A stretch of DNA of 64,000 bases, taken from NCBI GenBank assembly GCA_017642965.1, contig JAEPOJ010000005.1:58721-122720 (forward strand). Direction: 5' to 3'. This DNA is from Phycisphaerales bacterium. Lineage in GTDB: Bacteria; Planctomycetota; Phycisphaerae; Phycisphaerales; UBA1924. Below are positions 1 through 64,000 of this stretch, one piece after another; within the stretch, counting starts at the first letter, position 1, and each line of letters starts with the position of its first letter. Under the pieces are notes generated by a model that made no database searches, was not told the origin of the DNA, and saw only the letters and a program-made list of their open reading frames with translations. Made by a program: the position numbers and the translations under genes.

Positions 1-840
1 CACGGCGATGCGCACGGGGAAGAGGCGGCTGAGCGAATCAGCGCCCGGCAGGATCGAAACGACCTCGCCGTAGATCTCCTGACCCGACCCCATACCCAGT
101 GCCGGGAGACGGAGCTCGATCTTGCCCTTGGCCTTCTGCGCTTCGGATACCGCGGGGTAGGTGTCTTCCGGGATGTCGATGCGTGCCTCGAGCTTGTCGA
201 GCGAGACGATCGCGACGATGGTGTCGCCACGCCCGATCCACTGCCCGATCTCAGAGGACTTGTCAATGACGCGCCCCGAGAATGGGGCCTCGATGGTCAT
301 GTCCTCGAGCTCACGCTGCGCCAATGCGAGATCGCCCTCGGCCGTGGCGTGCTCGGCCTTTGCCTGTGCCAGCAGCGCCTTGCGGGAAGCGACGAGGGTG
401 CGTGCCTCGTCGAGCTGTGAAACGCCGGCCGAACCGAGCTGGTCGAGCTCTTCGATGCGCTCAAGGTCTCGCTGTGCGTTGTCGAGTTCCTCGGTGCGTT
501 GGGCGATGACCGCCCGCGCGTACTCGATATCCGCCTCTGCCCGAGTGACCGCGATCTGGGCGCGGGTCGCGTCGAGGCGAGCGAGGATCTCACCTTTCTC
601 GACGAGATCGCCTTCCTCGACGTCCAGCTCGACCAGGAGCCCCTCGACCTGCGAGGCGATCTCGCTCATGAGTCGCGAACGGATCTCCCCCGTGACCGCA
701 CGCCGGCGAGTAAGCGTCTCGCTCTTGACGGCATCGATGGTCACGTTGGCGGGTGGCGGCCCTTCCTGTGCGATCACGCTGCTGGGGAACAATGCGGCGA
801 TACACATCAGGATCAGGACAAACTTCATCTGCTTGGGCAT
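1..840 (-). CDS. RND efflux periplasmic adaptor (HlyD/MFP family), 3' end cut by window
   Basis: Reading the minus strand from the ATG at 840 gives 280 codons without a stop, running off the left edge, so the C-terminus is missing. Residues 1-25 form a signal peptide ending near 'SVIAQ'. The lipoyl/biotinyl half-motif 'VEEGDLVEKGEILARLD' follows at about residues 73-89, then an alpha-hairpin of roughly 80 residues rich in Glu, Leu and Arg, then the second lipoyl half 'IEAPFSGRVIDKSSEIG' and the start of a beta-barrel. This is the domain order of periplasmic adaptors that link an inner-membrane RND pump to an outer-membrane channel. The pump gene should lie further left. The gene diverges from a LacI-type regulator at 1075, which could control it. 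Substrate cannot be inferred. Confidence 0.9.
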   Translation of the reverse strand, partial: MPKQMKFVLILMCIAALFPSSVIAQEGPPPANVTIDAVKSETLTRRRAVTGEIRSRLMSEIASQVEGLLVELDVEEGDLVEKGEILARLDATRAQIAVTRAEADIEYARAVIAQRTEELDNAQRDLERIEELDQLGSAGVSQLDEARTLVASRKALLAQAKAEHATAEGDLALAQRELEDMTIEAPFSGRVIDKSSEIGQWIGRGDTIVAIVSLDKLEARIDIPEDTYPAVSEAQKAKGKIELRLPALGMGSGQEIYGEVVSILPGADSLSRLFPVRIAV

Positions 841-947
841 GTGGGGCCTCACTTCCACGCTGCGGGGGGTCCGATACGGCTCTGCTCCAGTTGGCCTCCC
901 GTGGATCAATACTAACCGCTCATTCCGAAAAATCTTCCCGCCGCCTG

Positions 948-962
948 AGAATCCCGGATTCT
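948..962. promoter_or_regulatory. Perfect 6-3-6 dyad in divergent intergenic region, candidate operator
   Basis: The sequence AGAATC-CCG-GATTCT is a perfect inverted repeat located between the divergent efflux adaptor (start 840) and LacI-type regulator (start 1075). Local regulators of the LacI family often bind palindromes in such regions. The dyad has an odd-length centre, whereas classical LacI/GalR operators have a central CpG, so the assignment is tentative. Confidence 0.35.
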
Positions 963-1074
963 GCTCGCCGAAAACGGCAAAAACCCCTACACTAGATCAA
1001 CTTTCACCGGCAACACCCCTGCCCTGTTGCGGACTCGCTCGGGTTGGTGTGCAACTGCGCAGGATGGACCAGAC

Positions 1075-2103
1075 ATGGAAAAACGCAAGACACAACGGGT
1101 CACCCTCGCGAAGGTGGCGGAACGGGCCGGGGTTGCGGAATCGACCGCATCCCGCGTGATCAACGGCTATACCCACAACTTCCGGGTTCGCCCTGAGGTC
1201 CGCCAGCGGGTGCTCGATGCCGCGGAAGAGCTCAACTACCGCCCAAACCCGATGGTCCGCTCGATCAGCGCGAAGAAGACGAATCTCGTCGCGGTCGTGG
1301 GCTGGGCATCGGACGGCGTGAACCGGACGGCGCTCTCCGAGGCGGTCCGCGCCCTGCGTGAGGCCGACAAGCACGTGTGCACCACCTTCCTCGACCCGGA
1401 CTATTCCGGCCACGAGCTCCCCTCCTGGCGCGTGGACGGGGCCGTGGCGTTGCAGGTCCGCGACACGACGGACCTCAACGAGCTCGAAGAGCAGAACATG
1501 CCCTACGTCTCGATCAATGGGCTCGCGGGCCCGGGCGGGGACGCGGTGAACTTCAATGAATCGCACGGCATGGACCAGGCGATTGACCACCTGCTCGAGC
1601 TCGGGCACACCAAGATCGCCTACGCCTACATCGATACCAAGCGCCTGAACCCGCGCGGTATCCCGCACACATCCGTCAAGCAGCGCAAGGAGGCGTACGT
1701 CTCCATCCTCGAACACCGGGGCCTCAAGCCCGTCAGTGGGTACGACCAGTTCGACCACAACGCGATGTCGTACTGCCAGATGGTGCTGCAGAAGGGCGGC
1801 GCGACGGCCGTCGTGGCGTACGACGACATCACGGCGCTCTACCTGATTCAGGCGATGAACACGCTTGGCATGAGCGTGCCCCGCGACATGTCGATCGTGG
1901 CGTTCAACGACGAACTGCCCGCGAAGGTCGCGACGCCCCCGCTCACCACGATCGCCCTGCCCGCCGCCGTTGCGGGCAAAACCGCCGGCGAGCTGCTGCT
2001 CAGCCGGCTCGCGTCGGAGCAGCCGATCCCTTCTCGCACGGTCACGCTCGACGAGACGCTGATCATCCGCAAGTCGACGGCCGCACCGCGCATCATGGAG
2101 TGA
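1075..2103 (+). CDS. LacI/GalR family transcriptional regulator
   Basis: 342 residues, normal for the family. The N-terminal helix-turn-helix covers about residues 6-30 and includes 'AGVAESTASRVINGY'; the hinge helix is near residues 50-60 ('NPMVRSISAKKT'). The rest is a periplasmic-binding-protein-like effector domain with the typical 'HLLELGHTKIAY' and 'DMSIVAFNDE' segments. The ATG at 1075 is chosen because it begins directly before the HTH and has AGGA at 1061-1064; an upstream in-frame start at 1027 would add 16 residues unlike the family. A strong intrinsic terminator follows at 2125. The effector is probably a sugar or related metabolite, but nothing in the window names it. It may act on itself and on the divergent efflux genes. 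Confidence 0.93.
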   Translation: MEKRKTQRVTLAKVAERAGVAESTASRVINGYTHNFRVRPEVRQRVLDAAEELNYRPNPMVRSISAKKTNLVAVVGWASDGVNRTALSEAVRALREADKHVCTTFLDPDYSGHELPSWRVDGAVALQVRDTTDLNELEEQNMPYVSINGLAGPGGDAVNFNESHGMDQAIDHLLELGHTKIAYAYIDTKRLNPRGIPHTSVKQRKEAYVSILEHRGLKPVSGYDQFDHNAMSYCQMVLQKGGATAVVAYDDITALYLIQAMNTLGMSVPRDMSIVAFNDELPAKVATPPLTTIALPAAVAGKTAGELLLSRLASEQPIPSRTVTLDETLIIRKSTAAPRIME

Positions 2104-2124
2104 GACGCACTGGAAGTCACCCCC

Positions 2125-2150
2125 AAACCCGCTCCTCGGAGCGGGTTTTT
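2125..2150 (+). terminator. Intrinsic terminator after LacI-type regulator
   Basis: Ten-base-pair stem AAACCCGCTC/GAGCGGGTTT with loop CTCG, running into a T-tract. It lies 22 bases after the stop codon of the regulator. Confidence 0.9.
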
Positions 2151-2220
2151 TGTTGAGCATGCTCCACACCGGGGCACGACGGACGCCGCCCCTAGAATGA
2201 CCGCAACGGGAGGTCTACTC

Positions 2221-3549
2221 ATGAATCGCTGTGGTTGGGTGCGGATGTTCACGGTGCTCGTGCTCGCCTTGAGCTTTGGTTCTGTGCTGGCTCAGGACGC
2301 ACCTGCTGAGGAACCATCGCCAACCAGCCTGGAGACCCCGGCCCAGATCGAGCAGGCCGCCGAAGAGGTGCTCACCGGGATTGAGGGGCTTGAGGACGCG
2401 GAGGTCCGGGTCTCGGGTGGTGTGCTCACGATCAGCGGAACCGCGGACGACTCGTCCGTGATCGAGGACGCGGAGCAGGCGGTGATCGCGGCGACGGGCG
2501 CGGAACGGGTGAACAACGAGATCGAGCTCTCGCTGGATCTTCAGGATCGCACACGGGGTGCCGCCAACCGGGTATCGGAGCGTGTTGAGGACTGGATCGC
2601 GTACCTCCCCGTGATCCCGGTCGCGCTCGTTCTGCTGTTGTTCTTTGCGTTGCTCGCATGGCTGCTGGGCAAGCTCCGCTGGCCCTACACGCATTTCACC
2701 CGCAACCCGTTCCTCCAGGACATCATCCGCAAGGTGACCCAGAGCGCGGTGCTGCTCGTGGGCGTGCTGCTGGCGCTGGAAATCCTCGATGCCATGGCGC
2801 TCGTGGGCGGCGTGCTCGGGGCCGCGGGCGTCGCGGGCATCGCGATCGGCTTCGCCTTTAAGGACCTGATCGAGAACTACATCGCGTCCGTGCTGCTCTC
2901 GCTCCGCCAGCCCTTCCGCCCGAAGGACCACGTGGTCATCGACGGCTACGAGGGACTTGTCACCGCGATGAACTCGCGTTCGACGGTGCTCACGACTTTC
3001 GACGGCAATGTCGTCCGTATCCCGAACGCGGTGGTCTTCAAGACCACGCTCATCAACTACACCAGCGACCGGCGCCGCCGTTTCAAGTTCAGCGCCGGGA
3101 TTGGCTACGACGTGAACCTGCCCCAGGCGATCGAGATCGGGGTCGAGACGCTGCTCAGCACGCAGGGCGTCATGAGCGAGCCCAAGCCGCAGGCGGTCGT
3201 CTCGAAGCTCGGCGATTCGAGCATCACCGTCGATCTGTACGCGTGGGTGGATCAGGACGAGTCGGACTTTTTCAAGGTGCGAAGCAACGCGATGCAGAAC
3301 GTCAAAGCGCAGTTCGACAAGTTCAACATCGATATGCCCGAGCCGATCTACAAGATCCGCATCGAGGGGACCCAGCCCCTGGAGACAACCGTTGGCGAGC
3401 CCCCGGCGGAACCGACGGAGAGTAACGAGCACGGGGACGAAACCGCGACGGGCGATATCCGCCGGGATGACACGATCGAGGATATGGTGAACGAATCCGC
3501 GGAACAGGGTTCGGACAACCTGCTCAGCAGGGATGCCCCGGCCGAGTAG
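2221..3549 (+). CDS. BON-domain MscS-type mechanosensitive channel
   Basis: 442 residues. A signal peptide (about 1-24) is followed by an acidic linker and a BON domain (about 42-108, with 'SGGVLTISGTADD'). Three hydrophobic segments come next: about 131-150, 174-190 and 194-215. The last is the pore-lining helix, rich in Gly and Ala ('GAAGVAGIAIGFAFKD'), which is the hallmark of MscS TM3. The beta-domain follows ('FRPKDHVVIDGYEG', 'RIPNAVVFKTTLINY'). The tail after residue 390 is acidic and low-complexity. The ATG at 2221 is preferred over 2197 because GGGAGG lies at 2208-2213, seven bases upstream, and the signal peptide then starts cleanly. The protein should gate solute release on hypo-osmotic shock; the BON domain suggests a contact with the outer envelope. 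Confidence 0.92.
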   Translation: MNRCGWVRMFTVLVLALSFGSVLAQDAPAEEPSPTSLETPAQIEQAAEEVLTGIEGLEDAEVRVSGGVLTISGTADDSSVIEDAEQAVIAATGAERVNNEIELSLDLQDRTRGAANRVSERVEDWIAYLPVIPVALVLLLFFALLAWLLGKLRWPYTHFTRNPFLQDIIRKVTQSAVLLVGVLLALEILDAMALVGGVLGAAGVAGIAIGFAFKDLIENYIASVLLSLRQPFRPKDHVVIDGYEGLVTAMNSRSTVLTTFDGNVVRIPNAVVFKTTLINYTSDRRRRFKFSAGIGYDVNLPQAIEIGVETLLSTQGVMSEPKPQAVVSKLGDSSITVDLYAWVDQDESDFFKVRSNAMQNVKAQFDKFNIDMPEPIYKIRIEGTQPLETTVGEPPAEPTESNEHGDETATGDIRRDDTIEDMVNESAEQGSDNLLSRDAPAE

Positions 3550-3602
3550 GCGCTGGCCTCCAGCCGACTGGCCAACTGGCCGAGATCCGATTCGATGAAA
3601 AT

Positions 3603-3634
3603 GAGCACCCGCCGCGAATCCGCGGCGGGTGCTC
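3603..3634. terminator. Strong bidirectional hairpin between convergent genes
   Basis: A perfect 14-bp stem (GAGCACCCGCCGCG/CGCGGCGGGTGCTC) with an AATC loop lies between the ends of the MscS gene (plus) and the chemoreceptor gene (minus). There is no long T-run, so it may be a weak intrinsic terminator or a shared 3'-end protecting hairpin. Confidence 0.7.
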
Positions 3635-3660
3635 GAGCAAACACACACACTCGTGCAATT

Positions 3661-5571
3661 CTAGATTTTGAAGCGGCCTGCAATGTCGTTGAGTGCGGTG
3701 GCGCGGTGTGCGAGATCGTCCATGGCCTGCGCCGACTCGCTGGCGCTGGATGAGACCTGCTCGGTCACGCTGGTGATCTCCTGGATGGTCCGGGAGACGT
3801 CTGAGCTGGCGGCGGACTGCTCGTTGGTCGCCGCGGCGATCGAGTTGACCATGTCGCTGAGATCGACCGCGTAGGTCTTGATCTGGCTGAGCGACTCACC
3901 CGCCGAGGATGCCTGTTCGACACCCGAGTTGACGCACTCGGTGCCCTGCTGCATCTGTTCGACGGCCCGGGCGGTGTCCTTGCGGATCGCGGTGATCGAT
4001 TGCTCGACCTCCTCGGTCGCCTGGGTGGTTCGGTCGGCGAGCTTGCGGACCTCATCGGCGACGACCGCGAAGCCGCGACCGTGCTCGCCGGCCCGGGCGG
4101 CCTCGATGGCGGCGTTGAGCGCGAGCAGGTTGGTCTGGTCCGCGATGTCGTTGATGACCGCGATGACCTGACCGATCTCCTCGCTGCGGCGTCCGAGCTC
4201 GGACACGGACGTGCTCCCGGCACGGACCGCCTCGTTGATCTTCTGCATGTCCTTGATCGTGGAGTCCACCACCGCGCTGCCCTCGTTGGCCGACTCGCCC
4301 GACGCGTTCGCGTGATCGGCGGCCTGCTTGGACTTGACGGCGACCTCCTCCGCGGAGGAGCTGAGCTCGATGATTGCCGCGGAGCAACGCTCGACGAGCT
4401 GGGTCTGGTGTCCCATCCCGCTGTGCGTTTCGTTGGCGAGCGCGGCCACCTGGGTCGTGGTCGACGAGATCTGATTCGCCGAGTCCTGCAGGCTGCGGAC
4501 GATGTCTGTGAGCGAATCGCACAGGGTATTCATGGATGTCGCGAGCTGGCCAAGATCGTCGTTGGTCTCCAGCTCAACGTGGTCGATCGTCAGGTCGCCG
4601 GCCGCGAGCGCGTTGCTCATGTCCGTGAGGCGACGGATGGGGATCGTGATCGAGCGGATGATCATGAACGCGATACCGACGCCGATCACCGCGGTCATAA
4701 AGAGCATCGCGATCGACACGCGCTTGGCGTTGGCCAGGGTATCGGTGAGGTTGCTCGTGGCGTCCGGCGCATCGTTGACGATGTCCTCGAGCTGCTGTTC
4801 GAGCTGCGTGTGCACCACGGCGACCTGCGAGCGTGTGTCGGCCAGCTGCTGGTCCGCCTCGGCGAGCTTGTTGATGGCGTTGTAGTAGACTTCCCAGTTC
4901 TTCGCCCATGCCTCGCGGTTCTCGGCGGGGATGTCGAGGCGTTCGACCGCCTCTTCGAACTCCTCCAGACGCTGCGCGATGCGACCGATGTACTTCTCCG
5001 CGTCGCCGCGCATCAGGTAGTCCTTCTCGTGGCGTCGGCACATGAGCATCAGCACCGTGAGCTCGTCGTGGCCCGAGCCGGCGAGCGCCTCTTCAACCGT
5101 GTGCACCGCTTCGCGCAGCTTACCCTCGAGCCCTTCCTTCTCGGTCAGCCCGCGTGTCTGCATCAGCGACGTCAGGTCCGCGAAGAGCTGCTTGTACTCG
5201 TTGAGCTGGGCCAGCGCGGTATCGACCTTGGGCTTCCAGTACTCCCCTCGCTCCATTTCTGTGAGGGAGGTCAGCTCCTGCTCAACGCCCGCGATGGCGA
5301 TCTGAAACTCCTCGAGCTGCTGCAGGTCGCGTTCGAGGAAGAACTGGTTCTGGATCTCGCTGGCTCGGTAGAGCGAAGCGCGGGCTCGCTCGGCGCTCCC
5401 CCGCTCTGCAACCGGGCCCTCGAGGACCGCGTGGGTCTCTTCCGCCGATTTCGCGGAGAGGAGCACACTCGTGCCACCGGTGACAAACGCGAGAACAATC
5501 ATGAGCCCAAAGCCGCCAAAGAGCTTGGCCTTGAGTGGGGTTTTCCGATTCAATCGCTTGAGCACAGCCAT
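3661..5571 (-). CDS. Methyl-accepting chemotaxis protein
   Basis: About 636 residues. TM1 spans about 17-38, followed by a periplasmic helical-bundle sensor of about 270 residues and TM2 ('[20 protein letters not shown]'). A HAMP domain and a long cytoplasmic coiled coil follow. The conserved signalling tip is present ('[20 protein letters not shown]', '[18 protein letters not shown]'). It should pass a ligand signal to CheA/CheW, none of which is encoded here. The start is uncertain. ATG 5571 has AAAGGA immediately before it; GTG 5565 places the same AAAGGA at ideal spacing; ATG 5604 lacks a Shine-Dalgarno site. The ligand is unknown. Confidence 0.93.
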
Positions 5572-5724
5572 TCCTTTCACCAGCTTCAGTGCGGTCACCC
5601 CCATACTGCGGACGGGGTGCGTGCGGGGATGTCGGGCGGGATGTCCCCCAGATCCAGCGAGACCCTCATGCAATCCACACAAATGAGTGACATGCCCTAG
5701 CAGGTTTCACATAGAGGCCGCGTG

Positions 5725-5749
5725 CCCCACAACTCCGCGCGATGTGGGG
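5725..5749 (-). terminator. Hairpin between antiporter and chemoreceptor genes
   Basis: Seven-base-pair stem CCCCACA/TGTGGGG with an 11-base loop, downstream of the Kef-type antiporter gene. There is no T-run on the minus strand, so a terminator role is weakly supported. Confidence 0.35.
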
Positions 5750-5801
5750 ACGAACAGCGGGCGCCACCGCCTGTACAAGCGGTATAGATGGGCTGATCAG
5801 G

Positions 5802-7463
5802 TCAGAGGGCTTCCGTGGCCGCGGTCCGCAGGCGTCGGCGCAGGCGTGCGGCAAGGCGGGTGCCGACGAGCTGCTCCTCGTCGAGCACCTCGTGGGCCCC
5901 GGCATCGAGCAGTTCCTGCTTGTAGCGGTGGTAGCGTCCGCGTGCGATCACGTGGATCTCCGGGGCGCAATCGCGGATCAGTCCGATGATCTTCTTGGCG
6001 GCGGGCGGGTCCGGTATCGTCACGATCGCGATCTGGGCGTGGTGGATCTTGAGGTGCTCCAGAACATCGGCCTGCGTGGCGTCGGCGACGTGGGCGTGCA
6101 GCCCGAGATCGCGCGCGGTGCGGATCATGCCGGCGTTCATATCCACTACGTCGACACGCAGCGGGAGCTTGCTCGCCGCCCGCCCGATCGCCTGGCCCGC
6201 GGGGCCGAAGCCGATGATGACGACGTGCTTTCGCGTATCGTCCTCCTCAACCCCGTCGTCGTGGTCTCTCGCGCCGTTCCCGAGCCCCAGGAGGCGGTGG
6301 ATGGCGATGGAGATCGCCGGCGCCAGCATCACGAGAAAGGGTGTCACGAAGAGCGACACGATCGTGGCAGAGACGATGAGCGTGAAGGTTTCCTCTTCGA
6401 TCAGCCCACCCTTGGCTGCCGCGGCCGCGAGCACGAATGAGAACTCGCCCACCTGCGCGAGGCAGATGCCCGAGGCGAACGCGGCCCGCGAGGCCACGCC
6501 GAAAGATTTGAGCACGATCCAGATCACAAGTGATTTGCCGATGACGATCGCCGCCACCAGCGCCATGACCGGCCCGATGTGCTCGATAAACCAGACCGGG
6601 TCACCGAGCATCCCGATGGACGCGAAGAAGAGGGTGACAAGGAGCGTCTTGATGGACGCGACGTCCGCGCGGATCTGGGTCGCGAACGGTGACTCGGCGA
6701 GGATCATGCCCGCCACGAAAGCGCCAAGAGCGGGCGAGAGACCCAGCTCGTGCGAGCCCCACGCGGCGCCGATGCCGACCACGAACGCGAGCAGGATGGG
6801 CAGGTCGCGGTTCTGGCGGAGCGCCTCGAGCCCGAGCACCAGCGGGGCGATCTTGTTCAGCAGCACGTAGAGCACGACCACGAGTCCGCCCGCGAGCAGC
6901 AGCGCGCGGAGCATGCCCATGCCCACCTCGCTCATTGTGCCCTCGCCACCCAGGACCGTGACAAGCAGAAACAGCGGTACGACCGCGATGTCCTGCATGA
7001 GCAGGATCCCGAGGGCGTACCGCCCGTGGACGCTCTCGATCTCGGCCCGGGCGATGAGCAGGCGGAGCACGCACGCCGTGGAGCTGAGCGAAACGATTGC
7101 TCCGATGACGATGGAGGAGTTGAACGAAAGCCCGAGCGCCTTGGCGCACACCAGACCGACGCCCATGGTAACCAGGATCTGCGCGGCCCCGCCGCCCAGC
7201 GCGGCGATCCCGAGGCGTTTGAGGCGAGGCCACGAGAACTCGAGACCGATGGCGAAGAGCAGGAGGGCCACTCCGAGCTCCGCGAGGTGCGTGACGTGCT
7301 CACCGTCGGAGACGAGCCCGATCGCGTTGGGACCGATGAGCGTGCCTGCTGCGAGGTAGCCAAGGATCGCGCTCTGGCGGAACCGCTCGCACACCAGCCC
7401 GAGCACGAGCGCACCGCCCAGCAGGAACAGAATTTCCATGATGGTGTGCCAGAACTCGGCCAT
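5802..7463 (-). CDS. Kef-type (CPA2) K+/H+ antiporter with C-terminal TrkA-N domain
   Basis: 553 residues. The first 390 or so are about twelve hydrophobic segments of a Na+/H+-exchanger-type transporter, including 'FRQSAILGYLAAGTLIGPNA' near the N-terminus. A short charged linker leads to a Rossmann TrkA-N domain with the nucleotide-binding loop 'VVIIGFGPAGQAIG' at about residue 428. This is the architecture of KefB/KefC-like potassium-efflux systems; the domain binds NAD(H) or a related ligand and gates the pore. The start at 7463 gives a normal N-terminus; the 31 upstream in-frame residues are unlike the family. The gene diverges from a two-RCK K+ channel at 7626, so the pair probably sets potassium balance together. 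No KefF/KefG ancillary gene is seen. Confidence 0.92.
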   Translation of the reverse strand: MAEFWHTIMEILFLLGGALVLGLVCERFRQSAILGYLAAGTLIGPNAIGLVSDGEHVTHLAELGVALLLFAIGLEFSWPRLKRLGIAALGGGAAQILVTMGVGLVCAKALGLSFNSSIVIGAIVSLSSTACVLRLLIARAEIESVHGRYALGILLMQDIAVVPLFLLVTVLGGEGTMSEVGMGMLRALLLAGGLVVVLYVLLNKIAPLVLGLEALRQNRDLPILLAFVVGIGAAWGSHELGLSPALGAFVAGMILAESPFATQIRADVASIKTLLVTLFFASIGMLGDPVWFIEHIGPVMALVAAIVIGKSLVIWIVLKSFGVASRAAFASGICLAQVGEFSFVLAAAAAKGGLIEEETFTLIVSATIVSLFVTPFLVMLAPAISIAIHRLLGLGNGARDHDDGVEEDDTRKHVVIIGFGPAGQAIGRAASKLPLRVDVVDMNAGMIRTARDLGLHAHVADATQADVLEHLKIHHAQIAIVTIPDPPAAKKIIGLIRDCAPEIHVIARGRYHRYKQELLDAGAHEVLDEEQLVGTRLAARLRRRLRTAATEAL

Positions 7464-7625
7464 GTCGATCACCCTGTAGATGGTGAGGGGCAAGGGACGC
7501 GCAATCGGGGTTGACAGAAGATCATACTCGCCGACGCGGCACAGCTCCCGATACACGGATCGGAACGCCCGAATGTGTTACGATCCTTCGAGCCCAACAC
7601 CCGACGCCTGAGCAAACGGAGTCGC

Positions 7626-9314
7626 ATGAAGTCCATCGCCGCCCAGATCCTGATCCTCACCCGCCAGCGCAGCTCGCGACGCAACCTCAAGGCCCTCGCC
7701 AAGTTCCTCGCGGTGCTCATCGGGATGATCCTGACGTACACGGTGATCTTCCACTTCATCATGGACTACGAGGATCAGGACCACACCCTCATCTCCGGGC
7801 TGTATTGGACGCTCGTGACCATGTCCACGCTCGGGTTCGGCGACATCACGTTTGAGAGCGATCTCGGACGGGTCTTCACCATTATCGTGATCCTCTCAGG
7901 AACGCTGTTCCTGCTCGTGCTCCTGCCGTTCACTTTTATTCAGTTCTTCTATGCCCCGTGGATGGAATCGCAGGCCCAGGCGAGCGTGCCGCAGAACCTG
8001 CCTGAGAGCGAGCACGACCACATCCTGCTCACCCAGCTCGACCCGGTCACCGAAGCGCTGATCAAGAAGCTTGAGCAGTTCGGGCACAGCTACGCGCTCA
8101 TCGTGGAAGAACTCGACCAGACTCGGCGCCTCCACGACCAGAACTACCGGGTGATGCACGGCGACCTCGACGACCCGGAAACATATGAAGCTGCGCGGCT
8201 TGGGCGGGCGGCCATGCTCGTCTCGACGCTCAGCGACGCCGAGGACACCACGGTCTGTATCACCGCCCGCGGGGTCAGCGATACGACACCCATCGTGACC
8301 ACGGTGGAGGACCCGATCTCGAAGCAGATCCACGAGATGGCCGGCGCGAGCGATGTCATCCGCCTGCCGGAGATCATGGGTCAGGCGCTGGCGCGTTGCA
8401 GTTCGGGCGGCGATGCCATCACCCACACCGTTGCGAGCTTCGGCACGCTGCACCTTGCCGAGGCCAACGCCGCCAAGACCCCGCTGGTCGGCAAGACCCT
8501 GCGGGAGAACCGCCTGGGCGACCTGGGCGTGAGCGTCGCGGGGCTCTGGGAGCGGGGCGATTTCAAGCCCGCCGGCCCCGACAGCGTGGTTGGGCCCAAC
8601 ACCGTGCTGATGGTCGTGGGGTCCGAGGAGCAACTGCTCAACTATGACGAGCACTTCGCGATCTACGCCGTCACCGGGGAACCGGTGATCCTGATCGGGA
8701 GCGGCCGGATCGGCAAGGCCACCGCTGAAGCGCTCGAAGAGCGCGGCGTGAAGTACCGTGTGATCGAGCAGGATCCGCGTCGCGTGATCGATCCGGTCAA
8801 CACGATCGTCGGAAACGCGGCGGACCCCGAGATCCTGAAAGAGGCCGGGATCGCGACCACCCCCACCGTGATCATCACCACCAACGACGACGACACGAAC
8901 CTCTACCTGACGCTGCTGTGCCGCCAATCGAACCCCGACGTGGAGATCATCGCGCGGTGCACGCTCGACAAGCACGTGAAGGCCCTGCACAAGGCCGGGG
9001 CGGACTTCGTTCAGTCGTACGCGTCGATCGGCGCGTCGAGCATCTTCAACCTGCTGCAGAAGAGCCGCGTCGTGACCGTGACCCAGGGGCTCGACGTCTT
9101 CCGCGTCAACGTGCCCGAGGAGGTCGTCGGCAAGCGGATCATGGAGTGCGGCATCCGCGAGAAAACCGGCTGCACCATCATCGGCTACCACGATAGCGAA
9201 ACGCTCCAGCCCAACCCTCGTCCGGAAACGGTGCTCGAAAAGGGACGCGAGATGCTGATGATCGGCGACTGGGAGTCACGCAACCGATTCTTCAAGGCCT
9301 ACAACGCGAGCTGA
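7626..9314 (+). CDS. Ion-channel protein with two RCK/TrkA domains
   Basis: 562 residues. The N-terminal fifth holds two membrane helices around the pore loop with filter 'TLGFGDI' (a K+-channel TxGFGD signature), near residue 66. Two RCK modules follow. In the first the nucleotide loop is degenerate ('ILLTQLDPVTEALIKKL' with no GxGxxG). In the second it is intact ('VILIGSGRIGKATAEALEER', about residue 356), and it ends in a TrkA-C-like segment. A single chain with two RCK domains and one two-TM pore is the layout of ligand-gated prokaryotic K+ channels. ATG 7626 is preceded by CGGAG. It is divergent to the Kef-type antiporter and convergent, with only five bases between, to the lipoprotein gene at 9320. 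Confidence 0.9.
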   Translation: MKSIAAQILILTRQRSSRRNLKALAKFLAVLIGMILTYTVIFHFIMDYEDQDHTLISGLYWTLVTMSTLGFGDITFESDLGRVFTIIVILSGTLFLLVLLPFTFIQFFYAPWMESQAQASVPQNLPESEHDHILLTQLDPVTEALIKKLEQFGHSYALIVEELDQTRRLHDQNYRVMHGDLDDPETYEAARLGRAAMLVSTLSDAEDTTVCITARGVSDTTPIVTTVEDPISKQIHEMAGASDVIRLPEIMGQALARCSSGGDAITHTVASFGTLHLAEANAAKTPLVGKTLRENRLGDLGVSVAGLWERGDFKPAGPDSVVGPNTVLMVVGSEEQLLNYDEHFAIYAVTGEPVILIGSGRIGKATAEALEERGVKYRVIEQDPRRVIDPVNTIVGNAADPEILKEAGIATTPTVIITTNDDDTNLYLTLLCRQSNPDVEIIARCTLDKHVKALHKAGADFVQSYASIGASSIFNLLQKSRVVTVTQGLDVFRVNVPEEVVGKRIMECGIREKTGCTIIGYHDSETLQPNPRPETVLEKGREMLMIGDWESRNRFFKAYNAS

Positions 9315-9319
9315 CACGA

Positions 9320-9817
9320 TCAGTCTTCCGCAATTAGCTCAACGACATCGCCCGCCTTCTCGTTGGGAATGAGGAATGTCAGCGAGTAGTGGGCGATCTT
9401 CCAGTCCTCGCCGTCGAGCACGAGGACCGCGGTGCCACGCATGGTGCCGTACTTCTCGTTCTCAAGGATCTCATCAACCCAGGCGGTGTCGCGCTTGTCG
9501 TTGAAGGCAACGTGATACTCGACTTGCTCGTAGGTCCAGCCGTTGCCGTCGCTGAAGGGCTCGCGGGCGTACTCCATGAACTCCTGCTTTGTCCACCGTT
9601 CGCTGGCATCGGTGCCAAGGAAGACCGCGTCGTCGGTCATCTGATCGAAGTAGAATTCGTAGAGCCCGTTGTCCGCGGCCATGTGCCACGAGCTGAGCAC
9701 CATGTTGACACGCTGGGCCATGAAGACCGTCTCGTAGTCATATGACCGCGGGGTGGTCGTGCAACCCGCGGGCATGAGCAGCAGAAGAGCGCAGGGTATG
9801 AGCAGGGCGCGAAACAT
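9320..9817 (-). CDS. Lipoprotein with SnoaL/NTF2-like fold
   Basis: 165 residues. The N-terminus is a lipoprotein signal with lipobox 'LMPAGC', so Cys19 should be lipidated. The mature part has the helix plus 'YFDQMTDDAVFLGTDASERW' pattern of NTF2-like/DUF4440-type domains, which are cone-shaped ligand-binding or dimerising domains often of unknown role. The gene starts three bases after the stop of the globin gene, so the two are surely co-transcribed. Function is unknown; a periplasmic small-molecule binding role is only a guess. Confidence 0.75.
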   Translation of the reverse strand: MFRALLIPCALLLLMPAGCTTTPRSYDYETVFMAQRVNMVLSSWHMAADNGLYEFYFDQMTDDAVFLGTDASERWTKQEFMEYAREPFSDGNGWTYEQVEYHVAFNDKRDTAWVDEILENEKYGTMRGTAVLVLDGEDWKIAHYSLTFLIPNEKAGDVVELIAED

Positions 9818-9820
9818 GGG

Positions 9821-10339
9821 TTACTCCTCAGGTCCGTTGATCTCAGATTGATTGGACGACTCCGCGTTGACCATCCAGGCACTGAAGTCCACAACGAACT
9901 TCCAGACCGCCTCGACGTGCTCCGCGGGCATGTTGTACTGCTCGGGTGCCTCGTCGAGGGTCTCGCGATAGCAGCGCAGCCATTCCTGGCGGGCGGGCTC
10001 GTCGATGACGAAGGGCAGGTGCCTCGCCCGCATCATCGGACGCCCGTAGCGCTGCTGGTAGAGGTGCGGACCGCCGAAGAGGAACACGAACATCGCGGCG
10101 GACTTGTCCGCGGCCCGCATCAGGTTCTTCTCCGACTGAGGGAACATGTGCGCGATGCTGGACTGGCCCAATCGGCGGTAGAACGCGTGGAAGAACCGGG
10201 TGATCTGCGCCTCCCCCATCGCTTCGTAGACCGCCGCGGGGATGCGGTCGGTCTGCGGCGGGCCGCCGGGCGGGGTCCAGATGGGGACGCCGTCGCGGGA
10301 TTCCGGATCGTGCGGGGGCAGGGCGTTGAGTATGTCCAT
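9821..10339 (-). CDS. Group II truncated haemoglobin-like protein
   Basis: 172 residues. The globin core lies at about residues 35-160, with 'FFHAFYRRLGQSSIAHMFP' early and 'GGPHLYQQRYGRPMMRARHL' in the region that carries the proximal histidine and the group II signature ('YxxxxGxPxLRxRHxPF' in the family). The C-terminal helices match the same family. The first 30 residues are Pro-rich and not part of the fold. Such proteins bind haem and handle O2, NO or sulfide. The start at 10339 has a G-rich stretch upstream but no perfect Shine-Dalgarno site; 17 further in-frame residues exist upstream. It is the first gene of a two-gene unit with the lipoprotein at 9320. Confidence 0.88.
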   Translation of the reverse strand: MDILNALPPHDPESRDGVPIWTPPGGPPQTDRIPAAVYEAMGEAQITRFFHAFYRRLGQSSIAHMFPQSEKNLMRAADKSAAMFVFLFGGPHLYQQRYGRPMMRARHLPFVIDEPARQEWLRCYRETLDEAPEQYNMPAEHVEAVWKFVVDFSAWMVNAESSNQSEINGPEE

Positions 10340-10356
10340 ACCCAACCCTACGCACC

Positions 10357-10476
10357 GCGCACGTTTCGTGCGCATGCGGGAATAGAGCACGGGCGAGATG
10401 GGTTGTTAAAGTAAATAACCCCGTCCTGTGCGTGAGGCCCGAGCGCTGGAGTACCAGCTGCTCGGGCCTTCTTTTT
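10357..10476 (+). ncRNA. Candidate structured small RNA
   Basis: Three consecutive stem-loops fill the gap between the globin (minus) and YqaE (minus) genes. They are 10357-10373 (GCGCACG-TTT-CGTGCGC), 10387-10431 (outer GCAC/GTGC, inner GGGTTGTT/AATAACCC with AAAGTA loop), and 10435-10469, a terminator-type stem followed by a T-rich tail on the plus strand. No plus-strand protein gene precedes this terminator, so it may end a small RNA. No promoter is obvious. It could instead be a 3' processing structure for the YqaE mRNA. Confidence 0.35.
10435..10476 (+). terminator. Intrinsic terminator with plus-strand T-tract
   Basis: Stem AGGCCCGAGC/GCTCGGGCCT with an inner GCTGG/CCAGC helix (AGTA loop), followed by TTCTTTTT on the plus strand. 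The nearest coding genes on both sides are on the minus strand, so its natural plus-strand transcript is unexplained. It also lies 20 bases beyond the YqaE stop codon and may serve that gene. Confidence 0.75.
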
Positions 10477-10493
10477 CGCGTCTGAGTGCCGGA

Positions 10494-10667
10494 TCAGCTC
10501 AGCACGACAAACAACGCATGCAACAACCCGGGCAGGTAGAACACCAGCGTCAGGATGATGTTGAGGATCAGCGCCCCGCCCACGCCGGACTTGAGCCCGA
10601 CCGCCAGCGGTGGCAGCAGGATCGCGATGATGACGAGCAGGAGCGTGTTGGTTTGGATGTCAGACAT
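10494..10667 (-). CDS. YqaE/Pmp3-family small membrane protein
   Basis: 57 residues, of the family's usual length. Two membrane helices are joined by a short loop: 'LLLVIIAILLPPLAVGLKSG' and 'LILNIILTLVFYLPGLLHAL'. The double-Pro 'LLPPLAV' and 'LPGLLHA' segments are the recognised signature of Pmp3/YqaE proteins, which are stress-induced proteolipids that affect membrane potential and salt tolerance in yeast and plants. The ATG is preceded by AAAGGA at a nine-base spacing. It lies downstream of the HIT gene on the same strand, with a 68-base gap. Confidence 0.88.
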   Translation of the reverse strand: MSDIQTNTLLLVIIAILLPPLAVGLKSGVGGALILNIILTLVFYLPGLLHALFVVLS

Positions 10668-10735
10668 GCGTTGGTTCCTTTGGTATGGTCCCCGTTTCCT
10701 AACACTCAGTATACATGATGGCCCCCAAGCCTGCT

Positions 10736-11230
10736 TCAGGCACGCCGGGCGAGCAGCCGCACGAGGGCGGCTCGGAGTTCGGCATGGAGTTGGCGATCCT
10801 CACCGTGCGCGTCAGCGACACGGGCGCTGCCAAAGTCGTACGCCTCGAATGGCCCCTTAAGGCGCAGATCCGGGTCTTCCTGTGCGAACCGCGGCACGCA
10901 ATGACCGTGCAGTTCGGGCACCTGGTTGCAGAGCACGAGGTAGTTGATCCGCTCGGCCCCGGTGACCTCGAGGATCGCATCGCCGAGCAGGGTGAGGTCG
11001 GAGAAGAACTGCCCTCGCAATGATTCATCCAGATCGTTGGGGGATGACACAACCATGCCGTCGGCACCGAGCTTCGGGAGCAGCATGCAGCAACCCGTGA
11101 TGGGTGCTGGCTGATACTTGCCGAGGATCGCGTAGCCCGAGGGCATCTCCGCGATCAGCTGGGGGTCCTCGCCGTCGAGGATCCGCTGGACTCGGCTGGA
11201 GATAGGTCCGGGCTGCTGTGTGGTGCTCAT
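10736..11230 (-). CDS. HIT-like (histidine triad) nucleotide-binding protein
   Basis: 164 residues with the motif 'ELHGHCVPRF' near residue 110 and upstream beta-strands ('GYAILGKYQPAPITGCCMLL') in the order of HIT-fold hydrolases and transferases. The third His of the classic HxHxH triad is replaced by Pro, as in some HIT subgroups, so the catalytic activity is uncertain. The start codon overlaps the stop of the upstream permease gene (ATGA), which implies translational coupling; AGGA lies eight bases upstream. Substrate is unknown. Confidence 0.72.
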   Translation of the reverse strand: MSTTQQPGPISSRVQRILDGEDPQLIAEMPSGYAILGKYQPAPITGCCMLLPKLGADGMVVSSPNDLDESLRGQFFSDLTLLGDAILEVTGAERINYLVLCNQVPELHGHCVPRFAQEDPDLRLKGPFEAYDFGSARVADAHGEDRQLHAELRAALVRLLARRA

Positions 11231-13260
11231 TTGGTGATTCCTGTGCCCATGCCAGGCGGCATCATCGCGTGGGGCGTGTCGGCGGCTCGTGTGATCATGG
11301 TGATCCCATCGGGCAGGTCATGCGAGACATCGCTGACCACATCGCCCTCGAGCTTGCGTGAGAAGAGCGAGCGGCGCGACTTACCCATGATGAGCGTATC
11401 GCAGCCGTACGTGACGGTGTGATCCAGGATCTCGTCTGGGATGTCCTGGCTGGTGACGTAGATCGGGACGAAGTTGACCCCGGCCTCACGGGCGAGCATC
11501 GCCGTGGTGCCCAGCGCTTCCTGCGCGGCCTCGTCGGTCTCGATGCGGGGGGCCTGACCCGGGCGGAGATCCATGACCCGGATGGGGCGCACAAAGATGG
11601 CGAACAGGGTCGCCTCGCGTCGCTTGGCGAGATCGACCGCGTACTCCGACTGGTAGCGTCCACGAGCAGCGAGCATGATTTTGGGCTTGTCCGGGTCGAT
11701 CTTGATCTCGACGCCGTGGAGGAGCTTGAGCCATCCGCTCTCGGGTGCTTCTAGCGCCTCGCCGGTGTCGATGACGGCCTTGTTGCGTACGGTCCGCACA
11801 CCCAGCGCCAGCGCGACAAGCGTGCCCGAGAACGCCGTCGATACCGGCTGGGTGATCGCGATGGTGAGCGAGATCGAGAGCAGGAAGAGCCCCAGCCCCC
11901 AGAACAGCACGCGGGTCACGGGCCCCAGATCGAGTTCCTTATTGATAGCAGAACTCAGCACGGTCACCGTGATCGCCCCCGTCACGCCCAGCACATAGAG
12001 CGAGGCGAGCACGGTCACGTTCTGTTCAACCATGATGACGAGGATGGGGATGATCACGCTGGCGATCAGCCCGACCCATGGTACGCCCGAGTAGTTGAGC
12101 TTCGTAAACGCCTTGGGCAGCTCGTTGTCCGCGGCCATGGCGAAGAACACTGAGACCATGGCCATCACCGCGGTATTGGTGGCACTGAGGAGCAGGAGCC
12201 CGAAGGTGATCCCGGCCAGTGCCCCGAAGATCCGCCCCAGCTCGGCACCGAGCGCGTTGCTGGCGGTCTCCTCCGCGATCACACGCATGGAGGCGTTGGT
12301 GTATTGCTCGACCTGCTCCTTGTGGGTCTCGTAATGCTCGTAGGCGTGGTTAGTCTCGGGCGAGAGGGTGGAGAGCTGCTCCTGAGAGAGCTCGAAGTGC
12401 CCGCCGCCCTCAAAGTCGGGTTGCCACGATTCCGGGAAGGTCTCAACGACACCCTGTCGGCTCTCCATCAGGCGGATCTCGTCCGGGACGTGCATGTCGT
12501 GCAGGGAGGTGCCGATCACGGAGAAGGTCAGGGCGGTCAGGGCGAGCCCGAAGATCATGTTCAGCCCGACAACCTCGATGGAAACTGGCCAGATGGTCTT
12601 TTTGGCTTCCTTGCCAACGGGTTCCTTCATCAGCCCGGTCATGTTGGCGACGGCCTCGACGCCGGCGAGGGCCAGACAGATTTTAGTGAAGTTCACCCAT
12701 GCGTCTGTCGGTGGGGTGATCTCGAAGTACTCGAACTCGATGGTGCTGATGCCTTCGATGAAGTACGGGATCGCCAGGACGGCCATCATCGCGGAGACAC
12801 CGAGCGCCACCAGGGCAATGATGAGGGCGAACTTGCCCGCGGACTTGGCACCGAGATAGTTCACGCCGCCGATCAGCACGATCGAGGCCACGGCGAGGGG
12901 AAGGACCCAGGAGTCGGGCACATGGAAGTAGTGGAATGCCTCGATGACGGATATCGCGGCGGTCATGATGTAGCCGCTGAGCAGCAGGGTGGAACCGATG
13001 ACGGATAGCGTCGGCGAGAGCTGGCGCGCGGCGGTGTAGACACCTCCGCCGTCCGGAAAACACCGGCAGATGTGGGTATATGCCCACGAGACCGCGAGCA
13101 TGAGCAGCCCGATGGCGGCGAGATACACGACGCTTGCGTGCGCCGTATAGAGGAACGCCAAGCCAAGGACGTAGAGGCGTGATGTGCCCCAGTCGCCGTA
13201 GAGCAGCGGTCCGGCGTGGACCCAGCGCAGGTTGCGTGGCCGGGATTCTGTTACGAGCAT
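11227..13260 (-). CDS. APC-superfamily permease fused to a USP-like domain
   Basis: 677 residues. Residues 1 to about 490 form an amino acid/polyamine/organocation permease of about twelve helices with a large soluble insert (about 250-330, acidic, 'ESWQPDFEGGGHFELSQEQL'). The C-terminal 180 residues resemble a universal stress protein domain ('KIMLAARGRYQSEYAVDLAK' and 'YGCDTLIMGKSRRSLFSRKL'). Such fusions are known in bacterial cationic-amino-acid-type transporters, where the cytoplasmic domain probably senses nucleotide. The ATG has AGGAG six bases upstream. It is first in a minus-strand unit with the HIT protein and probably YqaE. The substrate is not evident. Confidence 0.87.
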   Translation of the reverse strand: MLVTESRPRNLRWVHAGPLLYGDWGTSRLYVLGLAFLYTAHASVVYLAAIGLLMLAVSWAYTHICRCFPDGGGVYTAARQLSPTLSVIGSTLLLSGYIMTAAISVIEAFHYFHVPDSWVLPLAVASIVLIGGVNYLGAKSAGKFALIIALVALGVSAMMAVLAIPYFIEGISTIEFEYFEITPPTDAWVNFTKICLALAGVEAVANMTGLMKEPVGKEAKKTIWPVSIEVVGLNMIFGLALTALTFSVIGTSLHDMHVPDEIRLMESRQGVVETFPESWQPDFEGGGHFELSQEQLSTLSPETNHAYEHYETHKEQVEQYTNASMRVIAEETASNALGAELGRIFGALAGITFGLLLLSATNTAVMAMVSVFFAMAADNELPKAFTKLNYSGVPWVGLIASVIIPILVIMVEQNVTVLASLYVLGVTGAITVTVLSSAINKELDLGPVTRVLFWGLGLFLLSISLTIAITQPVSTAFSGTLVALALGVRTVRNKAVIDTGEALEAPESGWLKLLHGVEIKIDPDKPKIMLAARGRYQSEYAVDLAKRREATLFAIFVRPIRVMDLRPGQAPRIETDEAAQEALGTTAMLAREAGVNFVPIYVTSQDIPDEILDHTVTYGCDTLIMGKSRRSLFSRKLEGDVVSDVSHDLPDGITMITRAADTPHAMMPPGMGTGITK

Positions 13261-13501
13261 GCATTCTCCTGCACTCGGACGGGAAGAGCAGTATAGTGCC
13301 CGTCCGACGTGTGATCGGACGTGCGTTCGGCGTCCTTACTCAGATCGCCGGATCCGGCTTCATTCGGAACGGTGACAGACCGATAGGCTCAGGAGCGAGC
13401 CAGCGATGCAGGATCGGTGCTCGCAGTGAAATGACGATGAATAAATCCTCAGGGATATGATCCGTGGAAACACAAGCGTCCGTTGCAACGAATAGACTTG
13501 C

Positions 13502-14932
13502 GTGCTACGAACGAATCTCCAAACCGAACCCGGAATCGCACGATTGAGTGACGAAGCGAAGCCCAACCAGAATGCCGGCAGCCATTCGCCGGACGACACC
13601 ACCCCCTTCGGGACCGAGGCGATGGGTGAGAACGACCCGATCTCCGTCGCTGAGGCGGAAAAATCGATCATGGCCGTTACGAAGGACGGCACCAATATCG
13701 ACACGCTGATCGGGCGACTGGTCATCGACCAGGGGCTGGCCACGCCCGAAGAGGTCAAGCACTGCCTGACGCTGACCCGCACGGAAGACTCCAAGCCACC
13801 ATCGGAGACGCTCAGCAGCTCCCTCGCTCAGGTGCTTGTCGATCGCGAGTACGTGACCAAGCGACAGATCGCCCGCCTGCGTGAAGCGATCGAGGCGGAG
13901 CGGTCGGGCTCCTCGATCTCCGGCTACAAGATCCTCGGCAAGCTCGGTGCCGGCGCGATGGCGACGGTCTACAAGGCCAAGCAGATCTCGCTGGACCGGA
14001 TCGTCGCGATCAAGAAGCTGCCCAAGAAGTTCAGCTCCAACCCGCAGTTCATCGAGCGGTTCTTCGCCGAGGGACGCGCCGCGGCTCAGCTGAACCACCC
14101 CAACATCGTGCAGGCGTTTGACGTGGGCAACGAGGGCGACCTGTACTACTTCGTGATGGAGTACGTCGAAGGGCGCAGCGTCCACGACGACATCGTCACC
14201 CACAAGCGGTACAAGGAATCGGAAGCGATCGACATCGCGATCCAGGTCGCCGAAGCGCTCGAGCACGCCCATGACCGCGGGCTGATCCACCGCGACGTGA
14301 AGCCCAAGAACATCATGATCACCCGCGAGGGCGTGGTGAAGCTGGCGGACATGGGCCTGGCCCGCGCCATGAGCGATGTCGAGGCCGCCGAGGCCGAGGC
14401 GGGGCGTGCGTTCGGCACCCCCTACTACATCTCGCCCGAGCAGATCCGCGGCGAGAAGGACATCGGCCCGCCGGCGGATATCTACTCGCTGGGCGTCACG
14501 CTCTACCACATGGTCACCGGGTCCGTGCCCTTCGAGGGCAAGAACCCCAGCTCGGTCATGCACAAGCATCTCAAGAGCGAGCTGGTGCCGCCCGATCACG
14601 TGAACCCGAAGCTCAGCGCGGGCATCTCCGAGGTTATCGAGATGATGATGGCCAAGCGGGTCAGCGACCGCTACCAGAACTGCGCCGATCTGCTGATCGA
14701 CCTCCGCGCGATCAAGCAGGGCGACACCCCCCCGCTGGCCCACAAGGACGTGTTCCATGCCGACGATCTGCAGCGGATCGCTGCTGAGGCCGAGCAGGCC
14801 GCCCCGGCCGAGATCCCCGAGAACACCGCCCCGATGGGGTCGCCTTCCGTGATCGACCACCTGATCTGGCCGCCGTTCATCGTCGTGGTGGCGCTGCTGG
14901 TGATATCGCTGGTGCTGAACCTGGTGGCATGA
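13502..14932 (+). CDS. Membrane-anchored Hanks-type Ser/Thr protein kinase
   Basis: Up to 476 residues. After a disordered N-terminus, residues 60-135 hold two copies of a short helical unit ('IGRLVIDQGLATPEEV' and 'LAQVLVDREYVTKRQI') like the MshEN/type II secretion N-domain. The kinase domain spans about 142-405, with glycine loop 'LGAGAMATVYKA', catalytic Lys in 'VAIKKL', 'HRDVKPKN' and 'ADMGLAR' (DMG in place of DFG), then 'SPEQ'. The C-terminal 20 residues are one membrane helix, so the kinase is tail-anchored and faces the cytoplasm. The start is uncertain: GTG 13502 is the longest; ATG 13622 and ATG 13670 are alternatives, and none has a strong Shine-Dalgarno site. Targets are unknown. 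Confidence 0.9.
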   Translation: MLRTNLQTEPGIARLSDEAKPNQNAGSHSPDDTTPFGTEAMGENDPISVAEAEKSIMAVTKDGTNIDTLIGRLVIDQGLATPEEVKHCLTLTRTEDSKPPSETLSSSLAQVLVDREYVTKRQIARLREAIEAERSGSSISGYKILGKLGAGAMATVYKAKQISLDRIVAIKKLPKKFSSNPQFIERFFAEGRAAAQLNHPNIVQAFDVGNEGDLYYFVMEYVEGRSVHDDIVTHKRYKESEAIDIAIQVAEALEHAHDRGLIHRDVKPKNIMITREGVVKLADMGLARAMSDVEAAEAEAGRAFGTPYYISPEQIRGEKDIGPPADIYSLGVTLYHMVTGSVPFEGKNPSSVMHKHLKSELVPPDHVNPKLSAGISEVIEMMMAKRVSDRYQNCADLLIDLRAIKQGDTPPLAHKDVFHADDLQRIAAEAEQAAPAEIPENTAPMGSPSVIDHLIWPPFIVVVALLVISLVLNLVA

Positions 14933-15012
14933 ACAGACAACAATCAAATTCACCCCGGGGTCGGATCAGAAAGCTTGCTTTCCAGACGCCGGGCTGGTTC
15001 AATAGTGCAGAC

Positions 15013-15050
15013 GCGGGCAGCGTGCCCGCCTGAGAAGACTTGCAAAGGAG
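15013..15050 (+). promoter_or_regulatory. infC leader hairpin and ribosome-binding site
   Basis: A 6-bp hairpin GCGGGC-AGCGT-GCCCGC (15013-15029) lies in the leader, and AAGGAG at 15045-15050 sits seven bases before an ATC codon at 15058. The Shine-Dalgarno position decides the start of infC: it is too close to the in-frame TTG at 15052 and well placed for ATC 15058. Confidence 0.7.
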
Positions 15051-15057
15051 TTTGGAT

Positions 15058-15855
15058 ATCGCTCGCAGACGATTCTACAGAGGCGCCGGCCCGGTCAACC
15101 GGACGCGCGTAAACCACATGATCCGCATCTCTCCGATCCGACTGATCGATGAGAATGGCGAACAGAGGGGTGTCGTGGAGACATCCGAAGCCATGCGCAT
15201 GGCCCAGGCCGCGGGGCTCGACCTTGTTGAGGTCGTCGCCGACTCGCGCCCGCCCGTGTGCAAGATCATGGACTATGGGAAGCACAAGTACGAGCAGTCC
15301 AAGAAGGAAGCCAAGTCGCGCACGCACGGCAATGAGCTCAAGGAAATCCGCCTGGGTCGCTCGATCAAGATCGACCCCCACGACGTGCAGATCCGTGTGG
15401 ATCAGGCACGCCGCTTCCTCATGGCCGGCCACAAGGTGCAGATTACCCAGCGGTTCCGCGGGCGTGAGATGATGCACAAGCAGCTCGGCGAGGAGCGTCT
15501 CCTCCAGATCTGTCAGGACCTGAGCGACGTCGCCAAGATCGACGTGGCGCCCAAGGGCATGGGCCGCTCGATCACGCTGGTGCTCTCGCCCGACAAGGAC
15601 AAGATCAAGACCATCAAGGCCAAGCTCGAGCAAGAAGGCAAGGCCATGGAGGAAGACCTCGAAGCGCTCGAGGCGCAGGTCGCTGCCCAGAATGCCGAGG
15701 ATGAAGGCGACGAGCACGACGAGTACGAGGGCCTGACCGAAGAAGAAAAGATGGAGAAGAAGAAAGAAGAGAAGAAGGCCAAGCGCGGACCCAAGGACGA
15801 TCGGGCAAACAACCCGGTCGACGACGAGGTCGCGGATCTTCTCGGCGAGATCTGA
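15058..15855 (+). CDS. infC: Translation initiation factor IF-3
   Basis: 265 residues from an ATC start. The N-domain begins 'RTRVNHMIRISPIRLIDENG' and the C-domain carries 'KEIRLGRSIKIDPHDVQIRV' and 'GHKVQITQRFRGREMMH', all classical IF-3. IF-3 binds the 30S subunit, checks initiator tRNA and start-codon identity, and prevents premature 50S joining. In many bacteria infC starts with a non-canonical codon (AUU in E. coli) that makes it autoregulatory through IF-3's own proofreading; ATC here fits. Beyond about residue 185 there is an extra tail of about 80 residues, acidic then Lys-rich ('EEKMEKKKEEKKAKRGPKDD'), longer than the common 170-180 residue form. A strong terminator follows, and neither rpmI nor rplT is next to it. 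Confidence 0.95.
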   Translation: MARRRFYRGAGPVNRTRVNHMIRISPIRLIDENGEQRGVVETSEAMRMAQAAGLDLVEVVADSRPPVCKIMDYGKHKYEQSKKEAKSRTHGNELKEIRLGRSIKIDPHDVQIRVDQARRFLMAGHKVQITQRFRGREMMHKQLGEERLLQICQDLSDVAKIDVAPKGMGRSITLVLSPDKDKIKTIKAKLEQEGKAMEEDLEALEAQVAAQNAEDEGDEHDEYEGLTEEEKMEKKKEEKKAKRGPKDDRANNPVDDEVADLLGEI

Positions 15856-15878
15856 TCCGTCCACCGATGATGCGCATT

Positions 15879-15913
15879 CCACGAACCCCGGTCTACCCGG
15901 GGTTTTTTCGTGG
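15879..15913 (+). terminator. Intrinsic terminator after infC
   Basis: Stem AACCCCGG/CCGGGGTT with TCTAC loop (15884-15904) followed by T's, itself flanked by CCACGA/TCGTGG. Confidence 0.92.
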
Positions 15914-15925
15914 ATAGCATTATGC

Positions 15926-16225
15926 ATGCCCAACGATGAGTTCACGCTGGATGGCGAGCATGAGACCCGCAATGGGTGGCTCTATACCTTTACCCTAATT
16001 CAGGGGTCCCAGACACACCATCACGAACTCACGCTCAGCTGGGTGGATCACGAGCACCTGGTCGGCGGGACAATCGCACCGGAATACCTTGCGAAAGCGA
16101 TCTTTGAGCTAGCAGTCACCTATTTTGGTGAACAGCTGCCGAGCAAGTTTGACGCTTCTTCCCTCCGCAGACGGGTTGATGACTTTGATGATCGGGTGCG
16201 AGCCCGCATCCAGGCCCCGCTCTGA
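15926..16225 (+). CDS. Conserved-looking hypothetical protein, His-rich beta segment
   Basis: 99 residues. I do not recognise a characterised family. Notable features are 'SQTHHHELTLSWVDHEHLVG', which suggests a mixed strand and metal-capable cluster, and a charged C-terminal helix ('RRRVDDFDDRVRARI'). There is no signal peptide or membrane segment. No Shine-Dalgarno site is present; TAGCAT at 15915-15920 lies five bases before the ATG, so the mRNA could be leaderless. It is separated from infC by a terminator. Confidence 0.6.
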   Translation: MPNDEFTLDGEHETRNGWLYTFTLIQGSQTHHHELTLSWVDHEHLVGGTIAPEYLAKAIFELAVTYFGEQLPSKFDASSLRRRVDDFDDRVRARIQAPL

Positions 16226-16396
16226 GACAGGCCAGGGCACGGGTCCCGATAAATCCCGCTCTATCAGGCTGATGTGGCGATTTTCGAAATTTCATGATTG
16301 TATTTACCCAAGCCCAGTGTACTATTCCTGACAGAGATAAGTCTGGCCATGACTTCGATATGGCCACACGTCAATCAAAGAATCCGGAGGGATCGG

Positions 16397-17062
16397 ATGA
16401 ACACGCAAAGATTAGCTTGTGCAATCGTGGGTCTCGGGGCGTTCAGCGCGACAGCGCTCGGTGGCGACGTCATCCTGAACACATTTGACCTCTTCGATCA
16501 CCCGAGCGGTGCGATCGATCCGCAGGCCTACGGGCTTCGCCTCGACGGTCTGGGTATCGAGGACCCGATGACGTTCAGCTTCGGCGATAGCCAGGCGAAC
16601 TCGACCATGACCCTTCAGGTTGTGGATACCGGCTCACAGACTGAGATCCGTATGTTCGGCACCGTGACTGGCAATAGCGCCAACGGCGGCACTGATTTCG
16701 GTTCATTCTCGCTCAACGTGACCTACGTCGTTGACGCGGTCGCGAACGGCTGGGAAGACAACAACAGCGCCAGCGGCGTGATGATCGGTACCCTTGAGGG
16801 CGACTTCGGGTCCGGCAACGAGGTTGTTGATCTCTTCGGCAAGTCGGACGGCAGCGATGCCTTCCGCTTCCTCGCCGACGGTCACCGCATCAGCGGCGAC
16901 AACAGCACCTGGGTTGGTCGCGGCTGGCTGCTCCCCAACAACATGATGGGTGACACCAACGACTTCCTCTTCCAGGCGGCGCTCGTTCCCCTGCCCGCGG
17001 CGGCGTGGGGTGGGCTCGCGATGCTCGGCGGAATCGCCGCGGCTCGCCGCTTCCGCAAGTAA
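16397..17062 (+). CDS. Exported protein with VPLPA-CTERM sorting signal
   Basis: 221 residues. A signal peptide (about 1-21) is followed by a beta-rich, Gly/Asp/Asn-rich domain without known homology, then a tripartite tail: 'VPLPAAAWGGL', a hydrophobic helix, and the basic end 'AARRFRK'. This is the PEP/VPLPA-CTERM arrangement recognised by exosortase-type enzymes; such proteins go to the cell surface or extracellular matrix. ATG 16397 has GGAGG six bases upstream, whereas the longer frame from 16298 adds residues with no signal-peptide logic. A terminator follows immediately. The exosortase gene is not in the window. Confidence 0.88.
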   Translation: MNTQRLACAIVGLGAFSATALGGDVILNTFDLFDHPSGAIDPQAYGLRLDGLGIEDPMTFSFGDSQANSTMTLQVVDTGSQTEIRMFGTVTGNSANGGTDFGSFSLNVTYVVDAVANGWEDNNSASGVMIGTLEGDFGSGNEVVDLFGKSDGSDAFRFLADGHRISGDNSTWVGRGWLLPNNMMGDTNDFLFQAALVPLPAAAWGGLAMLGGIAAARRFRK

Positions 17063-17084
17063 GTTCGACCAAGAACTCCATCCG

Positions 17085-17109
17085 AAAGCACCCCGCGGGG
17101 TGCTTTTTT
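17085..17109 (+). terminator. Intrinsic terminator
   Basis: Ten-base-pair stem AAAGCACCCC/GGGGTGCTTT with T6 tail, 22 bases after the VPLPA-CTERM gene. Confidence 0.92.
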
Positions 17110-17167
17110 CATGCGCGGCGGCTATCTTGCACCTTGGATCAGCTCCGCCTCCCACACGAAGGATCCC

Positions 17168-17977
17168 ATGGACCCGCTTGAGTTCTCGCTTCGCCTGCTC
17201 GTCGGATTTGCCGCCGGATGTGTCGGTGGGCTCGCTGGCCTCGGGGGCTCGATCATCATGATCCCCGCTCTGGCGATGTTCTGGGGCTACGAAGACGAAG
17301 AGGCCAAGAACGAGCACCACGTGTACATGGCCGCCGCGATGTGTGTGAACGTGATCGTGGCGTTGTCATCCACGTTTTTGCACGCGAAGAAGAAGGCCGC
17401 ACGGAAGGACCTGCTGATGGTCCTGATCCCGACCATGGTCGCGGGGATGCTCATCGGCGTCACCGTCTCCAGCGGGAAGAAGGGTGTCTGGTCGCTGATC
17501 GCGTTCGCGGTGTTCATCTGGCTCTACTGCCTGTACAACATCATCACGACAATCGTCAAGCTCCCGGATTATCCCGACGACACCCCGACTCCGGCGTGGT
17601 GGAAGGTCGGCACGGTGGGCCTCTTTGCCGGGTGCGTCGCCGGCTATCTGGGGATCGGCGGCGGCATCCTCCTGGTCCCGCTGCTGAACCTGACCAAGCT
17701 CCCGCTTCGGCATGCCATCGCTGGCAGCGCCGGCGCGATGTGGGTAGCGTCCCTGATCGGCGCGACGGGGAAGCTCGCGCTGCTCCCGACGATCTATCTC
17801 CCGGATGGCACGCAGCTCCGGATCATGGACGCGATCGGGTTTGCGGTTCCGATGGGGCTCGGTGCGCTCATCGGGGCATACCTCGGGGCGTACCTCGCCC
17901 ACAAGCTGCGCCTCCCCCACCTGAAGCTCGCCATCGCGTTTATCCTTGCGATCGCTTCTGTCAAGATGGTGCTCTAA
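17168..17977 (+). CDS. TauE/SafE-family membrane transporter
   Basis: 269 residues with about eight hydrophobic segments in two repeats. Each repeat begins with the family's glycine-rich hairpin: 'GFAAGCVGGLAGLGGSIIMI' at the N-terminus and 'AGCVAGYLGIGGGILLVPLL' in the middle. Members export organosulfonates, sulfite or related anions, but substrate cannot be told from sequence. ATG 17168 follows AAGGA at normal spacing, and the signal begins with the first helix. It stands alone between a terminator and the SASA esterase gene. Confidence 0.85.
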   Translation: MDPLEFSLRLLVGFAAGCVGGLAGLGGSIIMIPALAMFWGYEDEEAKNEHHVYMAAAMCVNVIVALSSTFLHAKKKAARKDLLMVLIPTMVAGMLIGVTVSSGKKGVWSLIAFAVFIWLYCLYNIITTIVKLPDYPDDTPTPAWWKVGTVGLFAGCVAGYLGIGGGILLVPLLNLTKLPLRHAIAGSAGAMWVASLIGATGKLALLPTIYLPDGTQLRIMDAIGFAVPMGLGALIGAYLGAYLAHKLRLPHLKLAIAFILAIASVKMVL

Positions 17978-18075
17978 CGGCCTTATAATCGCGGTCGCCA
18001 CGGCAATTGCTGGATTTCACTTGGCGACTCGCCGATCTTCTCCTATCTTGACGAGTGAGACTCGGGAGGAGTTTT

Positions 18076-18924
18076 ATGAGACGTACAACGACGTATACAC
18101 GTTGGGCCTCGGCCCAACGAGTGCTGCTCATCGCGATGTGCATGATCGGGCTGACACCGCTGCACGCTTTCGCGGACAACATCAGTCTCTTCATCGTCAC
18201 TGGGCAGTCGAACGCCCGATCGAACTACGCCCTCGGGATCGAGGCGGGGCTGCGCGCCTCCGGCGAGTACGAGCGGGTGGTGGTCTTCCACAAACGCCAC
18301 GGCGGGAACTGGCTGAATCAGTGGATCGTCAACGAGGGCGGGGGTGTGTATTCCCCCGGCACGAACATGGTCAACGACCTCTGGGCGAGCGATGGCTCCT
18401 CGGAGCTCCAGCAGCTCATTGCATCGCTCGAATCCGACGGCCACACGGTCACGGTTGAGGGGTTCTTCTGGTTTCAGGGGGAGAGCGACACCATCAACGC
18501 CGGCTCGAGAGCGACCTATCAGGACCGTTTCGCGTGGATGATCGGCACCCTCCGGTCGCACTATGGCAACTTTGACCTGCTGGTCACGCTGGTCGACTGG
18601 AACCACGACATGACCGATCAGCTGATTCAGGACGGGTACATGCCCGAGTGGGTCGATGAGCTGCGTCAGGTCCAGATCGACACCGCGGCTGCGCTCGGTG
18701 GGGTGCACCACGATTCCCGGGACTACCCGCGGTCAGACCTTTGGCACGTGAGTATCACGGATGACCCACGCGGGTTTTACGCCGCGGTCACCGATCTTGG
18801 CGCAGATCAGGCGCGTGTATTCCTCGACCACACGGTCTGCGAGGTCGACCTGAACCGGGATGGCCTGCTCAACTTCTTCGACGTGTCTGCATTTCTCCAG
18901 GCGTTCAACGCCGGCTGTCCGTGA
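18076..18924 (+). CDS. Exported SASA/SGNH-type esterase with dockerin-like C-terminus
   Basis: 282 residues. A signal peptide (about 1-34, ending 'PLHAFA') leads into a sialate O-acetylesterase-like domain. It has 'LFIVTGQSNARS' (GQSN carries the nucleophile Ser) and 'GFFWFQGESDT', the oxyanion-hole block; 'SDLWHVS' may supply the catalytic Asp/His. These enzymes remove O-acetyl groups from sugars. The last 35 residues are a single dockerin-like/EF-hand-type unit ('VDLNRDGLLNFFDVSAFLQA') ending 'NAGCP', shared with the two FG-GAP proteins at 23354 and 25951. GGGAGGAG precedes ATG 18076. A terminator follows. Confidence 0.87.
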   Translation: MRRTTTYTRWASAQRVLLIAMCMIGLTPLHAFADNISLFIVTGQSNARSNYALGIEAGLRASGEYERVVVFHKRHGGNWLNQWIVNEGGGVYSPGTNMVNDLWASDGSSELQQLIASLESDGHTVTVEGFFWFQGESDTINAGSRATYQDRFAWMIGTLRSHYGNFDLLVTLVDWNHDMTDQLIQDGYMPEWVDELRQVQIDTAAALGGVHHDSRDYPRSDLWHVSITDDPRGFYAAVTDLGADQARVFLDHTVCEVDLNRDGLLNFFDVSAFLQAFNAGCP

Positions 18925-18950
18925 CCATGGCAACCATAGAAGAGCACGAG

Positions 18951-18974
18951 AGCCCCGCAAAGCGGGGCTTTTTC
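18951..18974 (+). terminator. Intrinsic terminator after SASA esterase
   Basis: Stem AGCCCCGC/GCGGGGCT with an AAA loop and T5 tail, framed by CACGA/TCGTG. Confidence 0.92.
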
Positions 18975-19011
18975 GTGTATACGTTCGCGTCTCGGACAGC
19001 TACGATCATGC

Positions 19012-19221
19012 ATGCCCCCATCACGCGAGAGCAACCCAAACTCGACGCCGTCCCAGTTTCGCTCGAAGCTCGGGACGTATCTGACCGGTGTCGCGATCGG
19101 GTTCACGCTGCTGGGCATGATCTATTTCTTCAAGCATCAGGCCGTCCAGCGTGAGCAGGCGCGCCAGGATCAATCACACGCGCAGCAGGACACGGGTGAA
19201 CCATCGGGAGCACAACCTTGA
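19012..19221 (+). CDS. Small single-TM protein coupled to uvrA
   Basis: 69 residues: a short Ser/Asn/Pro-rich N-terminus, one membrane helix ('LTGVAIGFTLLGMIYFF') and a Gln-rich, charged C-terminal tail. I do not recognise a family. Its stop codon overlaps the TTG start of uvrA (TTGA), which argues that it is translated and co-transcribed with uvrA. There is no Shine-Dalgarno site, but TACGAT at 19001-19006 lies five bases before the ATG, consistent with a leaderless transcript. Confidence 0.6.
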   Translation: MPPSRESNPNSTPSQFRSKLGTYLTGVAIGFTLLGMIYFFKHQAVQREQARQDQSHAQQDTGEPSGAQP

Positions 19222-22200
19222 GTCCGCCATCGAGTGCCAAGAAAACCGCAAAGAAGAAACGCGCCACAAAGAAGACACCCAGGACGAAGAGCAAAGCACC
19301 CTCTGCGCCCAAGCCGGTTGATCCCGATCGTGTAATACGGATCCGCGGCGCGAAGGAGCACAACCTCAAGTCCGTGGACATCGATATCCCACGCGATCAG
19401 CTCGTGATCATCACGGGGCTCTCCGGGTCGGGCAAATCGTCCCTCGCGTTCGACACGATCTTCGCCGAGGGGCAGCGGAAGTACATGGAGTCGCTGAGCG
19501 CGTACGCGCGCCAGTTCCTCGACCAGCTCAAGAAGCCGGACATCGAGGAGATCGAGGGCATCCCCCCCACCATCGCGATCGAGCAGCGCAGCGCCTCGCA
19601 CAACCCTCGATCGACCGTTGCGACGACGACGGAGATCTACGACTACCTGCGTCTGTTGTTTGCGCGATGCGGGACGCCCCGCTCGTGGGCACCCACGAAG
19701 ACCAAGAAGGACGGCACAGTCGTCTCCCGCTCGGGGCGTCCGATCGAGTCCTCTTCCGCGACGCAGATCGTCGACCATATCCTCGGCTTCGGCGAGGGCA
19801 CGCGGATGATGATCCTCGCGCCGGTCGTCCGCGCGAAGAAGGGACACCACAAGGACACGCTCGAAGACCTCTTCAAGCAGGGCTGGGTCCGCGCCCGCGT
19901 AAACGGCGAGATCGTCGACCTGCGCGATGCGCTCAAGGAGGACAACGACAACCCCCTCAAGCTCCACCGCTACAAGAAGCACACGCTCGAGGCGGTGGTC
20001 GACCGTGTGGTCATCCGCGATGACGACGACTCCCGCCAGCGCCTCGTCGAATCTGTAGAAGCGGCGCTGCGGATTGCTGAAGGATCAGTCACGGCCAGTG
20101 TGAACGACGCCGAGGACCGTGACAAGTGGACCGACCACGCGTTCAGCGAGCACTTCGCCGACCCCGACCACCCCGAGATCGCGCTCAGCGAGCTCTCTCC
20201 GCGACTCTTCTCGTTCAACTCGCCCTTCGGGGCCTGCCCCGACTGCCACGGGCTGGGCGTGATCCTGGAGTTTGATGAGGAGCTGGTCGTGCCGGACATG
20301 GACGTCGGGCTGCTGAACAACGCGATCCAGCCGTGGAAGAAGAACGGCCCGGGCGGCATGGTGTACCCGCGCTACCTGCGCCGGTTCTGCCGGGCCTTCG
20401 ACGTGACGCCCAGCACCAAGCTCTCCGCGATGAGCGAGGAGATGTACACGCTGCTCATGCACGGCTCGGATGCGCCGGGCGCACTCAAAACCCGCAAGCA
20501 GTGGGACGGCGTGATGCCCATGCTCCACGACTGGTTCCACAAGACCGAGTCGAGCTGGGTCAAGGATCACCTGCATCAGTTCCAGCACGAGATCGTCTGC
20601 CCCACATGCTGCGGCGACCGCCTGGGCATCGCGGCCCTTCACGTCACCATCGAGTCCGAGCACCGGGCGGACATGGAGAAAGGCGGCTCCCCCACCGTCA
20701 TCGGCCGTCCCACAAACGACGGCACGGTGCTCAATATCTCCGAGCTCGCCCGCCTGAACATCACCGATGCGGTGAAGTACATCGAGGGCCTCAAGCTGAC
20801 CAAGGAACAGGAGGTCATCGCGGAAGCCATCGTGCGCGAGATCACGAACCGGCTGCGGTTCCTTGAGTCCGTCGGGCTTGAGTACCTGTCGCTCGATCGG
20901 CGCACCGCGACGCTCTCGGGCGGCGAGGCGCAGCGGATCCGACTGGCCACGCAGGTCGGCTCGGGGCTGGTCGGGGCGTGCTACGTGCTCGATGAGCCCA
21001 CCATCGGGCTGCACCAGCGGGACAACGACCGCCTGATCCGCACGCTGCGACATCTCACGGACATCGGGAACACGGTGCTCGTCGTCGAGCACGACGAGGA
21101 CACGATCCTCGCCGCGGATCACATCGTGGACATCGGGCCCGGCCCGGGCGTGCACGGCGGAACCGTCGTCGCGCAGGGAACAATCGAGGACATCAAGAAC
21201 ACCAAGGCCTCCCTCACAGGCGACTACCTCTCCGGACGCCGGAAGATCGAGGTGCCCACCGAGCGTCGCAAGCTCTCCGAGAAGAAGGCGATGGTCGTGA
21301 AGGGGGCCGCGGAGAACAACCTCAAGGGCATCGATGTCGCGTTCCCCATCGGCGGGATGATCTGCGTCACGGGCGTCTCGGGCTCTGGTAAGTCCACCTT
21401 GGTCAATCAGATCCTGCTCCCCGCGGTCAAGCGCGAGGTCATGGGGTCCAAGACCAAGCCCGGCAAGCACACCCGCATCAACGGGCTCCAGCATATCGAC
21501 CGGATCATTGAGGTGGACCAGTCGCCCATCGGTCGCACGCCCCGATCGAACCCCGCGACCTATACGGGGATCTTTGATGAGATCCGCAAGGTCTTCACCG
21601 CCACGAAGGAAGCCAAGATCCGTGGCTACAAGCCCGGGCGGTTCTCGTTCAACGTGTCCTCGAAGAACGGCGGCGGGCGCTGCGAAGCGTGTGCCGGCCA
21701 GGGCACCAAGAAGATCGAGATGCACTTCCTCCCCGATGTCTTCGTCGAGTGTGAGGTCTGCAACGGCAAGCGCTACAACCGCGAGACCCTGCAGGTGACC
21801 TACCGCGGCAAGAACATCGCGGACGTGCTCGACATGACGGTCGAGGACGCGTGCGGGTTCTTTGAGAACCACCCCAAGATCCTGCGCTTCACGGAGTGCC
21901 TGCGGGACGTCGGGCTCGGGTACATCACGCTCGGGCAGCCCAGCACGACCCTGTCGGGTGGCGAGGCGCAGCGGGTCAAGCTCGCGACGGAACTCGGCAA
22001 GGGTACCCGCCACGACGGCACCCCCAGCAGTGAGCACACGCTGTACATTCTGGATGAGCCGACCACGGGCCTGCACTTCGAGGACATCAACAAGCTCATC
22101 GGGGTGCTTAACCGCCTCGCCGATGCCAACAACACGCTGATCGTGATCGAGCACAACCTCGATGTGATCAAGTGCGCTGATTGGATCAACGATCTTGGGC

Positions 22201-22307
22201 CTGAGGGCGGTGATGAGGGCGGCACGCTGCTCGCATCAGGCACACCCGAAGATATTGCGGCGGTCAGTGCCTCGTACACCGGGCAGTACCTCAAGGGGAT
22301 GCTCTGA
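19218..22307 (+). CDS. uvrA: Excinuclease ABC subunit A
   Basis: 1029 residues from a TTG start that has GGGAG seven bases upstream. Two ABC ATPase modules are present. The first Walker A is 'GLSGSGKSSLAFDT' (67-80) and the second 'GVSGSGKST' (about 719). ABC signatures are 'TLSGGEAQRI' and 'TLSGGEAQRVKLA'; zinc-binding pairs include 'CPDCHGLG', 'CPTCCGD', 'CEACAGQG' and 'CEVCNGK'. UvrA scans DNA as a dimer and loads UvrB at bulky lesions during nucleotide excision repair. It is about 80 residues longer than the usual length of about 940, partly from a Lys/Ala-rich N-terminal extension of about 35 residues that looks disordered. It is coupled to the small membrane protein at 19012. Confidence 0.98.
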   Translation: MSPPSSAKKTAKKKRATKKTPRTKSKAPSAPKPVDPDRVIRIRGAKEHNLKSVDIDIPRDQLVIITGLSGSGKSSLAFDTIFAEGQRKYMESLSAYARQFLDQLKKPDIEEIEGIPPTIAIEQRSASHNPRSTVATTTEIYDYLRLLFARCGTPRSWAPTKTKKDGTVVSRSGRPIESSSATQIVDHILGFGEGTRMMILAPVVRAKKGHHKDTLEDLFKQGWVRARVNGEIVDLRDALKEDNDNPLKLHRYKKHTLEAVVDRVVIRDDDDSRQRLVESVEAALRIAEGSVTASVNDAEDRDKWTDHAFSEHFADPDHPEIALSELSPRLFSFNSPFGACPDCHGLGVILEFDEELVVPDMDVGLLNNAIQPWKKNGPGGMVYPRYLRRFCRAFDVTPSTKLSAMSEEMYTLLMHGSDAPGALKTRKQWDGVMPMLHDWFHKTESSWVKDHLHQFQHEIVCPTCCGDRLGIAALHVTIESEHRADMEKGGSPTVIGRPTNDGTVLNISELARLNITDAVKYIEGLKLTKEQEVIAEAIVREITNRLRFLESVGLEYLSLDRRTATLSGGEAQRIRLATQVGSGLVGACYVLDEPTIGLHQRDNDRLIRTLRHLTDIGNTVLVVEHDEDTILAADHIVDIGPGPGVHGGTVVAQGTIEDIKNTKASLTGDYLSGRRKIEVPTERRKLSEKKAMVVKGAAENNLKGIDVAFPIGGMICVTGVSGSGKSTLVNQILLPAVKREVMGSKTKPGKHTRINGLQHIDRIIEVDQSPIGRTPRSNPATYTGIFDEIRKVFTATKEAKIRGYKPGRFSFNVSSKNGGGRCEACAGQGTKKIEMHFLPDVFVECEVCNGKRYNRETLQVTYRGKNIADVLDMTVEDACGFFENHPKILRFTECLRDVGLGYITLGQPSTTLSGGEAQRVKLATELGKGTRHDGTPSSEHTLYILDEPTTGLHFEDINKLIGVLNRLADANNTLIVIEHNLDVIKCADWINDLGPEGGDEGGTLLASGTPEDIAAVSASYTGQYLKGML

Positions 22308-22611
22308 ACCTCGGCTGTCTCAGTATACATTTTTTGCACGTCGCGATCGTCCGCCCGGCGCAGATTCTGGGCGAGTTTCGCCGTAAGTGCCTACAAGACA
22401 GTCACTTAAAATATACATGAGACGACATTAAAAACTATTTTACGAGTCAATATGTTACGAATCACTTGATTGATATATTGATGCGCGTAGGGTGCATAGA
22501 AGACACAGGGGATGACACGTTGCGCCGTTGTTATGGCGATGATCACAGCCGACGCTCGGCTGTGTGAGGGCTTTCCCATTGACTGTCACTACTTATACGA
22601 GGAGAAGAACA
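22308..22611. other. Intergenic region, AT-rich centre with a short hairpin
   Basis: No gene seen. The centre (about 22400-22495) is distinctly AT-rich against a GC-rich background, suitable for a promoter for the downstream exported protein. A perfect 9-bp hairpin CACAGCCGA-CGC-TCGGCTGTG lies at 22544-22564, about 48 bases before the next ATG. TTATAC occurs at 22594-22599, immediately before the GAGGAG ribosome-binding site. Confidence 0.6.
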
Positions 22612-23256
22612 ATGCACACTCGACTACTCACCGCCGCTGGCCTCGCAATAGCCTTCAGCACACAGGCGTACGCTGGCTTCAGCTTCGTTGATCGTGACTT
22701 CGGCCTGAACAACGCCGGGGTGGACTTCGATTTCATGGAGCAGAACGATGCCCAGAACGACGATTTCACCACGGCTGATACCGCCGGGACGCTGACCATG
22801 GACGACCCCGATCTGGTCGGGTCAGGCCACATCCAGCTCGGTGATGTGGACTGGTTTGAGTTCACGCTAGAGAATGATGCGAGCCTCCAGTTCGCAACTG
22901 GCGCGACGCTCGATACGCCGTACGGCCTGTCGCTGCAGATGCTCGACTCCGACGGCAACGTGCTCGTCGGCGATGCCGAGATGGGGCCCGATGAGGATTC
23001 GCCGCTCTCCATCCAGCAGGCGCTGCTGCCTCAGGGCACATACTTCATCGGCATCTCGGGGTTCGATCCCGACGTGCTCAACGGCGGCCTGCTCGACGGC
23101 ATGGACTCCGGCTCGCCGCACAACTTTGACTTCGACTATGTCCTCTCGCTTGAGGCCACCCCGGTCGCGGTCGTGCCGCTTCCGCCGGCAGCGTTCGCTG
23201 CGCTCAGCCTGGCGCTCCCGCTGGGGGTCATGCGTCGCATGAAGAAGCGTGCCTGA
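22612..23256 (+). CDS. Exported DVUA0089-type/pre-peptidase-like protein with VPLPP-CTERM tail
   Basis: 214 residues. A signal peptide (about 1-22, ending 'TQAYA') is followed by a beta-sandwich resembling bacterial pre-peptidase C-terminal domains ('GDVDWFEFTLENDASLQFAT', then 'LLPQGTYFIGISGFDPDVLN'). The tail 'VVPLPPAAFAALSLALPLGV' plus 'MRRMKKRA' is a CTERM sorting signal. ATG 22612 follows GGAG at eight bases. It is probably a surface or matrix protein handled by an exosortase not in this window. A long palindromic terminator follows. Confidence 0.85.
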   Translation: MHTRLLTAAGLAIAFSTQAYAGFSFVDRDFGLNNAGVDFDFMEQNDAQNDDFTTADTAGTLTMDDPDLVGSGHIQLGDVDWFEFTLENDASLQFATGATLDTPYGLSLQMLDSDGNVLVGDAEMGPDEDSPLSIQQALLPQGTYFIGISGFDPDVLNGGLLDGMDSGSPHNFDFDYVLSLEATPVAVVPLPPAAFAALSLALPLGVMRRMKKRA

Positions 23257-23284
23257 TTCTTCGAATCACACAAGAGAGTGATCA

Positions 23285-23316
23285 AAAAGAACCCGCCAGA
23301 TCTGGCGGGTTCTTTT
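23285..23316. terminator. Perfect 32-base palindromic bidirectional terminator
   Basis: AAAAGAACCCGCCAGA/TCTGGCGGGTTCTTTT is a perfect 16+16 inverted repeat. It separates the plus-strand CTERM gene from the convergent FG-GAP gene and has T-runs on both strands. Confidence 0.93.
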
Positions 23317-23353
23317 CAGTTGCACTTCAAGTACTCACTGCACCGGAGCGTGC

Positions 23354-25810
23354 TCAGGGGCATCCCTCAGCGTACTGCTTCACAAACGCGGAGACATCAA
23401 AGAAGTTCAGCATCCCGTCCCTGTTGAAGTCGACGCTCAGGTCGCCCGCGTTGAACGCGACGAGGAACGTGCTGACATCGAAGAAGTTCACGGCGCCGTC
23501 GCCGTTGAGGTCGACTGGGCAGGGATCACCGAGCGTGCCGTAGTACGCGCGCATCATGCGTTCCGTATCCGAGACCGCGACCAGATCCGGTGCGCCGTCG
23601 AGGTTCAGGTCGCTCACCGCGACGCCCTGGGTGCCGAAGATGGGCATGCGGATCGCTCGCCCGAACTCGCGTGGGGCGATCTGAGGCACCGCGTACGCGG
23701 CTGGTTCGAGTCCTCCCCCGTCTGTACCGGCGACCGCGATGTCCGGGCGGCCGTCGCCGTTAAAATCAGCGATCACTGCCTCAACGGGGTTGACCGTCCG
23801 AAGGATCTGCGTCGATGCCGCGCTCCCGTCCGCGTCCAGGATGATGACCGCGGTCTGTGAGACATTGTCCGTCACGACCAGATCGGTGATGCCATCGAGA
23901 TCGAGATCACCAGCCGTGATCCAGTACGCGCTGCCGAACTCTTCGTCCAGAACGGTGACAGGCCCCTCGGTAAACGTGCCGTTGCCCTCGTTCCGCATCA
24001 GCATGATGCCGTCAAACTCGTCCGTGCCGATCGCGAGGTCCATGAACCCATCGCCGTCGTAGTCGATCGCCGCCGGCTTGGACCCCGATGGGTCCGGTGG
24101 CGTCACGTCGACCCAGTGTGTGAGTGAGGGCCCTACGCCGCCGATGAAAATACTGACTGCGCTATCGAACTCCATCGCCGCGACATCATCGAGGCCGTCG
24201 TTGTTGAAGTCTGCGATCTCGATCCCGCGGAATGGGCCCCTGTCTCCAGTATCGACGGTGACGACATTGCCATATGTGTTGTTTGGCTGCTTGGTGAAGA
24301 TGCGCAGCTCCTGGGCGGTTGTTCGTCCGTTGACGAGCTCAGGCACGCCATCGCCGTCGAGATCCGGCGCGCCAACCATGAATGAGTCGCTGGATGCGAC
24401 GACGCGGTCGAGCGAGCCGTCCTGCAGATCAAGGATGCGCAGGTTCGATTCACCGGCTAGCACGAACTCGTCCAGCCCGTCGTCGTCGATATCGAGCGGG
24501 AGTGTGTACAGCACCCCGTTCACGATGTCGTACGAGGGCATCCCGAACTGCGGGACCCCGGGCACGCCCGCCCGGTTCTCGACGTACCACCCCCCGTTGT
24601 TCGCGCCTCCGGCGTAGCCGAACCAGACGATGTCTTCATCGCCGTCCTCGTCCACGTCGGTGCTGGTCACGACTGGCTTGGGGAAGTCATCGAAGAAGCC
24701 GTCGATGTCGTACGGGAAAGACCGTCGGGGCTGCCCAACGATGAGATCGCCGTAGGTCGGGTTCGCGGTCTCGAAGTCGTAGATGATCGCCGGGAAGTAG
24801 TCCGGGGTGGCGAACACGTTCGGGAACTCCCCGAGCCGGAAGGCGATCAGGTCAGGGTGCCCCGACCCATCCAAGTCGCCTGCCACGTGCAGCGGGATCG
24901 CGAACTCTCCGCCGGCGATGTCCTGTGTTGATTGGCTGTTGAGCACGAAGTTGTACTCGATCCGGAACGACTGGGTCGCGTTGTCCGAGATGATCAGGTC
25001 CATCGCCGGGTTCGAATCCAGCTGCGCGAACACGGGGAGCTCGTCGTTCGCGATGCTCGGATACTCCCGCATGATCTCACGTACCACACCGACGGAGATC
25101 GTCCCAGTGCCCTCGAGCAGGATGAACCGCTGGGAGTCCTGTGAGAACATCAGCACATCGAGATCGCCATCCCCGTCGTAGTCGGCGAGGTCGTAGACTG
25201 TGTTCTGTTCGCCGAGCCCATCGACCTGCACCGCGAACGTCGTATCGAAGTCTGGCGTGCGGACGCTGTAGATGTAGATCTCGTCGTCGCTTGTATTGAG
25301 GATCAGCTCGTCACGCCCGTCGTTGTCCAGATCGCCGGCTCGCACGAGCGGTGCAAACACATCACCGGTTGAGCCGAAGATCGTGTAGTTGATGTTCGGA
25401 TCGTTGCTCTCGTACTCTGGCTCGCCGAGTCCGGGGAGGTACCGAAATCCCCAGTTGTCGTCGCGGACAACCAGTTCCGGCTCGCTGTCAAGGTCGAGCT
25501 GCGCCGCGACGACCATGTTGATCCCGATGTCCATCTCGACCGGGCCGTACAGGATGCGTCCCCCGGATCCATCGCCCATCAGTGCAAGGAGCTGCTGGTT
25601 CCCGCTGTTCAGGTGCAGGTAGTCGGTGTAGCCGTCCTTGTTGAAGTCGCCGACCTGAACCAGTGAGCCGATGAAATCGTCCGGAAAATCCGGGCCGATG
25701 GTTCCGGCACCGAGCAGGGACTGGAAGTCGGGGTCAGCGGCGGCAGCGCCCGCGGATGCAACGAGCGTCATCACGAGTGTGCGGCATGGATGAGTTCTGA
25801 ACAATCGCAT
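23354..25810 (-). CDS. Large exported FG-GAP/VCBS-repeat protein with tandem dockerin-like tail (copy 1)
   Basis: 818 residues. A signal peptide (about 1-25) is followed by many FG-GAP/VCBS-type units of the form 'VGDFNKDGYTDYLHL', 'AGDLDNDGRDELIL' and 'IADFNGDGRPDIAVAGTDGG', expected to form one or more beta-propellers with Ca2+-binding Asp loops. The last 60 residues are two dockerin-like units ('DLNGDGAVNFFDVSTFLVAF' and 'DFNRDGMLNFFDVSAFV') ending in 'GCP'. Its function is unknown; surface adhesion or polymer binding is plausible from architecture. AAAAAAAGGA precedes the start. It is a paralogue of the next gene in the same orientation, 140 bases apart, from a tandem duplication. Confidence 0.88.
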   Translation of the reverse strand: MRLFRTHPCRTLVMTLVASAGAAAADPDFQSLLGAGTIGPDFPDDFIGSLVQVGDFNKDGYTDYLHLNSGNQQLLALMGDGSGGRILYGPVEMDIGINMVVAAQLDLDSEPELVVRDDNWGFRYLPGLGEPEYESNDPNINYTIFGSTGDVFAPLVRAGDLDNDGRDELILNTSDDEIYIYSVRTPDFDTTFAVQVDGLGEQNTVYDLADYDGDGDLDVLMFSQDSQRFILLEGTGTISVGVVREIMREYPSIANDELPVFAQLDSNPAMDLIISDNATQSFRIEYNFVLNSQSTQDIAGGEFAIPLHVAGDLDGSGHPDLIAFRLGEFPNVFATPDYFPAIIYDFETANPTYGDLIVGQPRRSFPYDIDGFFDDFPKPVVTSTDVDEDGDEDIVWFGYAGGANNGGWYVENRAGVPGVPQFGMPSYDIVNGVLYTLPLDIDDDGLDEFVLAGESNLRILDLQDGSLDRVVASSDSFMVGAPDLDGDGVPELVNGRTTAQELRIFTKQPNNTYGNVVTVDTGDRGPFRGIEIADFNNDGLDDVAAMEFDSAVSIFIGGVGPSLTHWVDVTPPDPSGSKPAAIDYDGDGFMDLAIGTDEFDGIMLMRNEGNGTFTEGPVTVLDEEFGSAYWITAGDLDLDGITDLVVTDNVSQTAVIILDADGSAASTQILRTVNPVEAVIADFNGDGRPDIAVAGTDGGGLEPAAYAVPQIAPREFGRAIRMPIFGTQGVAVSDLNLDGAPDLVAVSDTERMMRAYYGTLGDPCPVDLNGDGAVNFFDVSTFLVAFNAGDLSVDFNRDGMLNFFDVSAFVKQYAEGCP

Positions 25811-25950
25811 GAATCATTCCTTTTTTTATCAGCGAACACAAACGTGTTCTGAAGGTCCTTTGTTTCACTCTGATACAAACCGTCTGGGCACGACTTACGC
25901 GGCCCACGTGCATCGGCCCCAGCGTCGCCGACAGCCAGGCACCATCCGAT

Positions 25951-28380
25951 TCATGGGCACCCGGCGTTGTATTCCGTGAGGAAGGCGCTGACATCGAAGA
26001 AGTTCAGCATCCCATCGCCGTTGAAATCGACGCTGAGGTCACCCGCGTTGAATGCAACGAGGAAGGCGCTGACGTCGAAGAAGTTCAGCTCGCCGTCGCC
26101 GTTGAGATCCGCGGTGCATGAGCTCGGCGATCCGTAGTAGGCCCGCAGCTGTCTGTCTGAACCGCTGACAGAGAGAAGGTCGCTCGCGCCGTCCATGTTC
26201 AGGTCACTGACGGCCACGCTTGTCGAGCCGAAGCCGGGGAGGGAGATAACCTCGCCGAACTGGCGCGGGGCGGTCTGCAGAATCACGCCTGGGGTTGCTT
26301 CGCTGATGCCCGTGACGTTGCCCGCGATCGCCAGATCGGGGAGGCCGTCACCGTCGAAGTCTTCGATCACCAACTCGACGGCGTCCCTCGTCTGGACCTC
26401 GGTGATCTCATCGAGCGAGCCGTCCGCGTTGAGGAACATCACGACGACGTGACCCGCGAAGTAGCGGTCGATGTAGGCGATGTCGGTGTTCCCGTCCTGG
26501 TCGATGTCCCCCGCCTCGATCCAGTACTGCCAGGAATCCGAGACCGACCGCGGCAGCACCGGCCCGTCGCTGAAGGTGCCATCACCCGCGTTGGCGTACA
26601 GCTCGATGCTGTTGTTCGAACCGGCCGAGAGCGCGAGATCGGGCAGACCGTCGTGGTTGAAATCGAACACGCCGAGCTTGATCCCGTTGGGATCGCTCGA
26701 CTCGACACTCGACCACGGCGTCAGCAGCGGATCGCTGCCGCCGATGTAGATGTCTACGGTGCCATCGATGCGATTCGCGGCGATATCGTCGTGGCCATCG
26801 TTGTTGAAGTCCGCGACCTCGAGCCCGTAGTACGGGTCCTTCTGGCCGCTGTTGATGAGCACCCGGTTCCCCAGCGAACCATCCGCCAGAACATCCCAGA
26901 TCTTCAGGCGGCTGAAGTTCGTATCCGAACCGACCAGCTCCGTCGTCCCGTCGCCGTCGAGGTCCGCCTCGACCAGCATGAACACGTTGCTGGAACCTGT
27001 GACCGATTCGAACGTGTTGTCCTGCATATCGAAGATCTGCATCATGGAGGAGCCGGTGACGATGAACTCGTCGAACCCGTCCTGATCGAGATCGATCGGC
27101 AGGATGTAGAGCGCCCCCTCGTCGATGTCATAGGAGGGCATGCCGAGCTGCGGGATGTCGCTCAGGCCGGGGCGGTTCACGATCGCGGCGTCGTACCACC
27201 GCCAGACGAGGTCGCTGTCACCGTCGAGATCGACATCGAACGACCAGACCTGCTGGAGCGGGGCATCGAACGAGCTGAACTGATCGTAGAGCGCGTCGCC
27301 GCGCGGCTGCCCGACGCTCAGGTCGGCGATGCAGGGCGAGTTGCTCGTGGGGTTGTACAGCACGCCGGGCTCGAACTCCGGGCGGAAGTTGGGCGGCAGC
27401 GGGAACTGGCCCGGGCGCATGACCACGACATCGGGGCTGCCATCGCCGTCGAGGTCGTCGGTGATCAGCAGCGGAAGCCCAAACTCATCGGTGTCGATCT
27501 GCTCGCTGCTCGCGGTTGCGAGCACAAAGTTGAACTCGTTGTGCATCTGCTGGAGCGACGAGTCGGCAACGATCATGTCCAACGCGGGGTTCGCATCGAG
27601 CTGACCGAACGCCGGGCGGTCGTCGTTCGCGATGCTGGGGTATGCCCGCATGATCTCGCGTGGGGATCCCAGCGATGCGCCCCCGGTCCCTTCGATGATC
27701 CAGAAGTGCTGCGAGTCTTCGCTGAAGAGCAGCACATCGAGATCGCCGTCACCGTCATAATCGGCTGGGTCGTAGAGCGCGTTCTCCTCGCCCAGGCCGC
27801 TGAGCCCGATCGGGGTCACGGCTTGCGTGGCGGACCAACGCACGAACACGAACTCGTCCGTTGTGTTGAACACGAGCTCATCTTTGCCGTCACCATCGAA
27901 GTCCGCTGCCTTGACCACCCCCTCGAACGCATCGGCACCGATCCCACCGAAGTAGGAGATCGAGAAGTCCTGATCTTCCACGGGGGCCGTGCCTGGCCCG
28001 TACACGATCGAGTATCCGAACCCGAACTCGCGGAATGCGACCTCGGGCTCGGCGTCGTCGTCCAGCTGTCCCGCAACAATGATGTCGGTGTTCCCGGTCT
28101 CGTACGGGCCGTAAGCAACATACCCGCCGAGCCCATCCGCGAGCATCACCCAGGCAACCTCACTGACCAGCGAATGCAAGAGCAAATCGCGGTGCCCGTC
28201 ATGGTTGAAATCCCCGACGGTGTGGAGTCCGATAGTCTGGTCACCGGTCGGGAGTTCGTATACCAGCCGCCCTGCTCCGAGAGCGGATTGGTAGCTGACC
28301 TGACTCGAAGCAGTTCCGGCGGCTGAGGCAATCAGCAGGCAGAGCGATAGCGGTACAACTGAGCATGAGCGCATCATCAT
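25951..28380 (-). CDS. Large exported FG-GAP/VCBS-repeat protein with tandem dockerin-like tail (copy 2)
   Basis: 809 residues, collinear with copy 1 along the whole length: signal peptide, 'LGAGRLVYELPTGD' start of the mature part, repeated 'VGDFNHDGHRDLLLHS', 'AADFDGDGKDELVFNT' and 'VADFNNDGHDDIAANRI' units, then two dockerin-like units ('DLNGDGELNFFDVSAFLVAF', 'DFNGDGMLNFFDVSAFLTEY') ending 'NAGCP'. It starts with three consecutive ATGs (28380, 28377, 28374) behind AGGGG, and the third has the best spacing. The sequence is diverged enough that the duplication is not recent. Probable role as for copy 1; it is likely transcribed ahead of it. Confidence 0.88.
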   Translation of the reverse strand: MMMRSCSVVPLSLCLLIASAAGTASSQVSYQSALGAGRLVYELPTGDQTIGLHTVGDFNHDGHRDLLLHSLVSEVAWVMLADGLGGYVAYGPYETGNTDIIVAGQLDDDAEPEVAFREFGFGYSIVYGPGTAPVEDQDFSISYFGGIGADAFEGVVKAADFDGDGKDELVFNTTDEFVFVRWSATQAVTPIGLSGLGEENALYDPADYDGDGDLDVLLFSEDSQHFWIIEGTGGASLGSPREIMRAYPSIANDDRPAFGQLDANPALDMIVADSSLQQMHNEFNFVLATASSEQIDTDEFGLPLLITDDLDGDGSPDVVVMRPGQFPLPPNFRPEFEPGVLYNPTSNSPCIADLSVGQPRGDALYDQFSSFDAPLQQVWSFDVDLDGDSDLVWRWYDAAIVNRPGLSDIPQLGMPSYDIDEGALYILPIDLDQDGFDEFIVTGSSMMQIFDMQDNTFESVTGSSNVFMLVEADLDGDGTTELVGSDTNFSRLKIWDVLADGSLGNRVLINSGQKDPYYGLEVADFNNDGHDDIAANRIDGTVDIYIGGSDPLLTPWSSVESSDPNGIKLGVFDFNHDGLPDLALSAGSNNSIELYANAGDGTFSDGPVLPRSVSDSWQYWIEAGDIDQDGNTDIAYIDRYFAGHVVVMFLNADGSLDEITEVQTRDAVELVIEDFDGDGLPDLAIAGNVTGISEATPGVILQTAPRQFGEVISLPGFGSTSVAVSDLNMDGASDLLSVSGSDRQLRAYYGSPSSCTADLNGDGELNFFDVSAFLVAFNAGDLSVDFNGDGMLNFFDVSAFLTEYNAGCP

Positions 28381-28505
28381 CCCCTAATCATCATCATGAG
28401 TGTTTGTGAGCGTTCGCAGCGCGTATGTGGTCCCCTGGCAATGTCACATACGACCATCTTTGAACAGATGATGCATGTAACCTCATAATTTAAGAATGAA
28501 TGGCT

Positions 28506-29591
28506 TTACCCGCGCTGGCTCAGCCAACCCCCGTGCTTGTCCGATTTGGACCGCATGGCGTGTATGACAAGCAGCAAGCCCGCGATCAGCGTGAGCGCCG
28601 AGTACAGCTGGCCACGCGTGAGCATGCCAAACTGGGAAACCCCGGCATCCGGCAGGCGGATCAGATCCATCGGGATCCGCCCCAACGCGTAGACGATCCC
28701 GAACACACCTGCGACGACCCCCGGCTTGCGGGGCTTCATCGCGACACTCCAGACACAGACCAGCACGAGCAGCCCGTCGAGCCCGGCCTGGAGCAGTTGC
28801 GTGGGGTATCGCGCCGCGATCAGCGGCTCGAGCTGGGCCTGCATCGCGGCGTTCCCCTCCTGGATCTGGCTGAGCACCCGCTCGTAGCCCTGAACCCAGC
28901 TGGCATCGCTCTTTAATGATTTCTGCTCTGCGAGCTCGATGATCTGCGTCATCTGCTCCGGGGTTTGAACGAGCTTCTCGTCGGGCAGGGCCAGGATCTC
29001 TTGAGGGTATCGCACGGCCCACCACGGGGCCGGCTCGCCCGGCTTGGCCACCACGGCTCCAAGGAGCTCGGCGTTCACGAAGTTTGCCAATCGCCCGAAC
29101 AGGAGCCCGAGCGGGGTGAGCATGGCGGCGGTGTCGAGAACCCGGATCGGGGTGGTGCGCCCGATGATTTTCCCGCTGTCTTCCTTGACCCCGCGGGAGA
29201 TCCGCCAGCACGCGAAGGCCACCCCGACGATCCCGCCGTGCGAGGCCATGCCGCCTCGGTTGATCGCGAGCACCCCCCACCACGGCGCGCTGGCGCTGAA
29301 GTCCCACAGCAGCGACGGCTCGTAGCCGATCACATAGAACAAGCGTCCGCCGATGAGTACCCCAAGAATGAAATACATCATCGCGTCCGCGGCACGGGAG
29401 ATCGGGATGTCCGTTGCGTTACGCTTGGCAAGAAAACGCAGCAGCAGGAACGCGGACAGGAAGCCCATCGCGTACGACAACCCGTACCAACGCAACCCGA
29501 AACCACCGGAGATCCGCAGCGCGAACGGTGAGAGATCGTGGAACCATCCGCCGAGGTCGGTGCCGGTCTGTGCGAGCGTCAGCAGGTGCAT
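28506..29591 (-). CDS. lgt: Prolipoprotein diacylglyceryl transferase
   Basis: 361 residues with about seven membrane helices. 'INRGGMASHGGIVGV' carries the essential His region, and 'GLLFGRLANFVNAELLG' matches the Lgt signature. Lgt moves diacylglycerol from phosphatidylglycerol to the lipobox cysteine of prolipoproteins in the inner membrane, the first step of lipoprotein maturation. It is longer than typical enzymes of 260-300 residues because of a soluble insert of about 65 residues after the signature ('ILALPDEKLVQTPEQMTQII...'). Its start overlaps the tatD 3' end by 13 bases, so the two are one unit. Confidence 0.95.
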   Translation of the reverse strand: MHLLTLAQTGTDLGGWFHDLSPFALRISGGFGLRWYGLSYAMGFLSAFLLLRFLAKRNATDIPISRAADAMMYFILGVLIGGRLFYVIGYEPSLLWDFSASAPWWGVLAINRGGMASHGGIVGVAFACWRISRGVKEDSGKIIGRTTPIRVLDTAAMLTPLGLLFGRLANFVNAELLGAVVAKPGEPAPWWAVRYPQEILALPDEKLVQTPEQMTQIIELAEQKSLKSDASWVQGYERVLSQIQEGNAAMQAQLEPLIAARYPTQLLQAGLDGLLVLVCVWSVAMKPRKPGVVAGVFGIVYALGRIPMDLIRLPDAGVSQFGMLTRGQLYSALTLIAGLLLVIHAMRSKSDKHGGWLSQRG

Positions 29592-30403
29592 GGCGTGGCG
29601 ATGACCTCAGGGGCGGGCTTCGGGAACGAGATGCCGAAGAACGACTCGGTGTTCGCGTCGATCTGCTCGTGGAAATCGGCGAACGACTCGCCCCGGATCT
29701 TGGCGACGAACTCGGCGGTATAGCGTGCGTAGGCCGGTGTGCAGGGCCACGTGCCCCGCTTGGGATCGGGCGAGAGGAAGGGCGCATCGGTCTCGATCAG
29801 TATCCGATCGCTGGGAACGATCTTGGCGGCTTCCGCGACGTCCTTTGCGTTCTTGTAGGTGACCACGCCGGTGAATGAGATCATGGCGCCGAAGTCGAGC
29901 ACCTTGCGGGCGTCGTCGGGGTTGCCGGTGAAACAGTGGAACACAAACCGGGACGGGTCGAGCGTGGTCTCACGTAGGATCGGGAGCAAGTCATCGAACG
30001 CCTCGCGGCAGTGGATCACGATGGGCAGGTCGATGCCGTCCGCCCTGCAGCCCTCGATGAACGCCAGTTCTTCGGCGAGGACCGGGTCCTGGATGCTGCG
30101 GGGCGGGTGCTCGTGCTTGTTGTCGAGCCCCAGCTCGCCCCAGGCGACGCACTTGGGGTGCTTGGCGATCTCCCTGATCGCGGCCCAGTTGTGCGGCGTC
30201 TTGTCGCTATAGAGCGGGTGTACCCCGGCGGTGCACCAGACGTGCTCGTGCTGCTCGGCCAATCGCAGCTGATCGTGCGAATCCTGGGTCGTACAGGCGA
30301 TGGTGATGACGCCCATGACGCCCGCTTTCCGGGCCTCCGCGAGCGTCTCGTCGAGGGTCTCGGCAAAATCCGGGAAGCAGAGATGGGCGTGGGTATCGAT
30401 CAC
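29579..30403 (-). CDS. tatD: TatD-family metal-dependent hydrolase
   Basis: 274 residues from a GTG start. Metal-binding motifs are in the right order: 'MIDTHAHL' at the N-terminus, 'WGELGLDN' with the bridging Glu at about 107, 'IVIHCREAFDDLL' and 'FVFHCFTG', and the final Asp in 'ILIETDAPFLSPDPKRG'. TatD enzymes are 3'-5' DNases or deacylases acting in DNA repair and apoptosis-like DNA processing; exact substrate here is unproved. A TATGAT hexamer (minus strand, 30414-30409) lies five bases before the GTG, so the transcript may start at the start codon. It is divergent from nnrD with only 36 bases between. Confidence 0.93.
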   Translation of the reverse strand: MIDTHAHLCFPDFAETLDETLAEARKAGVMGVITIACTTQDSHDQLRLAEQHEHVWCTAGVHPLYSDKTPHNWAAIREIAKHPKCVAWGELGLDNKHEHPPRSIQDPVLAEELAFIEGCRADGIDLPIVIHCREAFDDLLPILRETTLDPSRFVFHCFTGNPDDARKVLDFGAMISFTGVVTYKNAKDVAEAAKIVPSDRILIETDAPFLSPDPKRGTWPCTPAYARYTAEFVAKIRGESFADFHEQIDANTESFFGISFPKPAPEVIATPCTC

Positions 30404-30439
30404 GCGGGATCATAGGGTCGCGCGTGCGAACAATGCACC
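30404..30439. promoter_or_regulatory. Very short divergent promoter region, probable leaderless starts
   Basis: Only 36 bases separate the GTG of tatD and the ATG of nnrD. TATGAT on the minus strand is five bases from the GTG; AACAAT on the plus strand (30429-30434) is five bases from the ATG. Neither gene has a Shine-Dalgarno site. The promoters must overlap each other and the opposite coding regions. Confidence 0.5.
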
Positions 30440-31372
30440 ATGAGCACCGAACGCATCGAAACACTCCCGCCGCTCCCCCACCGTCCCGACGACGGGCACA
30501 AGGGCACCTTCGGCTCCGTCGCCATCGTTGGCGGCTGCGCCGGCATGCACCGCGACGACGAGTTCGAGCCCACCATGCTCGGCGCCCCGGCCCTGAGCGC
30601 GATGGGCGCGATCCGGTCCGGGTGCGGGCTGGTGAAGATCGCGGCTCCATCGCCCATCATCGAACAGGTCCTCTCCCTCGCGCCGTTCGCAACAGGGTAC
30701 GGCCTGGAGACCGACCACGCCCGGAGCATCAACGCCTCGCACGCAGCGCCGGTCCTCGACGAGCTCACGCGGTCGTGTTCCGTGATCGTCGCGGGGATGG
30801 GCATGGGCGGAGCCCACTGCGTCGCCCAGATCATCGTCCGTCTTCTTAATCAGGAGATGGTGCCGATCGTCATCGATGCCGATGGGCTCAATGCCCTGGC
30901 GTCGCTCCCGGAGTTCGACCGCGAGATCCGCGCGAGCGCTGTGCTCACGCCGCACCCGGGCGAGGCCCGCCGATTGATGCGGTCGCTCTCAATCGACGGC
31001 GACCCGGCCGGCGACGAATCGCAGCGCACTGGCGCATGCACCCGGCTCGCCCAGCGATTGGGTTGCGTCGTCGTGCTCAAGGGCAATGGAACGGTTGTGA
31101 GCGACGGGCACCGCGTGTGGGTGTGCGAGCGCGGCTCGCCAGCGCTGGCTGCCGCCGGCACGGGTGACGTGCTCGCGGGTGTGATCGGCTCGATCATTGC
31201 CCAGACGCGGGATGACGCATCGATCGACCTGCTGCACGCCGCCGCGCTGGGCGTACAGGCCCACGCGATCACGGGTGAGCGATGGGCTGAGTCGCACGAT
31301 GGTGATGGCGGGCTGATGGCCAACGAGCTGGCGGATCTGCTGCCGGGCGTGATGGGCACAATCCGCGCCTGA
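30440..31372 (+). CDS. nnrD: ADP/ATP-dependent (S)-NAD(P)H-hydrate dehydratase
   Basis: 310 residues with the YjeF C-terminal/carbohydrate-kinase fold. 'GTFGSVAIVGGCAGM' begins the domain; the signature 'LAAAGTGDVLAGVIGSIIAQ' sits near residue 237, with 'VLTPHPGEARRL' before it. The enzyme repairs damaged, hydrated NAD(P)H using ATP or ADP. The usual fused NnrE epimerase domain is missing here, so the epimerase must be separate. The ribokinase-like fold is complete and the length fits the single-domain form. It is followed after 63 bases by the fumarylacetoacetase gene. Confidence 0.9.
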   Translation: MSTERIETLPPLPHRPDDGHKGTFGSVAIVGGCAGMHRDDEFEPTMLGAPALSAMGAIRSGCGLVKIAAPSPIIEQVLSLAPFATGYGLETDHARSINASHAAPVLDELTRSCSVIVAGMGMGGAHCVAQIIVRLLNQEMVPIVIDADGLNALASLPEFDREIRASAVLTPHPGEARRLMRSLSIDGDPAGDESQRTGACTRLAQRLGCVVVLKGNGTVVSDGHRVWVCERGSPALAAAGTGDVLAGVIGSIIAQTRDDASIDLLHAAALGVQAHAITGERWAESHDGDGGLMANELADLLPGVMGTIRA

Positions 31373-31435
31373 CGAATCGAAACCGCACGCATACGCTCTG
31401 GATACACCTTATCGACCCCTCAGGAAGGACCCAGC

Positions 31436-32809
31436 ATGCCCTACGCGATCGACGAGACACACGACCCGAACCTCAAGTCCTGGGTCGAGAGCGCCAATGA
31501 CCCGCAGAGCGATTTCCCGATTCAGAACCTGCCGTTGTGTTCTGTCCTGGGATCGGTTGAAGACGAGCCGGAAGCGGTCAGCGCCCATATCGGCGTCCGC
31601 ATCGGGGACATGATCCTCGTTCTGGACGCGCTGGTGCAGCACGGGCTACTTGAGGAGACCGAGGACGACTGGTGGGTCTTTGTTGAGGACATCGCCGAGT
31701 CGGGACAGACAGGCAACCTACGCAAGCGGCTTCAGCACCTGTTGCGTGAGGGAAACAACGAGCTGCGCGATCATCCGCAGCTCGACGAGATGCTATTCCC
31801 TGTATCCGAGGTCGAGCTGAGCACCCCGATCCTGGCGAGCGGCGACTACACCGACTTCTACGCCTCCATCAACCACGCCACCAACGTCGGCTCCATGTTC
31901 CGACCCGACAACCCACTGCTGCCCAACTACAAGCACATCCCCATCGGCTACCACGGGCGGGCATCGTCCATCGTCCCCTCGGGCACGCGCATCAAGCGCC
32001 CGGTCGGGCAGCAGGCGCCAGACGAGGGGGCACGCACGCCCAACTTCGGGCCGTGCAAGCTGCTGGACTACGAGATGGAGATGGGCGCGATCATCGGGCG
32101 TGGCAACGAGTTGGGCTCGCGGATCCCGATCGAGGAGGCCGAGGACCACATCCTGGGCATGTGCATCCTGAACGACTGGTCGGCGCGGGACCTGCAGAAG
32201 TGGGAGTACCAGCCGCTGGGCCCGTTCCTGGCCAAGAACTTCGCCTCGACCGTGTCGCCGTACATCGTCACGATGGAAGCGCTGGCCCCGTTCCGCTGCG
32301 CCGGCGCGGTCCGCCCCGAGGGCGACCCGCAGCCGCTGCCATACATGACCTCCGAGGACAACAGCAAAGCCGGCGGCGTGGACATCACGCTCGAGGTCTG
32401 GCTCGCCTCCGCCCAGATGCGCGAGCAGGGCATGGAGCCCATCAAGCTCTCCACGGGCAACTTCCGCGACATGTACTGGACGATGGCCCAGATGGTGGCT
32501 CACCACAGCGTCAACGGGTGCAATATGCAGCCGGGCGACCTGCTGGGCTCGGGCACTGTCTCTGGCACGACCCGCGAATCCCGCGGCTCGCTCCTCGAGC
32601 TCACCTGGGACGGCGACCCCTTCGCCAACCCGCCGAAGCTGGTGCCGGGCACGCAGCGCACGCCGATCAAGCTGCCCACGGGCGAGGAGCGCAAGTTCAT
32701 CGCCGACGGCGACGAGATCATCATGAAGGCCTACTGCGAGCGCGAGGGATACCGGCGGATCGGTTTCGGAGAGTGCCGCGGTATTATCGAACCCGCAGAT
32801 CTGGGCTGA
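31436..32809 (+). CDS. fahA: Fumarylacetoacetase
   Basis: 457 residues, full length for the two-domain eukaryote-like enzyme. The N-terminal SH3-like domain is followed by the FAH fold with 'DYTDFYASINHATNVG' (general-base His), metal ligands around 'LLDYEMEMGAIIGRGN', and 'ILNDWSARDLQKWEYQPLGP'. It splits fumarylacetoacetate to fumarate and acetoacetate, the last step of tyrosine/homogentisate breakdown. AGGAAGGA lies before the ATG. No homogentisate dioxygenase or maleylacetoacetate isomerase is nearby, so the pathway genes are scattered or the enzyme works on another acylpyruvate. Confidence 0.95.
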   Translation: MPYAIDETHDPNLKSWVESANDPQSDFPIQNLPLCSVLGSVEDEPEAVSAHIGVRIGDMILVLDALVQHGLLEETEDDWWVFVEDIAESGQTGNLRKRLQHLLREGNNELRDHPQLDEMLFPVSEVELSTPILASGDYTDFYASINHATNVGSMFRPDNPLLPNYKHIPIGYHGRASSIVPSGTRIKRPVGQQAPDEGARTPNFGPCKLLDYEMEMGAIIGRGNELGSRIPIEEAEDHILGMCILNDWSARDLQKWEYQPLGPFLAKNFASTVSPYIVTMEALAPFRCAGAVRPEGDPQPLPYMTSEDNSKAGGVDITLEVWLASAQMREQGMEPIKLSTGNFRDMYWTMAQMVAHHSVNGCNMQPGDLLGSGTVSGTTRESRGSLLELTWDGDPFANPPKLVPGTQRTPIKLPTGEERKFIADGDEIIMKAYCEREGYRRIGFGECRGIIEPADLG

Positions 32810-32958
32810 ACAGTGCACCGGTTATCTCAGATTTGTGCATCCGCAATAGGGGAATAGCCCTGAAACCGGATATTCTCCGCTGTTTGCTGCCCTCTGGCAC
32901 GATTGATAACGATGTTTGCCGATCAGGAGAGCGTCCTCTTTTGTTCTGGGGAGTTCCT

Positions 32959-34050
32959 ATGGGCAGCAACGATTCCCACATACCACATCCTGAGCACGAT
33001 CGAATCCGGGCCCTGCATGAGATGCAGATCCTGGAGACACCGATCGAGCAACGATTCGAGCAGATCACGGAGCTGCTCCAGAGCGTGTTTCAGGTTCCGA
33101 TCAGTGCGCTCTCGTTCGTCGATCGCCATCGCCAGTGGTTCAAATCGATCCAGGGGTTGCGGGTCGAGCAGACACTCCGCAGCGTCGCGTTCTGCCAGCA
33201 CACCGTGAAACTGAACCGGACGATGGTCATCCCCGACGCCCGGTTCGATGACGTGTTCGGGAACAACGAGCTCGTCACGGGCGATCCGGGGATTGTGTTC
33301 TATGCCGGCACGCCGGTGCACGCGCCGGACGGCTCTGCGATCGCTTCGCTCTGCGTGATCGGCTTTGAGCCCCGTTCGCTCGATCGGCGTGAAATCCAGA
33401 TCCTTGAGCAGATGGCCGCGCTGACCGAGATCATGCTGCAGTCTCCCCGCGTCAGTGAGACCGAGGACACGCTCCTGCATCACGTGGGCGAGAGTTGGCG
33501 CACCACCATGATCGACCCCCTCACGCGGGTCTGGAACGCGGATGGCATCAAGACCGTCATCCAGGAATCGGCGAATCAGTCCAAGCTGAAGGGGCAGCGC
33601 GTCGGTGTCGCGATGTTCGAGCTCTGTGGGCTTGATGCGTATGCCCACCAGCATGGGCTCCCGGCGTGCGACGAGCTGCTCATCAGGTTCACGCGCAGGG
33701 CGCTCAAGGCCATGAAGCCATCAGACTCCATCGGACGCCTGCGGGCGGGCGAGTTCGCGCTGGTGCTGGGCAACATCGCGGATAAGGATGACCTGTACGA
33801 TCGCACGGCCATCCTGCAGATGATCGCCGATGACCTGACCCCGGCTTCCGATGCGCTTCCCGCATGCCTCAGCGGTCGCATCGCGGGCGTGCTGCTGCAC
33901 CCGCAGCACCCTGTGGGTGCTGCGCAGGCCATGGAATATGTGGAAGAGATGCTCTCGCACAGGCACGCGCAGGGCTCAGCGATCCCGCTGATCGGCGAAT
34001 CGACCGATTCGATCAACGAGCCGTTCGAGAAGCATCACCCGGCCGCCTGA
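32959..34050 (+). CDS. GAF sensor with degenerate GGDEF domain
   Basis: 363 residues. The GAF domain spans about 15-170 ('EMQILETPIEQRFEQITELL', 'ISALSFVDRHRQWFKSIQGL', 'FCQHTVKLNRTMVIPDARFD'). A GGDEF-like domain covers about 180-345: it starts with 'DPLTRVWNADGI' as in true diguanylate cyclases, but the active site reads 'GRLRAGEFALVL', AGEF instead of GG(D/E)EF. The enzyme is therefore probably inactive and may act as a c-di-GMP or GTP receptor. ATG 32959 follows GGGGAG at five bases; longer upstream frames run through the fahA region and are not real. The 3' end overlaps trhO by 16 bases, convergently. Confidence 0.85.
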   Translation: MGSNDSHIPHPEHDRIRALHEMQILETPIEQRFEQITELLQSVFQVPISALSFVDRHRQWFKSIQGLRVEQTLRSVAFCQHTVKLNRTMVIPDARFDDVFGNNELVTGDPGIVFYAGTPVHAPDGSAIASLCVIGFEPRSLDRREIQILEQMAALTEIMLQSPRVSETEDTLLHHVGESWRTTMIDPLTRVWNADGIKTVIQESANQSKLKGQRVGVAMFELCGLDAYAHQHGLPACDELLIRFTRRALKAMKPSDSIGRLRAGEFALVLGNIADKDDLYDRTAILQMIADDLTPASDALPACLSGRIAGVLLHPQHPVGAAQAMEYVEEMLSHRHAQGSAIPLIGESTDSINEPFEKHHPAA

Positions 34051-34895
34051 CCCTCGGCACACTTGGGACAGCGCTGCCCGGGCACATACTCTGGTGCGCA
34101 GCGGAGCTTGGTCGTGAGCGCGTGCCCGCACCCCGGGCAAAACTTGGCTTCGTCTGATGGGTTCAGGTCCTGATCGACCCCGACGCGCTCATCGAACACG
34201 TAGCAATCCCCGCTCCACATGCTCTGCTCGCGTGGGACGTCCTCGAAGTATTTGAGGATGCCACCCTCGAGGTGGTAGACCTCCTCGAACCCCTGCTCGA
34301 GCATCCAGGCGGTGGATTTCTCACAGCGGATGCCGCCGGTGCAGAACATCGCCACCTTCTTGTGCTTCCGGGGGTCGAGGGTGCGCTCCACGAAGCCCGG
34401 CAGGTCGCGGAACCGCTTGATCTTCGGATCAATCGCCCCCTCGAACGTGCCCGCGTGCACCTCGTAGTCGTTCCGCGTATCGATCAGGACGACTTCGGGA
34501 TCTGAGATCAGTTCGTTCCAGTCGCCGGGTTTCACATACGTGCCGACGCACTGGCTCGGGTCGACGTCCGGACCGAGGTTGATCAGGCTCGGCTTGACCT
34601 TCACCTTGGCACGATTGAACACGTGCCCCGGTGCATGAGAGACCTTGTGGGACAAATCCCCGAGCCCGTCGTGCTGACGGATGATTCGCAGGATCTCCGC
34701 GACTGCTTCCGGCGTGCCCGAGATGGTGCCGTTGATCCCCTCGTGGGCGAGCAGGATGGTGCCCATGACATCTCGATCGAGCATCCGCTGCTTGAGGTCG
34801 GGGGCCCATGCGTCGCAGTCGTCGATCGATACAAACTTGTAGAATGCCGCGACGTCGTAGACACCGCCACCTGATGACGCGTGATGATCGGTCAT
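34035..34895 (-). CDS. trhO: Rhodanese-type tRNA uridine-34 hydroxylase
   Basis: 286 residues. A TrhO/YceA N-terminal domain ('YKFVSIDDCDAW', 'GTILLAHEGINGTISG') leads into a rhodanese domain with the active-site Cys in 'FCTGGIRCEKST' at about residue 185. The C-terminal part carries two CxxC knuckles ('CPGCG', 'CPKC') that should bind zinc. TrhO makes 5-hydroxyuridine at the wobble base of tRNAs using O2, the precursor of cmo5U/mo5U. ATG 34895 is preferred: GGAG lies nine bases upstream. It lies about 100 bases from the tRNA fragment that marks the prophage junction. Confidence 0.92.
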   Translation of the reverse strand: MTDHHASSGGGVYDVAAFYKFVSIDDCDAWAPDLKQRMLDRDVMGTILLAHEGINGTISGTPEAVAEILRIIRQHDGLGDLSHKVSHAPGHVFNRAKVKVKPSLINLGPDVDPSQCVGTYVKPGDWNELISDPEVVLIDTRNDYEVHAGTFEGAIDPKIKRFRDLPGFVERTLDPRKHKKVAMFCTGGIRCEKSTAWMLEQGFEEVYHLEGGILKYFEDVPREQSMWSGDCYVFDERVGVDQDLNPSDEAKFCPGCGHALTTKLRCAPEYVPGQRCPKCAEGQAAG

Positions 34896-34996
34896 GATCG
34901 GTTGCTCCATGCTCGACGCGTTGTTCGCACGTTCCACCGGGGACAAACCGATCGGAGCGGGCAGACTCGCGGAGCGCGGGTCGCAGGATCGAAAAG

Positions 34997-35043
34997 TGGA
35001 GGACAGGGGACTCGAACCCCTGCACCGAAACGAGCGGCATTCT
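34997..35043 (-). tRNA. Truncated 3' part of a tRNA gene (probably tRNA-Ser), prophage attL
   Basis: On the minus strand the sequence has a perfect T-arm (AGGGG-TTCGAGT-CCCCT), the 3' acceptor strand GTCCTCC, discriminator A (no encoded CCA), a long variable-arm region and the 3' half of an anticodon arm with loop CTAGAAT. A 5' acceptor strand GGAGGAC and D-arm are absent upstream, where phage DNA begins. The long variable region indicates a class II tRNA, and the loop 'T-nGA-A' fits a serine tRNA whose first anticodon base may come from the phage side. A restored full copy should exist at the right prophage end. Confidence 0.7.
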
Positions 35044-35134
35044 AGGCCAGAGGACGGGCTTCTTGTGGAAGCCGCCGTAACTCTGGCGCGAATCCTCGAC
35101 CGCCTCACGGATGACCGCCGCTGAGGAATGAGGA

Positions 35135-35542
35135 ATGAACGAACTGACCCGACGAGCCGACGACTTGATCGAACGGCATATTGGCGCACGCACGCCGCTT
35201 TCGCAGGAGACTATTGAGGTTCTTCGCGAGTTGCGAGACGCAGCCGAGCCCGATCTATCGGCGCCCCACTACACCCTGACCCAGCGTGAGCGGGTCGCAA
35301 TGGAACTCCGTGTCCCGGAATCCGGCACTGACTGGATTGACGAGATGATCCGGAAGAGCCGACGCGATCGACTCATAGAGGCATCGCTGGCGGGGTTCTC
35401 GGCCAACCCCGGCTCTTCTGAGTGGAGTTATGAGCAGGCCGCTGAATACTCGATTAAGCAAGCAGATGAGGCAGTCAGGTTTGACGAACTCGCCGGTTCG
35501 ATGAACTACCCCGACGGCAAGCCGGAAGGGGGGCAGGCATGA
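35135..35542 (+). CDS. Phage hypothetical protein, first early gene
   Basis: 135 residues, helical and charged, without signal or membrane segment ('QRERVAMELRVPESGTDWID'). No family recognised. GAGGA seven bases upstream supports the start, and the stop overlaps the next gene (ATGA). The bases before it (to 35124) encode an open frame ending 'LARILDRLTDDRR' that crosses the attachment site; in the circular phage this may be the end of another gene. Confidence 0.65.
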   Translation: MNELTRRADDLIERHIGARTPLSQETIEVLRELRDAAEPDLSAPHYTLTQRERVAMELRVPESGTDWIDEMIRKSRRDRLIEASLAGFSANPGSSEWSYEQAAEYSIKQADEAVRFDELAGSMNYPDGKPEGGQA

Positions 35543-35751
35543 GTACCACAGGACGATACCGGGGCTGGGGCTGGGTGCGCAAGCCACACTCTGAGGTCTT
35601 TCACTCTAGCAACAACCGACCCTTCTACTTCATCCTTGACGAGAGCGGTTGTGACGTGACCGGCAACCACTTCGAGACACTACCAGAACTGCATGAGTTT
35701 ATAGACGAGTGCATTATGGAGGCCGGAATGACTGAAGGGGAGGTGTCGTAA
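35539..35751 (+). CDS. Phage hypothetical protein
   Basis: 70 residues, aromatic-rich ('WGWVRKPHSEVF', 'RPFYFILDESG') with an acidic C-terminal helix. Coupled to both neighbours by ATGA/TAATG overlaps. No known family. Confidence 0.6.
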   Translation: MSTTGRYRGWGWVRKPHSEVFHSSNNRPFYFILDESGCDVTGNHFETLPELHEFIDECIMEAGMTEGEVS

Positions 35752-35972
35752 TGTCGCACACACTCAGCGAGATCATCACCCAGAACCTCAACGGCTCAGA
35801 CCCGTTTGCCCGCACGACGATTACGAATGGGCAGGCGGTTCAGATCCGCGAATGGCTCGACGAAGCCGACTCGATCATCAACGGCGCTATCTGCAAGATC
35901 GACGACGGCTCGCCACACCACGCTCGCGGGATGCTTGACTCGCTACTCGGCGAGGCGGAGGTGACGCCATGA
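35751..35972 (+). CDS. Phage hypothetical protein
   Basis: 73 residues, soluble, helical ('VQIREWLDEADSIINGAICK'). Starts on the last base of the previous stop and overlaps the next start. No known family. Confidence 0.6.
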   Translation: MSHTLSEIITQNLNGSDPFARTTITNGQAVQIREWLDEADSIINGAICKIDDGSPHHARGMLDSLLGEAEVTP

Positions 35973-36601
35973 CATTCTACAGCCCAAAGCAAATCGACCA
36001 GTCTGAGCTTGAGAAGGCCATCAAAGTCATACTCGACGCTCCTGCAAAGGGCACCGACCCCAAGGCGGCGCTCCGATCTGTGCTCATTCGCAAGTGCGAT
36101 CATGACCAGAACGCCCGCCTTGATGTGCCCGAGTTCCTCAGTGGTTTGAGCAAGACGCTTGGATGCCTCATGGACGAGGCAGACCGCTTGGGGAACTGCT
36201 ACACGGACGGCGGCTTTGAACTCACAGACAACCCAGGATCTCTCTCTCTTTTCCGTACCCACCTAGAGGCGGGGGCGGGCTCCAACGGCGGGGGGTGTTC
36301 CTCTCTCCCCTCGTCGCTTGCGGGCCTGCCCCCGGCGATAGGGCGTCACATGCTGACGCGGTGGGAGACGGTGGACCGCGCCACTCGCAAGGCGCTTGAC
36401 CGTATGCGTTTCGACGGCGAGTACACGCTTGCTCAGGCGTTGGAGGAAGAGCTTGCTGACATGAACGCGATCGCTTCCGAGAACGCGGACGCGGCGAGCA
36501 ACGTGCTTGTGGTTGAGCAGGCGATTGCGGACAGCAAGGCACAGCCGCTTGTCCGCCTTGGGAACAAGGGGTACGAGACTGAGTTTGGGGGTGAGTTGTG
36601 A
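35969..36601 (+). CDS. Phage hypothetical protein, 210 aa
   Basis: A helical N-terminal half contains 'RKCDHDQNARLDVPEFLSGL', which looks like one EF-hand-type loop but is unproved. It is joined by a Gly/Ser-rich linker (around residue 100) to a second helical part ('RATRKALDRMRFDGEYTLAQ'). The linker region has unusual runs of C/T and G in the DNA. No known family; coupled at both ends. Confidence 0.6.
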   Translation: MTFYSPKQIDQSELEKAIKVILDAPAKGTDPKAALRSVLIRKCDHDQNARLDVPEFLSGLSKTLGCLMDEADRLGNCYTDGGFELTDNPGSLSLFRTHLEAGAGSNGGGCSSLPSSLAGLPPAIGRHMLTRWETVDRATRKALDRMRFDGEYTLAQALEEELADMNAIASENADAASNVLVVEQAIADSKAQPLVRLGNKGYETEFGGEL

Positions 36602-36825
36602 GAATCCTCATGATTCTTCTCTGGTGGTTTGGTGTCTACGACTCAAACTCTGTCTGGGACGGTTGGATATGGCCCCTGCTCGGGTGGTTGTTTATGCCTC
36701 GCCTGCTGATGACTCTATCGCTCTGGCGACTGTTCCCGGATAGCGGCGCAGACGGCGCTTGGGTTGCAACTATGTGCATCATGGGATTCCTTGATGCTGT
36801 GGCGTGGACCGGGGGTGAGTCATGA
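36598..36825 (+). CDS. Small phage membrane protein
   Basis: 75 residues, Trp-rich, with two or three hydrophobic segments ('ILMILLWWFGVY', 'IWPLLGWLFMPRLLMTLSLW'). GTG start overlaps the previous stop (GTGA). Role unknown. Confidence 0.55.
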   Translation: MRILMILLWWFGVYDSNSVWDGWIWPLLGWLFMPRLLMTLSLWRLFPDSGADGAWVATMCIMGFLDAVAWTGGES

Positions 36826-37118
36826 GCGGTGCATACCCCCCCGACGTCCACCCATCCGACATCGACCGCATCGACGAGCCCGCAACACGGCACGATCGGT
36901 TCACGCTCAGTCCAACGCAGTTGCGATCGGCAATCGCCGCATCAATCGACCGGCAGCGGAACCCGCGTACCAAGTCCAACGGCGTGCCGTTCGGCGTGTG
37001 GTGCATGGATCTGAGGGAAGGGGCGATGCTGGATCAGGACAAGCTTCGTGAGATTTACGAGCAGGACAACACGCCCGATTGGGCGGATGACATTGTGAGA
37101 GGTTACAGCGATGAGTAA
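36822..37118 (+). CDS. Phage hypothetical protein
   Basis: 98 residues, soluble and polar; the middle is basic ('ASIDRQRNPRTKSNGVP') and the C-terminus acidic. ATGA coupling to the previous gene and an 8-base overlap with the next. No known family. Confidence 0.6.
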   Translation: MSGAYPPDVHPSDIDRIDEPATRHDRFTLSPTQLRSAIAASIDRQRNPRTKSNGVPFGVWCMDLREGAMLDQDKLREIYEQDNTPDWADDIVRGYSDE

Positions 37119-37428
37119 GACAGAGCATACACCGGGGCCGTGGAGCATACATCACACAGAGCCGCGTAGTGGCGAAGTTGCCGTTGTGTACTGCACAACT
37201 ACTGGATATGTAAACATATGTGGTGCAAGCGACCGTGAATGGAGCAATTCTATCAACGATGCCAACGCCCACCTGATCGCCGCCGCGCCTGATCTGTACG
37301 AGGCAGCATACGAAGCACTCGAAGACATGCAGGCAGTCCGGCATTCGTGTGGCACATACGAACTACAGGGCACTGTCGAAAAGTTGACAGCCGCCCTCGC
37401 CAAAGCACGCGGGGAGGCCACGCCATGA
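37111..37428 (+). CDS. Phage protein of the HTPGPW...LIAAAPDLYEA type
   Basis: 105 residues. It begins 'EHTPGPWSIHHTE' and has the central 'ANAHLIAAAPDLYEAAYEAL' helix. This combination recurs in many phage and prophage genomes as a family of unknown function. ATGA-coupled to the following tiny membrane gene. Confidence 0.75.
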   Translation: MSKTEHTPGPWSIHHTEPRSGEVAVVYCTTTGYVNICGASDREWSNSINDANAHLIAAAPDLYEAAYEALEDMQAVRHSCGTYELQGTVEKLTAALAKARGEATP

Positions 37429-37532
37429 GCAAGGCAAGCAAATCCAGGCTTGTGATCTGGCTAGACATCGCAATCGGATTCCTCATCATCGCGGGCGTTG
37501 TGCTCGCACTCATGGCCGCAGTTGGACCATGA
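37425..37532 (+). CDS. Tiny single-TM phage protein, 35 aa
   Basis: A basic N-terminus and one membrane helix ('LDIAIGFLIIAGVVLALMAA'). It overlaps the stop of the preceding gene (ATGA). It is short, but its start context and hydrophobic pattern support it. Confidence 0.5.
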   Translation: MSKASKSRLVIWLDIAIGFLIIAGVVLALMAAVGP

Positions 37533-37570
37533 CCATTCCGCTCCGGCGAGTAAGCCGGGCGAACCCCCGG

Positions 37571-37598
37571 CGCGGTCTCCCCGCCGCGTCGGATTTTT
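37571..37598 (+). terminator. Terminator-like hairpin with GCGTCGGATTT tail, copy 1
   Basis: CGCGG, eight bases, CCGCG, then TCGGATTTTTC. It shares this structure and tail with the element at 37908, and lies between the 35-aa membrane gene and the gene at 37628. Confidence 0.5.
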
Positions 37599-37627
37599 CA
37601 ACACCACGCTCAAGCGAAAGGGAAGAC

Positions 37628-37900
37628 ATGAGCAAAGCAATCACATTTGAAGTATGCACCGGCGACATGCCCACAAACCAAAGCAGCCACAATCGCAAGA
37701 AAGGAAGCGGTCGATACGAACCCGTACTTGATCGCCTTGTCGCCAACCCGGAATCATGGGTGAAGGTTGGCCCCTTCGTTAACAAGAAGGTTGCGACCAC
37801 CAACTGCGCCAATCTTTACTCCGCCGCCAAGCGCCGGGGCATTCGGGTTCGTTGCAGCATTATGCCTGATTTTCATATCCACGCCTGCATGAAAGCTTGA
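37628..37900 (+). CDS. Basic phage protein, 90 aa
   Basis: Starts at an ATG preceded by AAGGGA; the upstream in-frame ATG at 37529 would read through the hairpin region and is rejected. The product is Lys/Arg/Asn-rich ('NQSSHNRKKGSGRYEPVLD', 'AAKRRGIRVRCSIM') and may bind nucleic acid. No known family. Confidence 0.6.
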   Translation: MSKAITFEVCTGDMPTNQSSHNRKKGSGRYEPVLDRLVANPESWVKVGPFVNKKVATTNCANLYSAAKRRGIRVRCSIMPDFHIHACMKA

Positions 37901-37907
37901 CCCTCGT

Positions 37908-37994
37908 CGCGGGTCGAAAGTCCCGCGTCGGATTTCTTGTGCGTGTCTTGCAACCACCGTACAGGTCTACGCACAGTGCCCCGCGTTGGGGCAC
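37908..37994 (+). terminator. Terminator-like hairpins with alternative pairing, copy 2
   Basis: CGCGGG, eight bases, CCCGCG, then TCGGATTTCTT (37908-37937). The 5' arm can instead pair as GACCC (37899-37903) with GGGTC (37911-37915), so two mutually exclusive hairpins are possible. A second perfect hairpin GTGCCCC-GCGTT-GGGGCAC follows at 37976-37994. Confidence 0.45.
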
Positions 37995-38079
37995 GAACCA
38001 CAAGCCGTGAGTGTGTTGTTCAACCACGGTCCCCTGTCGCGGCACGCAGCGGCGGCAGGGATTTGAAAGGAGATACGAC

Positions 38080-38394
38080 ATGGACAACTACGAGAATGAA
38101 TACGCACCGCCGGGGATGCCCCAAACTAAGAGGATAACCGTCTGTCAGACCGCGTCAGATCATGTGCAGAGACTCAAGGCACTCGTGAATGTATTTGACG
38201 ATCACGCCAAGTCCATCAATCACAGGGCGAATGTTCTATTGGGCGATGGGGGCGTGTGCTACGCAGAGAAAGCGTGTGCAGATGGCGAACCCGAGGACCG
38301 CGCCGCTCCCGGCCCGCTGTTGGAGATGGGCGTCTTGATCGACCAACTCACCAACGTATCCGAGCGGATGGAAAAGGCGATCAGCAAGTTCTGA
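38080..38394 (+). CDS. Phage hypothetical protein, coiled-coil tail
   Basis: 104 residues. AAAGGAG precedes the ATG. The N-terminus is acidic and aromatic; the rest is helical ('ASDHVQRLKALVNVFDDHAK', 'IDQLTNVSERMEKAISKF'). No known family. It has its own strong ribosome-binding site and is not coupled to the preceding gene. Confidence 0.65.
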   Translation: MDNYENEYAPPGMPQTKRITVCQTASDHVQRLKALVNVFDDHAKSINHRANVLLGDGGVCYAEKACADGEPEDRAAPGPLLEMGVLIDQLTNVSERMEKAISKF

Positions 38395-38403
38395 ACTAAC
38401 CCA

Positions 38404-38437
38404 CCCCGCCCGCCCCTGATGAGATGCGGGGGCGGGG
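38404..38437 (+). other. GC-rich intergenic hairpin within AACTAACCCACCCCGCCCG repeat, copy 1
   Basis: CCCCGCCC pairs with GGGCGGGG across an 18-base interior. The left arm belongs to a sequence (from about 38394) repeated at 38822. No T-run follows; TTGAAAGGAG starts directly after it. Confidence 0.5.
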
Positions 38438-38455
38438 GTTGAAAGGAGAATGCGA

Positions 38456-38827
38456 ATGAAACGAGAAGACCTATGGGCTCTTAGCACGCTCATCATCATC
38501 GCCGTCGTGTGCGTGGTCGCGTGGTTTGCGCTCATGCCCAGATACCGCGTCTGGTCCCAGCAGATGCGGGGTAAAGCGGAGCTCGCCAGAGCAGAGCAGA
38601 ATCGGCAAATCGCCATACGCGAGGCCGAGGCCGCAAAGGAGTCTGAGATCCTGCGGGCTCAGGGCGTCGCAGAGGCCAACGAGATCATCAGTGACTCGCT
38701 CAAGGGCAAGACCGAGTATCTCACCTACCTGTGGATTCAGGGGCTTCACGACGGGAACAGCGAAGTGATTTACGTCCCGACCGAAAGCAACCTCCCCATC
38801 CTTGAGGCAGGGCGCGCGATCAACTAA
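38456..38827 (+). CDS. Phage membrane protein resembling the prohibitin/band-7 C-terminal tail
   Basis: 123 residues. One N-terminal membrane helix ('TLIIIAVVCVVAWFALM') is followed by an Ala/Glu/Arg coiled coil ('QNRQIAIREAEAAKESEILR', 'AQGVAEANEIISDSLKG') and an end 'YLTYLWIQGLHDG...IYVPTESNLPILEAG'. The coiled coil and ending match the tail of band-7/prohibitin proteins, but the SPFH domain between membrane helix and coiled coil is absent. ATG 38456 has AAGGAG seven bases upstream; ATG 38450 is too close. In cells, such proteins scaffold membranes and modulate FtsH; a phage version may intercept that host complex. Confidence 0.7.
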   Translation: MKREDLWALSTLIIIAVVCVVAWFALMPRYRVWSQQMRGKAELARAEQNRQIAIREAEAAKESEILRAQGVAEANEIISDSLKGKTEYLTYLWIQGLHDGNSEVIYVPTESNLPILEAGRAIN

Positions 38828-38833
38828 CCCACC

Positions 38834-38851
38834 CCGCCCGGAAACGGGCGG
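38834..38851 (+). other. GAAA-tetraloop hairpin within AACTAACCCACCCCGCCCG repeat, copy 2
   Basis: CCGCCCG-GAAA-CGGGCGG is a perfect 7-bp stem with a GNRA loop, ten bases before the GGAGG of the next gene. The 19 bases from 38822 repeat those at about 38395. Confidence 0.55.
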
Positions 38852-38870
38852 ATTGGACTTGGAGGCATGG

Positions 38871-39737
38871 ATGCTCATTGACCCAGACTTCTTTGACCAC
38901 TGGCGAACACGAATGCTGGTTGACCTGCTCAACGACGAATGCGCGCCGATCTACCTCATGCGGCTGTGGGCACACTGCCAGCTTCGCAAGGCCGATCGGT
39001 TCAAGCTCCCGGCGTCGGCGCTGAAAGCGATCTGCCGCTATCAGGGGGACGCTGACGAGTTCGAGCGGGCCATGATCGAAAGCGGATGGGCGGAACGCAA
39101 CGGTTCCGAGATCATCGCTACCGGCTGGGCAGAGCGGAACGCCAAGCTTGTCAAGGCATGGGAGAACGGCGGCAAAGGCGGTCGCCCGAAAACCCAACGG
39201 AAACCCAAGCGTAACCCAACGGAAACCCACGAGGAACCCACGGCTAACCCAACGGGAACCCAAACTCAAATTGGGTTAACCCACGAGAAACCAATAGGAT
39301 TAGATAAGACAGGAGAGGATGAAGACAAAGAGAACGCTGCGCGTTCTTGTCTCGACGGCGAAACGCCGCCTCAACACGAACCGCCCAAATCTGCCATGAA
39401 GCGAGCCACCCCCGTCAAGTGGGACGGGGAGCACGGGTTCATTGCGTGCTCGTTCCGCCGATTGCAGTGGGCGAAGGCGTACCCGCTCGTGGATCTGACC
39501 CACGAACTCGACAAGGCGCACGCCTGGTACATCGACAACCCCGGCAAGCGCAAACGAAACCACGCCCGCTTTCTCGGCAACTGGCTCTCGAACGCACAGG
39601 AGCGTGCGGAGCAGGACGCGAAGGCGGGCAAGCGAACTGGCGGCCACCTGAACGACCAGTACACGATCCAACCGGACGACCCGAACGACAACCCGCTCGC
39701 GAAGGCGCGGGCACAGCAGGCGAGGAATGCAGGATGA
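38871..39737 (+). CDS. Phage replication initiator/replisome organiser-like protein with internal iterons
   Basis: 288 residues. The N-terminal 100 residues look like a winged-helix domain of the kind in phage replication proteins ('DPDFFDHWRTRMLVDLLNDE', 'LMRLWAHCQLRKADRFKLPA'). A low-complexity linker (about 105-145, rich in Asn, Pro, Thr, Lys) is encoded by tandem 11-bp DNA repeats. The C-terminal part resembles other phage initiators ('FRRLQWAKAYP', 'RNHARFLGNWLSNAQ'). In lambda O-type initiators the origin iterons lie inside the gene, as here. It is followed by a DnaC-like loader two genes on. The GGAGG before ATG 38871 fixes the start. A direct homologue cannot be named from sequence alone. 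Confidence 0.72.
   Translation: MLIDPDFFDHWRTRMLVDLLNDECAPIYLMRLWAHCQLRKADRFKLPASALKAICRYQGDADEFERAMIESGWAERNGSEIIATGWAERNAKLVKAWENGGKGGRPKTQRKPKRNPTETHEEPTANPTGTQTQIGLTHEKPIGLDKTGEDEDKENAARSCLDGETPPQHEPPKSAMKRATPVKWDGEHGFIACSFRRLQWAKAYPLVDLTHELDKAHAWYIDNPGKRKRNHARFLGNWLSNAQERAEQDAKAGKRTGGHLNDQYTIQPDDPNDNPLAKARAQQARNAG
39191..39267. repeat. Seven tandem 11-bp iterons, candidate phage replication origin
   Basis: Seven consecutive 11-base units all begin AACCCA: units at 39191, 39202, 39213, 39224, 39235, 39246 and 39257. Three of the seven read AACCCAACGGR. The period is one helical turn and not a multiple of three, so selection is on DNA, not on the encoded peptide. A palindrome TGGGTTAACCCA follows at 39272-39283 and then an A+T-richer stretch to about 39315, suitable for unwinding. 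Confidence 0.8.
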
Positions 39738-40093
39738 GACGCAGTTACGAATGGATTCAATCACTCAAGCCGGGCGATGAAGTCGCCATTGTGAGGGGGG
39801 CGGGCATGGGCCGGGGCGCATGGCTGCACACGGTCGAACGCCTTACCAAGACGCTGGTTGTCGTAGACGGGCACAAGTTCCGGAAGCGGGATGGCCTTGA
39901 GCCGGGATCAAATGCCTGGGGCAGCCGAAGGATCAGTAAGCCCGAAGATGTCGCCGATTTCATCGAGGAGACCAAGATTAACGAGGCGCAGAGCCTGGTG
40001 CGATACAGGGTTGAGCGAGACTACAGCAAACTCACGCTCGACCAGTGCGAGGCGATCAGGGGCATCCTCGAAGGTGTGGAGGCATCCTCATGA
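39734..40093 (+). CDS. Phage hypothetical protein, KOW/SH3-like start
   Basis: 119 residues. 'LKPGDEVAIVRGAGMGRGAW' and 'VVVDGHKFRKRDG' suggest a small beta-barrel; the C-terminal half is helical ('KLTLDQCEAIRGILEGVEAS'). ATGA overlaps couple it to the initiator upstream and the ATPase downstream, so it may belong to the replication module. No family recognised. Confidence 0.65.
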   Translation: MRRSYEWIQSLKPGDEVAIVRGAGMGRGAWLHTVERLTKTLVVVDGHKFRKRDGLEPGSNAWGSRRISKPEDVADFIEETKINEAQSLVRYRVERDYSKLTLDQCEAIRGILEGVEASS

Positions 40094-40692
40094 CCCCCAC
40101 CCTCTCCCCAAACCACACCCCAGAGGCACGCGCTACGCCAATCGAACGGGCGATCGCACACGAGTTCCCGTTCAAGCACTGCAACAGACTCGCAGAGCCG
40201 GGGTTCAAGTGGAACCGGCACCAAGCACAAGTGATCCGCCAAGCGCAGGTCATCATCGACCACGGCGGCATGGTGGTCGTGCAGGGCGTGTTCGGCAACG
40301 GCAAGACCCAGATTGGAGCACGGTTCGGGTGCCAGTGGTTCAAGGAACTGCGGCGCGGCCCGTCGCCGCGATACTTTGTGAGCATCGAACTGCTCGACGC
40401 GCACCGCGACTCATACGGCGAGAAGCACGAATCACCGATGGTGCAAGCGGAATCGTGCGGCCTGCTTGTGCTTGATGACCTGCGCGTACCGACTGGCAAG
40501 ACCGACCACGACTATGAGCAGTTGAACAAGATGCTGGACATTCGCTACCGATCGGAACGCCCCACGCTGATCCTTACGAATCTCGGTGACGCTGGCCTGA
40601 ACAGCGTGCTCGGCGAAAAGACAATCGACCGGATCAGCGACGGCGGCGCCCTGATCGAACTGCAAGGGAAGTCGATGAGGGGGGTGGCATGA
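40090..40692 (+). CDS. DnaC/IstB-like helicase-loader ATPase
   Basis: 200 residues. Walker A 'VVQGVFGNGKTQIG' (about residue 75), Walker B 'GLLVLDDLRV' (about 128), sensor 1 'TLILTNLG' and a likely arginine-finger 'KTIDRISDGG' are in AAA+ order. It lacks a long N-terminal helicase-binding domain but has 'FKHCNRLAEPGFKWNRHQAQ' there. Phage loaders of this type place the host replicative helicase at the origin. Coupled by ATGA at both ends to its neighbours in the replication module. Confidence 0.85.
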   Translation: MTPTLSPNHTPEARATPIERAIAHEFPFKHCNRLAEPGFKWNRHQAQVIRQAQVIIDHGGMVVVQGVFGNGKTQIGARFGCQWFKELRRGPSPRYFVSIELLDAHRDSYGEKHESPMVQAESCGLLVLDDLRVPTGKTDHDYEQLNKMLDIRYRSERPTLILTNLGDAGLNSVLGEKTIDRISDGGALIELQGKSMRGVA

Positions 40693-41084
40693 GCACCCAA
40701 CCCCTCAACCCCGAAATCATCCGGGCGCTCGTGCTCGACGACTGCAACGTGACGCTCTCGGATCTCATGGGCAACATGCGGGGCGGACGCATCGTGTTCG
40801 CTCGATCGGTTATCGCCGTGGTGCTACGCGACCACACCGAGCTTTCGTACCCGGAGATCGGCAAGCTGATCGGCAAGCGTCATTCGACGATCATCGACGC
40901 CGAGAACCGGCTGCGTGCGGGCGACCACGACACCGATGCGTGCGTGATCTTGGGTTGCGATACGACGGCGATGGATTACGCGAACTACGTGTGGGTTCGC
41001 GCAGACGAGAAATCGAAGGTTTACCACGACGACAGGGCGAGGTTATACCGGCTCGGTGATGGGCCGGGGAAAGGGGCGGCTTGA
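40689..41084 (+). CDS. Stand-alone DnaA domain IV-like DNA-binding protein
   Basis: 131 residues. Residues 30-75 match the C-terminal DnaA domain: 'FARSVIAVVLRDHTELSYPE', then 'IGKLIGKRHSTIIDAENRL', which corresponds to the DnaA signature in which 'GxRDHSTVxxA' contacts DnaA boxes. AAA+ and DnaB-binding domains are absent. It should bind specific DNA sites such as the origin iterons or DnaA boxes. It is next to a DnaC-like loader and two genes from the iteron-bearing gene, so it probably helps initiate phage replication or competes with host DnaA. Confidence 0.82.
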   Translation: MSTQPLNPEIIRALVLDDCNVTLSDLMGNMRGGRIVFARSVIAVVLRDHTELSYPEIGKLIGKRHSTIIDAENRLRAGDHDTDACVILGCDTTAMDYANYVWVRADEKSKVYHDDRARLYRLGDGPGKGAA

Positions 41085-41085
41085 G

Positions 41086-41310
41086 ATGAGAGCACCACGA
41101 TTTACGCGACGGCTTCGCTATCGCTACTGGCTGGCGATGATCCCGGCTGGCGACGACACACGGGTAGAGGTCATTCGCAAGTGGCCACCACTGAGCAGGT
41201 CGCCAAAGCCGCCTCGTGTTGGATGCGGCACCGTTGAGGGACCGTTCACGAAAGAGCAGGCAATGAAGGCATTCCGATCGGTGACGACTGTGGTAGGGGG
41301 TAAGGTGTGA
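41086..41310 (+). CDS. Small basic phage protein
   Basis: 74 residues, Arg-rich N-terminus ('MRAPRFTRRLRYRYWLAMIP'), then a Pro-rich middle and a short helix. Its ATG overlaps no stop but follows by one base. No known family. Confidence 0.55.
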   Translation: MRAPRFTRRLRYRYWLAMIPAGDDTRVEVIRKWPPLSRSPKPPRVGCGTVEGPFTKEQAMKAFRSVTTVVGGKV

Positions 41311-41498
41311 AACGGATCGACTTACTACCGCTGCTGCTTTACCTGATCCTGCTTTGGCCGATCGCCGTGTTTCAATACCGAATCCGCGATTATCGCACGC
41401 CGTTCAGCGTGGTGATGATCTGGGCCGTATTCGCGTGGGTTCTGAACATGACGTGGATCATCGGCATTCTTATCGCCTTTAACGCAGTCAGGGGGTAG
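41307..41498 (+). CDS. Small phage membrane protein, two TM helices
   Basis: 63 residues with hydrophobic stretches 'LLPLLLYLILLWPIAVFQY' and 'FSVVMIWAVFAWVLNMTW' plus a third partial one. GTG start overlaps the previous stop (GTGA). Unknown function. Confidence 0.55.
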   Translation: MKRIDLLPLLLYLILLWPIAVFQYRIRDYRTPFSVVMIWAVFAWVLNMTWIIGILIAFNAVRG

Positions 41499-41501
41499 CT
41501 G

Positions 41502-41723
41502 ATGGGACTTCGCTGGAGAAAAGACGGGCGGCTCATGTGCGCCGCGATGACCAAGGAAGAACCGGGCGACGTGTATTTCGACGACGACCAGCTCTACTAC
41601 ATGAGTCAGCGAGGCGTGATCTTCGCAGACCCAGACCACTCTGAGAACGCACTTTGGCACTGGGCGGGTCAGGTCATACCAGACTGGAACGCGATGAGGA
41701 GTCAGCATGAAAACGGCAGTTAA
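41502..41723 (+). CDS. Phage hypothetical protein
   Basis: 73 residues, soluble, aromatic/acidic ('EEPGDVYFDDDQLYYMSQRG', 'NALWHWAGQVIP'). This pattern looks like small phage proteins of unknown role. Overlaps the next gene by 17 bases. Confidence 0.6.
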   Translation: MGLRWRKDGRLMCAAMTKEEPGDVYFDDDQLYYMSQRGVIFADPDHSENALWHWAGQVIPDWNAMRSQHENGS

Positions 41724-41931
41724 CAGAGCAGTCGGTGCGATTCCTTGGGTGCTGGCCATTGCGTTAATCTGGCCGGCCCTGCTCACGATCTGGATTTGCA
41801 TGAGAAACCCAGACGCAAAGCCGCTCACTGGGGCGCAGTCGGTTGGTTACTACTTCGTGGCAATGACAGCCCAGGTTTCGTGGGGATTCGCCGCTAGCTA
41901 TGCAATAGCAAGTGCGGGGGTGATCTCATGA
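41707..41931 (+). CDS. Small phage membrane protein, two TM helices
   Basis: 74 residues with 'AIPWVLAIALIWPALLTIWI' and 'GYYFVAMTAQVSWGFAASYA'. GAGGAG lies five bases before the ATG. Unknown function. Confidence 0.55.
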   Translation: MKTAVNRAVGAIPWVLAIALIWPALLTIWICMRNPDAKPLTGAQSVGYYFVAMTAQVSWGFAASYAIASAGVIS

Positions 41932-42206
41932 GAGTAGCCACCACAAAACGCGGACGCCCCCGCAAGGAACGCACAGAGCCGACCGGCCCGACGTTCCCCA
42001 AGGGCACCACGCACGTTTCGAGCAACGCACGCGACTGGTACAAGGCCAAGAACCCGCCGAAGCAGGTTCGATACGCGCGAACGGACACGCAGAAGTATTT
42101 CCGTCGTCGTCGTGATGAGAGCGAAGTACACAACAAGGTGAACGTGTGGACGCCTGTAACGGCGGCGCATGTTGAGCACATGGGGAAGGAAGGGGTTTTT
42201 GGATGA
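41928..42206 (+). CDS. Basic phage protein with AT-hook-like start
   Basis: 92 residues. 'TTKRGRPRKERTEP' contains the RGRP core of an AT-hook, followed by more basic segments ('KYFRRRRDESE'). It probably binds nucleic acid. ATGA-coupled to both neighbours. Confidence 0.6.
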   Translation: MRVATTKRGRPRKERTEPTGPTFPKGTTHVSSNARDWYKAKNPPKQVRYARTDTQKYFRRRRDESEVHNKVNVWTPVTAAHVEHMGKEGVFG

Positions 42207-42517
42207 GTGATAGGTGGAAACAGTGTATCTCTGAGGCGTTTGAGGATGCCGGTATTGAGGCGTCCGACCAGCAGATTGATATCGTCACTGCTTGGGCCGA
42301 GAGCGAGCACGAACATGGGCATATTTCCAGCGGGAATAGCTGTATCCCCCATCCGCTTGAAGCAGAGAACGCACGGCTAAAAAGTCAGATCGCTACCGAG
42401 CGGGAGAAAGTGACATGTCCGGCGTGCCGAGGAGAAGGCCGGATTATCACATATGGAGTTCGCTCGGGCAATATGCACTGTACCAAGTGCAACGGTGAAG
42501 GTCGGGTGTCGCCATGA
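42203..42517 (+). CDS. Phage protein with DnaJ-type CxxCxGxG zinc knuckles
   Basis: 104 residues. The C-terminus holds 'CPACRGEGRI' and 'CTKCNGEGRV', two CxxCxGxG units as in DnaJ's central zinc domain. The N-terminal half is a helical acidic region. It has no J domain. Such small proteins are common in phages; role unknown. Confidence 0.68.
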   Translation: MSDRWKQCISEAFEDAGIEASDQQIDIVTAWAESEHEHGHISSGNSCIPHPLEAENARLKSQIATEREKVTCPACRGEGRIITYGVRSGNMHCTKCNGEGRVSP

Positions 42518-43077
42518 CCTTCCCCCCCACCCAGCGAACGCCGGATGAGGCGGAGAGATGGATCGCCATACAGGGCTATGAAGGTTCATATGAAGTCTCA
42601 TCGTTTGGCAGAGTGAGGTCTGTGGATCGCCGTGTCCGTTACGGCCACGGGAAGCGGCTCATTAAGGGTCGAATCCTTAAGCCCCTCCCAGACAAGGATG
42701 GGTACCACCTGTGCTGCTTATGGAAATGCAACAAGGGGAGTACCCAGAAGATCCACCGATTAGTGGCGAATGCATTTCTTCCACTGCCCGGCGACGGCGA
42801 CGACCAAGTGAATCACCTGAACGGCGACAAGCAGGACAATCGAGCAGTCAACCTTGAATGGGTCTCTCGGCGAGAGAATACAAGACACGCCATTCAAAGC
42901 GGCCTCATGGTTCCCGAGTCGGGTAGCAAGCTGAACAAATGGCAAGCTCGGGTCATTCGGAAACTGGCAACTGGACACGCAAGTGTATTTACCTATCGCC
43001 AGATCGGTGACCTATTTGGTGTAACACCTTCATCTGTTTGCCATATCGCGAAGGGGGTCACATGGAACAAGGAATAG
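42514..43077 (+). CDS. NUMOD4/HNH endonuclease, free-standing
   Basis: 187 residues. The NUMOD4 start 'WIAIQGYEGSYEVSSFGRVR' is followed by an HNH core ('DQVNHLNGDKQDNRAVNLEW'). A C-terminal helix-turn-helix ('RQIGDLFGVTPSSVCHIAKG') gives DNA specificity. This is a homing-type endonuclease as often found between phage genes. It sits between the zinc-knuckle gene and the exonuclease gene and overlaps the latter by 16 bases. Confidence 0.88.
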   Translation: MTFPPTQRTPDEAERWIAIQGYEGSYEVSSFGRVRSVDRRVRYGHGKRLIKGRILKPLPDKDGYHLCCLWKCNKGSTQKIHRLVANAFLPLPGDGDDQVNHLNGDKQDNRAVNLEWVSRRENTRHAIQSGLMVPESGSKLNKWQARVIRKLATGHASVFTYRQIGDLFGVTPSSVCHIAKGVTWNKE

Positions 43078-44021
43078 CCAACCGAAGATCACCACTCGAA
43101 GCGCCGCCCCCCGGCATTTACCGTGATATTTCACCTGAGGAATACCACAGCTTTGACGCGCTCAACGCAACGACCATCGGGCATTTCGTCCGGTCGGGAA
43201 TGCACGGCGCGTACTACCTCAACCAGACCCAGGACGACGACCCGCCGACGCCCTCAATGCTCTACGGGACGGCGATGCACACGGCGTACCTTGAGCCCGA
43301 GAAGTACCGGCAGACGGCGTATACGCCAACCGTCGAGGTCAAGGTCGGCGATGACGTGATACACAAGCCCATCCTTGCGGACCAGTGCCAGTGGAAAACC
43401 CACAAGCCGATCGCGGATGAGCACCCGGACAAGCTGATCCTGCACGCTGAATGGGCGGAACGCATCGAGGCCATGCGGAAACAGCTCGACGCACACCCGC
43501 GTGCGAACATGCTGTTTAACGAGGTCGAGGGCACGAACGAGCTCACGCTGGTTTGGCATCTCAAGGTCAAGGGCCAGAAGATCCCCTGCAAGTGCCGTGT
43601 TGATCGTTTCCTGCCGTCGTTTGTTCCGACCGCCGATCACGACACGCCCGTGTCGGGCATCGCGGATCTGAAAACCAGCTCAAGCATCGACCCGCACAAG
43701 TTCGAGCGTTCGATCTGGGACTACGGGTATCACCGCCAAGCCGCGTGGTACTTGCTCGGAGCGATTGCACACAACCTGATCCCCGAGCAACTGCACGACT
43801 TCTCGTATCAGATCGTCGCGGTTGAGAAAACAGCACCGTACCCCGTGACCGTGTTCCCGCTGACGGCGGGCACGATCCAACAGGGGATTAACGAATGTCG
43901 CGTGGGCTTGCTTGCCTACGCGAAGTACCGAATGCACGGCATAGCGCCGGGTCCGTGCGATTCGTACATACCCGCCACCCTCCCGGCATACCTGATTGAA
44001 GATGAGAGGAACGCGATATGA
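43062..44021 (+). CDS. PD-(D/E)XK exonuclease (RecE/YqaJ-like)
   Basis: 319 residues. 'LNATTIGHFVRSGMHGAYYL' and 'PSMLYGTAMHTAYLEPEKY' open the nuclease domain; 'GIADLKTSSSIDPHKFERSI' holds the catalytic D...LKT (D-x-K) pair, followed by 'YGYHRQAAWYLLGA' with the QxxxY motif. This is the PF12684-like exonuclease fold that partners RecT. It should degrade 5' ends to make 3' single-strand overhangs. ATGA overlap with recT downstream confirms the pair. Confidence 0.88.
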   Translation: MEQGIANRRSPLEAPPPGIYRDISPEEYHSFDALNATTIGHFVRSGMHGAYYLNQTQDDDPPTPSMLYGTAMHTAYLEPEKYRQTAYTPTVEVKVGDDVIHKPILADQCQWKTHKPIADEHPDKLILHAEWAERIEAMRKQLDAHPRANMLFNEVEGTNELTLVWHLKVKGQKIPCKCRVDRFLPSFVPTADHDTPVSGIADLKTSSSIDPHKFERSIWDYGYHRQAAWYLLGAIAHNLIPEQLHDFSYQIVAVEKTAPYPVTVFPLTAGTIQQGINECRVGLLAYAKYRMHGIAPGPCDSYIPATLPAYLIEDERNAI

Positions 44022-44938
44022 GTAACCAACTGGCACCCAAAACACCCGGAGAGCAGTTCGTAGATTCGGTGTTCACGCCAAGCAGGATGGACATTGTTGC
44101 AGAGGCGTGTTCGGGAAACCGATTCGTCACGCCCGACAAGGTGAGGGCGACGATCGCAGAGGCGATGATTCGTGAGCCCAAGCTGGCGGAGGCATACCCG
44201 CCGTCCGTATTCCAGTCCGCACTACTCGCCGCCCGCCTCGACCTCGACGCGAGCGGGTACCACAACGGAGCCGCGTTTGTGGTTCGTTGGAACAGTCGCG
44301 AGAAGCGGTCTGAGTGCAACCTGCAAATGGGCTACGGGGCAATGGTTGACCTTGCCACCCGAGACGGGCGAATCCAGTCGTTCACCGTCCAAGAGGTCTA
44401 CGACTGTGATGAGTTCGAGTACAAGCTGGGCACGCAGCGGTTTATCAACCACATCCCAGCCAACGAGCGACCAGAGAAGGCGAAGCTGACCCACTGCTAC
44501 GCAATCGCTTGGTTCCCCGGAGGGGGGTATGAGTTTGAGGTGATGACTCGCAAGGACATCGAGTACATCCGCGACACCTATACCGCGAAGTACAAAGACG
44601 GGAACATTATCAGCCCGGCATGGAAGTATTCGTTTGGGCGAATGGGGTGCAAGACAGTGCTGAATCGCCTGATTAAGCGACTGCCCGTCAACCCTGTTCT
44701 AGCCGAGGCGATTGAGCGTTCGCATGTCGCAGACGGCATGGACTCGTTCAACCCGCAACGCATGGCCGTCGCCAACACGTCAATGGAGGAAGCGGGCAAC
44801 TCGATTGCCGGGATGCTTGACGCGGACATCGACGACGACGAACCAGAACGCGACCCGGACACAGGCGAGGTTATTCCCGACGAGGTTGACAGCACCGACC
44901 TGTTCGAGGGCGAGGGTGCGGAGAGGGGGTACAACTGA
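44018..44938 (+). CDS. recT: RecT-family single-strand annealing protein
   Basis: 306 residues. The RecT core (about 20-230) shows 'PSVFQSALLAARLDLDASGY', 'CNLQMGYGAMVDLATRDGRI' and 'WKYSFGRMGCKTVLNRLIKR'; the last 60 residues are acidic and disordered. The protein coats single-stranded DNA and promotes annealing for recombination-dependent replication and concatemer formation. The exonuclease is immediately upstream. Confidence 0.93.
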   Translation: MSNQLAPKTPGEQFVDSVFTPSRMDIVAEACSGNRFVTPDKVRATIAEAMIREPKLAEAYPPSVFQSALLAARLDLDASGYHNGAAFVVRWNSREKRSECNLQMGYGAMVDLATRDGRIQSFTVQEVYDCDEFEYKLGTQRFINHIPANERPEKAKLTHCYAIAWFPGGGYEFEVMTRKDIEYIRDTYTAKYKDGNIISPAWKYSFGRMGCKTVLNRLIKRLPVNPVLAEAIERSHVADGMDSFNPQRMAVANTSMEEAGNSIAGMLDADIDDDEPERDPDTGEVIPDEVDSTDLFEGEGAERGYN

Positions 44939-45138
44939 TGAGCGAGACTTACATCATCCCGAAGGTGTATTACTTCATGAATGCCAACGAGGCGAGGTTA
45001 TACATGGACAGATACGGTGTATCGAAACTCAAAGACATGGAGGGCAAGATGTTCATGGGCGCTCCAATCAAGATTTACCACCCCCTAGATGCCGACGGAA
45101 ACGAGTTGTATCCCGCAGATTGGAACGGAACACCATGA
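44938..45138 (+). CDS. Phage hypothetical protein
   Basis: 66 residues, Tyr/Met-rich ('VYYFMNANEARLYMDRYGVS'). TGATG and ATGA overlaps couple it between recT and rusA. No known family. Confidence 0.6.
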   Translation: MSETYIIPKVYYFMNANEARLYMDRYGVSKLKDMEGKMFMGAPIKIYHPLDADGNELYPADWNGTP

Positions 45139-45551
45139 CCCCCTCCCCCGCCAAAGGCAAACGCGGTGCCGTGACGATTACGCTGCCGTGGCCGATCACG
45201 ATGAATCACTATCGCACGCCGATCGCACGGCGTTTCAAGAACAAGTGGGTTGGCCGTCTTATCACCAGCCCCAAAGGACGCAAGTACAAGCAGCTCGTAA
45301 TCGACACGATACGCGAGCAAGGTGTCCCGTCGATTAAGGGGCCGGTGGTTGTCACTGAGCGCTTCTACTGCAAGACCAACGCCCGCTACGACATCGACAA
45401 CTACCGCAAGCCCATGCGGGATGGAATCGTCAAGGCGGGGGTGATCGAGGATGACTACCTGATCTATGAGGATCGCGGCATCAAGTGCCCCAAGGACAAG
45501 GACAACCCGCGCGTGGAGATCACGATCGAGCCAATGGAGGGCGCAGCATGA
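45135..45551 (+). CDS. rusA: RusA-like Holliday junction resolvase
   Basis: 138 residues. 'TLPWPITMNHYRT' at the start and the catalytic segment 'ARYDIDNYRKPMRDGIVKAG' followed by 'VIEDDYLIYE' match RusA: the Asp residues in 'DIDN', 'RDG' and 'DD' bind Mg2+. It cuts four-way junctions, clearing branched phage DNA before packaging. It begins one ATGA overlap after the gene at 44938. Confidence 0.9.
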   Translation: MTPSPAKGKRGAVTITLPWPITMNHYRTPIARRFKNKWVGRLITSPKGRKYKQLVIDTIREQGVPSIKGPVVVTERFYCKTNARYDIDNYRKPMRDGIVKAGVIEDDYLIYEDRGIKCPKDKDNPRVEITIEPMEGAA

Positions 45552-45727
45552 GCACCTACGTCTACGGACACCCACTCATCGAGAAGATCGTCTTGCGGGA
45601 AACATCCGCACGGGTCTACATGACCACGGGCAGCGTGTATGAGATCAGCGCATGGGAAGGCCAGAAGTTCACGACAGACGACTTCACTGAGATCGTCGCG
45701 ACGGCGATCAGGAAGGAAAAGGCATGA
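45548..45727 (+). CDS. Small phage hypothetical protein
   Basis: 59 residues, beta-rich ('VYGHPLIEKIVLRETSARVY') with a helical end. ATGA-coupled at both ends. No known family. Confidence 0.55.
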   Translation: MSTYVYGHPLIEKIVLRETSARVYMTTGSVYEISAWEGQKFTTDDFTEIVATAIRKEKA

Positions 45728-46137
45728 CAGCAACAAACAAACTCACCGAAGAACTGGCAACCACAATCGAATGGCTCAGGACATCCGCTCAGGCGGGTGC
45801 GGACACAGCGGGGCCGTTCATCGCGGAGCAGACGCCGCTGTACATCGAGGAGTTGATTCAATACACGATCGTGTGGACGGTATTCAAAGCCGCTATGTGG
45901 CTTGGTCTGCTGATCCTGGTGGGAGTCCTGATGTTCATCGCTCACCGCATTGGTCGAAAAGTCGACGGAGACAACGGAGAACTCTTTCTCCAAGCCCTCT
46001 TCCCGGCTGTAGTCGCCTTCCTCGGCCTCATGCCCCTCTGTGGCACCCTTAGTTCCATAGGTGTGGATGAGGGCATTAAGGCGTACACCGCCCCCCGCGT
46101 GTTCGTCGTGGACAAGCTCACGGAACTACTGCCATGA
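45724..46137 (+). CDS. Phage membrane protein, possible holin
   Basis: 137 residues. Two clear membrane helices ('AAMWLGLLILVGVLMFIAH' and 'FLQALFPAVVAFLGLMPLCG') with an amphipathic N-terminal helix. Size and topology fit class II holins, but no endolysin gene is adjacent and the position in the early strand is unusual for a lysis gene. ATGA-coupled. Confidence 0.5.
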   Translation: MTATNKLTEELATTIEWLRTSAQAGADTAGPFIAEQTPLYIEELIQYTIVWTVFKAAMWLGLLILVGVLMFIAHRIGRKVDGDNGELFLQALFPAVVAFLGLMPLCGTLSSIGVDEGIKAYTAPRVFVVDKLTELLP

Positions 46138-46451
46138 ACCAGCCCACCCTATTCCCCCACCACAAGCACGCTCGACACCGAGTACACGACAACTCACGAG
46201 AAGCGTGGAGATCAATCGACACCGACGAACGCAAAAAAGCGATCGTCGAGCTGCTCAAGGAGCAAGGACCGCTCACGGATCGGGAGATCAAAGACCGCCT
46301 GGGCTACGAGGAAATGAACGCTGTTCGCCCGCGTGTGACGGAGTTGACGAAGGCGAACGTGTTATTCGAGACTGGGCGGAAGAAATGCAGCACCACCAAG
46401 AAGCGTGTTCGCGTGAACGGGGTTCGCGGGGTGCATGGAAGGATGATGTGA
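46134..46451 (+). CDS. Phage winged-helix DNA-binding protein
   Basis: 105 residues. 'KKAIVELLKEQGPLTDREIK' and 'AVRPRVTELTKANVLFETGR' form a typical winged-helix pattern of small phage regulators; the basic tail is 'STTKKRVRVNGVRG'. It probably regulates transcription of phage genes or acts in replication. Coupled to the next gene by TGATG. Confidence 0.72.
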   Translation: MNQPTLFPHHKHARHRVHDNSREAWRSIDTDERKKAIVELLKEQGPLTDREIKDRLGYEEMNAVRPRVTELTKANVLFETGRKKCSTTKKRVRVNGVRGVHGRMM

Positions 46452-46747
46452 TGAGTGAAACAGAGCAGGTCTATTGGTACCAGTGTCAGGAGCGCGCAAT
46501 GGCCCCCGGATCAAGCGACGGTTGGCCAGAGATCATCCCAGCACCTCACACGCCGAACGCGAGATTGAAGCGGGTCGAAGGCGATCCTGTGGCGATGATC
46601 GATTGGTTGCATAAGGAAATCACAGCACTTAAGGAACGAGCAGTCGCCGTAGTTAACGCATGGGATGAGGATGATGTTGGGCAGATTGATGGCGGGCTGA
46701 TCGACGACCTTAGAGAAGCGTGCGCCCTGTGCGGAGAAGGAACTTGA
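46451..46747 (+). CDS. Phage hypothetical protein
   Basis: 98 residues; the centre is 'PVAMIDWLHKEITALKERAV' (helix) with an acidic end containing two Cys. No known family. Ends one base before the next small ORF's ATG. Confidence 0.55.
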   Translation: MSETEQVYWYQCQERAMAPGSSDGWPEIIPAPHTPNARLKRVEGDPVAMIDWLHKEITALKERAVAVVNAWDEDDVGQIDGGLIDDLREACALCGEGT

Positions 46748-46748
46748 C

Positions 46749-46907
46749 ATGCCCCCCAAAACCCATTACACTACCGACGCAACCCGGATCGTGCCCAAAG
46801 CACATCCAAGACAAGCCACCACCTTGCACGAGGCCGTTTTCGCATTGCGATCCGGGTTGCACCTCTGCGGGGTGGTGGCGTGCGCTTTAGGAGAAGGCGA
46901 TGAGTAA
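46749..46907 (+). CDS. Possible 52-aa phage peptide overlapping a structured element
   Basis: A 53-codon frame starts one base after the previous stop and ends inside the start of the next gene. The encoded peptide is unlike its neighbours, and the DNA carries two nested inverted repeats. The frame may therefore be incidental to an RNA structure. Both readings are possible. Confidence 0.35.
   Translation: MPPKTHYTTDATRIVPKAHPRQATTLHEAVFALRSGLHLCGVVACALGEGDE
46779..46879 (+). other. A-B-A'-B' inverted repeats, potential pseudoknot before a ribosome-binding site
   Basis: A: GCAACCCGGATCG at 46779-46791 pairs with A' CGATCCGGGTTGC at 46848-46860 (13 bp, perfect). B: GCCACCACC at 46815-46823 pairs with B' GGTGGTGGC at 46871-46879 (9 bp, perfect). 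The order is A-B-A'-B', which can form a pseudoknot. B' ends about ten bases before the AGGAG that serves the gene at 46900. Confidence 0.6.
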
Positions 46908-47457
46908 GAAAAGATCAATCCCCGACGTCTTCGCAGAACTACGGGAAATCGTCGGCGACGCATTTGACGGCGATATCAGCGACATTCGCGGGATGGAATG
47001 CACAAGGAGCCCGGCAATGACCAGTGAACAGACAGAGCGGATGAGTGAGGCGGACTGGAGCGGCCATGTCGATGCGGACGGCAATGTTCTCTCATGGGAG
47101 TATGCAAACCAGCTCTACGCGGAGAACAAGCAACTCCGCACCGACCTCGCCGCGATGACCGAGCGGGCGGAGAAGGCGGAGCGTTCATCTGGTCTCTATC
47201 AGAAATGGTGGGAAGACGCAGAACGCAAACTCCATCAGGCGGAGGCGGAGAACGCGAGACTGCGGGAGGCGTTGGAGGACACCGCAAAGCACTTGGACTA
47301 TGTACATCACGAACTGGTTACCGAAGATCAGGACACCGTACAGGGCCTGCGAAACCTGATCGCCAACCTCCATGAGGCAACGGGCAGAGGCGTTGAGAAG
47401 ATCACCCAAGCCCTCCACGGCAGCCCGGCAGCGGGCGGGAAGGATGAAGATGAGTAA
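46900..47457 (+). CDS. Coiled-coil phage protein
   Basis: 185 residues. A Lys/acidic start is followed by a long heptad-rich helix (about 65-125, 'YANQLYAENKQLRTDLAAMT', 'ERKLHQAEAENARLREALED'). This style is common in phage early proteins. AGGAG lies five bases upstream. Function unknown; its expression may be controlled by the structure at 46779-46879. Confidence 0.65.
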   Translation: MSKKRSIPDVFAELREIVGDAFDGDISDIRGMECTRSPAMTSEQTERMSEADWSGHVDADGNVLSWEYANQLYAENKQLRTDLAAMTERAEKAERSSGLYQKWWEDAERKLHQAEAENARLREALEDTAKHLDYVHHELVTEDQDTVQGLRNLIANLHEATGRGVEKITQALHGSPAAGGKDEDE

Positions 47458-47962
47458 GCACACCACCGACCAGAATGCGGAGCTGCGGGAGAGGGCTGAG
47501 AATCCGACGAGTCTCTCGTATGGGGAACTGCGTGCCCTAGCTGGCGACCTCCTCGCCGCCCTGTCCACCACGGAGGAGCGGCTGAGGGAGAAGGAAGCGA
47601 TCGTGGAGCGGTTGCCGAAGTACAAGCACCCCATGCAGGCAATCGCCAAAGACGAACACGGCACCATGCGATTTGTCGAGAACAGGATCGTAAGGCAGTT
47701 GCTTGATTTCGCCAGCGTTCGCGGGTGCGACCTAAACGCACTTGCGGGTATGAATTTTGAACACAACGACTGGCGGCAGTTTGCACAGTTGATCGGCTAC
47801 AGCGTAGACGGGTTCTTCACGCTCTCATATGTCAATAACACATTTCACATTGACGAACTCGACGATGGATTCTGGGATTATGCCGAGCAGCATTGCGAAG
47901 CGGCCCTCTCCGCCCAGCAGTCCAGGCCCACCGAAGGGGCAGAGAGCGGGGGTGGGCGATGA
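47450..47962 (+). CDS. Phage protein with LIGYSVDGF-type domain
   Basis: 170 residues. An N-terminal coiled coil is followed by 'HNDWRQFAQLIGYSVDGFFT', a segment I recognise from phage and prophage hypothetical proteins. GGAAGG lies before ATG 47450; the upstream in-frame ATG at 47444 is too close to it. Overlaps the next gene by ATGA. Confidence 0.65.
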   Translation: MSKHTTDQNAELRERAENPTSLSYGELRALAGDLLAALSTTEERLREKEAIVERLPKYKHPMQAIAKDEHGTMRFVENRIVRQLLDFASVRGCDLNALAGMNFEHNDWRQFAQLIGYSVDGFFTLSYVNNTFHIDELDDGFWDYAEQHCEAALSAQQSRPTEGAESGGGR

Positions 47963-48123
47963 AATGCCAAATGTGCGGCTGCGATACTGGGTGTGACTGG
48001 GAAATCTGCGAGACGTGTTACAACGAAATGTACGGAGAACATGATGCTGCCAATGAAGATTTACGCCGACAAGCTGACGCGGAACGCTGGGTCGCCGAGA
48101 ACGGAGAGCACGGACATGGATAA
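47959..48123 (+). CDS. Small zinc-ribbon phage protein
   Basis: 54 residues. 'CQMCGCDTGCDWEICETCY' carries paired CxxC knuckles; the rest is acidic. Probably a zinc-bound nucleic-acid or protein adaptor. ATGA-coupled to the previous gene. Confidence 0.6.
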   Translation: MKCQMCGCDTGCDWEICETCYNEMYGEHDAANEDLRRQADAERWVAENGEHGHG

Positions 48124-48520
48124 AACTGACTACCACCTCCCCACCACCGAACTCATGCAGGCAGGCGAGACGTACGCCCGCCTCGGGCTGGAGTGTCCGT
48201 GGGTGGGGGATTGGGCGTGGGTGGACTTGCAAAATAGCGGGATTATCTATCTTGTTCCCAACGTGAACGTGTACTCCAAGAAAACAATCCACTGCCCTCC
48301 CGCCGTCGCCGCTGCTGTGCTGGCTTTCGCTCTGGATGTCATGGAGTTTTGGTGGACAAAATCCCACTGTACTTTCATGCCGTGTGACACTGAGGAAGGG
48401 TCGTGGGAGTACCGCCTACGAACTCTCAGGGGTGCCCACACAGGAGAGCAAGCGGTTGGTAAACTCGCCGCCGCCGTCGCCCTCATCCTGGCCGTGCACA
48501 AAGCTGTGGAGGGGGAGTGA
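48116..48520 (+). CDS. Phage hypothetical protein
   Basis: 134 residues. The mixed fold has 'CPWVGDWAWVDLQNSGIIYL' and a hydrophobic helical middle ('VAAAVLAFALDVMEFWW'). GGAG lies nine bases before ATG 48116. No known family. Confidence 0.6.
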   Translation: MDKTDYHLPTTELMQAGETYARLGLECPWVGDWAWVDLQNSGIIYLVPNVNVYSKKTIHCPPAVAAAVLAFALDVMEFWWTKSHCTFMPCDTEEGSWEYRLRTLRGAHTGEQAVGKLAAAVALILAVHKAVEGE

Positions 48521-48813
48521 TGCCGACATTTGCAGATCGCTTGATTTCGTTGCGTAAACTCAGGAACATGACGCAAGCTCAGCTAGATTCAGCGTCGAGT
48601 CTTCCCGCCGGGACAGTTGCCCAATGGGAATCGGGGAACCGCGAACCTTCATATTCAAATCTGCTCAAAGTCGCATCCGGATTGCGTCTCACGCCGGGAA
48701 ATCTATTGCCCCGAGAGCGGTCTGAGATGCAGATCTGTTCCCAGTGTGGAGGCGTCGGCCTAGTTAAGACGCCAAGGCCGCAAAGCATTTTACGAGAGGA
48801 TACCAATGCCTGA
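48520..48813 (+). CDS. XRE-family HTH protein with C-terminal CxxC tail
   Basis: 97 residues. The HTH (about 8-62) reads 'LRKLRNMTQAQLDSASSLPA' and 'GTVAQWESGNREPSYSNLLK'. A tail 'CSQCGGVGLVKTPR' follows. The size fits a small Cro-type regulator. It is embedded late in the early operon, so it may be an autoregulator rather than the lysogeny repressor. The stop overlaps the next tiny gene. Confidence 0.8.
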   Translation: MPTFADRLISLRKLRNMTQAQLDSASSLPAGTVAQWESGNREPSYSNLLKVASGLRLTPGNLLPRERSEMQICSQCGGVGLVKTPRPQSILREDTNA

Positions 48814-48913
48814 CGGAATGTACACCGCCCTCTACATCTGCCTCGGCATATTCACCGTGGCGATCATCGCACTGCTCATCATCGGGAGGAAGGGTAATGG
48901 ACGCAAGCACTGA
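48806..48913 (+). CDS. Tiny single-TM phage protein, 35 aa
   Basis: One hydrophobic helix ('ALYICLGIFTVAIIALLIIG') with a basic end 'RKGNGRKH'. GAGAGGA is close upstream. It overlaps both neighbours. Short, so confidence is moderate. Confidence 0.5.
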   Translation: MPDGMYTALYICLGIFTVAIIALLIIGRKGNGRKH

Positions 48914-49274
48914 GCTCAACGAACTCTGGGAACTGCTCGACAAGGGGAGGCATCAGGCGTGGCCGGAGTGTATCTGTCCACTGGAAAGCGATAGAACCCC
49001 AAGTAAGGAAGATAAGTACCAGTCGGAATGGTGGTATGAGGGTTGGGCTAGTGGGACGCGGATTGAGAAAGCCCAGCACGCCCTCGCAATCGTCAGGGAC
49101 AGCGTAGAGGGGTGGTTGTTGGAGCAAGGGTGGGCGGTCTGCAAAGACAGTTCCGAAATCACATATGCTATCTATCGCCCCCGCGATCACGAGAGGCGGG
49201 GCCAGCGTGATGTCATCAAACGCACCCTCCCCGATGCCGTGAGGTACGCGATGGAATCAACCACCGCAACCTGA
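48897..49274 (+). CDS. Phage hypothetical protein, last early gene
   Basis: 125 residues, acidic and aromatic ('KYQSEWWYEGWASGTRIEKA', 'GWLLEQGWAVCKDSSEITYA'). No known family. Its 3' end overlaps the convergent late gene by 18 bases. Confidence 0.6.
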   Translation: MDASTELNELWELLDKGRHQAWPECICPLESDRTPSKEDKYQSEWWYEGWASGTRIEKAQHALAIVRDSVEGWLLEQGWAVCKDSSEITYAIYRPRDHERRGQRDVIKRTLPDAVRYAMESTTAT

Positions 49275-50423
49275 GCAACCAAACTGCCGATCTAGCTGGT
49301 CCTGAGCGAACGCATTCAGCGCCGGGTCAGTCGGGATCGGATCAGGACGCCCAGCGTTGTACCCCGCACACTGCGGGCACTGACGATACAGCGGGTTCGC
49401 GCACCGCGGGTCATTCGGCACCAAGCCCGAACACAGGGTTCCGCTCGACGGGCACGCCTGCGTGGACCACGAAGCCCCTACAGGCGGATCGCTTGAGACC
49501 GCCGATACCGGGGCGTACCGATCACCACCCCAGAGCAGCGTCACGCCGTCCTGTGGGCGTAGGTCGGGGTCATACGTGATCGTCGCCGTCCCATCGCAGA
49601 GACGCGCCACGGGCCATTCGGGGGCACCACCGCACACGTCCTGCACCCAATCGACCGCAACGGGCGTCCCGCTCGATCTGGCGACAAGGCGGTAGCTCTC
49701 GCCCTGATAGCGGATGCCGGTGAACCCGTTGGACGTGGCCTGATCGACGATGATGGTCTGGGCGGGATCATCGCACTTGGCGGCGAGCATGAGATCGGGC
49801 GTGTTCTGGGTGCAGTTGGTATCGAACTGGGCCTCTACGATGAGCTGGCCGGTCTGAGAGACAAGATCAGCCGCACAGTCCACGCCGGCAAGGTCGTTAT
49901 CCAGCGTGATCGGGCCGTTGTCGAGGAACCGGCCCTGGTTGAAGGTTCGGCGCCAAAGGAACACCGAGCCGCCGGGGTTGCCGCTCGCGTTGATGTAGTA
50001 CGGAGATCCCCCGCCCTGTACGTCGATGCGGGCCTCAAAGATGATCGGTCGGTTGTCACGGCAGCCCAGCCGGTAGGTGAACACGAAGTTCGTATCCGTC
50101 CCATACGCCCCGTTCTGGCCGGCGAACGAGACAAGCCCGCTGAAGCCCAGAGAGGCGTTCGGCAGGTTCACCGTGGGCAGCGGACCGTCTACGAGCAGAT
50201 CGACCAGCGCGGCGGTCGTGGGGTTGTTCCCGTCGGTGATTGAGATATCACACGACGACGGCGTGAACCCCACCGCGGACGCGCGGAAGCAGAACCCGAG
50301 CACGCCGGGACAGGGCGGATCACCCCCGCCACCATCGCAACAGCACGGCGCACCGTTGGCAGTGGTGAGCACACGCCCGCCCTGCACGACTACGCGACCG
50401 TCCTTGACGAGGATGTGGGTCAT
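49257..50423 (-). CDS. Cysteine-rich phage tail-tip/minor structural protein, last late gene
   Basis: 388 residues with about 19 cysteines, including N-terminal 'CCCDGGGGDPPCPG' and C-terminal 'CPQC' and 'CSGCGG'. The middle is beta-rich ('FVFTYRLGCRDNRPIIFEAR'). It lies at the distal end of the morphogenesis operon, where host-contact proteins are usually encoded. The Cys content points to disulfide or metal stabilisation outside the cell. No family recognised. ATGA-coupled to the gene at 50420. Confidence 0.6.
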   Translation of the reverse strand: MTHILVKDGRVVVQGGRVLTTANGAPCCCDGGGGDPPCPGVLGFCFRASAVGFTPSSCDISITDGNNPTTAALVDLLVDGPLPTVNLPNASLGFSGLVSFAGQNGAYGTDTNFVFTYRLGCRDNRPIIFEARIDVQGGGSPYYINASGNPGGSVFLWRRTFNQGRFLDNGPITLDNDLAGVDCAADLVSQTGQLIVEAQFDTNCTQNTPDLMLAAKCDDPAQTIIVDQATSNGFTGIRYQGESYRLVARSSGTPVAVDWVQDVCGGAPEWPVARLCDGTATITYDPDLRPQDGVTLLWGGDRYAPVSAVSSDPPVGASWSTQACPSSGTLCSGLVPNDPRCANPLYRQCPQCAGYNAGRPDPIPTDPALNAFAQDQLDRQFGCSGCGG

Positions 50424-51250
50424 GGAGCCGGTGACGCGCTCCCCGCGTTCGCCTTGGATGAGCCCACATTCGTCAGGTTCGATAGACTCACCACCGCATC
50501 GTTGCGATGGATGATCGCCCCGCTGGTGTAGGTGAACGCCGAACCACCGGGGGTGAACGAGACGCGAGCACGCCGGAAATCGACCTCGCCCGCGTTGATC
50601 GCCACGGTCGGGATCGCGCCCGCCCGCCAGTCAACGTACCCGCCCTTGATGTTGATCGTCTTGCCAGACACGCCCTCGGCATCGTCGGGGTCGAGCACCA
50701 CCCGGCCCGCGTTGACGGTCAGCGTGGTCGGCAGCCGCTTGATGACCGCCGTGCCGCCGTCGATTGTGATCGAGTCCGCGTCGGTCGCGTGGTACTCGAC
50801 CGTGCACGACCCTTGGCCGACGTACAGATCATCGAAGTCCGTGGACGCGTTGATAACCAGCGTGCCGCCGTCCTGCACGATGGTCGGGAATGACCCGCCT
50901 TGCAGGTAGTTGATCGAGTTGGGGCCGCACGCGAAGTTGTTAATGACCCCGGAACCGCCGCCCGCTTGCAGGTAGAGCGTGACGGCCCCGTAGTTGTTCA
51001 CGAACGCGTCAGCCGAGTTGTCGGCATCGACAATGAACGGTCCGTTTGCGCCGCCGCCCACGACACCCACAGCGCCGGGGTAGAACCACATCGACTCGAT
51101 GCCGGTGGCCAGACCTGATTGGTCCAGCCCCGCCGTGATCGGGCCAAAGGGCTTGTTGATGATGTAATCGTTGCTGTCCGCGATGCCAGACCCGGACCAC
51201 CCTGCGGCGGCGAAGGTTACGGCACCCTCAAGTAAAGTCTCAGTTGCCAT
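50420..51250 (-). CDS. Phage structural protein, beta-helix-like
   Basis: 276 residues with repeated short strands ('GGTLVINASTDFDDLYVGQG', 'GTAVIKRLPTTLTVNAGRVV') of the type in right-handed beta-helices. It contains no signal peptide. Near the tip end of the late operon it may be a tail fibre or receptor-binding protein. No family named. Confidence 0.6.
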   Translation of the reverse strand: MATETLLEGAVTFAAAGWSGSGIADSNDYIINKPFGPITAGLDQSGLATGIESMWFYPGAVGVVGGGANGPFIVDADNSADAFVNNYGAVTLYLQAGGGSGVINNFACGPNSINYLQGGSFPTIVQDGGTLVINASTDFDDLYVGQGSCTVEYHATDADSITIDGGTAVIKRLPTTLTVNAGRVVLDPDDAEGVSGKTINIKGGYVDWRAGAIPTVAINAGEVDFRRARVSFTPGGSAFTYTSGAIIHRNDAVVSLSNLTNVGSSKANAGSASPAP

Positions 51251-51266
51251 GTCTGGCCTCCTTGTG

Positions 51267-51599
51267 TTATTCCTGAGTCCTGCGCGCGAATATGTGCAGG
51301 CGTCCGGTACGTCCGGATTCTGGTGTGGTGACGGCGAACGTCAGGTAGTTCACGCCGTCGATTTCGAGTGTCTGCTTCGTCCCGTCGAGGGCCAGCGCGG
51401 CCTCCTCTAGCGGTTCTTCGTTGATCGTGCGGCGCGACAGCCATTTGAGCTCGCCCGTTGTGGGCGCCGTCCCATCGGTCGTGACAAAGCGGTAGTACAG
51501 GTCGTCGAGCGGGCCAACCTCTAGGGTGGGCATGACCGCCCCAGCCGCCGTGAGCGGCCCGCGTGCGTTCATGTTGACCTCAAGCTCCATCTCGATCAT
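51267..51599 (-). CDS. Phage tail-region structural protein
   Basis: 110 residues. ATG 51599 overlaps the stop of the upstream gene (ATGA); the GTG at 51605 is a less likely start. The sequence is beta-rich ('TLEVGPLDDLYYRFVTTDGT'). No family recognised. Confidence 0.6.
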   Translation of the reverse strand: MIEMELEVNMNARGPLTAAGAVMPTLEVGPLDDLYYRFVTTDGTAPTTGELKWLSRRTINEEPLEEAALALDGTKQTLEIDGVNYLTFAVTTPESGRTGRLHIFARRTQE

Positions 51600-51913
51600 G
51601 GGCACCCTCCAAACGCGGGGACTTCGCCCTCGCCGATGAATATCTGTCGCCGTGTCGCCGTACCCTGAATGTGCAGAATCACCGGCTCGCCGATCTCAAA
51701 CGGGTACAGCATCGGGATTTCCCCGTCAGGTCCGAGCGGCATCTTGTTCGTCCATCGCTTCGCCGGGTGGGGTGAGACAAGGGGGAACCGCACAGGGCCG
51801 CTCCCGACGTTGACGGCCACCGTGTACGTGATCTCCTCAGCCGGTGACGCGACCTCGCGTGACCTCGCCTCGACGATCGCGGAATAGACCCCGTTGGGTA
51901 GCGGCCTGTTCAT
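51596..51913 (-). CDS. Phage tail-region structural protein
   Basis: 105 residues, beta-rich with an Ig-like feel ('YSAIVEARSREVASPAEEIT', 'EPVILHIQGTATRRQIFIGE'). ATGA coupling at both ends. No family recognised. Confidence 0.6.
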   Translation of the reverse strand: MNRPLPNGVYSAIVEARSREVASPAEEITYTVAVNVGSGPVRFPLVSPHPAKRWTNKMPLGPDGEIPMLYPFEIGEPVILHIQGTATRRQIFIGEGEVPAFGGCP

Positions 51914-52782
51914 GCGATACCCGGCAGATTCTGCCAGCCGTTCGGCTCCCGCTTGTATCGGTCGAAGAATGTCACCGTGGGCGGCTGCTCAGGATCGCGG
52001 TTCCCGTCGATCCGCAGCCCCTTGTAGGGCGGGATCAGGAAGTTGCTATCGAACACGGGATAGACCGTGCTCTCCAAGAACCGCAGATTCGGCCCGGCGC
52101 TGGGTCCGAAGCTGCTCTCAAGCTCGTTCGGGACGCCCGGATCTCGGGTCCATCGGTAGGTGATGTTGAAATCAGTGACCTTGGACCCCTGGTCGATCCC
52201 CTCGCAGGCGAACACGTATTCCTTCCCATCGGGCAGAACGTGAAGCTTGTCAACCTGCGAGAGAACCAGATCGGTCAACCCGAGCACGTCCTGAAGCGTG
52301 GGCGCGTCGGGGAACGTGATGCCGAGCGAGATCCGGTGGTACGGCACACGCTTGCGGAATGGGACCACGGTATCGACGGCCTCAAACACGGCCTTCTCAG
52401 TGGCCGTCCCGTTCTCGCTGTACACGTAGTCCACGACCCGGAACAGGGGCAGCTCAACGTCCTCGTAATCGAACGAGGCATCCTTGCCGATGAACCCCTC
52501 CTCAAAGGTGTTGACGCCCGGCCCGTTATAGCCGACGTATGGAGTGGGCACATAGGTGACTTGGACCAGCGAGCCCGCACCGCGCGGCGCCGCCGAGATG
52601 TCGCGTGCAACGATCGTCGGATCGTCCGGGTGGGGATCTCGGTATCCGGGGATGTTGGGCACTTGCAGCGCCACGTCAGGGGTAAGGCCCTCGACGTTGA
52701 ACGCCCGTGTGAGCGTGGGTACGCCGTCGCGTAGTGATCGCGTGCGGTAGGAACGGAGTTCGATGACCTCGCCAAGGGGCAT
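51910..52782 (-). CDS. Phage tail-region structural protein, possible baseplate component
   Basis: 290 residues, mainly beta. Segments 'FRKRVPYHRISLGITFPDAP' and 'YRWTRDPGVPNELESSFGPS' suggest a distal tail or baseplate component, next to the tape measure. No named family. It starts on the last base of the tape-measure stop codon. Confidence 0.6.
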   Translation of the reverse strand: MPLGEVIELRSYRTRSLRDGVPTLTRAFNVEGLTPDVALQVPNIPGYRDPHPDDPTIVARDISAAPRGAGSLVQVTYVPTPYVGYNGPGVNTFEEGFIGKDASFDYEDVELPLFRVVDYVYSENGTATEKAVFEAVDTVVPFRKRVPYHRISLGITFPDAPTLQDVLGLTDLVLSQVDKLHVLPDGKEYVFACEGIDQGSKVTDFNITYRWTRDPGVPNELESSFGPSAGPNLRFLESTVYPVFDSNFLIPPYKGLRIDGNRDPEQPPTVTFFDRYKREPNGWQNLPGIA

Positions 52783-53891
52783 TACTTCAACCTCCGAACG
52801 CCGTTGGAGACTTCCTTGAGGGCGCGTGGTATCGCCTCAAGGGTGGTGACGAAATCGCCGCTAGTGATGGATTCGAGGCCTTGGCGGACGCGCTCGGTGT
52901 AGGCGTCTGCTTCAGCTATCGCCGCCGCTATTCTGGCCTGCTTTTGCTTCTCAATGTTCTGCAACTCTTTCTGATGCATCTCGTCGAGCAGATCAAGCTC
53001 CCTGTCCCGCTTCTCTTTGATCGCAGCGATAGCCGCCCGGACGTAGAAGTCCTCAAGATCAATCCCGGCATCCTCTGCCAGCTTCCGTATCTGTTCGATC
53101 TGACGGCTTGCGTTAGCGCGGACCTGCTGATTCTCGGGGAGCAGGTCGATCGCAAGGCCCTCTCCAATCTGCTTGATTGCTTCCAGTGTCGCGGATGTCT
53201 TCTGGAGTGATTCAGCCTCACGCTCGGCAGCCGCCGCCCTCTCACCTTCGCCCCTTGCGATCTCCCGAAGTAGATCCGCCTGCTGCTGCCGCTTGGCCGC
53301 AAGGTCGGATTCAACATCGCGGATCTTCTGGAGAGTGAGCTGACGCTCACGGAGACTGCCTGAGCCCGCACCGATACCGGCTGATCCAGCGGAGTTCAGT
53401 CCATCTAGCGACCTCTTGAGTTTCTCCAGACTCCCTTCAAGGTCTTCAATCTCGTTCGCTAGCGCAACAAATCCGGGGGATTGGGACATCGCCTGATCCG
53501 CGCCGCGTGCCTTGTCCGCCAAGTCCTCAAGAAGATCAGCGGCCCTCGGGAGCGCGGCCTTGCGATCGCCCTCATCGCCGCCGGTGAGTTTGTCCAGCAC
53601 TGCCTTCATACCAACGAGCGCGCCGGAAACTAGTCCTATAACGCCAATTACACCCGTTGCTACGCCCGCCACCGACGAAAGAGCGCCGACGAACTTACGG
53701 ACGCCCTTGGTGCTTTCCTCGATCTTCTCGCCGGCCTTGGTAAACGCACCATCTACGCGACCGCCTGCGTTATCGGCGGCGTCTCCGACCTCATTTACGG
53801 TCTTTTTCGCGTCCTGTACGGATTCCTTCAGGCCCGATATGTCGCCTTCGATGGTAACATGGGCTTTTGCTACTTCATTTGGCCCTGCCAT
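52782..53891 (-). CDS. Tail tape-measure-like protein (short)
   Basis: 369 residues. Helical coiled coil at both ends ('GLKESVQDAKKTVNEVGDAA', 'LRERQLTLQKIRDVESDLAA') with a central Gly/Val/Ala-rich hydrophobic region ('ALSSVAGVATGVIGVIGLVS'). This matches tape-measure proteins, which set tail length and cross the inner membrane at ejection. At about 1.5 angstrom per residue it implies a tail of only about 55 nm. The start at 53891 lies inside the promoter of the opposing cassette. Confidence 0.75.
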   Translation of the reverse strand: MAGPNEVAKAHVTIEGDISGLKESVQDAKKTVNEVGDAADNAGGRVDGAFTKAGEKIEESTKGVRKFVGALSSVAGVATGVIGVIGLVSGALVGMKAVLDKLTGGDEGDRKAALPRAADLLEDLADKARGADQAMSQSPGFVALANEIEDLEGSLEKLKRSLDGLNSAGSAGIGAGSGSLRERQLTLQKIRDVESDLAAKRQQQADLLREIARGEGERAAAAEREAESLQKTSATLEAIKQIGEGLAIDLLPENQQVRANASRQIEQIRKLAEDAGIDLEDFYVRAAIAAIKEKRDRELDLLDEMHQKELQNIEKQKQARIAAAIAEADAYTERVRQGLESITSGDFVTTLEAIPRALKEVSNGVRRLK

Positions 53892-53901
53892 ATGTTACCA
53901 T
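53851..53901 (+). promoter_or_regulatory. Candidate promoter and inverted operator pair of the 53908 cassette
   Basis: TTGCTA (53867-53872) and TATGTT (53891-53896) are spaced by 18 bases. The perfect 10-bp inverted repeat ATGGTAACAT (53851-53860)/ATGTTACCAT (53892-53901) brackets them, 41 bases apart, and each half is itself near-palindromic. Confidence 0.45.
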
Positions 53902-53907
53902 CCTTCC

Positions 53908-54111
53908 ATGAGCATCAACAATCCACGCGATCCCGAGATGCAGAATGCGTACAAGTCGCTCGCTATCGTCGCAGTCGTGTTGGGCGCGCTTGCGATTTCC
54001 ACCATTCTGATCCAGAATCACGCAATCATGTCTGAGGCAAGGGAGTTCGACGAGCGACTGTCGAGTATCTATCAGCCCCACTTTGAGCGAGCCGTTGGCC
54101 TCCGTCCCTGA
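53908..54111 (+). CDS. Single-TM protein of antiparallel moron-like cassette, 1
   Basis: 67 residues with one membrane helix ('SLAIVAVVLGALAISTILIQ'). It opposes the late operon and begins 11 bases after a TATGTT hexamer without a Shine-Dalgarno site. Function unknown; lysogenic expression and membrane localisation suggest superinfection exclusion, which is a guess. Confidence 0.55.
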   Translation: MSINNPRDPEMQNAYKSLAIVAVVLGALAISTILIQNHAIMSEAREFDERLSSIYQPHFERAVGLRP

Positions 54112-54115
54112 CACG

Positions 54116-54277
54116 ATGAGCAAGATCAAAACAGTTGCATACCGATTAGCACACACCATTGCTTTTGCCGTCGCCATTATCGCCATCATTGCTCTTGCGG
54201 TGATAGTGCTAGACGATGATCCTTTCGGTGAGAGGTTCAAGCAGCAACTTAATGCCGCTTCCGGTGGCACTCCGTAA
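54116..54277 (+). CDS. Single-TM protein of antiparallel moron-like cassette, 2
   Basis: 53 residues: a basic N-terminus and one helix ('HTIAFAVAIIAIIALAVIVL'), then an acidic tail. No Shine-Dalgarno site; it follows the previous stop by four bases. Unknown function. Confidence 0.5.
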   Translation: MSKIKTVAYRLAHTIAFAVAIIAIIALAVIVLDDDPFGERFKQQLNAASGGTP

Positions 54278-54289
54278 GGACACCCCCTC

Positions 54290-54580
54290 ATGCCAAACTT
54301 TGCAATCACAGTTGCGGACAAAGAGACAGGGAACGAGATCGAGTTCATGCGCCACGGCGCTACAGCGGCGGAAGTTGAGCGAGAGGCCATGAACGGCGGC
54401 TGGCTTGTCGTTTCGTGCGATGAGGTACGCGACGGCAAAACCTCGCTTTGGACCCCTGCGGACCCGGCGGAGCGTGCGGTAGTTCGCGGGATGGTTAAGG
54501 GGTACTTCATCATCATGCTCATCAACCTTGGACTAGCCCTAGTCGGATGGTCGATCTACGCCATAGCCGCCGCTCAGTAA
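54290..54580 (+). CDS. C-terminally anchored protein of antiparallel moron-like cassette, 3
   Basis: 96 residues. A soluble domain ('AEVEREAMNGGWLVVSCDEV') precedes one C-terminal membrane helix ('FIIMLINLGLALVGWSIYAI'). AAGGA lies upstream. It ends one base before the stop of the convergent tail-tube gene. Unknown function. Confidence 0.55.
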   Translation: MPNFAITVADKETGNEIEFMRHGATAAEVEREAMNGGWLVVSCDEVRDGKTSLWTPADPAERAVVRGMVKGYFIIMLINLGLALVGWSIYAIAAAQ

Positions 54581-55387
54581 TCACCCGATCGTCAACGCCC
54601 CCGTACCCTGGAAGTTCACGCTCACGCTCACCTGAGAGCCGATCGCGCTGCTGATCGTCCAGCCAGTCTCAAACGCATCACCCGAGTACACACGCGAACC
54701 GTCCACCCGGATGCTGATCGCCGTCGCCTCGGGTGTTTCCAGATCGTCAGGCGTGCCCGCCGCCGCAACCTCAAACAGCGACGAATCGCCGTCAGTCGTC
54801 AGCACTCCGGACACCACGAACGAGACCGTGACCAACCACCGATCGCCGACCTGACCATTCACCGAAACGCCGGTCACGACGATGTTGCCCGCGAGTTCGT
54901 TGTCATTCGTGCTCTCGGTCGAGATGCGGAACGTCGCCGAACCACTGGTACACGCGCTGATCGCCGTCGTGTCGTCTACGAGGCATTCATACGAACCCGA
55001 ATAGGTGTAGAGGCCCGGCAGGAAGCTCATCCACGTCGGGGCCGTGCTCGCCTGTGCGGTCACGTCGAGCGCCGCGATCGAACCCGTGATGGTCCAGCCC
55101 CGCACGTTCGTGGCGTACCCGCTTCCAAACGTCACCAACCCGAGATGCCCAGAAGCCGCGCCGCCAGCCGGGAACCGGCCATTGAACGAACCAGACCACG
55201 ATTGCAGGCCCGCGATGTTCGTGGCCGCAACCGGGGCGGTCGATGCGAATGGGGTGGTGTCAAACGACTCACCCGTGATCGTCAGGGACGCCGAATACGG
55301 GTCCGTGCCCGAGTTGATGAGGTAGTGCAGGGGCTTGCCCGTGTCACTCGACGAGATGAGGCCCGTCAACCCTACTGTTGGTGCCAT
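54581..55387 (-). CDS. Major tail tube-like protein
   Basis: 268 residues, all-beta, rich in Ser/Thr/Gly ('SGSFNGRFPAGGAASGHLGL', 'WTISSAIGSQVSVSVNFQGT'). The pattern and the position between tail terminator and tape measure are those of siphovirus tail-tube proteins. No tail-assembly chaperone gene lies between it and the tape measure; the space is occupied by the opposite-strand cassette. Confidence 0.75.
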   Translation of the reverse strand: MAPTVGLTGLISSSDTGKPLHYLINSGTDPYSASLTITGESFDTTPFASTAPVAATNIAGLQSWSGSFNGRFPAGGAASGHLGLVTFGSGYATNVRGWTITGSIAALDVTAQASTAPTWMSFLPGLYTYSGSYECLVDDTTAISACTSGSATFRISTESTNDNELAGNIVVTGVSVNGQVGDRWLVTVSFVVSGVLTTDGDSSLFEVAAAGTPDDLETPEATAISIRVDGSRVYSGDAFETGWTISSAIGSQVSVSVNFQGTGALTIG

Positions 55388-55389
55388 CG

Positions 55390-55845
55390 CTATGCCTCCA
55401 CGTTCTCAATCGAGAATGTCATCCAGTAATGCAGGCGCTCCGCGTCGTGGGCCGTCCCGTAGGATTCGGGCACCATCGTCGCGCTCGCCATGTCCGTAAC
55501 ACCCGTCATCTTCCAGCGGGCAAGCCCATACGTCGGCGCGTTGTCGGTCCCCTCCGAGTCGCCGAAGATGTAGCCAATGATCGTTTTCGCGTCGTCGTCG
55601 CCGTCCTGCCGGTTCGCGTACACGCTGACCTGATAGAGCGACGATGCGATGTTGGTCCTGAACGTCGTGTTCTCAAACGTCCCCGATATGTGTGTGACCA
55701 CCACATACGGCTTGTCGCCGGGCTCGAGCAAGGTGTCATCCGGGGAGATCGTGTTGTAGATACCCTGAGTCGCCGCCACGAGAGCAACGTGCGATTTGAG
55801 CCGGGTGATGATCGGCCCCTCGGGAGCAAACGCGTTGAAGCTCAT
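55390..55845 (-). CDS. Tail terminator/completion protein
   Basis: 151 residues. 'GPIITRLKSHVALVAATQGI' starts a small alpha/beta domain similar to DUF3168-type tail completion proteins. It lies between the gp10-like gene and the tail tube, as in HK97-like phages, and is coupled to both. Confidence 0.75.
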   Translation of the reverse strand: MSFNAFAPEGPIITRLKSHVALVAATQGIYNTISPDDTLLEPGDKPYVVVTHISGTFENTTFRTNIASSLYQVSVYANRQDGDDDAKTIIGYIFGDSEGTDNAPTYGLARWKMTGVTDMASATMVPESYGTAHDAERLHYWMTFSIENVEA

Positions 55846-56387
55846 GCCGCACCCCCAGCCGCATTCATCAACTGGCGGACTCGGGCTGCAAACACCCGCC
55901 CGAGAGCCGCCTTGTTATTCCGCAGCGCGGGCCGCATGAACGGGCGTGCGGGCATGTTGATAGCGTGTGGTTTCGTTCGCTTCATCCACGGCTTGGCGTT
56001 CCTGTTGTGGACCGGCTGGAACTTGGTCCCGTCAATCATGATGTAGGCCGTGCCGCCGGGGTGGTTAATCACACCCCCGAACTCGTGAATCTTCGCGTAC
56101 TCTTTGTTCGTGCCCGCCGCCCAACGGAGCGTGCCCACACGGGCATTTGTGATCGAGCCCACAAGGCCAGTGGATTTCACGCTCGGCGGTGTCCCCGGCG
56201 CCGAAGGTGGTTGAAGCTTGGTCGGCGTGTCGTTGGGAATCCCCGCCGCGCCGCTGGTGTACATCGACTGCGCCATCTTGTCGGCAAGGAACTGAGTAGC
56301 CGCGTCAAGCCCCCCGCCGCTGCCGTCCACGGCTTCCGTGAGGCGTGCCAGGAACGCGCCTGAGTTGTCAGTGATCGTGACACCCAT
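55842..56387 (-). CDS. HK97 gp10-like head-tail connector protein
   Basis: 181 residues. 'GVTITDNSGAFLARLTEAVD' and 'YAKIHEFGGVI' with a basic C-terminus ('ARPFMRPALRNNKAALGRVF') match the gp10 family ('Y...EFG...ARPF(M/L)RPA'). ATG 56387 shares one base with the previous stop; upstream frames are shadows. Confidence 0.85.
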   Translation of the reverse strand: MGVTITDNSGAFLARLTEAVDGSGGGLDAATQFLADKMAQSMYTSGAAGIPNDTPTKLQPPSAPGTPPSVKSTGLVGSITNARVGTLRWAAGTNKEYAKIHEFGGVINHPGGTAYIMIDGTKFQPVHNRNAKPWMKRTKPHAINMPARPFMRPALRNNKAALGRVFAARVRQLMNAAGGAA

Positions 56388-56761
56388 CAGCGGTCCTCTT
56401 TCTTGAGAATCGCCGTCTGCTCGCCGCTCATGCCCTCCTGACGGCCAGCCCCGAGCGTCATGTACTGCACGCCCCCGATCGTGACGTACTGGTTCTTGTC
56501 GATCCGCAGATCCGAGCCGTCCTCTTTCCGAATCGGGCAGATCATGCGGAACGCGGTTTCGTCCACGACGTACCCGTACTTGAGCGCCTGACCCGGCGTG
56601 ATCGTGTCCAGACGGCACGGCACATTGGACTCCGTAGAGCCCAGCGTCCGCGTCGGCATACCCGAGTTGGACAGCGTGCCATAATCGGGCGTGCTGATCG
56701 TCGCCGTAGCGTTGTACAGCGCGAGCGAAGCGGGAAGATCGGGCGGTCCCAGCGTGCTCAT
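56387..56761 (-). CDS. Head-tail joining (stopper/adaptor) protein
   Basis: 124 residues, beta-rich ('TPGQALKYGYVVDETAFRMI', 'NQYVTIGGVQYMTLGAG'). Order and size fit the head-closure adaptor of HK97-like phages. ATG 56761 overlaps the upstream stop (ATGA). Confidence 0.7.
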   Translation of the reverse strand: MSTLGPPDLPASLALYNATATISTPDYGTLSNSGMPTRTLGSTESNVPCRLDTITPGQALKYGYVVDETAFRMICPIRKEDGSDLRIDKNQYVTIGGVQYMTLGAGRQEGMSGEQTAILKKEDR

Positions 56762-57360
56762 ACGCTCACCCGCTTCCAAGGACGAACAAGGTCAGAGCGA
56801 GCACGCTCCGCGTCTGCCGGGCTCATGCGCGTACGCTGCACAACACCGTCCGCGCGCTGCTGAATCACCGGGTTCTGACCACGCTCATCGAGGGCGATGT
56901 CAACGAGCTGGAACATGAGCTTGACGAGATCCTCGGGATGCTCGTCAGCCGCGTACCCCGCCGTGTACGTCACGAGGATGTTCCCATGACCACGCGGGAA
57001 GCACGGGCCGCTGTAGCCGTCCCAGGGCGACACGGCGTCCCAGCCGGTGCTTTTCAGCCGGTGGATGTACTGCGAGTCAACCAGCCGGTAATCCCCGCTG
57101 TCCAGCGTCGTCGTCGTGCCGTCGCTCGCAAGGATCTTCACCGCCGTCAGCGCCGAAACGGGCCGGTTGTCAAGCCACAGTTCGCCGGTGCCGGTGCCGT
57201 CGTATGCCTCATCCGTGTACGTCGCCTCATCGAACGCACGACCAAGCCGACGCTCGAGCCATGCCTGCTCCTGCGTGATGAGGTTCCCTATGAGCGTGTC
57301 ATAGTCGGAGCCGGTAATGCCCCGGTGGGTCTTGTACTCGGATGCGGTGGTGATGGGCAT
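56758..57360 (-). CDS. Head-tail connector (gp6-like) protein
   Basis: 200 residues. 'LIGNLITQEQAWLERRLGRA', 'ELWLDNRPVSALTAVKILAS' and 'GNILVTYTAGYA' are typical of gp6/DUF-type connectors that follow the capsid gene. The C-terminus is helical ('ADAERARSDLVRPWKR'). Confidence 0.8.
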   Translation of the reverse strand: MPITTASEYKTHRGITGSDYDTLIGNLITQEQAWLERRLGRAFDEATYTDEAYDGTGTGELWLDNRPVSALTAVKILASDGTTTTLDSGDYRLVDSQYIHRLKSTGWDAVSPWDGYSGPCFPRGHGNILVTYTAGYAADEHPEDLVKLMFQLVDIALDERGQNPVIQQRADGVVQRTRMSPADAERARSDLVRPWKRVSV

Positions 57361-57362
57361 AG

Positions 57363-57563
57363 TTAATCCGGCATCGTGTTGAGAACGACGCTGACGCCGC
57401 CGTACTGACCTACTTGAACCTGCATCTCAATGTCCTTGACCACGCGAATCCCGTTCTCACGCAGGAACCTAGTGATTTCGTCACCAACCTCCCCACCCGA
57501 AACGGCATCGCAGAAGATGTCAGTGACGTCAAGCTGCTGTTTGATGGTGTCAGAGTTCTTCAT
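57363..57563 (-). CDS. Small phage structural-region protein
   Basis: 66 residues, alpha/beta ('DVTDIFCDAVSGGEVGDEIT', 'VVKDIEMQVQVGQYGGVSVV'). Lies in the head operon. No family recognised. Confidence 0.55.
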   Translation of the reverse strand: MKNSDTIKQQLDVTDIFCDAVSGGEVGDEITRFLRENGIRVVKDIEMQVQVGQYGGVSVVLNTMPD

Positions 57564-57566
57564 ACG

Positions 57567-57797
57567 TCACCCCGCCGCGCTCAGCGACTTGTTCTCAAGG
57601 TTCTTGCGGGTGCCGCGCTTGGCTTTGGCTTTGGGCTCGGACTTCTCCGGCTCAGAGTCTTCCACGGGCTCAGGCACAGGACGCTTGTACTCAACCGCGT
57701 CGCCACAGTCGATGTATCGCTTCGCAATCAGTGGATCGACATCGACGACATCTCCGGGAACACGGTTGAACGCATTGATTTTGAGTTTGATCTTCAT
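57567..57797 (-). CDS. Small phage head-region protein with basic disordered tail
   Basis: 76 residues. 'KINAFNRVPGDVVDVDPLIA' resembles a short beta-barrel found in small head-region proteins, followed by a Glu/Lys/Pro-rich tail ('EPVEDSEPEKSEPKAKAKRG'). A GC hairpin lies upstream. Confidence 0.55.
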   Translation of the reverse strand: MKIKLKINAFNRVPGDVVDVDPLIAKRYIDCGDAVEYKRPVPEPVEDSEPEKSEPKAKAKRGTRKNLENKSLSAAG

Positions 57798-57804
57798 AAT
57801 GCAC

Positions 57805-57826
57805 CCCCGCCCATTTCTGGGCGGGG
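57805..57826 (-). other. GAAA-tetraloop hairpin in late operon
   Basis: On the minus strand CCCCGCCCA-GAAA-TGGGCGGGG, a perfect 9-bp stem with a GNRA loop, between the genes at 57836 and 57797. It resembles the hairpin at 38834-38851 in arm sequence and loop. Confidence 0.55.
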
Positions 57827-57835
57827 TGTGATGGG

Positions 57836-58261
57836 TTACGAGACGAGAACTTCTTCCTCATACCCACGCTCGGTAGCACTGTTCGGTGCTTGGTCCGCGC
57901 GGGAGAGCGTGACATTGACGCCATAAACGCCAGTGCCGGTGCCGTCCTCGGTCAGAACGGCCTTCATGTACCGCAGCCGGTTTCCGCCGCAGCGGACCTT
58001 GATGCTGTACACCTTGTTGTCGTCGGTTGCGCCGGGCGGACTTGTAAGCACCGCCCCCGTGATATCGGTGTACGAACCGCCGGAAGTGGCGCATTCTTGG
58101 ATCTTGAATGGGTCGATTGCCCCGGTTGTCGCACCAACCGTCAGCTCGAAGTTGGCGTAGTGCCATCCCTGAGTGTCGATCGCGTTTGACGTGCCGCTGC
58201 CTGTGCCGAGCGACACCGGAGAAATCACGATTGCCGTTTTCATTGCTTGTGACTGAATCAC
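57836..58261 (-). CDS. Phage head-region protein, possible decoration protein
   Basis: 141 residues, beta-rich ('GWHYANFELTVGATTGAIDP', 'LRYMKAVLTEDGTGTGVYGV'). A GTG start at 58261 has a perfect AAGGAGG at ideal spacing; ATG 58243 is an alternative. It directly follows the capsid gene, where head-decoration proteins often lie. No family named. Confidence 0.6.
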   Translation of the reverse strand: MIQSQAMKTAIVISPVSLGTGSGTSNAIDTQGWHYANFELTVGATTGAIDPFKIQECATSGGSYTDITGAVLTSPPGATDDNKVYSIKVRCGGNRLRYMKAVLTEDGTGTGVYGVNVTLSRADQAPNSATERGYEEEVLVS

Positions 58262-58272
58262 GGTCTACCTCC

Positions 58273-59817
58273 TTAGTCCTTGAGACCAATGACCATCGAG
58301 TTGGTGCCCGTGACATCGTGGTAGGTAAACCCGATGGCTTCGGTGTACTTCCACGCGAACTGATCGAGTTCCCAGTAACGCTGATCCGACGAGCTCAAGC
58401 CCTCGGAACCATTCACAAGACCGACCTTGGTGCCTGCGTCGAAATCACCGATATAGGCAACGATCTGGTTGGCGCTGAACGTGCTGGGCAGAACCTCAGT
58501 GAGGACGATGGGCACGCCGTCCCAAGCCAGCACACCATTGGTGATGCCAACAAGTAGACGGTCGCCAGCGTTGCCGCCCGCGCTCAGGGCGTAGCGGTAG
58601 ATAACGCTCTGGAGGAACGCGGTTGAACACGCCAGTTTGACGTTGCCACGCTTCCACGCCTTCGCAGGAACCTTCGCACGAGCCGCCTGGAGCTTGTTGA
58701 TCGTCCAGTCGTCCCAGCTTGCGTTTGCGGCGTCGTACACCGCGTCAGAGTCAGCACCACAGGTTCCGACCAAGCCGCCGTGCGTGCCGTAGGTGCCGTT
58801 GAAGTATTCCTCGTCCTCAAACTCATCGCGGCCCTCGATCGTTGCACTGGCAACTTCGTCGCCGATGTTGAACGCGCTGGTATTGAGGGCGATATTCGAG
58901 ATGCGACAAATGCCGCCCGCTTCGTGCGCTGTAATGCCAACGCGGTCGTATGCGGGATTGGTTTCCGAGAATGAACCATTCTCGTCACGGTACGACATCG
59001 ACATATTCGCAGTCTTCCGGGGATGCTCCTCGAAAGTCGTTGCCATCGGTGTGTAGTTCACAATCTGACGTGCGGCACCGTGAGTCACCAGATTGTCGAT
59101 GATCTCCTTCGAGACCTCATCAACGATCAGCGAACCAGCGAACGCGTTATCAGTCGTGGAACCCGCCTTCGTCCCGACGATGGCGCAATCGTTCTCAAGC
59201 TGTTCATATCGCTTGTAGAACCCGCCCTTTGTCGCCATGAGGCGCATACCCGCGCCGAACTTCTGCGCAAGCTCGGCATCGGGGAACAGCGGTCGCTTGC
59301 CCCGGTACTCCGAGCCGTTGCGGACGGCATCGTTGTACATCTTCATGTTGCGGCGCTCAGCACCGTCATGAATCGCAGGACCTTTGTTTCCGAAGCCCTT
59401 GGTGCTCGCCTCGTGGATCGACTTCATGAACGTGGGCTCTTTGATCCCGAGTTCACGAGTCAGCTTCTGGAGCTGCTTGTACTTCTTGGACTTGGCCTTG
59501 TTTTCGTCCTCGTCCTCGTCAAGCTCCTTGACCTCTTCGTCCTCCGGGTCGGCCTCAGCCGTGCCCATGCCGTCGTCGACCACGATATCCTCGCCAGCGT
59601 CGGCGATGATCCGCACGGTCTTACGGCCCCAAGCCGCCTTGACCGCCGCCTCGTCAACCTCGCCGTCCTTGACGAGTCCAGGAATGTCGTACTGGTCCGC
59701 GACCGTCTTGACGAACGCCACCGCGTCGTCAGCCGAATCGCCCTCAAAGTCTCGAATGTTCAGGTCTTTCGCCCACGCCTTGAAGTTGTGGCGCAGGTTC
59801 TTTTGGTTCCACCCCAT
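58273..59817 (-). CDS. HK97-fold major capsid protein
   Basis: 514 residues. The N-terminal 140 or so residues are helical and acidic (the delta/scaffold-like part, 'EEVKELDEDEDENKAKSKKY'), to be removed by the protease. The capsid core follows ('FGAGMRLMATKGGFYKRYEQ', 'DEFEDEEYFNGTYGTHGGLV', 'VPIVLTEVLPSTF'). AAAGGAG lies eight bases before ATG 59817. It has the largest and best-expressed ribosome-binding site in the late region. Confidence 0.88.
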   Translation of the reverse strand: MGWNQKNLRHNFKAWAKDLNIRDFEGDSADDAVAFVKTVADQYDIPGLVKDGEVDEAAVKAAWGRKTVRIIADAGEDIVVDDGMGTAEADPEDEEVKELDEDEDENKAKSKKYKQLQKLTRELGIKEPTFMKSIHEASTKGFGNKGPAIHDGAERRNMKMYNDAVRNGSEYRGKRPLFPDAELAQKFGAGMRLMATKGGFYKRYEQLENDCAIVGTKAGSTTDNAFAGSLIVDEVSKEIIDNLVTHGAARQIVNYTPMATTFEEHPRKTANMSMSYRDENGSFSETNPAYDRVGITAHEAGGICRISNIALNTSAFNIGDEVASATIEGRDEFEDEEYFNGTYGTHGGLVGTCGADSDAVYDAANASWDDWTINKLQAARAKVPAKAWKRGNVKLACSTAFLQSVIYRYALSAGGNAGDRLLVGITNGVLAWDGVPIVLTEVLPSTFSANQIVAYIGDFDAGTKVGLVNGSEGLSSSDQRYWELDQFAWKYTEAIGFTYHDVTGTNSMVIGLKD

Positions 59818-60270
59818 CGCATAGCTCCTTTGGGAAGTGGTTTCCATGGGAAAACACAACCGTCCGGGCGACGCGATTGAGGTCAGGGGCCTTCCGCACT
59901 GGCCGGTGCGTTGGGCGCGATCCCTCGCAGGGGAAGCCGTTCAGTTTGACAAACCCAGTGCGGCCCTGATTCCGCACTGAGGAAACGTGTGCGCCGATCG
60001 CGGGTAGGCGACACACGCATTTGGCAAGTCTCGACCGCTCGCTACCCACCCCGGATTCAGAGCGCCCATCTAGTGCGGCACCCGACCGGGCCAAAGCCTC
60101 GTCCGTCGGACTTGAATCGTCTACGTCCCACCACAGAACGCAGACGGCGTGGATCTGCCCCAAACACAGACCCCATCAGTTGCCGTATTGTGCCCTAACC
60201 GTCTTGTGGTGTCAACAGGATTTATCGAATATCTTGTGGTAATAAGTGAGATTTATGATAGAATCGGGGC
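59818..60270. promoter_or_regulatory. Intergenic control region with repeated CCGCACTG sites
   Basis: No convincing gene. TTCCGCACTG occurs at 59894 and 59969; the inverted CAGTGCGG at 59955-59962 pairs with the second copy as an 8-bp hairpin, and AGTGCGG recurs near 60073. CTTGTGGT is directly repeated at 60203 and 60233. TATGAT at 60254-60259 lies 11 bases before the plus-strand ATG at 60271. Capsid-gene promoters (minus) and cassette promoters (plus) probably overlap here. Confidence 0.5.
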
Positions 60271-60495
60271 ATGGGAAGGAAATCGAGAGCATTCAAGCCC
60301 TGTTCTGGGGTGTTGCCGCTGGCGGATTTCCCAGCGTACTCAATGCGGCGGTCGGCATTCGGGCATGGGGTCTACCGGGTGGACATGGGCAGACTGGGTG
60401 TCCTTGTGCGATGCCCGATCGGCACGAATGGATCGGTGCTCCGCGAGGCAGTCCGTGCGATTCTCAAGTACGAACACCCCTCGCGTGTGGTATGA
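60271..60495 (+). CDS. Small basic protein of second plus-strand cassette
   Basis: 74 residues, Arg/Gly-rich ('MGRKSRAFKPCSGVLPL', 'GRLGVLVRCPIGTNGSVLRE'). Near-leaderless start after TATGAT. Another open frame of 86 codons overlaps it (60246-60506), so the assignment is uncertain. Confidence 0.45.
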   Translation: MGRKSRAFKPCSGVLPLADFPAYSMRRSAFGHGVYRVDMGRLGVLVRCPIGTNGSVLREAVRAILKYEHPSRVV

Positions 60496-60502
60496 TGGGG
60501 GC

Positions 60503-60835
60503 ATGAACGACCTGCAACGCAAAGTGCTCGGGCTCAGCGCCGAACTCAACACGTTCCTCTCGTACTCCCGATCAAAGAACAAGCCAGACCCGTCGCTTGA
60601 TAACTTGACCGCAGGGAGTCTCAGCGGTGTGGGCTACAAAACATCGCGGCTTGTCGGTCCGAATGGCGACAGCACCGAGAGGATCACTGCACTGCCTGAA
60701 GACGTGCAGAACGCAATCCTTCGCGTGAACTATGTGTGGCGGTGCGTTTGGGAAAAGCGCTGGTTGCGTGAGCTTGAGGAGCACGCGCGGACGCTGGATC
60801 GCTATTGCGCCACATTTGGGCCGGTGTCGGCTTAA
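60503..60835 (+). CDS. Helical protein of second plus-strand cassette
   Basis: 110 residues, helical ('LQRKVLGLSAELNTFLSYSR', 'WRCVWEKRWLRELEEHARTL'). TGTGGTATGAT is an extended -10 ending six bases before the ATG, consistent with a leaderless mRNA. It opposes the late operon. No known family. Confidence 0.55.
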   Translation: MNDLQRKVLGLSAELNTFLSYSRSKNKPDPSLDNLTAGSLSGVGYKTSRLVGPNGDSTERITALPEDVQNAILRVNYVWRCVWEKRWLRELEEHARTLDRYCATFGPVSA

Positions 60836-60856
60836 CCCACCGAATGAGGTATGAGA

Positions 60857-61075
60857 ATGAGGTATGACGAGGGCGTGGATATAGGCGAACTTAGGGCGGC
60901 ACTCTTCGAAAAGGGCATAGAGACGCATGAAATCGACGGCACGTTGTTCATTGCCCTAGATGATGCGGTACGGGCTATGAGAGTCCGCGACATGCTAGAG
61001 GAACCAGAGAACCTCACCCCACCGACCCCCACTCATAAACCTTCACCACAGAACGACGCGGAGCTGGGGCGCTAA
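60857..61075 (+). CDS. Small protein of second plus-strand cassette
   Basis: 72 residues. 'IGELRAALFEKGIETHEIDG' and 'LDDAVRAMRVRDMLEEP' give an alpha/beta ferredoxin-like pattern, as in small DUF2007-type domains, but this is not certain. The GAGG at 60846-60849 fits ATG 60857; the region holds the direct repeat AATGAGGTATGA twice. The 3' end overlaps the convergent protease gene by 62 bases. Confidence 0.5.
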   Translation: MRYDEGVDIGELRAALFEKGIETHEIDGTLFIALDDAVRAMRVRDMLEEPENLTPPTPTHKPSPQNDAELGR

Positions 61076-61769
61076 CCGCGTGCACCTTCCGCTTCGGGGT
61101 GATGGGCATACCCAGCAAGCTCGCCGACTCACGGTCGATCAGGCCCTTCGTCACAAGCCGGTCAACCGCCTCAAGCATGTCCGCAGACTTGCCCTCGGTC
61201 ATCGCCATTGACTGACACGCCACGTTGCAGGGCAGGGCGGTGAAGCTCAGCTCAAACCAGTCCCATTCACGCACGACCGAGTGAGGGGTGGACCCGTCCG
61301 CCGACTTGAACCGCTTCCGTTCATCCTCGGTCGGTGCCCCGTAGTCCTTGGCGATGAACCCGATGGATACCCCGATCTGGCCCGTCTCCTCAACGATCGT
61401 GCGAACCGTGTTCCCGATCGGGTTGTCGTTGATGTGGGCACGCACACGCCAGGACTGGTGATCCGTCTCGCTTGGGTACTTGTCGAGTCGGCGCATCTTC
61501 CCCGCAACCTGATTCAGGTCGTACATATGGTCGGCGAAGATCATCTTGTTCCGCTCGAAGTACGCGGTATTCGCGCCGCTGGGGATCACGACCTCGTTAT
61601 CCAGGTCGATATCGCCGGTGTTCGCGGTGACCACGATGTCGCGTGTCCGATCGGACTTGGTGACGATCTGCGCCCCGCGCCCAAACGACGACACCACGCC
61701 GATGCGCTCGCCGTCCTTGACGGTGACGTTGTGCCCCTTGAGGCGGTGGAGGATGTTGGTTGCGTTCAT
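61014..61769 (-). CDS. HK97-family prohead protease
   Basis: 251 residues. The protease fold shows the catalytic His in 'KMIFADHMYDLN' and the Ser in 'GQIGVSIGFIAKDYG', with a D/E after 'WFELSFTALPCN'. It matures the capsid by removing the N-terminal delta domain of the major capsid protein. ATG 61769 follows GGAGAG at eight bases. It is preceded by an HNH gene. Confidence 0.85.
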   Translation of the reverse strand: MNATNILHRLKGHNVTVKDGERIGVVSSFGRGAQIVTKSDRTRDIVVTANTGDIDLDNEVVIPSGANTAYFERNKMIFADHMYDLNQVAGKMRRLDKYPSETDHQSWRVRAHINDNPIGNTVRTIVEETGQIGVSIGFIAKDYGAPTEDERKRFKSADGSTPHSVVREWDWFELSFTALPCNVACQSMAMTEGKSADMLEAVDRLVTKGLIDRESASLLGMPITPKRKVHAVSAPAPRRSVVKVYEWGSVG

Positions 61770-62263
61770 GATGCAGCTCTCCGTTTGATCCCGGTCACGT
61801 CCGAGTACGTGCAACCGTTCTTGACTCTCGATACCGTGTGAGGCGACACGCCCAGAGATTCGGCGATGTCCGTAATCCGGTGGCCCATCGCTAACCGGCC
61901 AAGCACCTTGAGCGGGAATATGTCATCTTGCCGTCCCGGCACAGTCGAAAGCCCATGCTTGACCGCGTGCTTGCAGTTCTTGGATCGCGTCACATACTCC
62001 AAGTTCTCGGGACGGTTGTTCAGCTTGTTCCCGTCCTTGTGGTTTACATGGATGTCTCCGGGAGGGCGTTCGCCGTAGTAGGCAAGAGCGACGAGCTTGT
62101 GGACTGTGTGGGTTCGTTTCTTCCCGTTCTTGTTGATCGTGAGCATGAGATACCCCGCATTCATCATGAATGTCTTGCGGATCTTCTCGGTGTGGTGCGA
62201 GTAGATTTCGCCGCTATCCGTTGCAGAGTACAGACCTTCATATCCGGGGATTGGTCTCATCAT
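61766..62263 (-). CDS. NUMOD4/HNH endonuclease between portal and protease genes
   Basis: 165 residues. NUMOD4-type start 'MRPIPGYEGLYSATDSGEIY', HNH core 'DIHVNHKDGNKLNNRPENLE' and C-terminal helix-turn-helix 'RITDIAESLGVSPHTVSRVK'. It is related to the nuclease at 42514. Its overlaps on both sides (TAATG and ATGA) show it was inserted into, or co-evolved with, the head operon without breaking it. Confidence 0.88.
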   Translation of the reverse strand: MMRPIPGYEGLYSATDSGEIYSHHTEKIRKTFMMNAGYLMLTINKNGKKRTHTVHKLVALAYYGERPPGDIHVNHKDGNKLNNRPENLEYVTRSKNCKHAVKHGLSTVPGRQDDIFPLKVLGRLAMGHRITDIAESLGVSPHTVSRVKNGCTYSDVTGIKRRAAS

Positions 62264-64000
62264 TACTCGCCTTCATACTTGAATGTCAGTCCGCAACGAC
62301 AGTTCGGGTCGAACGGCGGTGCGAAGATGTCGCGTGTGTAGGTCTTGCCGTCAAACGTGTCCCCTGCCTTGACGAACGGCTGATCTATCGGGATGAAACC
62401 CTGTGCCGCAATCTCTGCATGGGCACGACGCACACCGGGCGCTGTGAGTACCCGATGGTGAGTCACCCCCACCGCAATCGCACCCTCACGCTTGCCGGTC
62501 TGCACCGCTCGCTGTGTCTCCGTCCGGGCAATCGCCTCGGCCCGGTATTCAGGGAAGCCCGCCATCTCCTCGGCCACCCTGTCGATCGACCAGCCCTGCT
62601 CAAGCCCGTTGCGTACAGCGACCTCGGCCTGACGCACGGTCGTGTCTGCGAGTTCGCCGGCCAGCTCAAACGAGTAGGCGTCAAGGGAACGCAGCGCCCG
62701 CTCGGGCACGATCTCAAACGCCTCATCGGGCACGCTCTGCCCATGCTCGCCGGATTCGAGATAGTTCACGATGCCGAACCGCACGATGTCACCCATCGCG
62801 TCTGCGAACTGCGGGGCGGCTTGCTGCACACGCTCGCTCAGATCCGGCGTGCGGCCACTGCCCACGGCCTCCAACGCCTCGTCCTGCATGTCCGCCACGA
62901 CGTCGCGAGCGAGCGAGAACACCCGGCCTCGGTACTTCTCAAGCGCCTGCCTGAGCACCGGGTCATTTGCCGCGATGTCGTCATCGTCCTTGGTCCGACG
63001 CTGCCCACACTCGCCGCATTCGCGCCAGAGGGGGGATTCGTGGGCTTCGAGGATGGATTTCAGGTCGAACGCCTTTGGTTCGGGCTGCTCGGCCTCCTCA
63101 TCGCCCGATCCGGGCGGGCTGGGCTCATCCTCGGTGGCCTGCTCTGCCTGCTCGCTCTCCCCACGGTCACGGCCAAAGCTGCCGAGCAAGCCGCCGAACG
63201 GGTCAGCCTGACCACTCGAACCAATCGGAACCCCGTTAATCAACAGCTTGTCCGCGTTCGGATCGTCCGACTTGGGAAGCCCCCGCTCCTGCCGAACTTC
63301 GTTGATCGTCATCACGCCACGATCGGACTGCATGAGAAGCGTGTCAATCTCGATCTTTTCGTCCTTGATGACCATTGGGTCATAGGCGAGCGAGTACACG
63401 TCCTGATCCAGACCAAACCTCCAGAGTAGCTTCGTGTTCAGCTGGGCCGCGTGGTACTGCAACACCGGCTCAATCACGCCCCCAAGGTATTGATCGTTGA
63501 AGCCGACCAGAGCGCCCGCATAGGTCGCGTCGTCAGACGAGTTCATCGAATCGGTGATGCCGAACGCATTGCGGATCAGCCGCTCTGCCCGGTCTTCCTT
63601 CTCCATCGACATGATGTCTTTTTCGTTGAAGGTCGCCGGGTGGAACTTCACGTCGCCCTGAACGATCAGCCACTTGTACCAGTTCTTGACGCCCTTGAAC
63701 TTGGATTCCAGACGCTTCATGAGCGTCTTTTCCTGATCCGGACCAGTCCCTTCGGCGATGCTGAGAATCCCGTCCATCCGCATACCGTTCTTCGACAGGG
63801 CGATGTTGTGAACCAGCGTGTCTTTGATGAGATCCACCCACGGAAGAATCCCGTGCATCGCACCCATGCCGTACAGGGGCGTATGCGGGTTCGGGCGCAG
63901 CTTGATCTGGATCACCTCGTCCTCGCCGTACTCGCCCCACTGCTGATCGGAGCGACCGTACACAAACCGCAGCTCGTCCTGGTCGTTGACGCTCACTTGT
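62263..64000 (-). CDS. Portal protein fused to MuF-like head-morphogenesis domain, N-terminus beyond window
   Basis: At least 578 codons visible; the frame is still open at 64000, so the N-terminus is missing. The portal core includes 'LYGMGAMHGILPWVDLIKDT' and 'RAERLIRNAFGITDSMNSSD', ending near 'TINEVRQERGLPKSDDPNAD'. A linker rich in Glu, Pro and Gly leads to a C-terminal MuF-type domain with 'YRAEAIARTETQRAVQTGKR' and the characteristic end 'APPFDPNCRCGLTF'. In most phages these are separate genes; here one polypeptide may place the MuF domain inside the head. Confidence 0.85.
   Translation of the reverse strand, partial: QVSVNDQDELRFVYGRSDQQWGEYGEDEVIQIKLRPNPHTPLYGMGAMHGILPWVDLIKDTLVHNIALSKNGMRMDGILSIAEGTGPDQEKTLMKRLESKFKGVKNWYKWLIVQGDVKFHPATFNEKDIMSMEKEDRAERLIRNAFGITDSMNSSDDATYAGALVGFNDQYLGGVIEPVLQYHAAQLNTKLLWRFGLDQDVYSLAYDPMVIKDEKIEIDTLLMQSDRGVMTINEVRQERGLPKSDDPNADKLLINGVPIGSSGQADPFGGLLGSFGRDRGESEQAEQATEDEPSPPGSGDEEAEQPEPKAFDLKSILEAHESPLWRECGECGQRRTKDDDDIAANDPVLRQALEKYRGRVFSLARDVVADMQDEALEAVGSGRTPDLSERVQQAAPQFADAMGDIVRFGIVNYLESGEHGQSVPDEAFEIVPERALRSLDAYSFELAGELADTTVRQAEVAVRNGLEQGWSIDRVAEEMAGFPEYRAEAIARTETQRAVQTGKREGAIAVGVTHHRVLTAPGVRRAHAEIAAQGFIPIDQPFVKAGDTFDGKTYTRDIFAPPFDPNCRCGLTFKYEGE

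Follow-up and report, generated by a model that had tools for sequence, protein, structure and literature searches.

A tandem array of 11-bp iterons and the unstable purine tract behind it, both lying within the linker-coding part of a phage initiator gene, are very probably the replication origin of the prophage that carries them, with the iterons bound by the product of that same gene and the tract acting as unwinding element. We put the probability of this reading at roughly 0.84, because its anatomy matches that of the origins of Tuc2009 and TP901-1, SPP1 and the lambdoid phages, and because the gene's least stable 50-mer adjoins the array. Judged by sequence comparison, the array is selected as DNA rather than as protein, and many other phages have related repeats at the corresponding site, which in some of them falls immediately beyond the gene.

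The iteron array and its gene

The window, as we call the whole stretch of 64,000 nucleotides analysed here, looks like part of a prophage inside a chromosome (GC 61.6%): up to about 35.2 kb the annotated genes are host-type, and beyond that point they include replication, recombination, head and portal genes. Behind the initiator gene, the order is ProQ-C-like, DnaC-like, DnaA-IV-like, homing-type HNH, exonuclease VIII-like and RecT (Table 1); the homing-type gene encodes a NUMOD4-HNH endonuclease (42514-43077) and separates the replication genes from the exonuclease VIII/RecT pair (43110-44938). Two other repeats were seen in this region: CCGCGTCGGATTT occurs twice, in identical form, upstream of the initiator gene (37584-37596 and 37923-37935), and a 23-bp tandem repeat of 2.6 copies (54813-54872) lies in the late-gene half of the prophage. 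GC skew, across the part of the prophage examined, shows no switch at the array or at 39 kb.

Table 1. Features of the initiator gene and its downstream neighbours, in coordinates of the window
Feature	Position	Strand	Basis
Initiator gene, 288 aa: predicted winged-helix N domain, linker, helical C domain	38871..39737	+	ORF and phrog_9474
GGRPK codons, residues 103-107; motif ahead of the array in relatives	39177..39191	+	
Seven tandem 11-bp iterons starting AACCCA	39191..39267	+	
TTGGGTTAACCCA: eighth unit (39278) joined to an inverted half-unit	39271..39283	.	
Gene's least stable 50-mer, candidate DNA unwinding element	39285..39334	.	nearest-neighbour stability
Ninth, terminal half-unit AACCAATAG, in phase, 11 bp past the eighth	39289..39297	+	
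Purine tract, five 5-bp units GATTA GATAA GACAG GAGAG GATGA, part of candidate unwinding element	39298..39322	+	
Small gene, ProQ C-terminal-like domain	39734..40093	+	PF24203, E 1.7e-6
DnaC-like helicase loader	40090..40692	+	phrog_50, E 6e-21
DnaA domain IV-like DNA-binding protein	40689..41084	+	PF08299, E 3e-14

The initiator gene begins with an ATG at 38871, preceded by GGAGG. A replication-type gene had been predicted here, and profile comparison agrees: residues 44-222 of the window protein match phrog_9474 (replication initiation protein; E 2.9e-5), a profile also matched by 31 of 36 family members. This is the sole PHROG match of the window protein. None of the O-like profiles matches it, and searches with Pfam and NCBIfam profiles gave zero matches; of 36 relatives, 7 match the O-like phrog 678 and 6 the O-like phrog 345. 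In an AlphaFold2 model built with 36 aligned sequences, the N domain (residues 11-90) has pLDDT blocks of 95-98 and is predicted to be a winged helix from the order of its elements, helices and then two strands. The linker that follows (about residues 101-190) has blocks of 38-65 and is probably disordered, and behind it comes a helical C domain. Array and tract together make up codons 107-151, within this low-confidence linker, whose composition is rich in N, P, T, K and E (NPTETQTKPN type).

Foldseek against viral models gave four matches at E <= 0.001, two of which are a replisome organizer (E 1.5e-4) and a primosomal protein; weaker matches are to a DUF1376 protein (E 0.008) and a Lin1244-type protein (E 0.04). 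Against the PDB, Foldseek gave zero matches at E <= 0.001 and some weak winged-helix matches, with phage T4 MotA (its winged-helix domain) at the top (E 0.02, probability 0.97); a search of the PDB by sequence gave no meaningful match (regucalcin, E 0.1). Across 36 aligned initiators, the G, G and R of the GGRPK motif are invariant and the P nearly so, and the motif resembles the core of an AT-hook.

The original prediction of seven consecutive 11-base units beginning with AACCCA, three of them in the form AACCCAACGGR, is correct. The seven cores start at 39191, 39202, 39213, 39224, 39235, 39246 and 39257, making six 11-bp steps, and the units at 39191, 39213 and 39246 have the longer form. 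An eighth AACCCA follows at 39278, after a step of 21 bp. The palindrome that had been noted behind the array is likewise present, as TGGGTTAACCCA at 39272-39283, and a GGTTAACC-type junction also occurs in four relatives (L490, L542, L545 and L560). The array is not due to chance, because a four-unit pattern that matches the window at four overlapping positions matches 0 of 100 dinucleotide shuffles; no second four-unit array is found elsewhere in the window. Tandem Repeats Finder lists the array three times, with scores of 74 (period 11), 88 (period 22) and 93 (period 33), the top three of 51 rows. When synonymous codons are drawn afresh at the frequencies of the gene itself, so that the protein is unchanged, 200 recodings of the 150-nt linker of the window reach at most 5 copies of AACCCA and 2 steps of 11, versus 8 and 6 in the actual sequence.

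Relatives were gathered by protein homology to the N domain (80 of 245 loci kept; 39 non-redundant after dropping those more than 90% alike), using a query alignment that included some array-bearing proteins and part of the linker, with the search patterns themselves within the N domain. The same repeat, which it had been proposed to seek in related phages, is present in most of these genes: at least three AACCCA lie in the 330 nt after GGR(P) in 31 of the 39 non-redundant initiators. Absence of the repeat from close relatives, which had been named beforehand as grounds for rejecting the idea, is thus not what is observed. Steps between them measure 11 bp in 99 of 137 cases and 22 bp in 18 of 137.

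The unstable tract and the genes downstream

A more A+T-rich stretch had been noticed behind the array, and it is here, at 39285, that the 50-mer of lowest stability in the gene begins; its neighbour starting at 39284 ranks within the bottom ~0.1% for stability among the 50-mers that start between 34001 and 63900. In the window alone, the 5-bp period of the purine tract is weak (lag-5 p 0.04). Most family members have AACCGATAAGAGAAGAGAAGATAAG or a near form of it after the last unit, and AACC[GAT]ATA is found at most 200 nt past GGR in 32 of 40, window included. In the family, the 45 nt behind the array have a purine content of 0.735, versus 0.55 and 0.51 elsewhere in the gene, and an A+T content of 0.59, versus 0.43 for the gene; in 29 of 40, the purine content of this tract is at least that of every other tested stretch. 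Compared with shuffles, the family tract has z scores of 20.5 at lag 5 and 15 at lag 10. Compared with amino-acid-fixed recoding, the values are 18.6 and 14.3, and lags 3, 7, 8, 12 and 13 are raised too (z 6.5-10.7), below lag 5. Two relatives with the same letters (L543 and L544) have a polypyrimidine tract with Ser-rich codons about 105-160 nt after the GGR codons, which suggests that DNA strand asymmetry, and not peptide charge, may be what is kept.

If the array and tract form an origin, several initiator molecules would bind the 11-bp AACCCA iterons via the winged-helix N domain, a role that we infer for this domain because phages whose initiators have the N domain and GGRPK alone keep the array. 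Since the spacing equals one helical turn, the bound initiators would stack on one face of the helix. The resulting nucleoprotein complex may open the adjoining low-stability purine tract, and the neighbouring DnaC-like loader, as gene content suggests, would place DnaB helicase on the opened strand. Such a loader had been predicted downstream, and the match to phrog_50 supports it; DnaC-type NCBIfam models match as well, with scores under their cut-offs. The loader type of the window is not conserved with the array: 4 of 81 relative contigs contain it. Among nine full-length relatives that were scanned, the ORF after the initiator encodes DnaB in four, a DnaC-like protein in two and an unknown protein in three. 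Relatives of the ProQ-C-like gene lie beside related initiators in 0 of 84 relative loci.

It could be argued that the array is mainly an operator, by which the initiator represses or times its own operon, with replication starting elsewhere. A DNA-binding-type N domain together with an array in its own gene would fit autoregulation, and from its place past the start codon the array could serve as a roadblock. We nevertheless consider this unlikely, because an adjoining unstable 5-bp purine tract and a helicase or loader gene (behind six of the nine scanned relatives) are features of an origin, and because Tuc2009 and r1t share the layout, the Tuc2009 gene being annotated as containing the origin. 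The two roles, operator and origin, can coexist.

Recognition of the repeat by host DnaA or by the DnaA-IV-like protein of the phage, which would make this a DnaA-type origin, is very improbable. The gene for a DnaA domain IV-like protein does lie 1.4 kb downstream of the array (the C-terminal part of TIGR00362 matches its product with E 5e-13, under the cut-off of that model), and the original prediction had considered the protein as a partner of the repeat. This pairing is not supported: the gene is present in 1 of 81 distinct relative contigs (flanks up to 2.5-3 kb), and TTATCCACA, TTATNCACA and TTWTNCACA, three forms of the DnaA box, have no match in 34001-64000.

The repeat in other genomes, inside and outside reading frames

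Viral contigs were scanned with three-unit patterns (AACCCA at periods 11, 10 and 12, and the permuted hexamer ACACCA), which were compared by what their listed matches lie in. Among the matches listed, GGRP is found at most 240 nt upstream, in any frame, in 82 of 120 for period 11, in 59 of 120 for period 10, in 17 of 117 for period 12 (L035, L077 and L110, loci already counted, being excluded), and in 0 of 120 for the permuted hexamer. Period-10 arrays also follow GGRP, and 11 bp is therefore not the sole spacing. Nor is the 5-bp element general. Of the 82 listed period-11 flanks with GGRP, 33 are purine-rich (lag 5 z 8.6, lag 7 z 7.6), and the 49 that are not purine-rich have z scores of 7.3 at lag 7 and 8.7 at lag 11, with no lag 5; in many cases these have 7-bp AACCA repeats instead. 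Repeats of a 7-bp AACCAYW type were seen behind AACCCA in initiators without a purine tract, such as L009, L015, L080 and others, and in L855 and L856.

Of five array-bearing proteins scanned from outside the family of the window, three have a DUF1376 N domain (L031, L018 and L101), one has a DUF6291 N domain (L076), and one has no Pfam match. A DUF1376-type query led to five named phages. In each of Vibrio 1.183.O and Thalassomonas BA3, AACCCA occurs three times, with steps of 32 and 22, and 7-bp AACCA repeats are present as well. In Chlorobiaceae CV-1-33, a single 11-bp AACCCA step is accompanied by AACCAT repeats; in Xanthomonas Rb1, the linker has two units at a distance of 33 bp and lacks a 7-bp AACCA-type tract; and the linker of Vibrio ValSw3-3 has no AACCCA. 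In Vibrio phage 1.183.O, an annotated CRISPR spacer (L855:1158-1187) overlies two AACCCA units of the DUF1376 gene. Two Bacteroidota phages were compared as well. In Cellulophaga phi10:1, AACC occurs four times at 11-bp steps, and a purine tract is visible by eye; Leeuwenhoekiella Arctus_1 lacks the AACC array and, by eye, retains the purine tract.

In bacterial genomes, GG[RK] lies upstream of the four-unit pattern in 14 of 117 among the matches listed, and four of the loci with GG[RK] upstream (L585, L668, L676 and L677) are nonetheless not initiator-like. By eye, initiator-like matches, a few of them without GG[RK], occur in Aquabacterium, Paludibacterium, Oscillospiraceae and Akkermansiaceae, and further ones in Edaphobacter, Oxalobacter, Sphingomonas and Gimesia contigs. 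Many of the other matches listed are 11-bp AACCCA satellites unrelated to initiators. Satellites with no evident initiator were seen in Phycisphaerae and other Planctomycetota (L573, L583, L606, L615, L635, L663 and L682) and in Bacteroidales (L575, L598 and L604). Because such satellites lie away from initiators, the AACCCA core is not exclusive to origins, and position is the constant feature. The pattern is not enriched in genomes of the phylum, where it occurs in 1 of 294 (the window's own), as does the permuted pattern (1 of 294). The planctomycete host named in the original prediction is putative: PSD1, the single marker family tried, has no match in the genome, and it is uninformative, since all 14 control genomes lack a match too.

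These satellites, at many unrelated bacterial sites, would be compatible with a neutral minisatellite that grew by slippage. For the array in the initiator gene we hold that explanation to be extremely improbable, given that the repeat occupies the same place beside the N domain in divergent phages. Its units vary outside the core, with core and step kept, and steps of 22 and 33 represent lost units with the register kept. The core itself is variable (AACCTA, CAACC, GGAACC), and still the step stays.

That the repeat is conserved as DNA had been proposed from its period, and this proposal is borne out by the recoding of 40 linkers with amino acids fixed, by codon phase and by arrays that are not translated. 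Over the 40 linkers, 181 AACCCA are observed versus 35.2 expected, and 105 steps of 11 versus 3.2. Taken singly, 24 of the 40 linkers have a unit count above all 200 recodings, and 16 do not. The arrays start in all three codon phases (8, 22 and 8 of 38).

In one phage group the initiator consists of the N domain and GGRPK alone, and the array begins just past the stop codon. Such out-of-gene arrays amount to a natural experiment, in which the role of the DNA is separated from that of the protein. Loci of this kind were sought by protein (80 of 94 kept, 79 of them with enough flank; they are close kin, 12 of them non-redundant); members of the group as a whole are L016, L043, L056, L084, L087, L099, L105, L019, L093, L053, L086 and L775-L854. 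At least three units follow the stop codon in 69 of the 79 loci, and in all of these 69 the coding part is free of the array. Steps measure 11 bp in 228 of 243 cases. Among the 12 non-redundant loci, seven have AACCCA arrays; the other five carry different forms there (AACCTA or AACCAA units as judged by eye, some of them degraded). The gene after the array is of DnaB type in the one locus scanned (L775; DnaB_C, E 2e-35) and resembles that type in six further loci inspected. The second element of this group is not the 5-bp tract; it is made of GATA-type repeats that also occur as inverted copies, for example CTAGATAGATAGAATATCTATC.

The notion that selection acts on a low-complexity linker of the protein, with the DNA repeat as a by-product, could appeal to the low model confidence and skewed composition of the linker and is assigned a negligible probability, being refuted as the whole story by the excess of units with amino acids fixed, by the use of three codon phases with a period that is no multiple of three, and by the arrays past stop codons.

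Comparison with known origins

The original prediction described the array as an origin in the style of lambda O. Lambda iterons are longer than 11 bp. Of this description, the layout stands and the protein family does not: the window protein has no O-like match, and its neighbour is a DnaC-like loader where lambda has P. The lambdoid ori consists of iterons and an AT-rich tract within gene O, with four iterons in lambda and six in Stx phages (PMC7466680). Lambda and Stx phages share with the window this placement of both elements midway along the initiator gene. In SPP1, gp38 binds direct repeats in its own gene 38 (oriL), next to an AT-rich unwinding element and with gp39 as loader, as described in PMC6316719. 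SPP1 differs in having a second origin, whereas the window has no second four-unit array.

Plasmid iteron replicons have iterons of ~17-22 bp and a binding protein of the RepA/RepE type. The window, by comparison, has a period of 11 bp and a protein without any Pfam match. Proteins of the DUF1376 (YdaU), DUF6291 and Lin1244/Lin1753 types are a further point of comparison, and members of DUF1376 and DUF6291 have an AACCCA array behind GGRP. Rac YdaU, considered as a member, was rejected, having no AACCCA array. The linker of E. coli Rac ydaU (L128:10120-10977) contains, by eye, TGTTCAAACA-type repeats, direct and inverted, at the usual place of the array.

DnaA-trios have a period of 3. The unwinding region of bacterial oriC carries repeated short single-strand motifs, the DnaA-trios or the DnaD recognition element, the latter built of TnnT motifs (PMC10201434); the 5-bp tract may have a parallel in both. 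It is conceivable, if rather doubtful, that tailed-phage initiator genes from several host phyla share a bipartite origin code. In such a code, iterons with an AACC core or of lineage-specific form, one helical turn apart, would be followed by a second tandem repeat whose unit is 5 bp (purine) or 7 bp (AACCA), and neither repeat would keep step with the codons. Together with the GGRPK linker they would form a mobile module, which could pair various winged-helix N domains with various C domains and could lie within the reading frame or beyond it. As the phage counterpart of the DnaA-trio or DnaD recognition element (DRE), the 5-bp repeat would then serve as a landing strip for the initiator or helicase co-loader on opened DNA. 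The present findings provide a sequence rule by which one could locate origins in uncultivated phages (GGRPK, at least three AACC units 10-12 bp apart, and then a 5- or 7-bp repeat), and on this reading odd low-complexity linkers in many phage replication proteins are origins in disguise.

Origins within genes are already known, as in lambda, SPP1 and Tuc2009. In the literature searched, which comprised titles and abstract openings and had most subscription journals and the primary r1t and Tuc2009 papers outside its scope, we found no description of the array or of the 5-bp tract, and in particular none of the AACC/11-bp iteron as a shared feature, of its occurrence in coding as well as non-coding form, or of the 5-bp element; absence from print is not implied. 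A review of phage replication modules was reportedly published by Weigel and Seitz in 2006.

The replisome organizers of Tuc2009 and TP901-1 bind repeats within their own genes, which serve as ori, according to PMC8965321. Tuc2009 Rep has four CAACC at 11-bp spacing, in a gene whose record carries the note 'contains origin of replication', and r1t ORF11 has four GGAACC at the same spacing; in both, a purine tract with a 5-bp period is present (0 of 5000 shuffles each). In the family of these two phages (80 of 337 kept; 50 non-redundant and of sufficient length), the 11-bp lag before the tract has a z score of 18 and the 5-bp lag in the purine tract one of 20, the latter being absent from the purine-richest control stretch (C-terminal part). 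At least two AACC steps of 10-12 bp occur in 7 of the 50 non-redundant linkers, and the lags hold for the set as a whole; the pair of 11-bp and 5-bp repeats is visible singly in Tuc2009, r1t and phiRgIBDN1. TP901-1 Rep and the Lactobacillus A2 ori were tried as members and set aside, having other sequences; TP901-1 Rep showed no such array.

At the protein level, hhalign of the N domain of the window family with that of the Tuc2009/r1t family gave a probability of 4.4%, homology thus not being detected by this comparison; tblastn of the window protein with gp42 of phiRgIBDN1, a relative of Tuc2009 Rep, gave a match at E 8e-4 (22%, residues 48-252, linker included). The C domains differ, with Rep_Org_C and Phg_2220_C in Tuc2009 and r1t and no Pfam match in the window protein, as does the iteron core, which is AACCCA in the window. 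Tuc2009 (Rep2009, ORF16) and r1t (ORF11) are nevertheless like the window in having repeats behind the N domain within the initiator gene, an AACC core, an 11-bp spacing and a 5-bp tract. That a 5-bp repeated tract is shared with r1t and Tuc2009 makes the action of the initiator on the opened strand a testable question.
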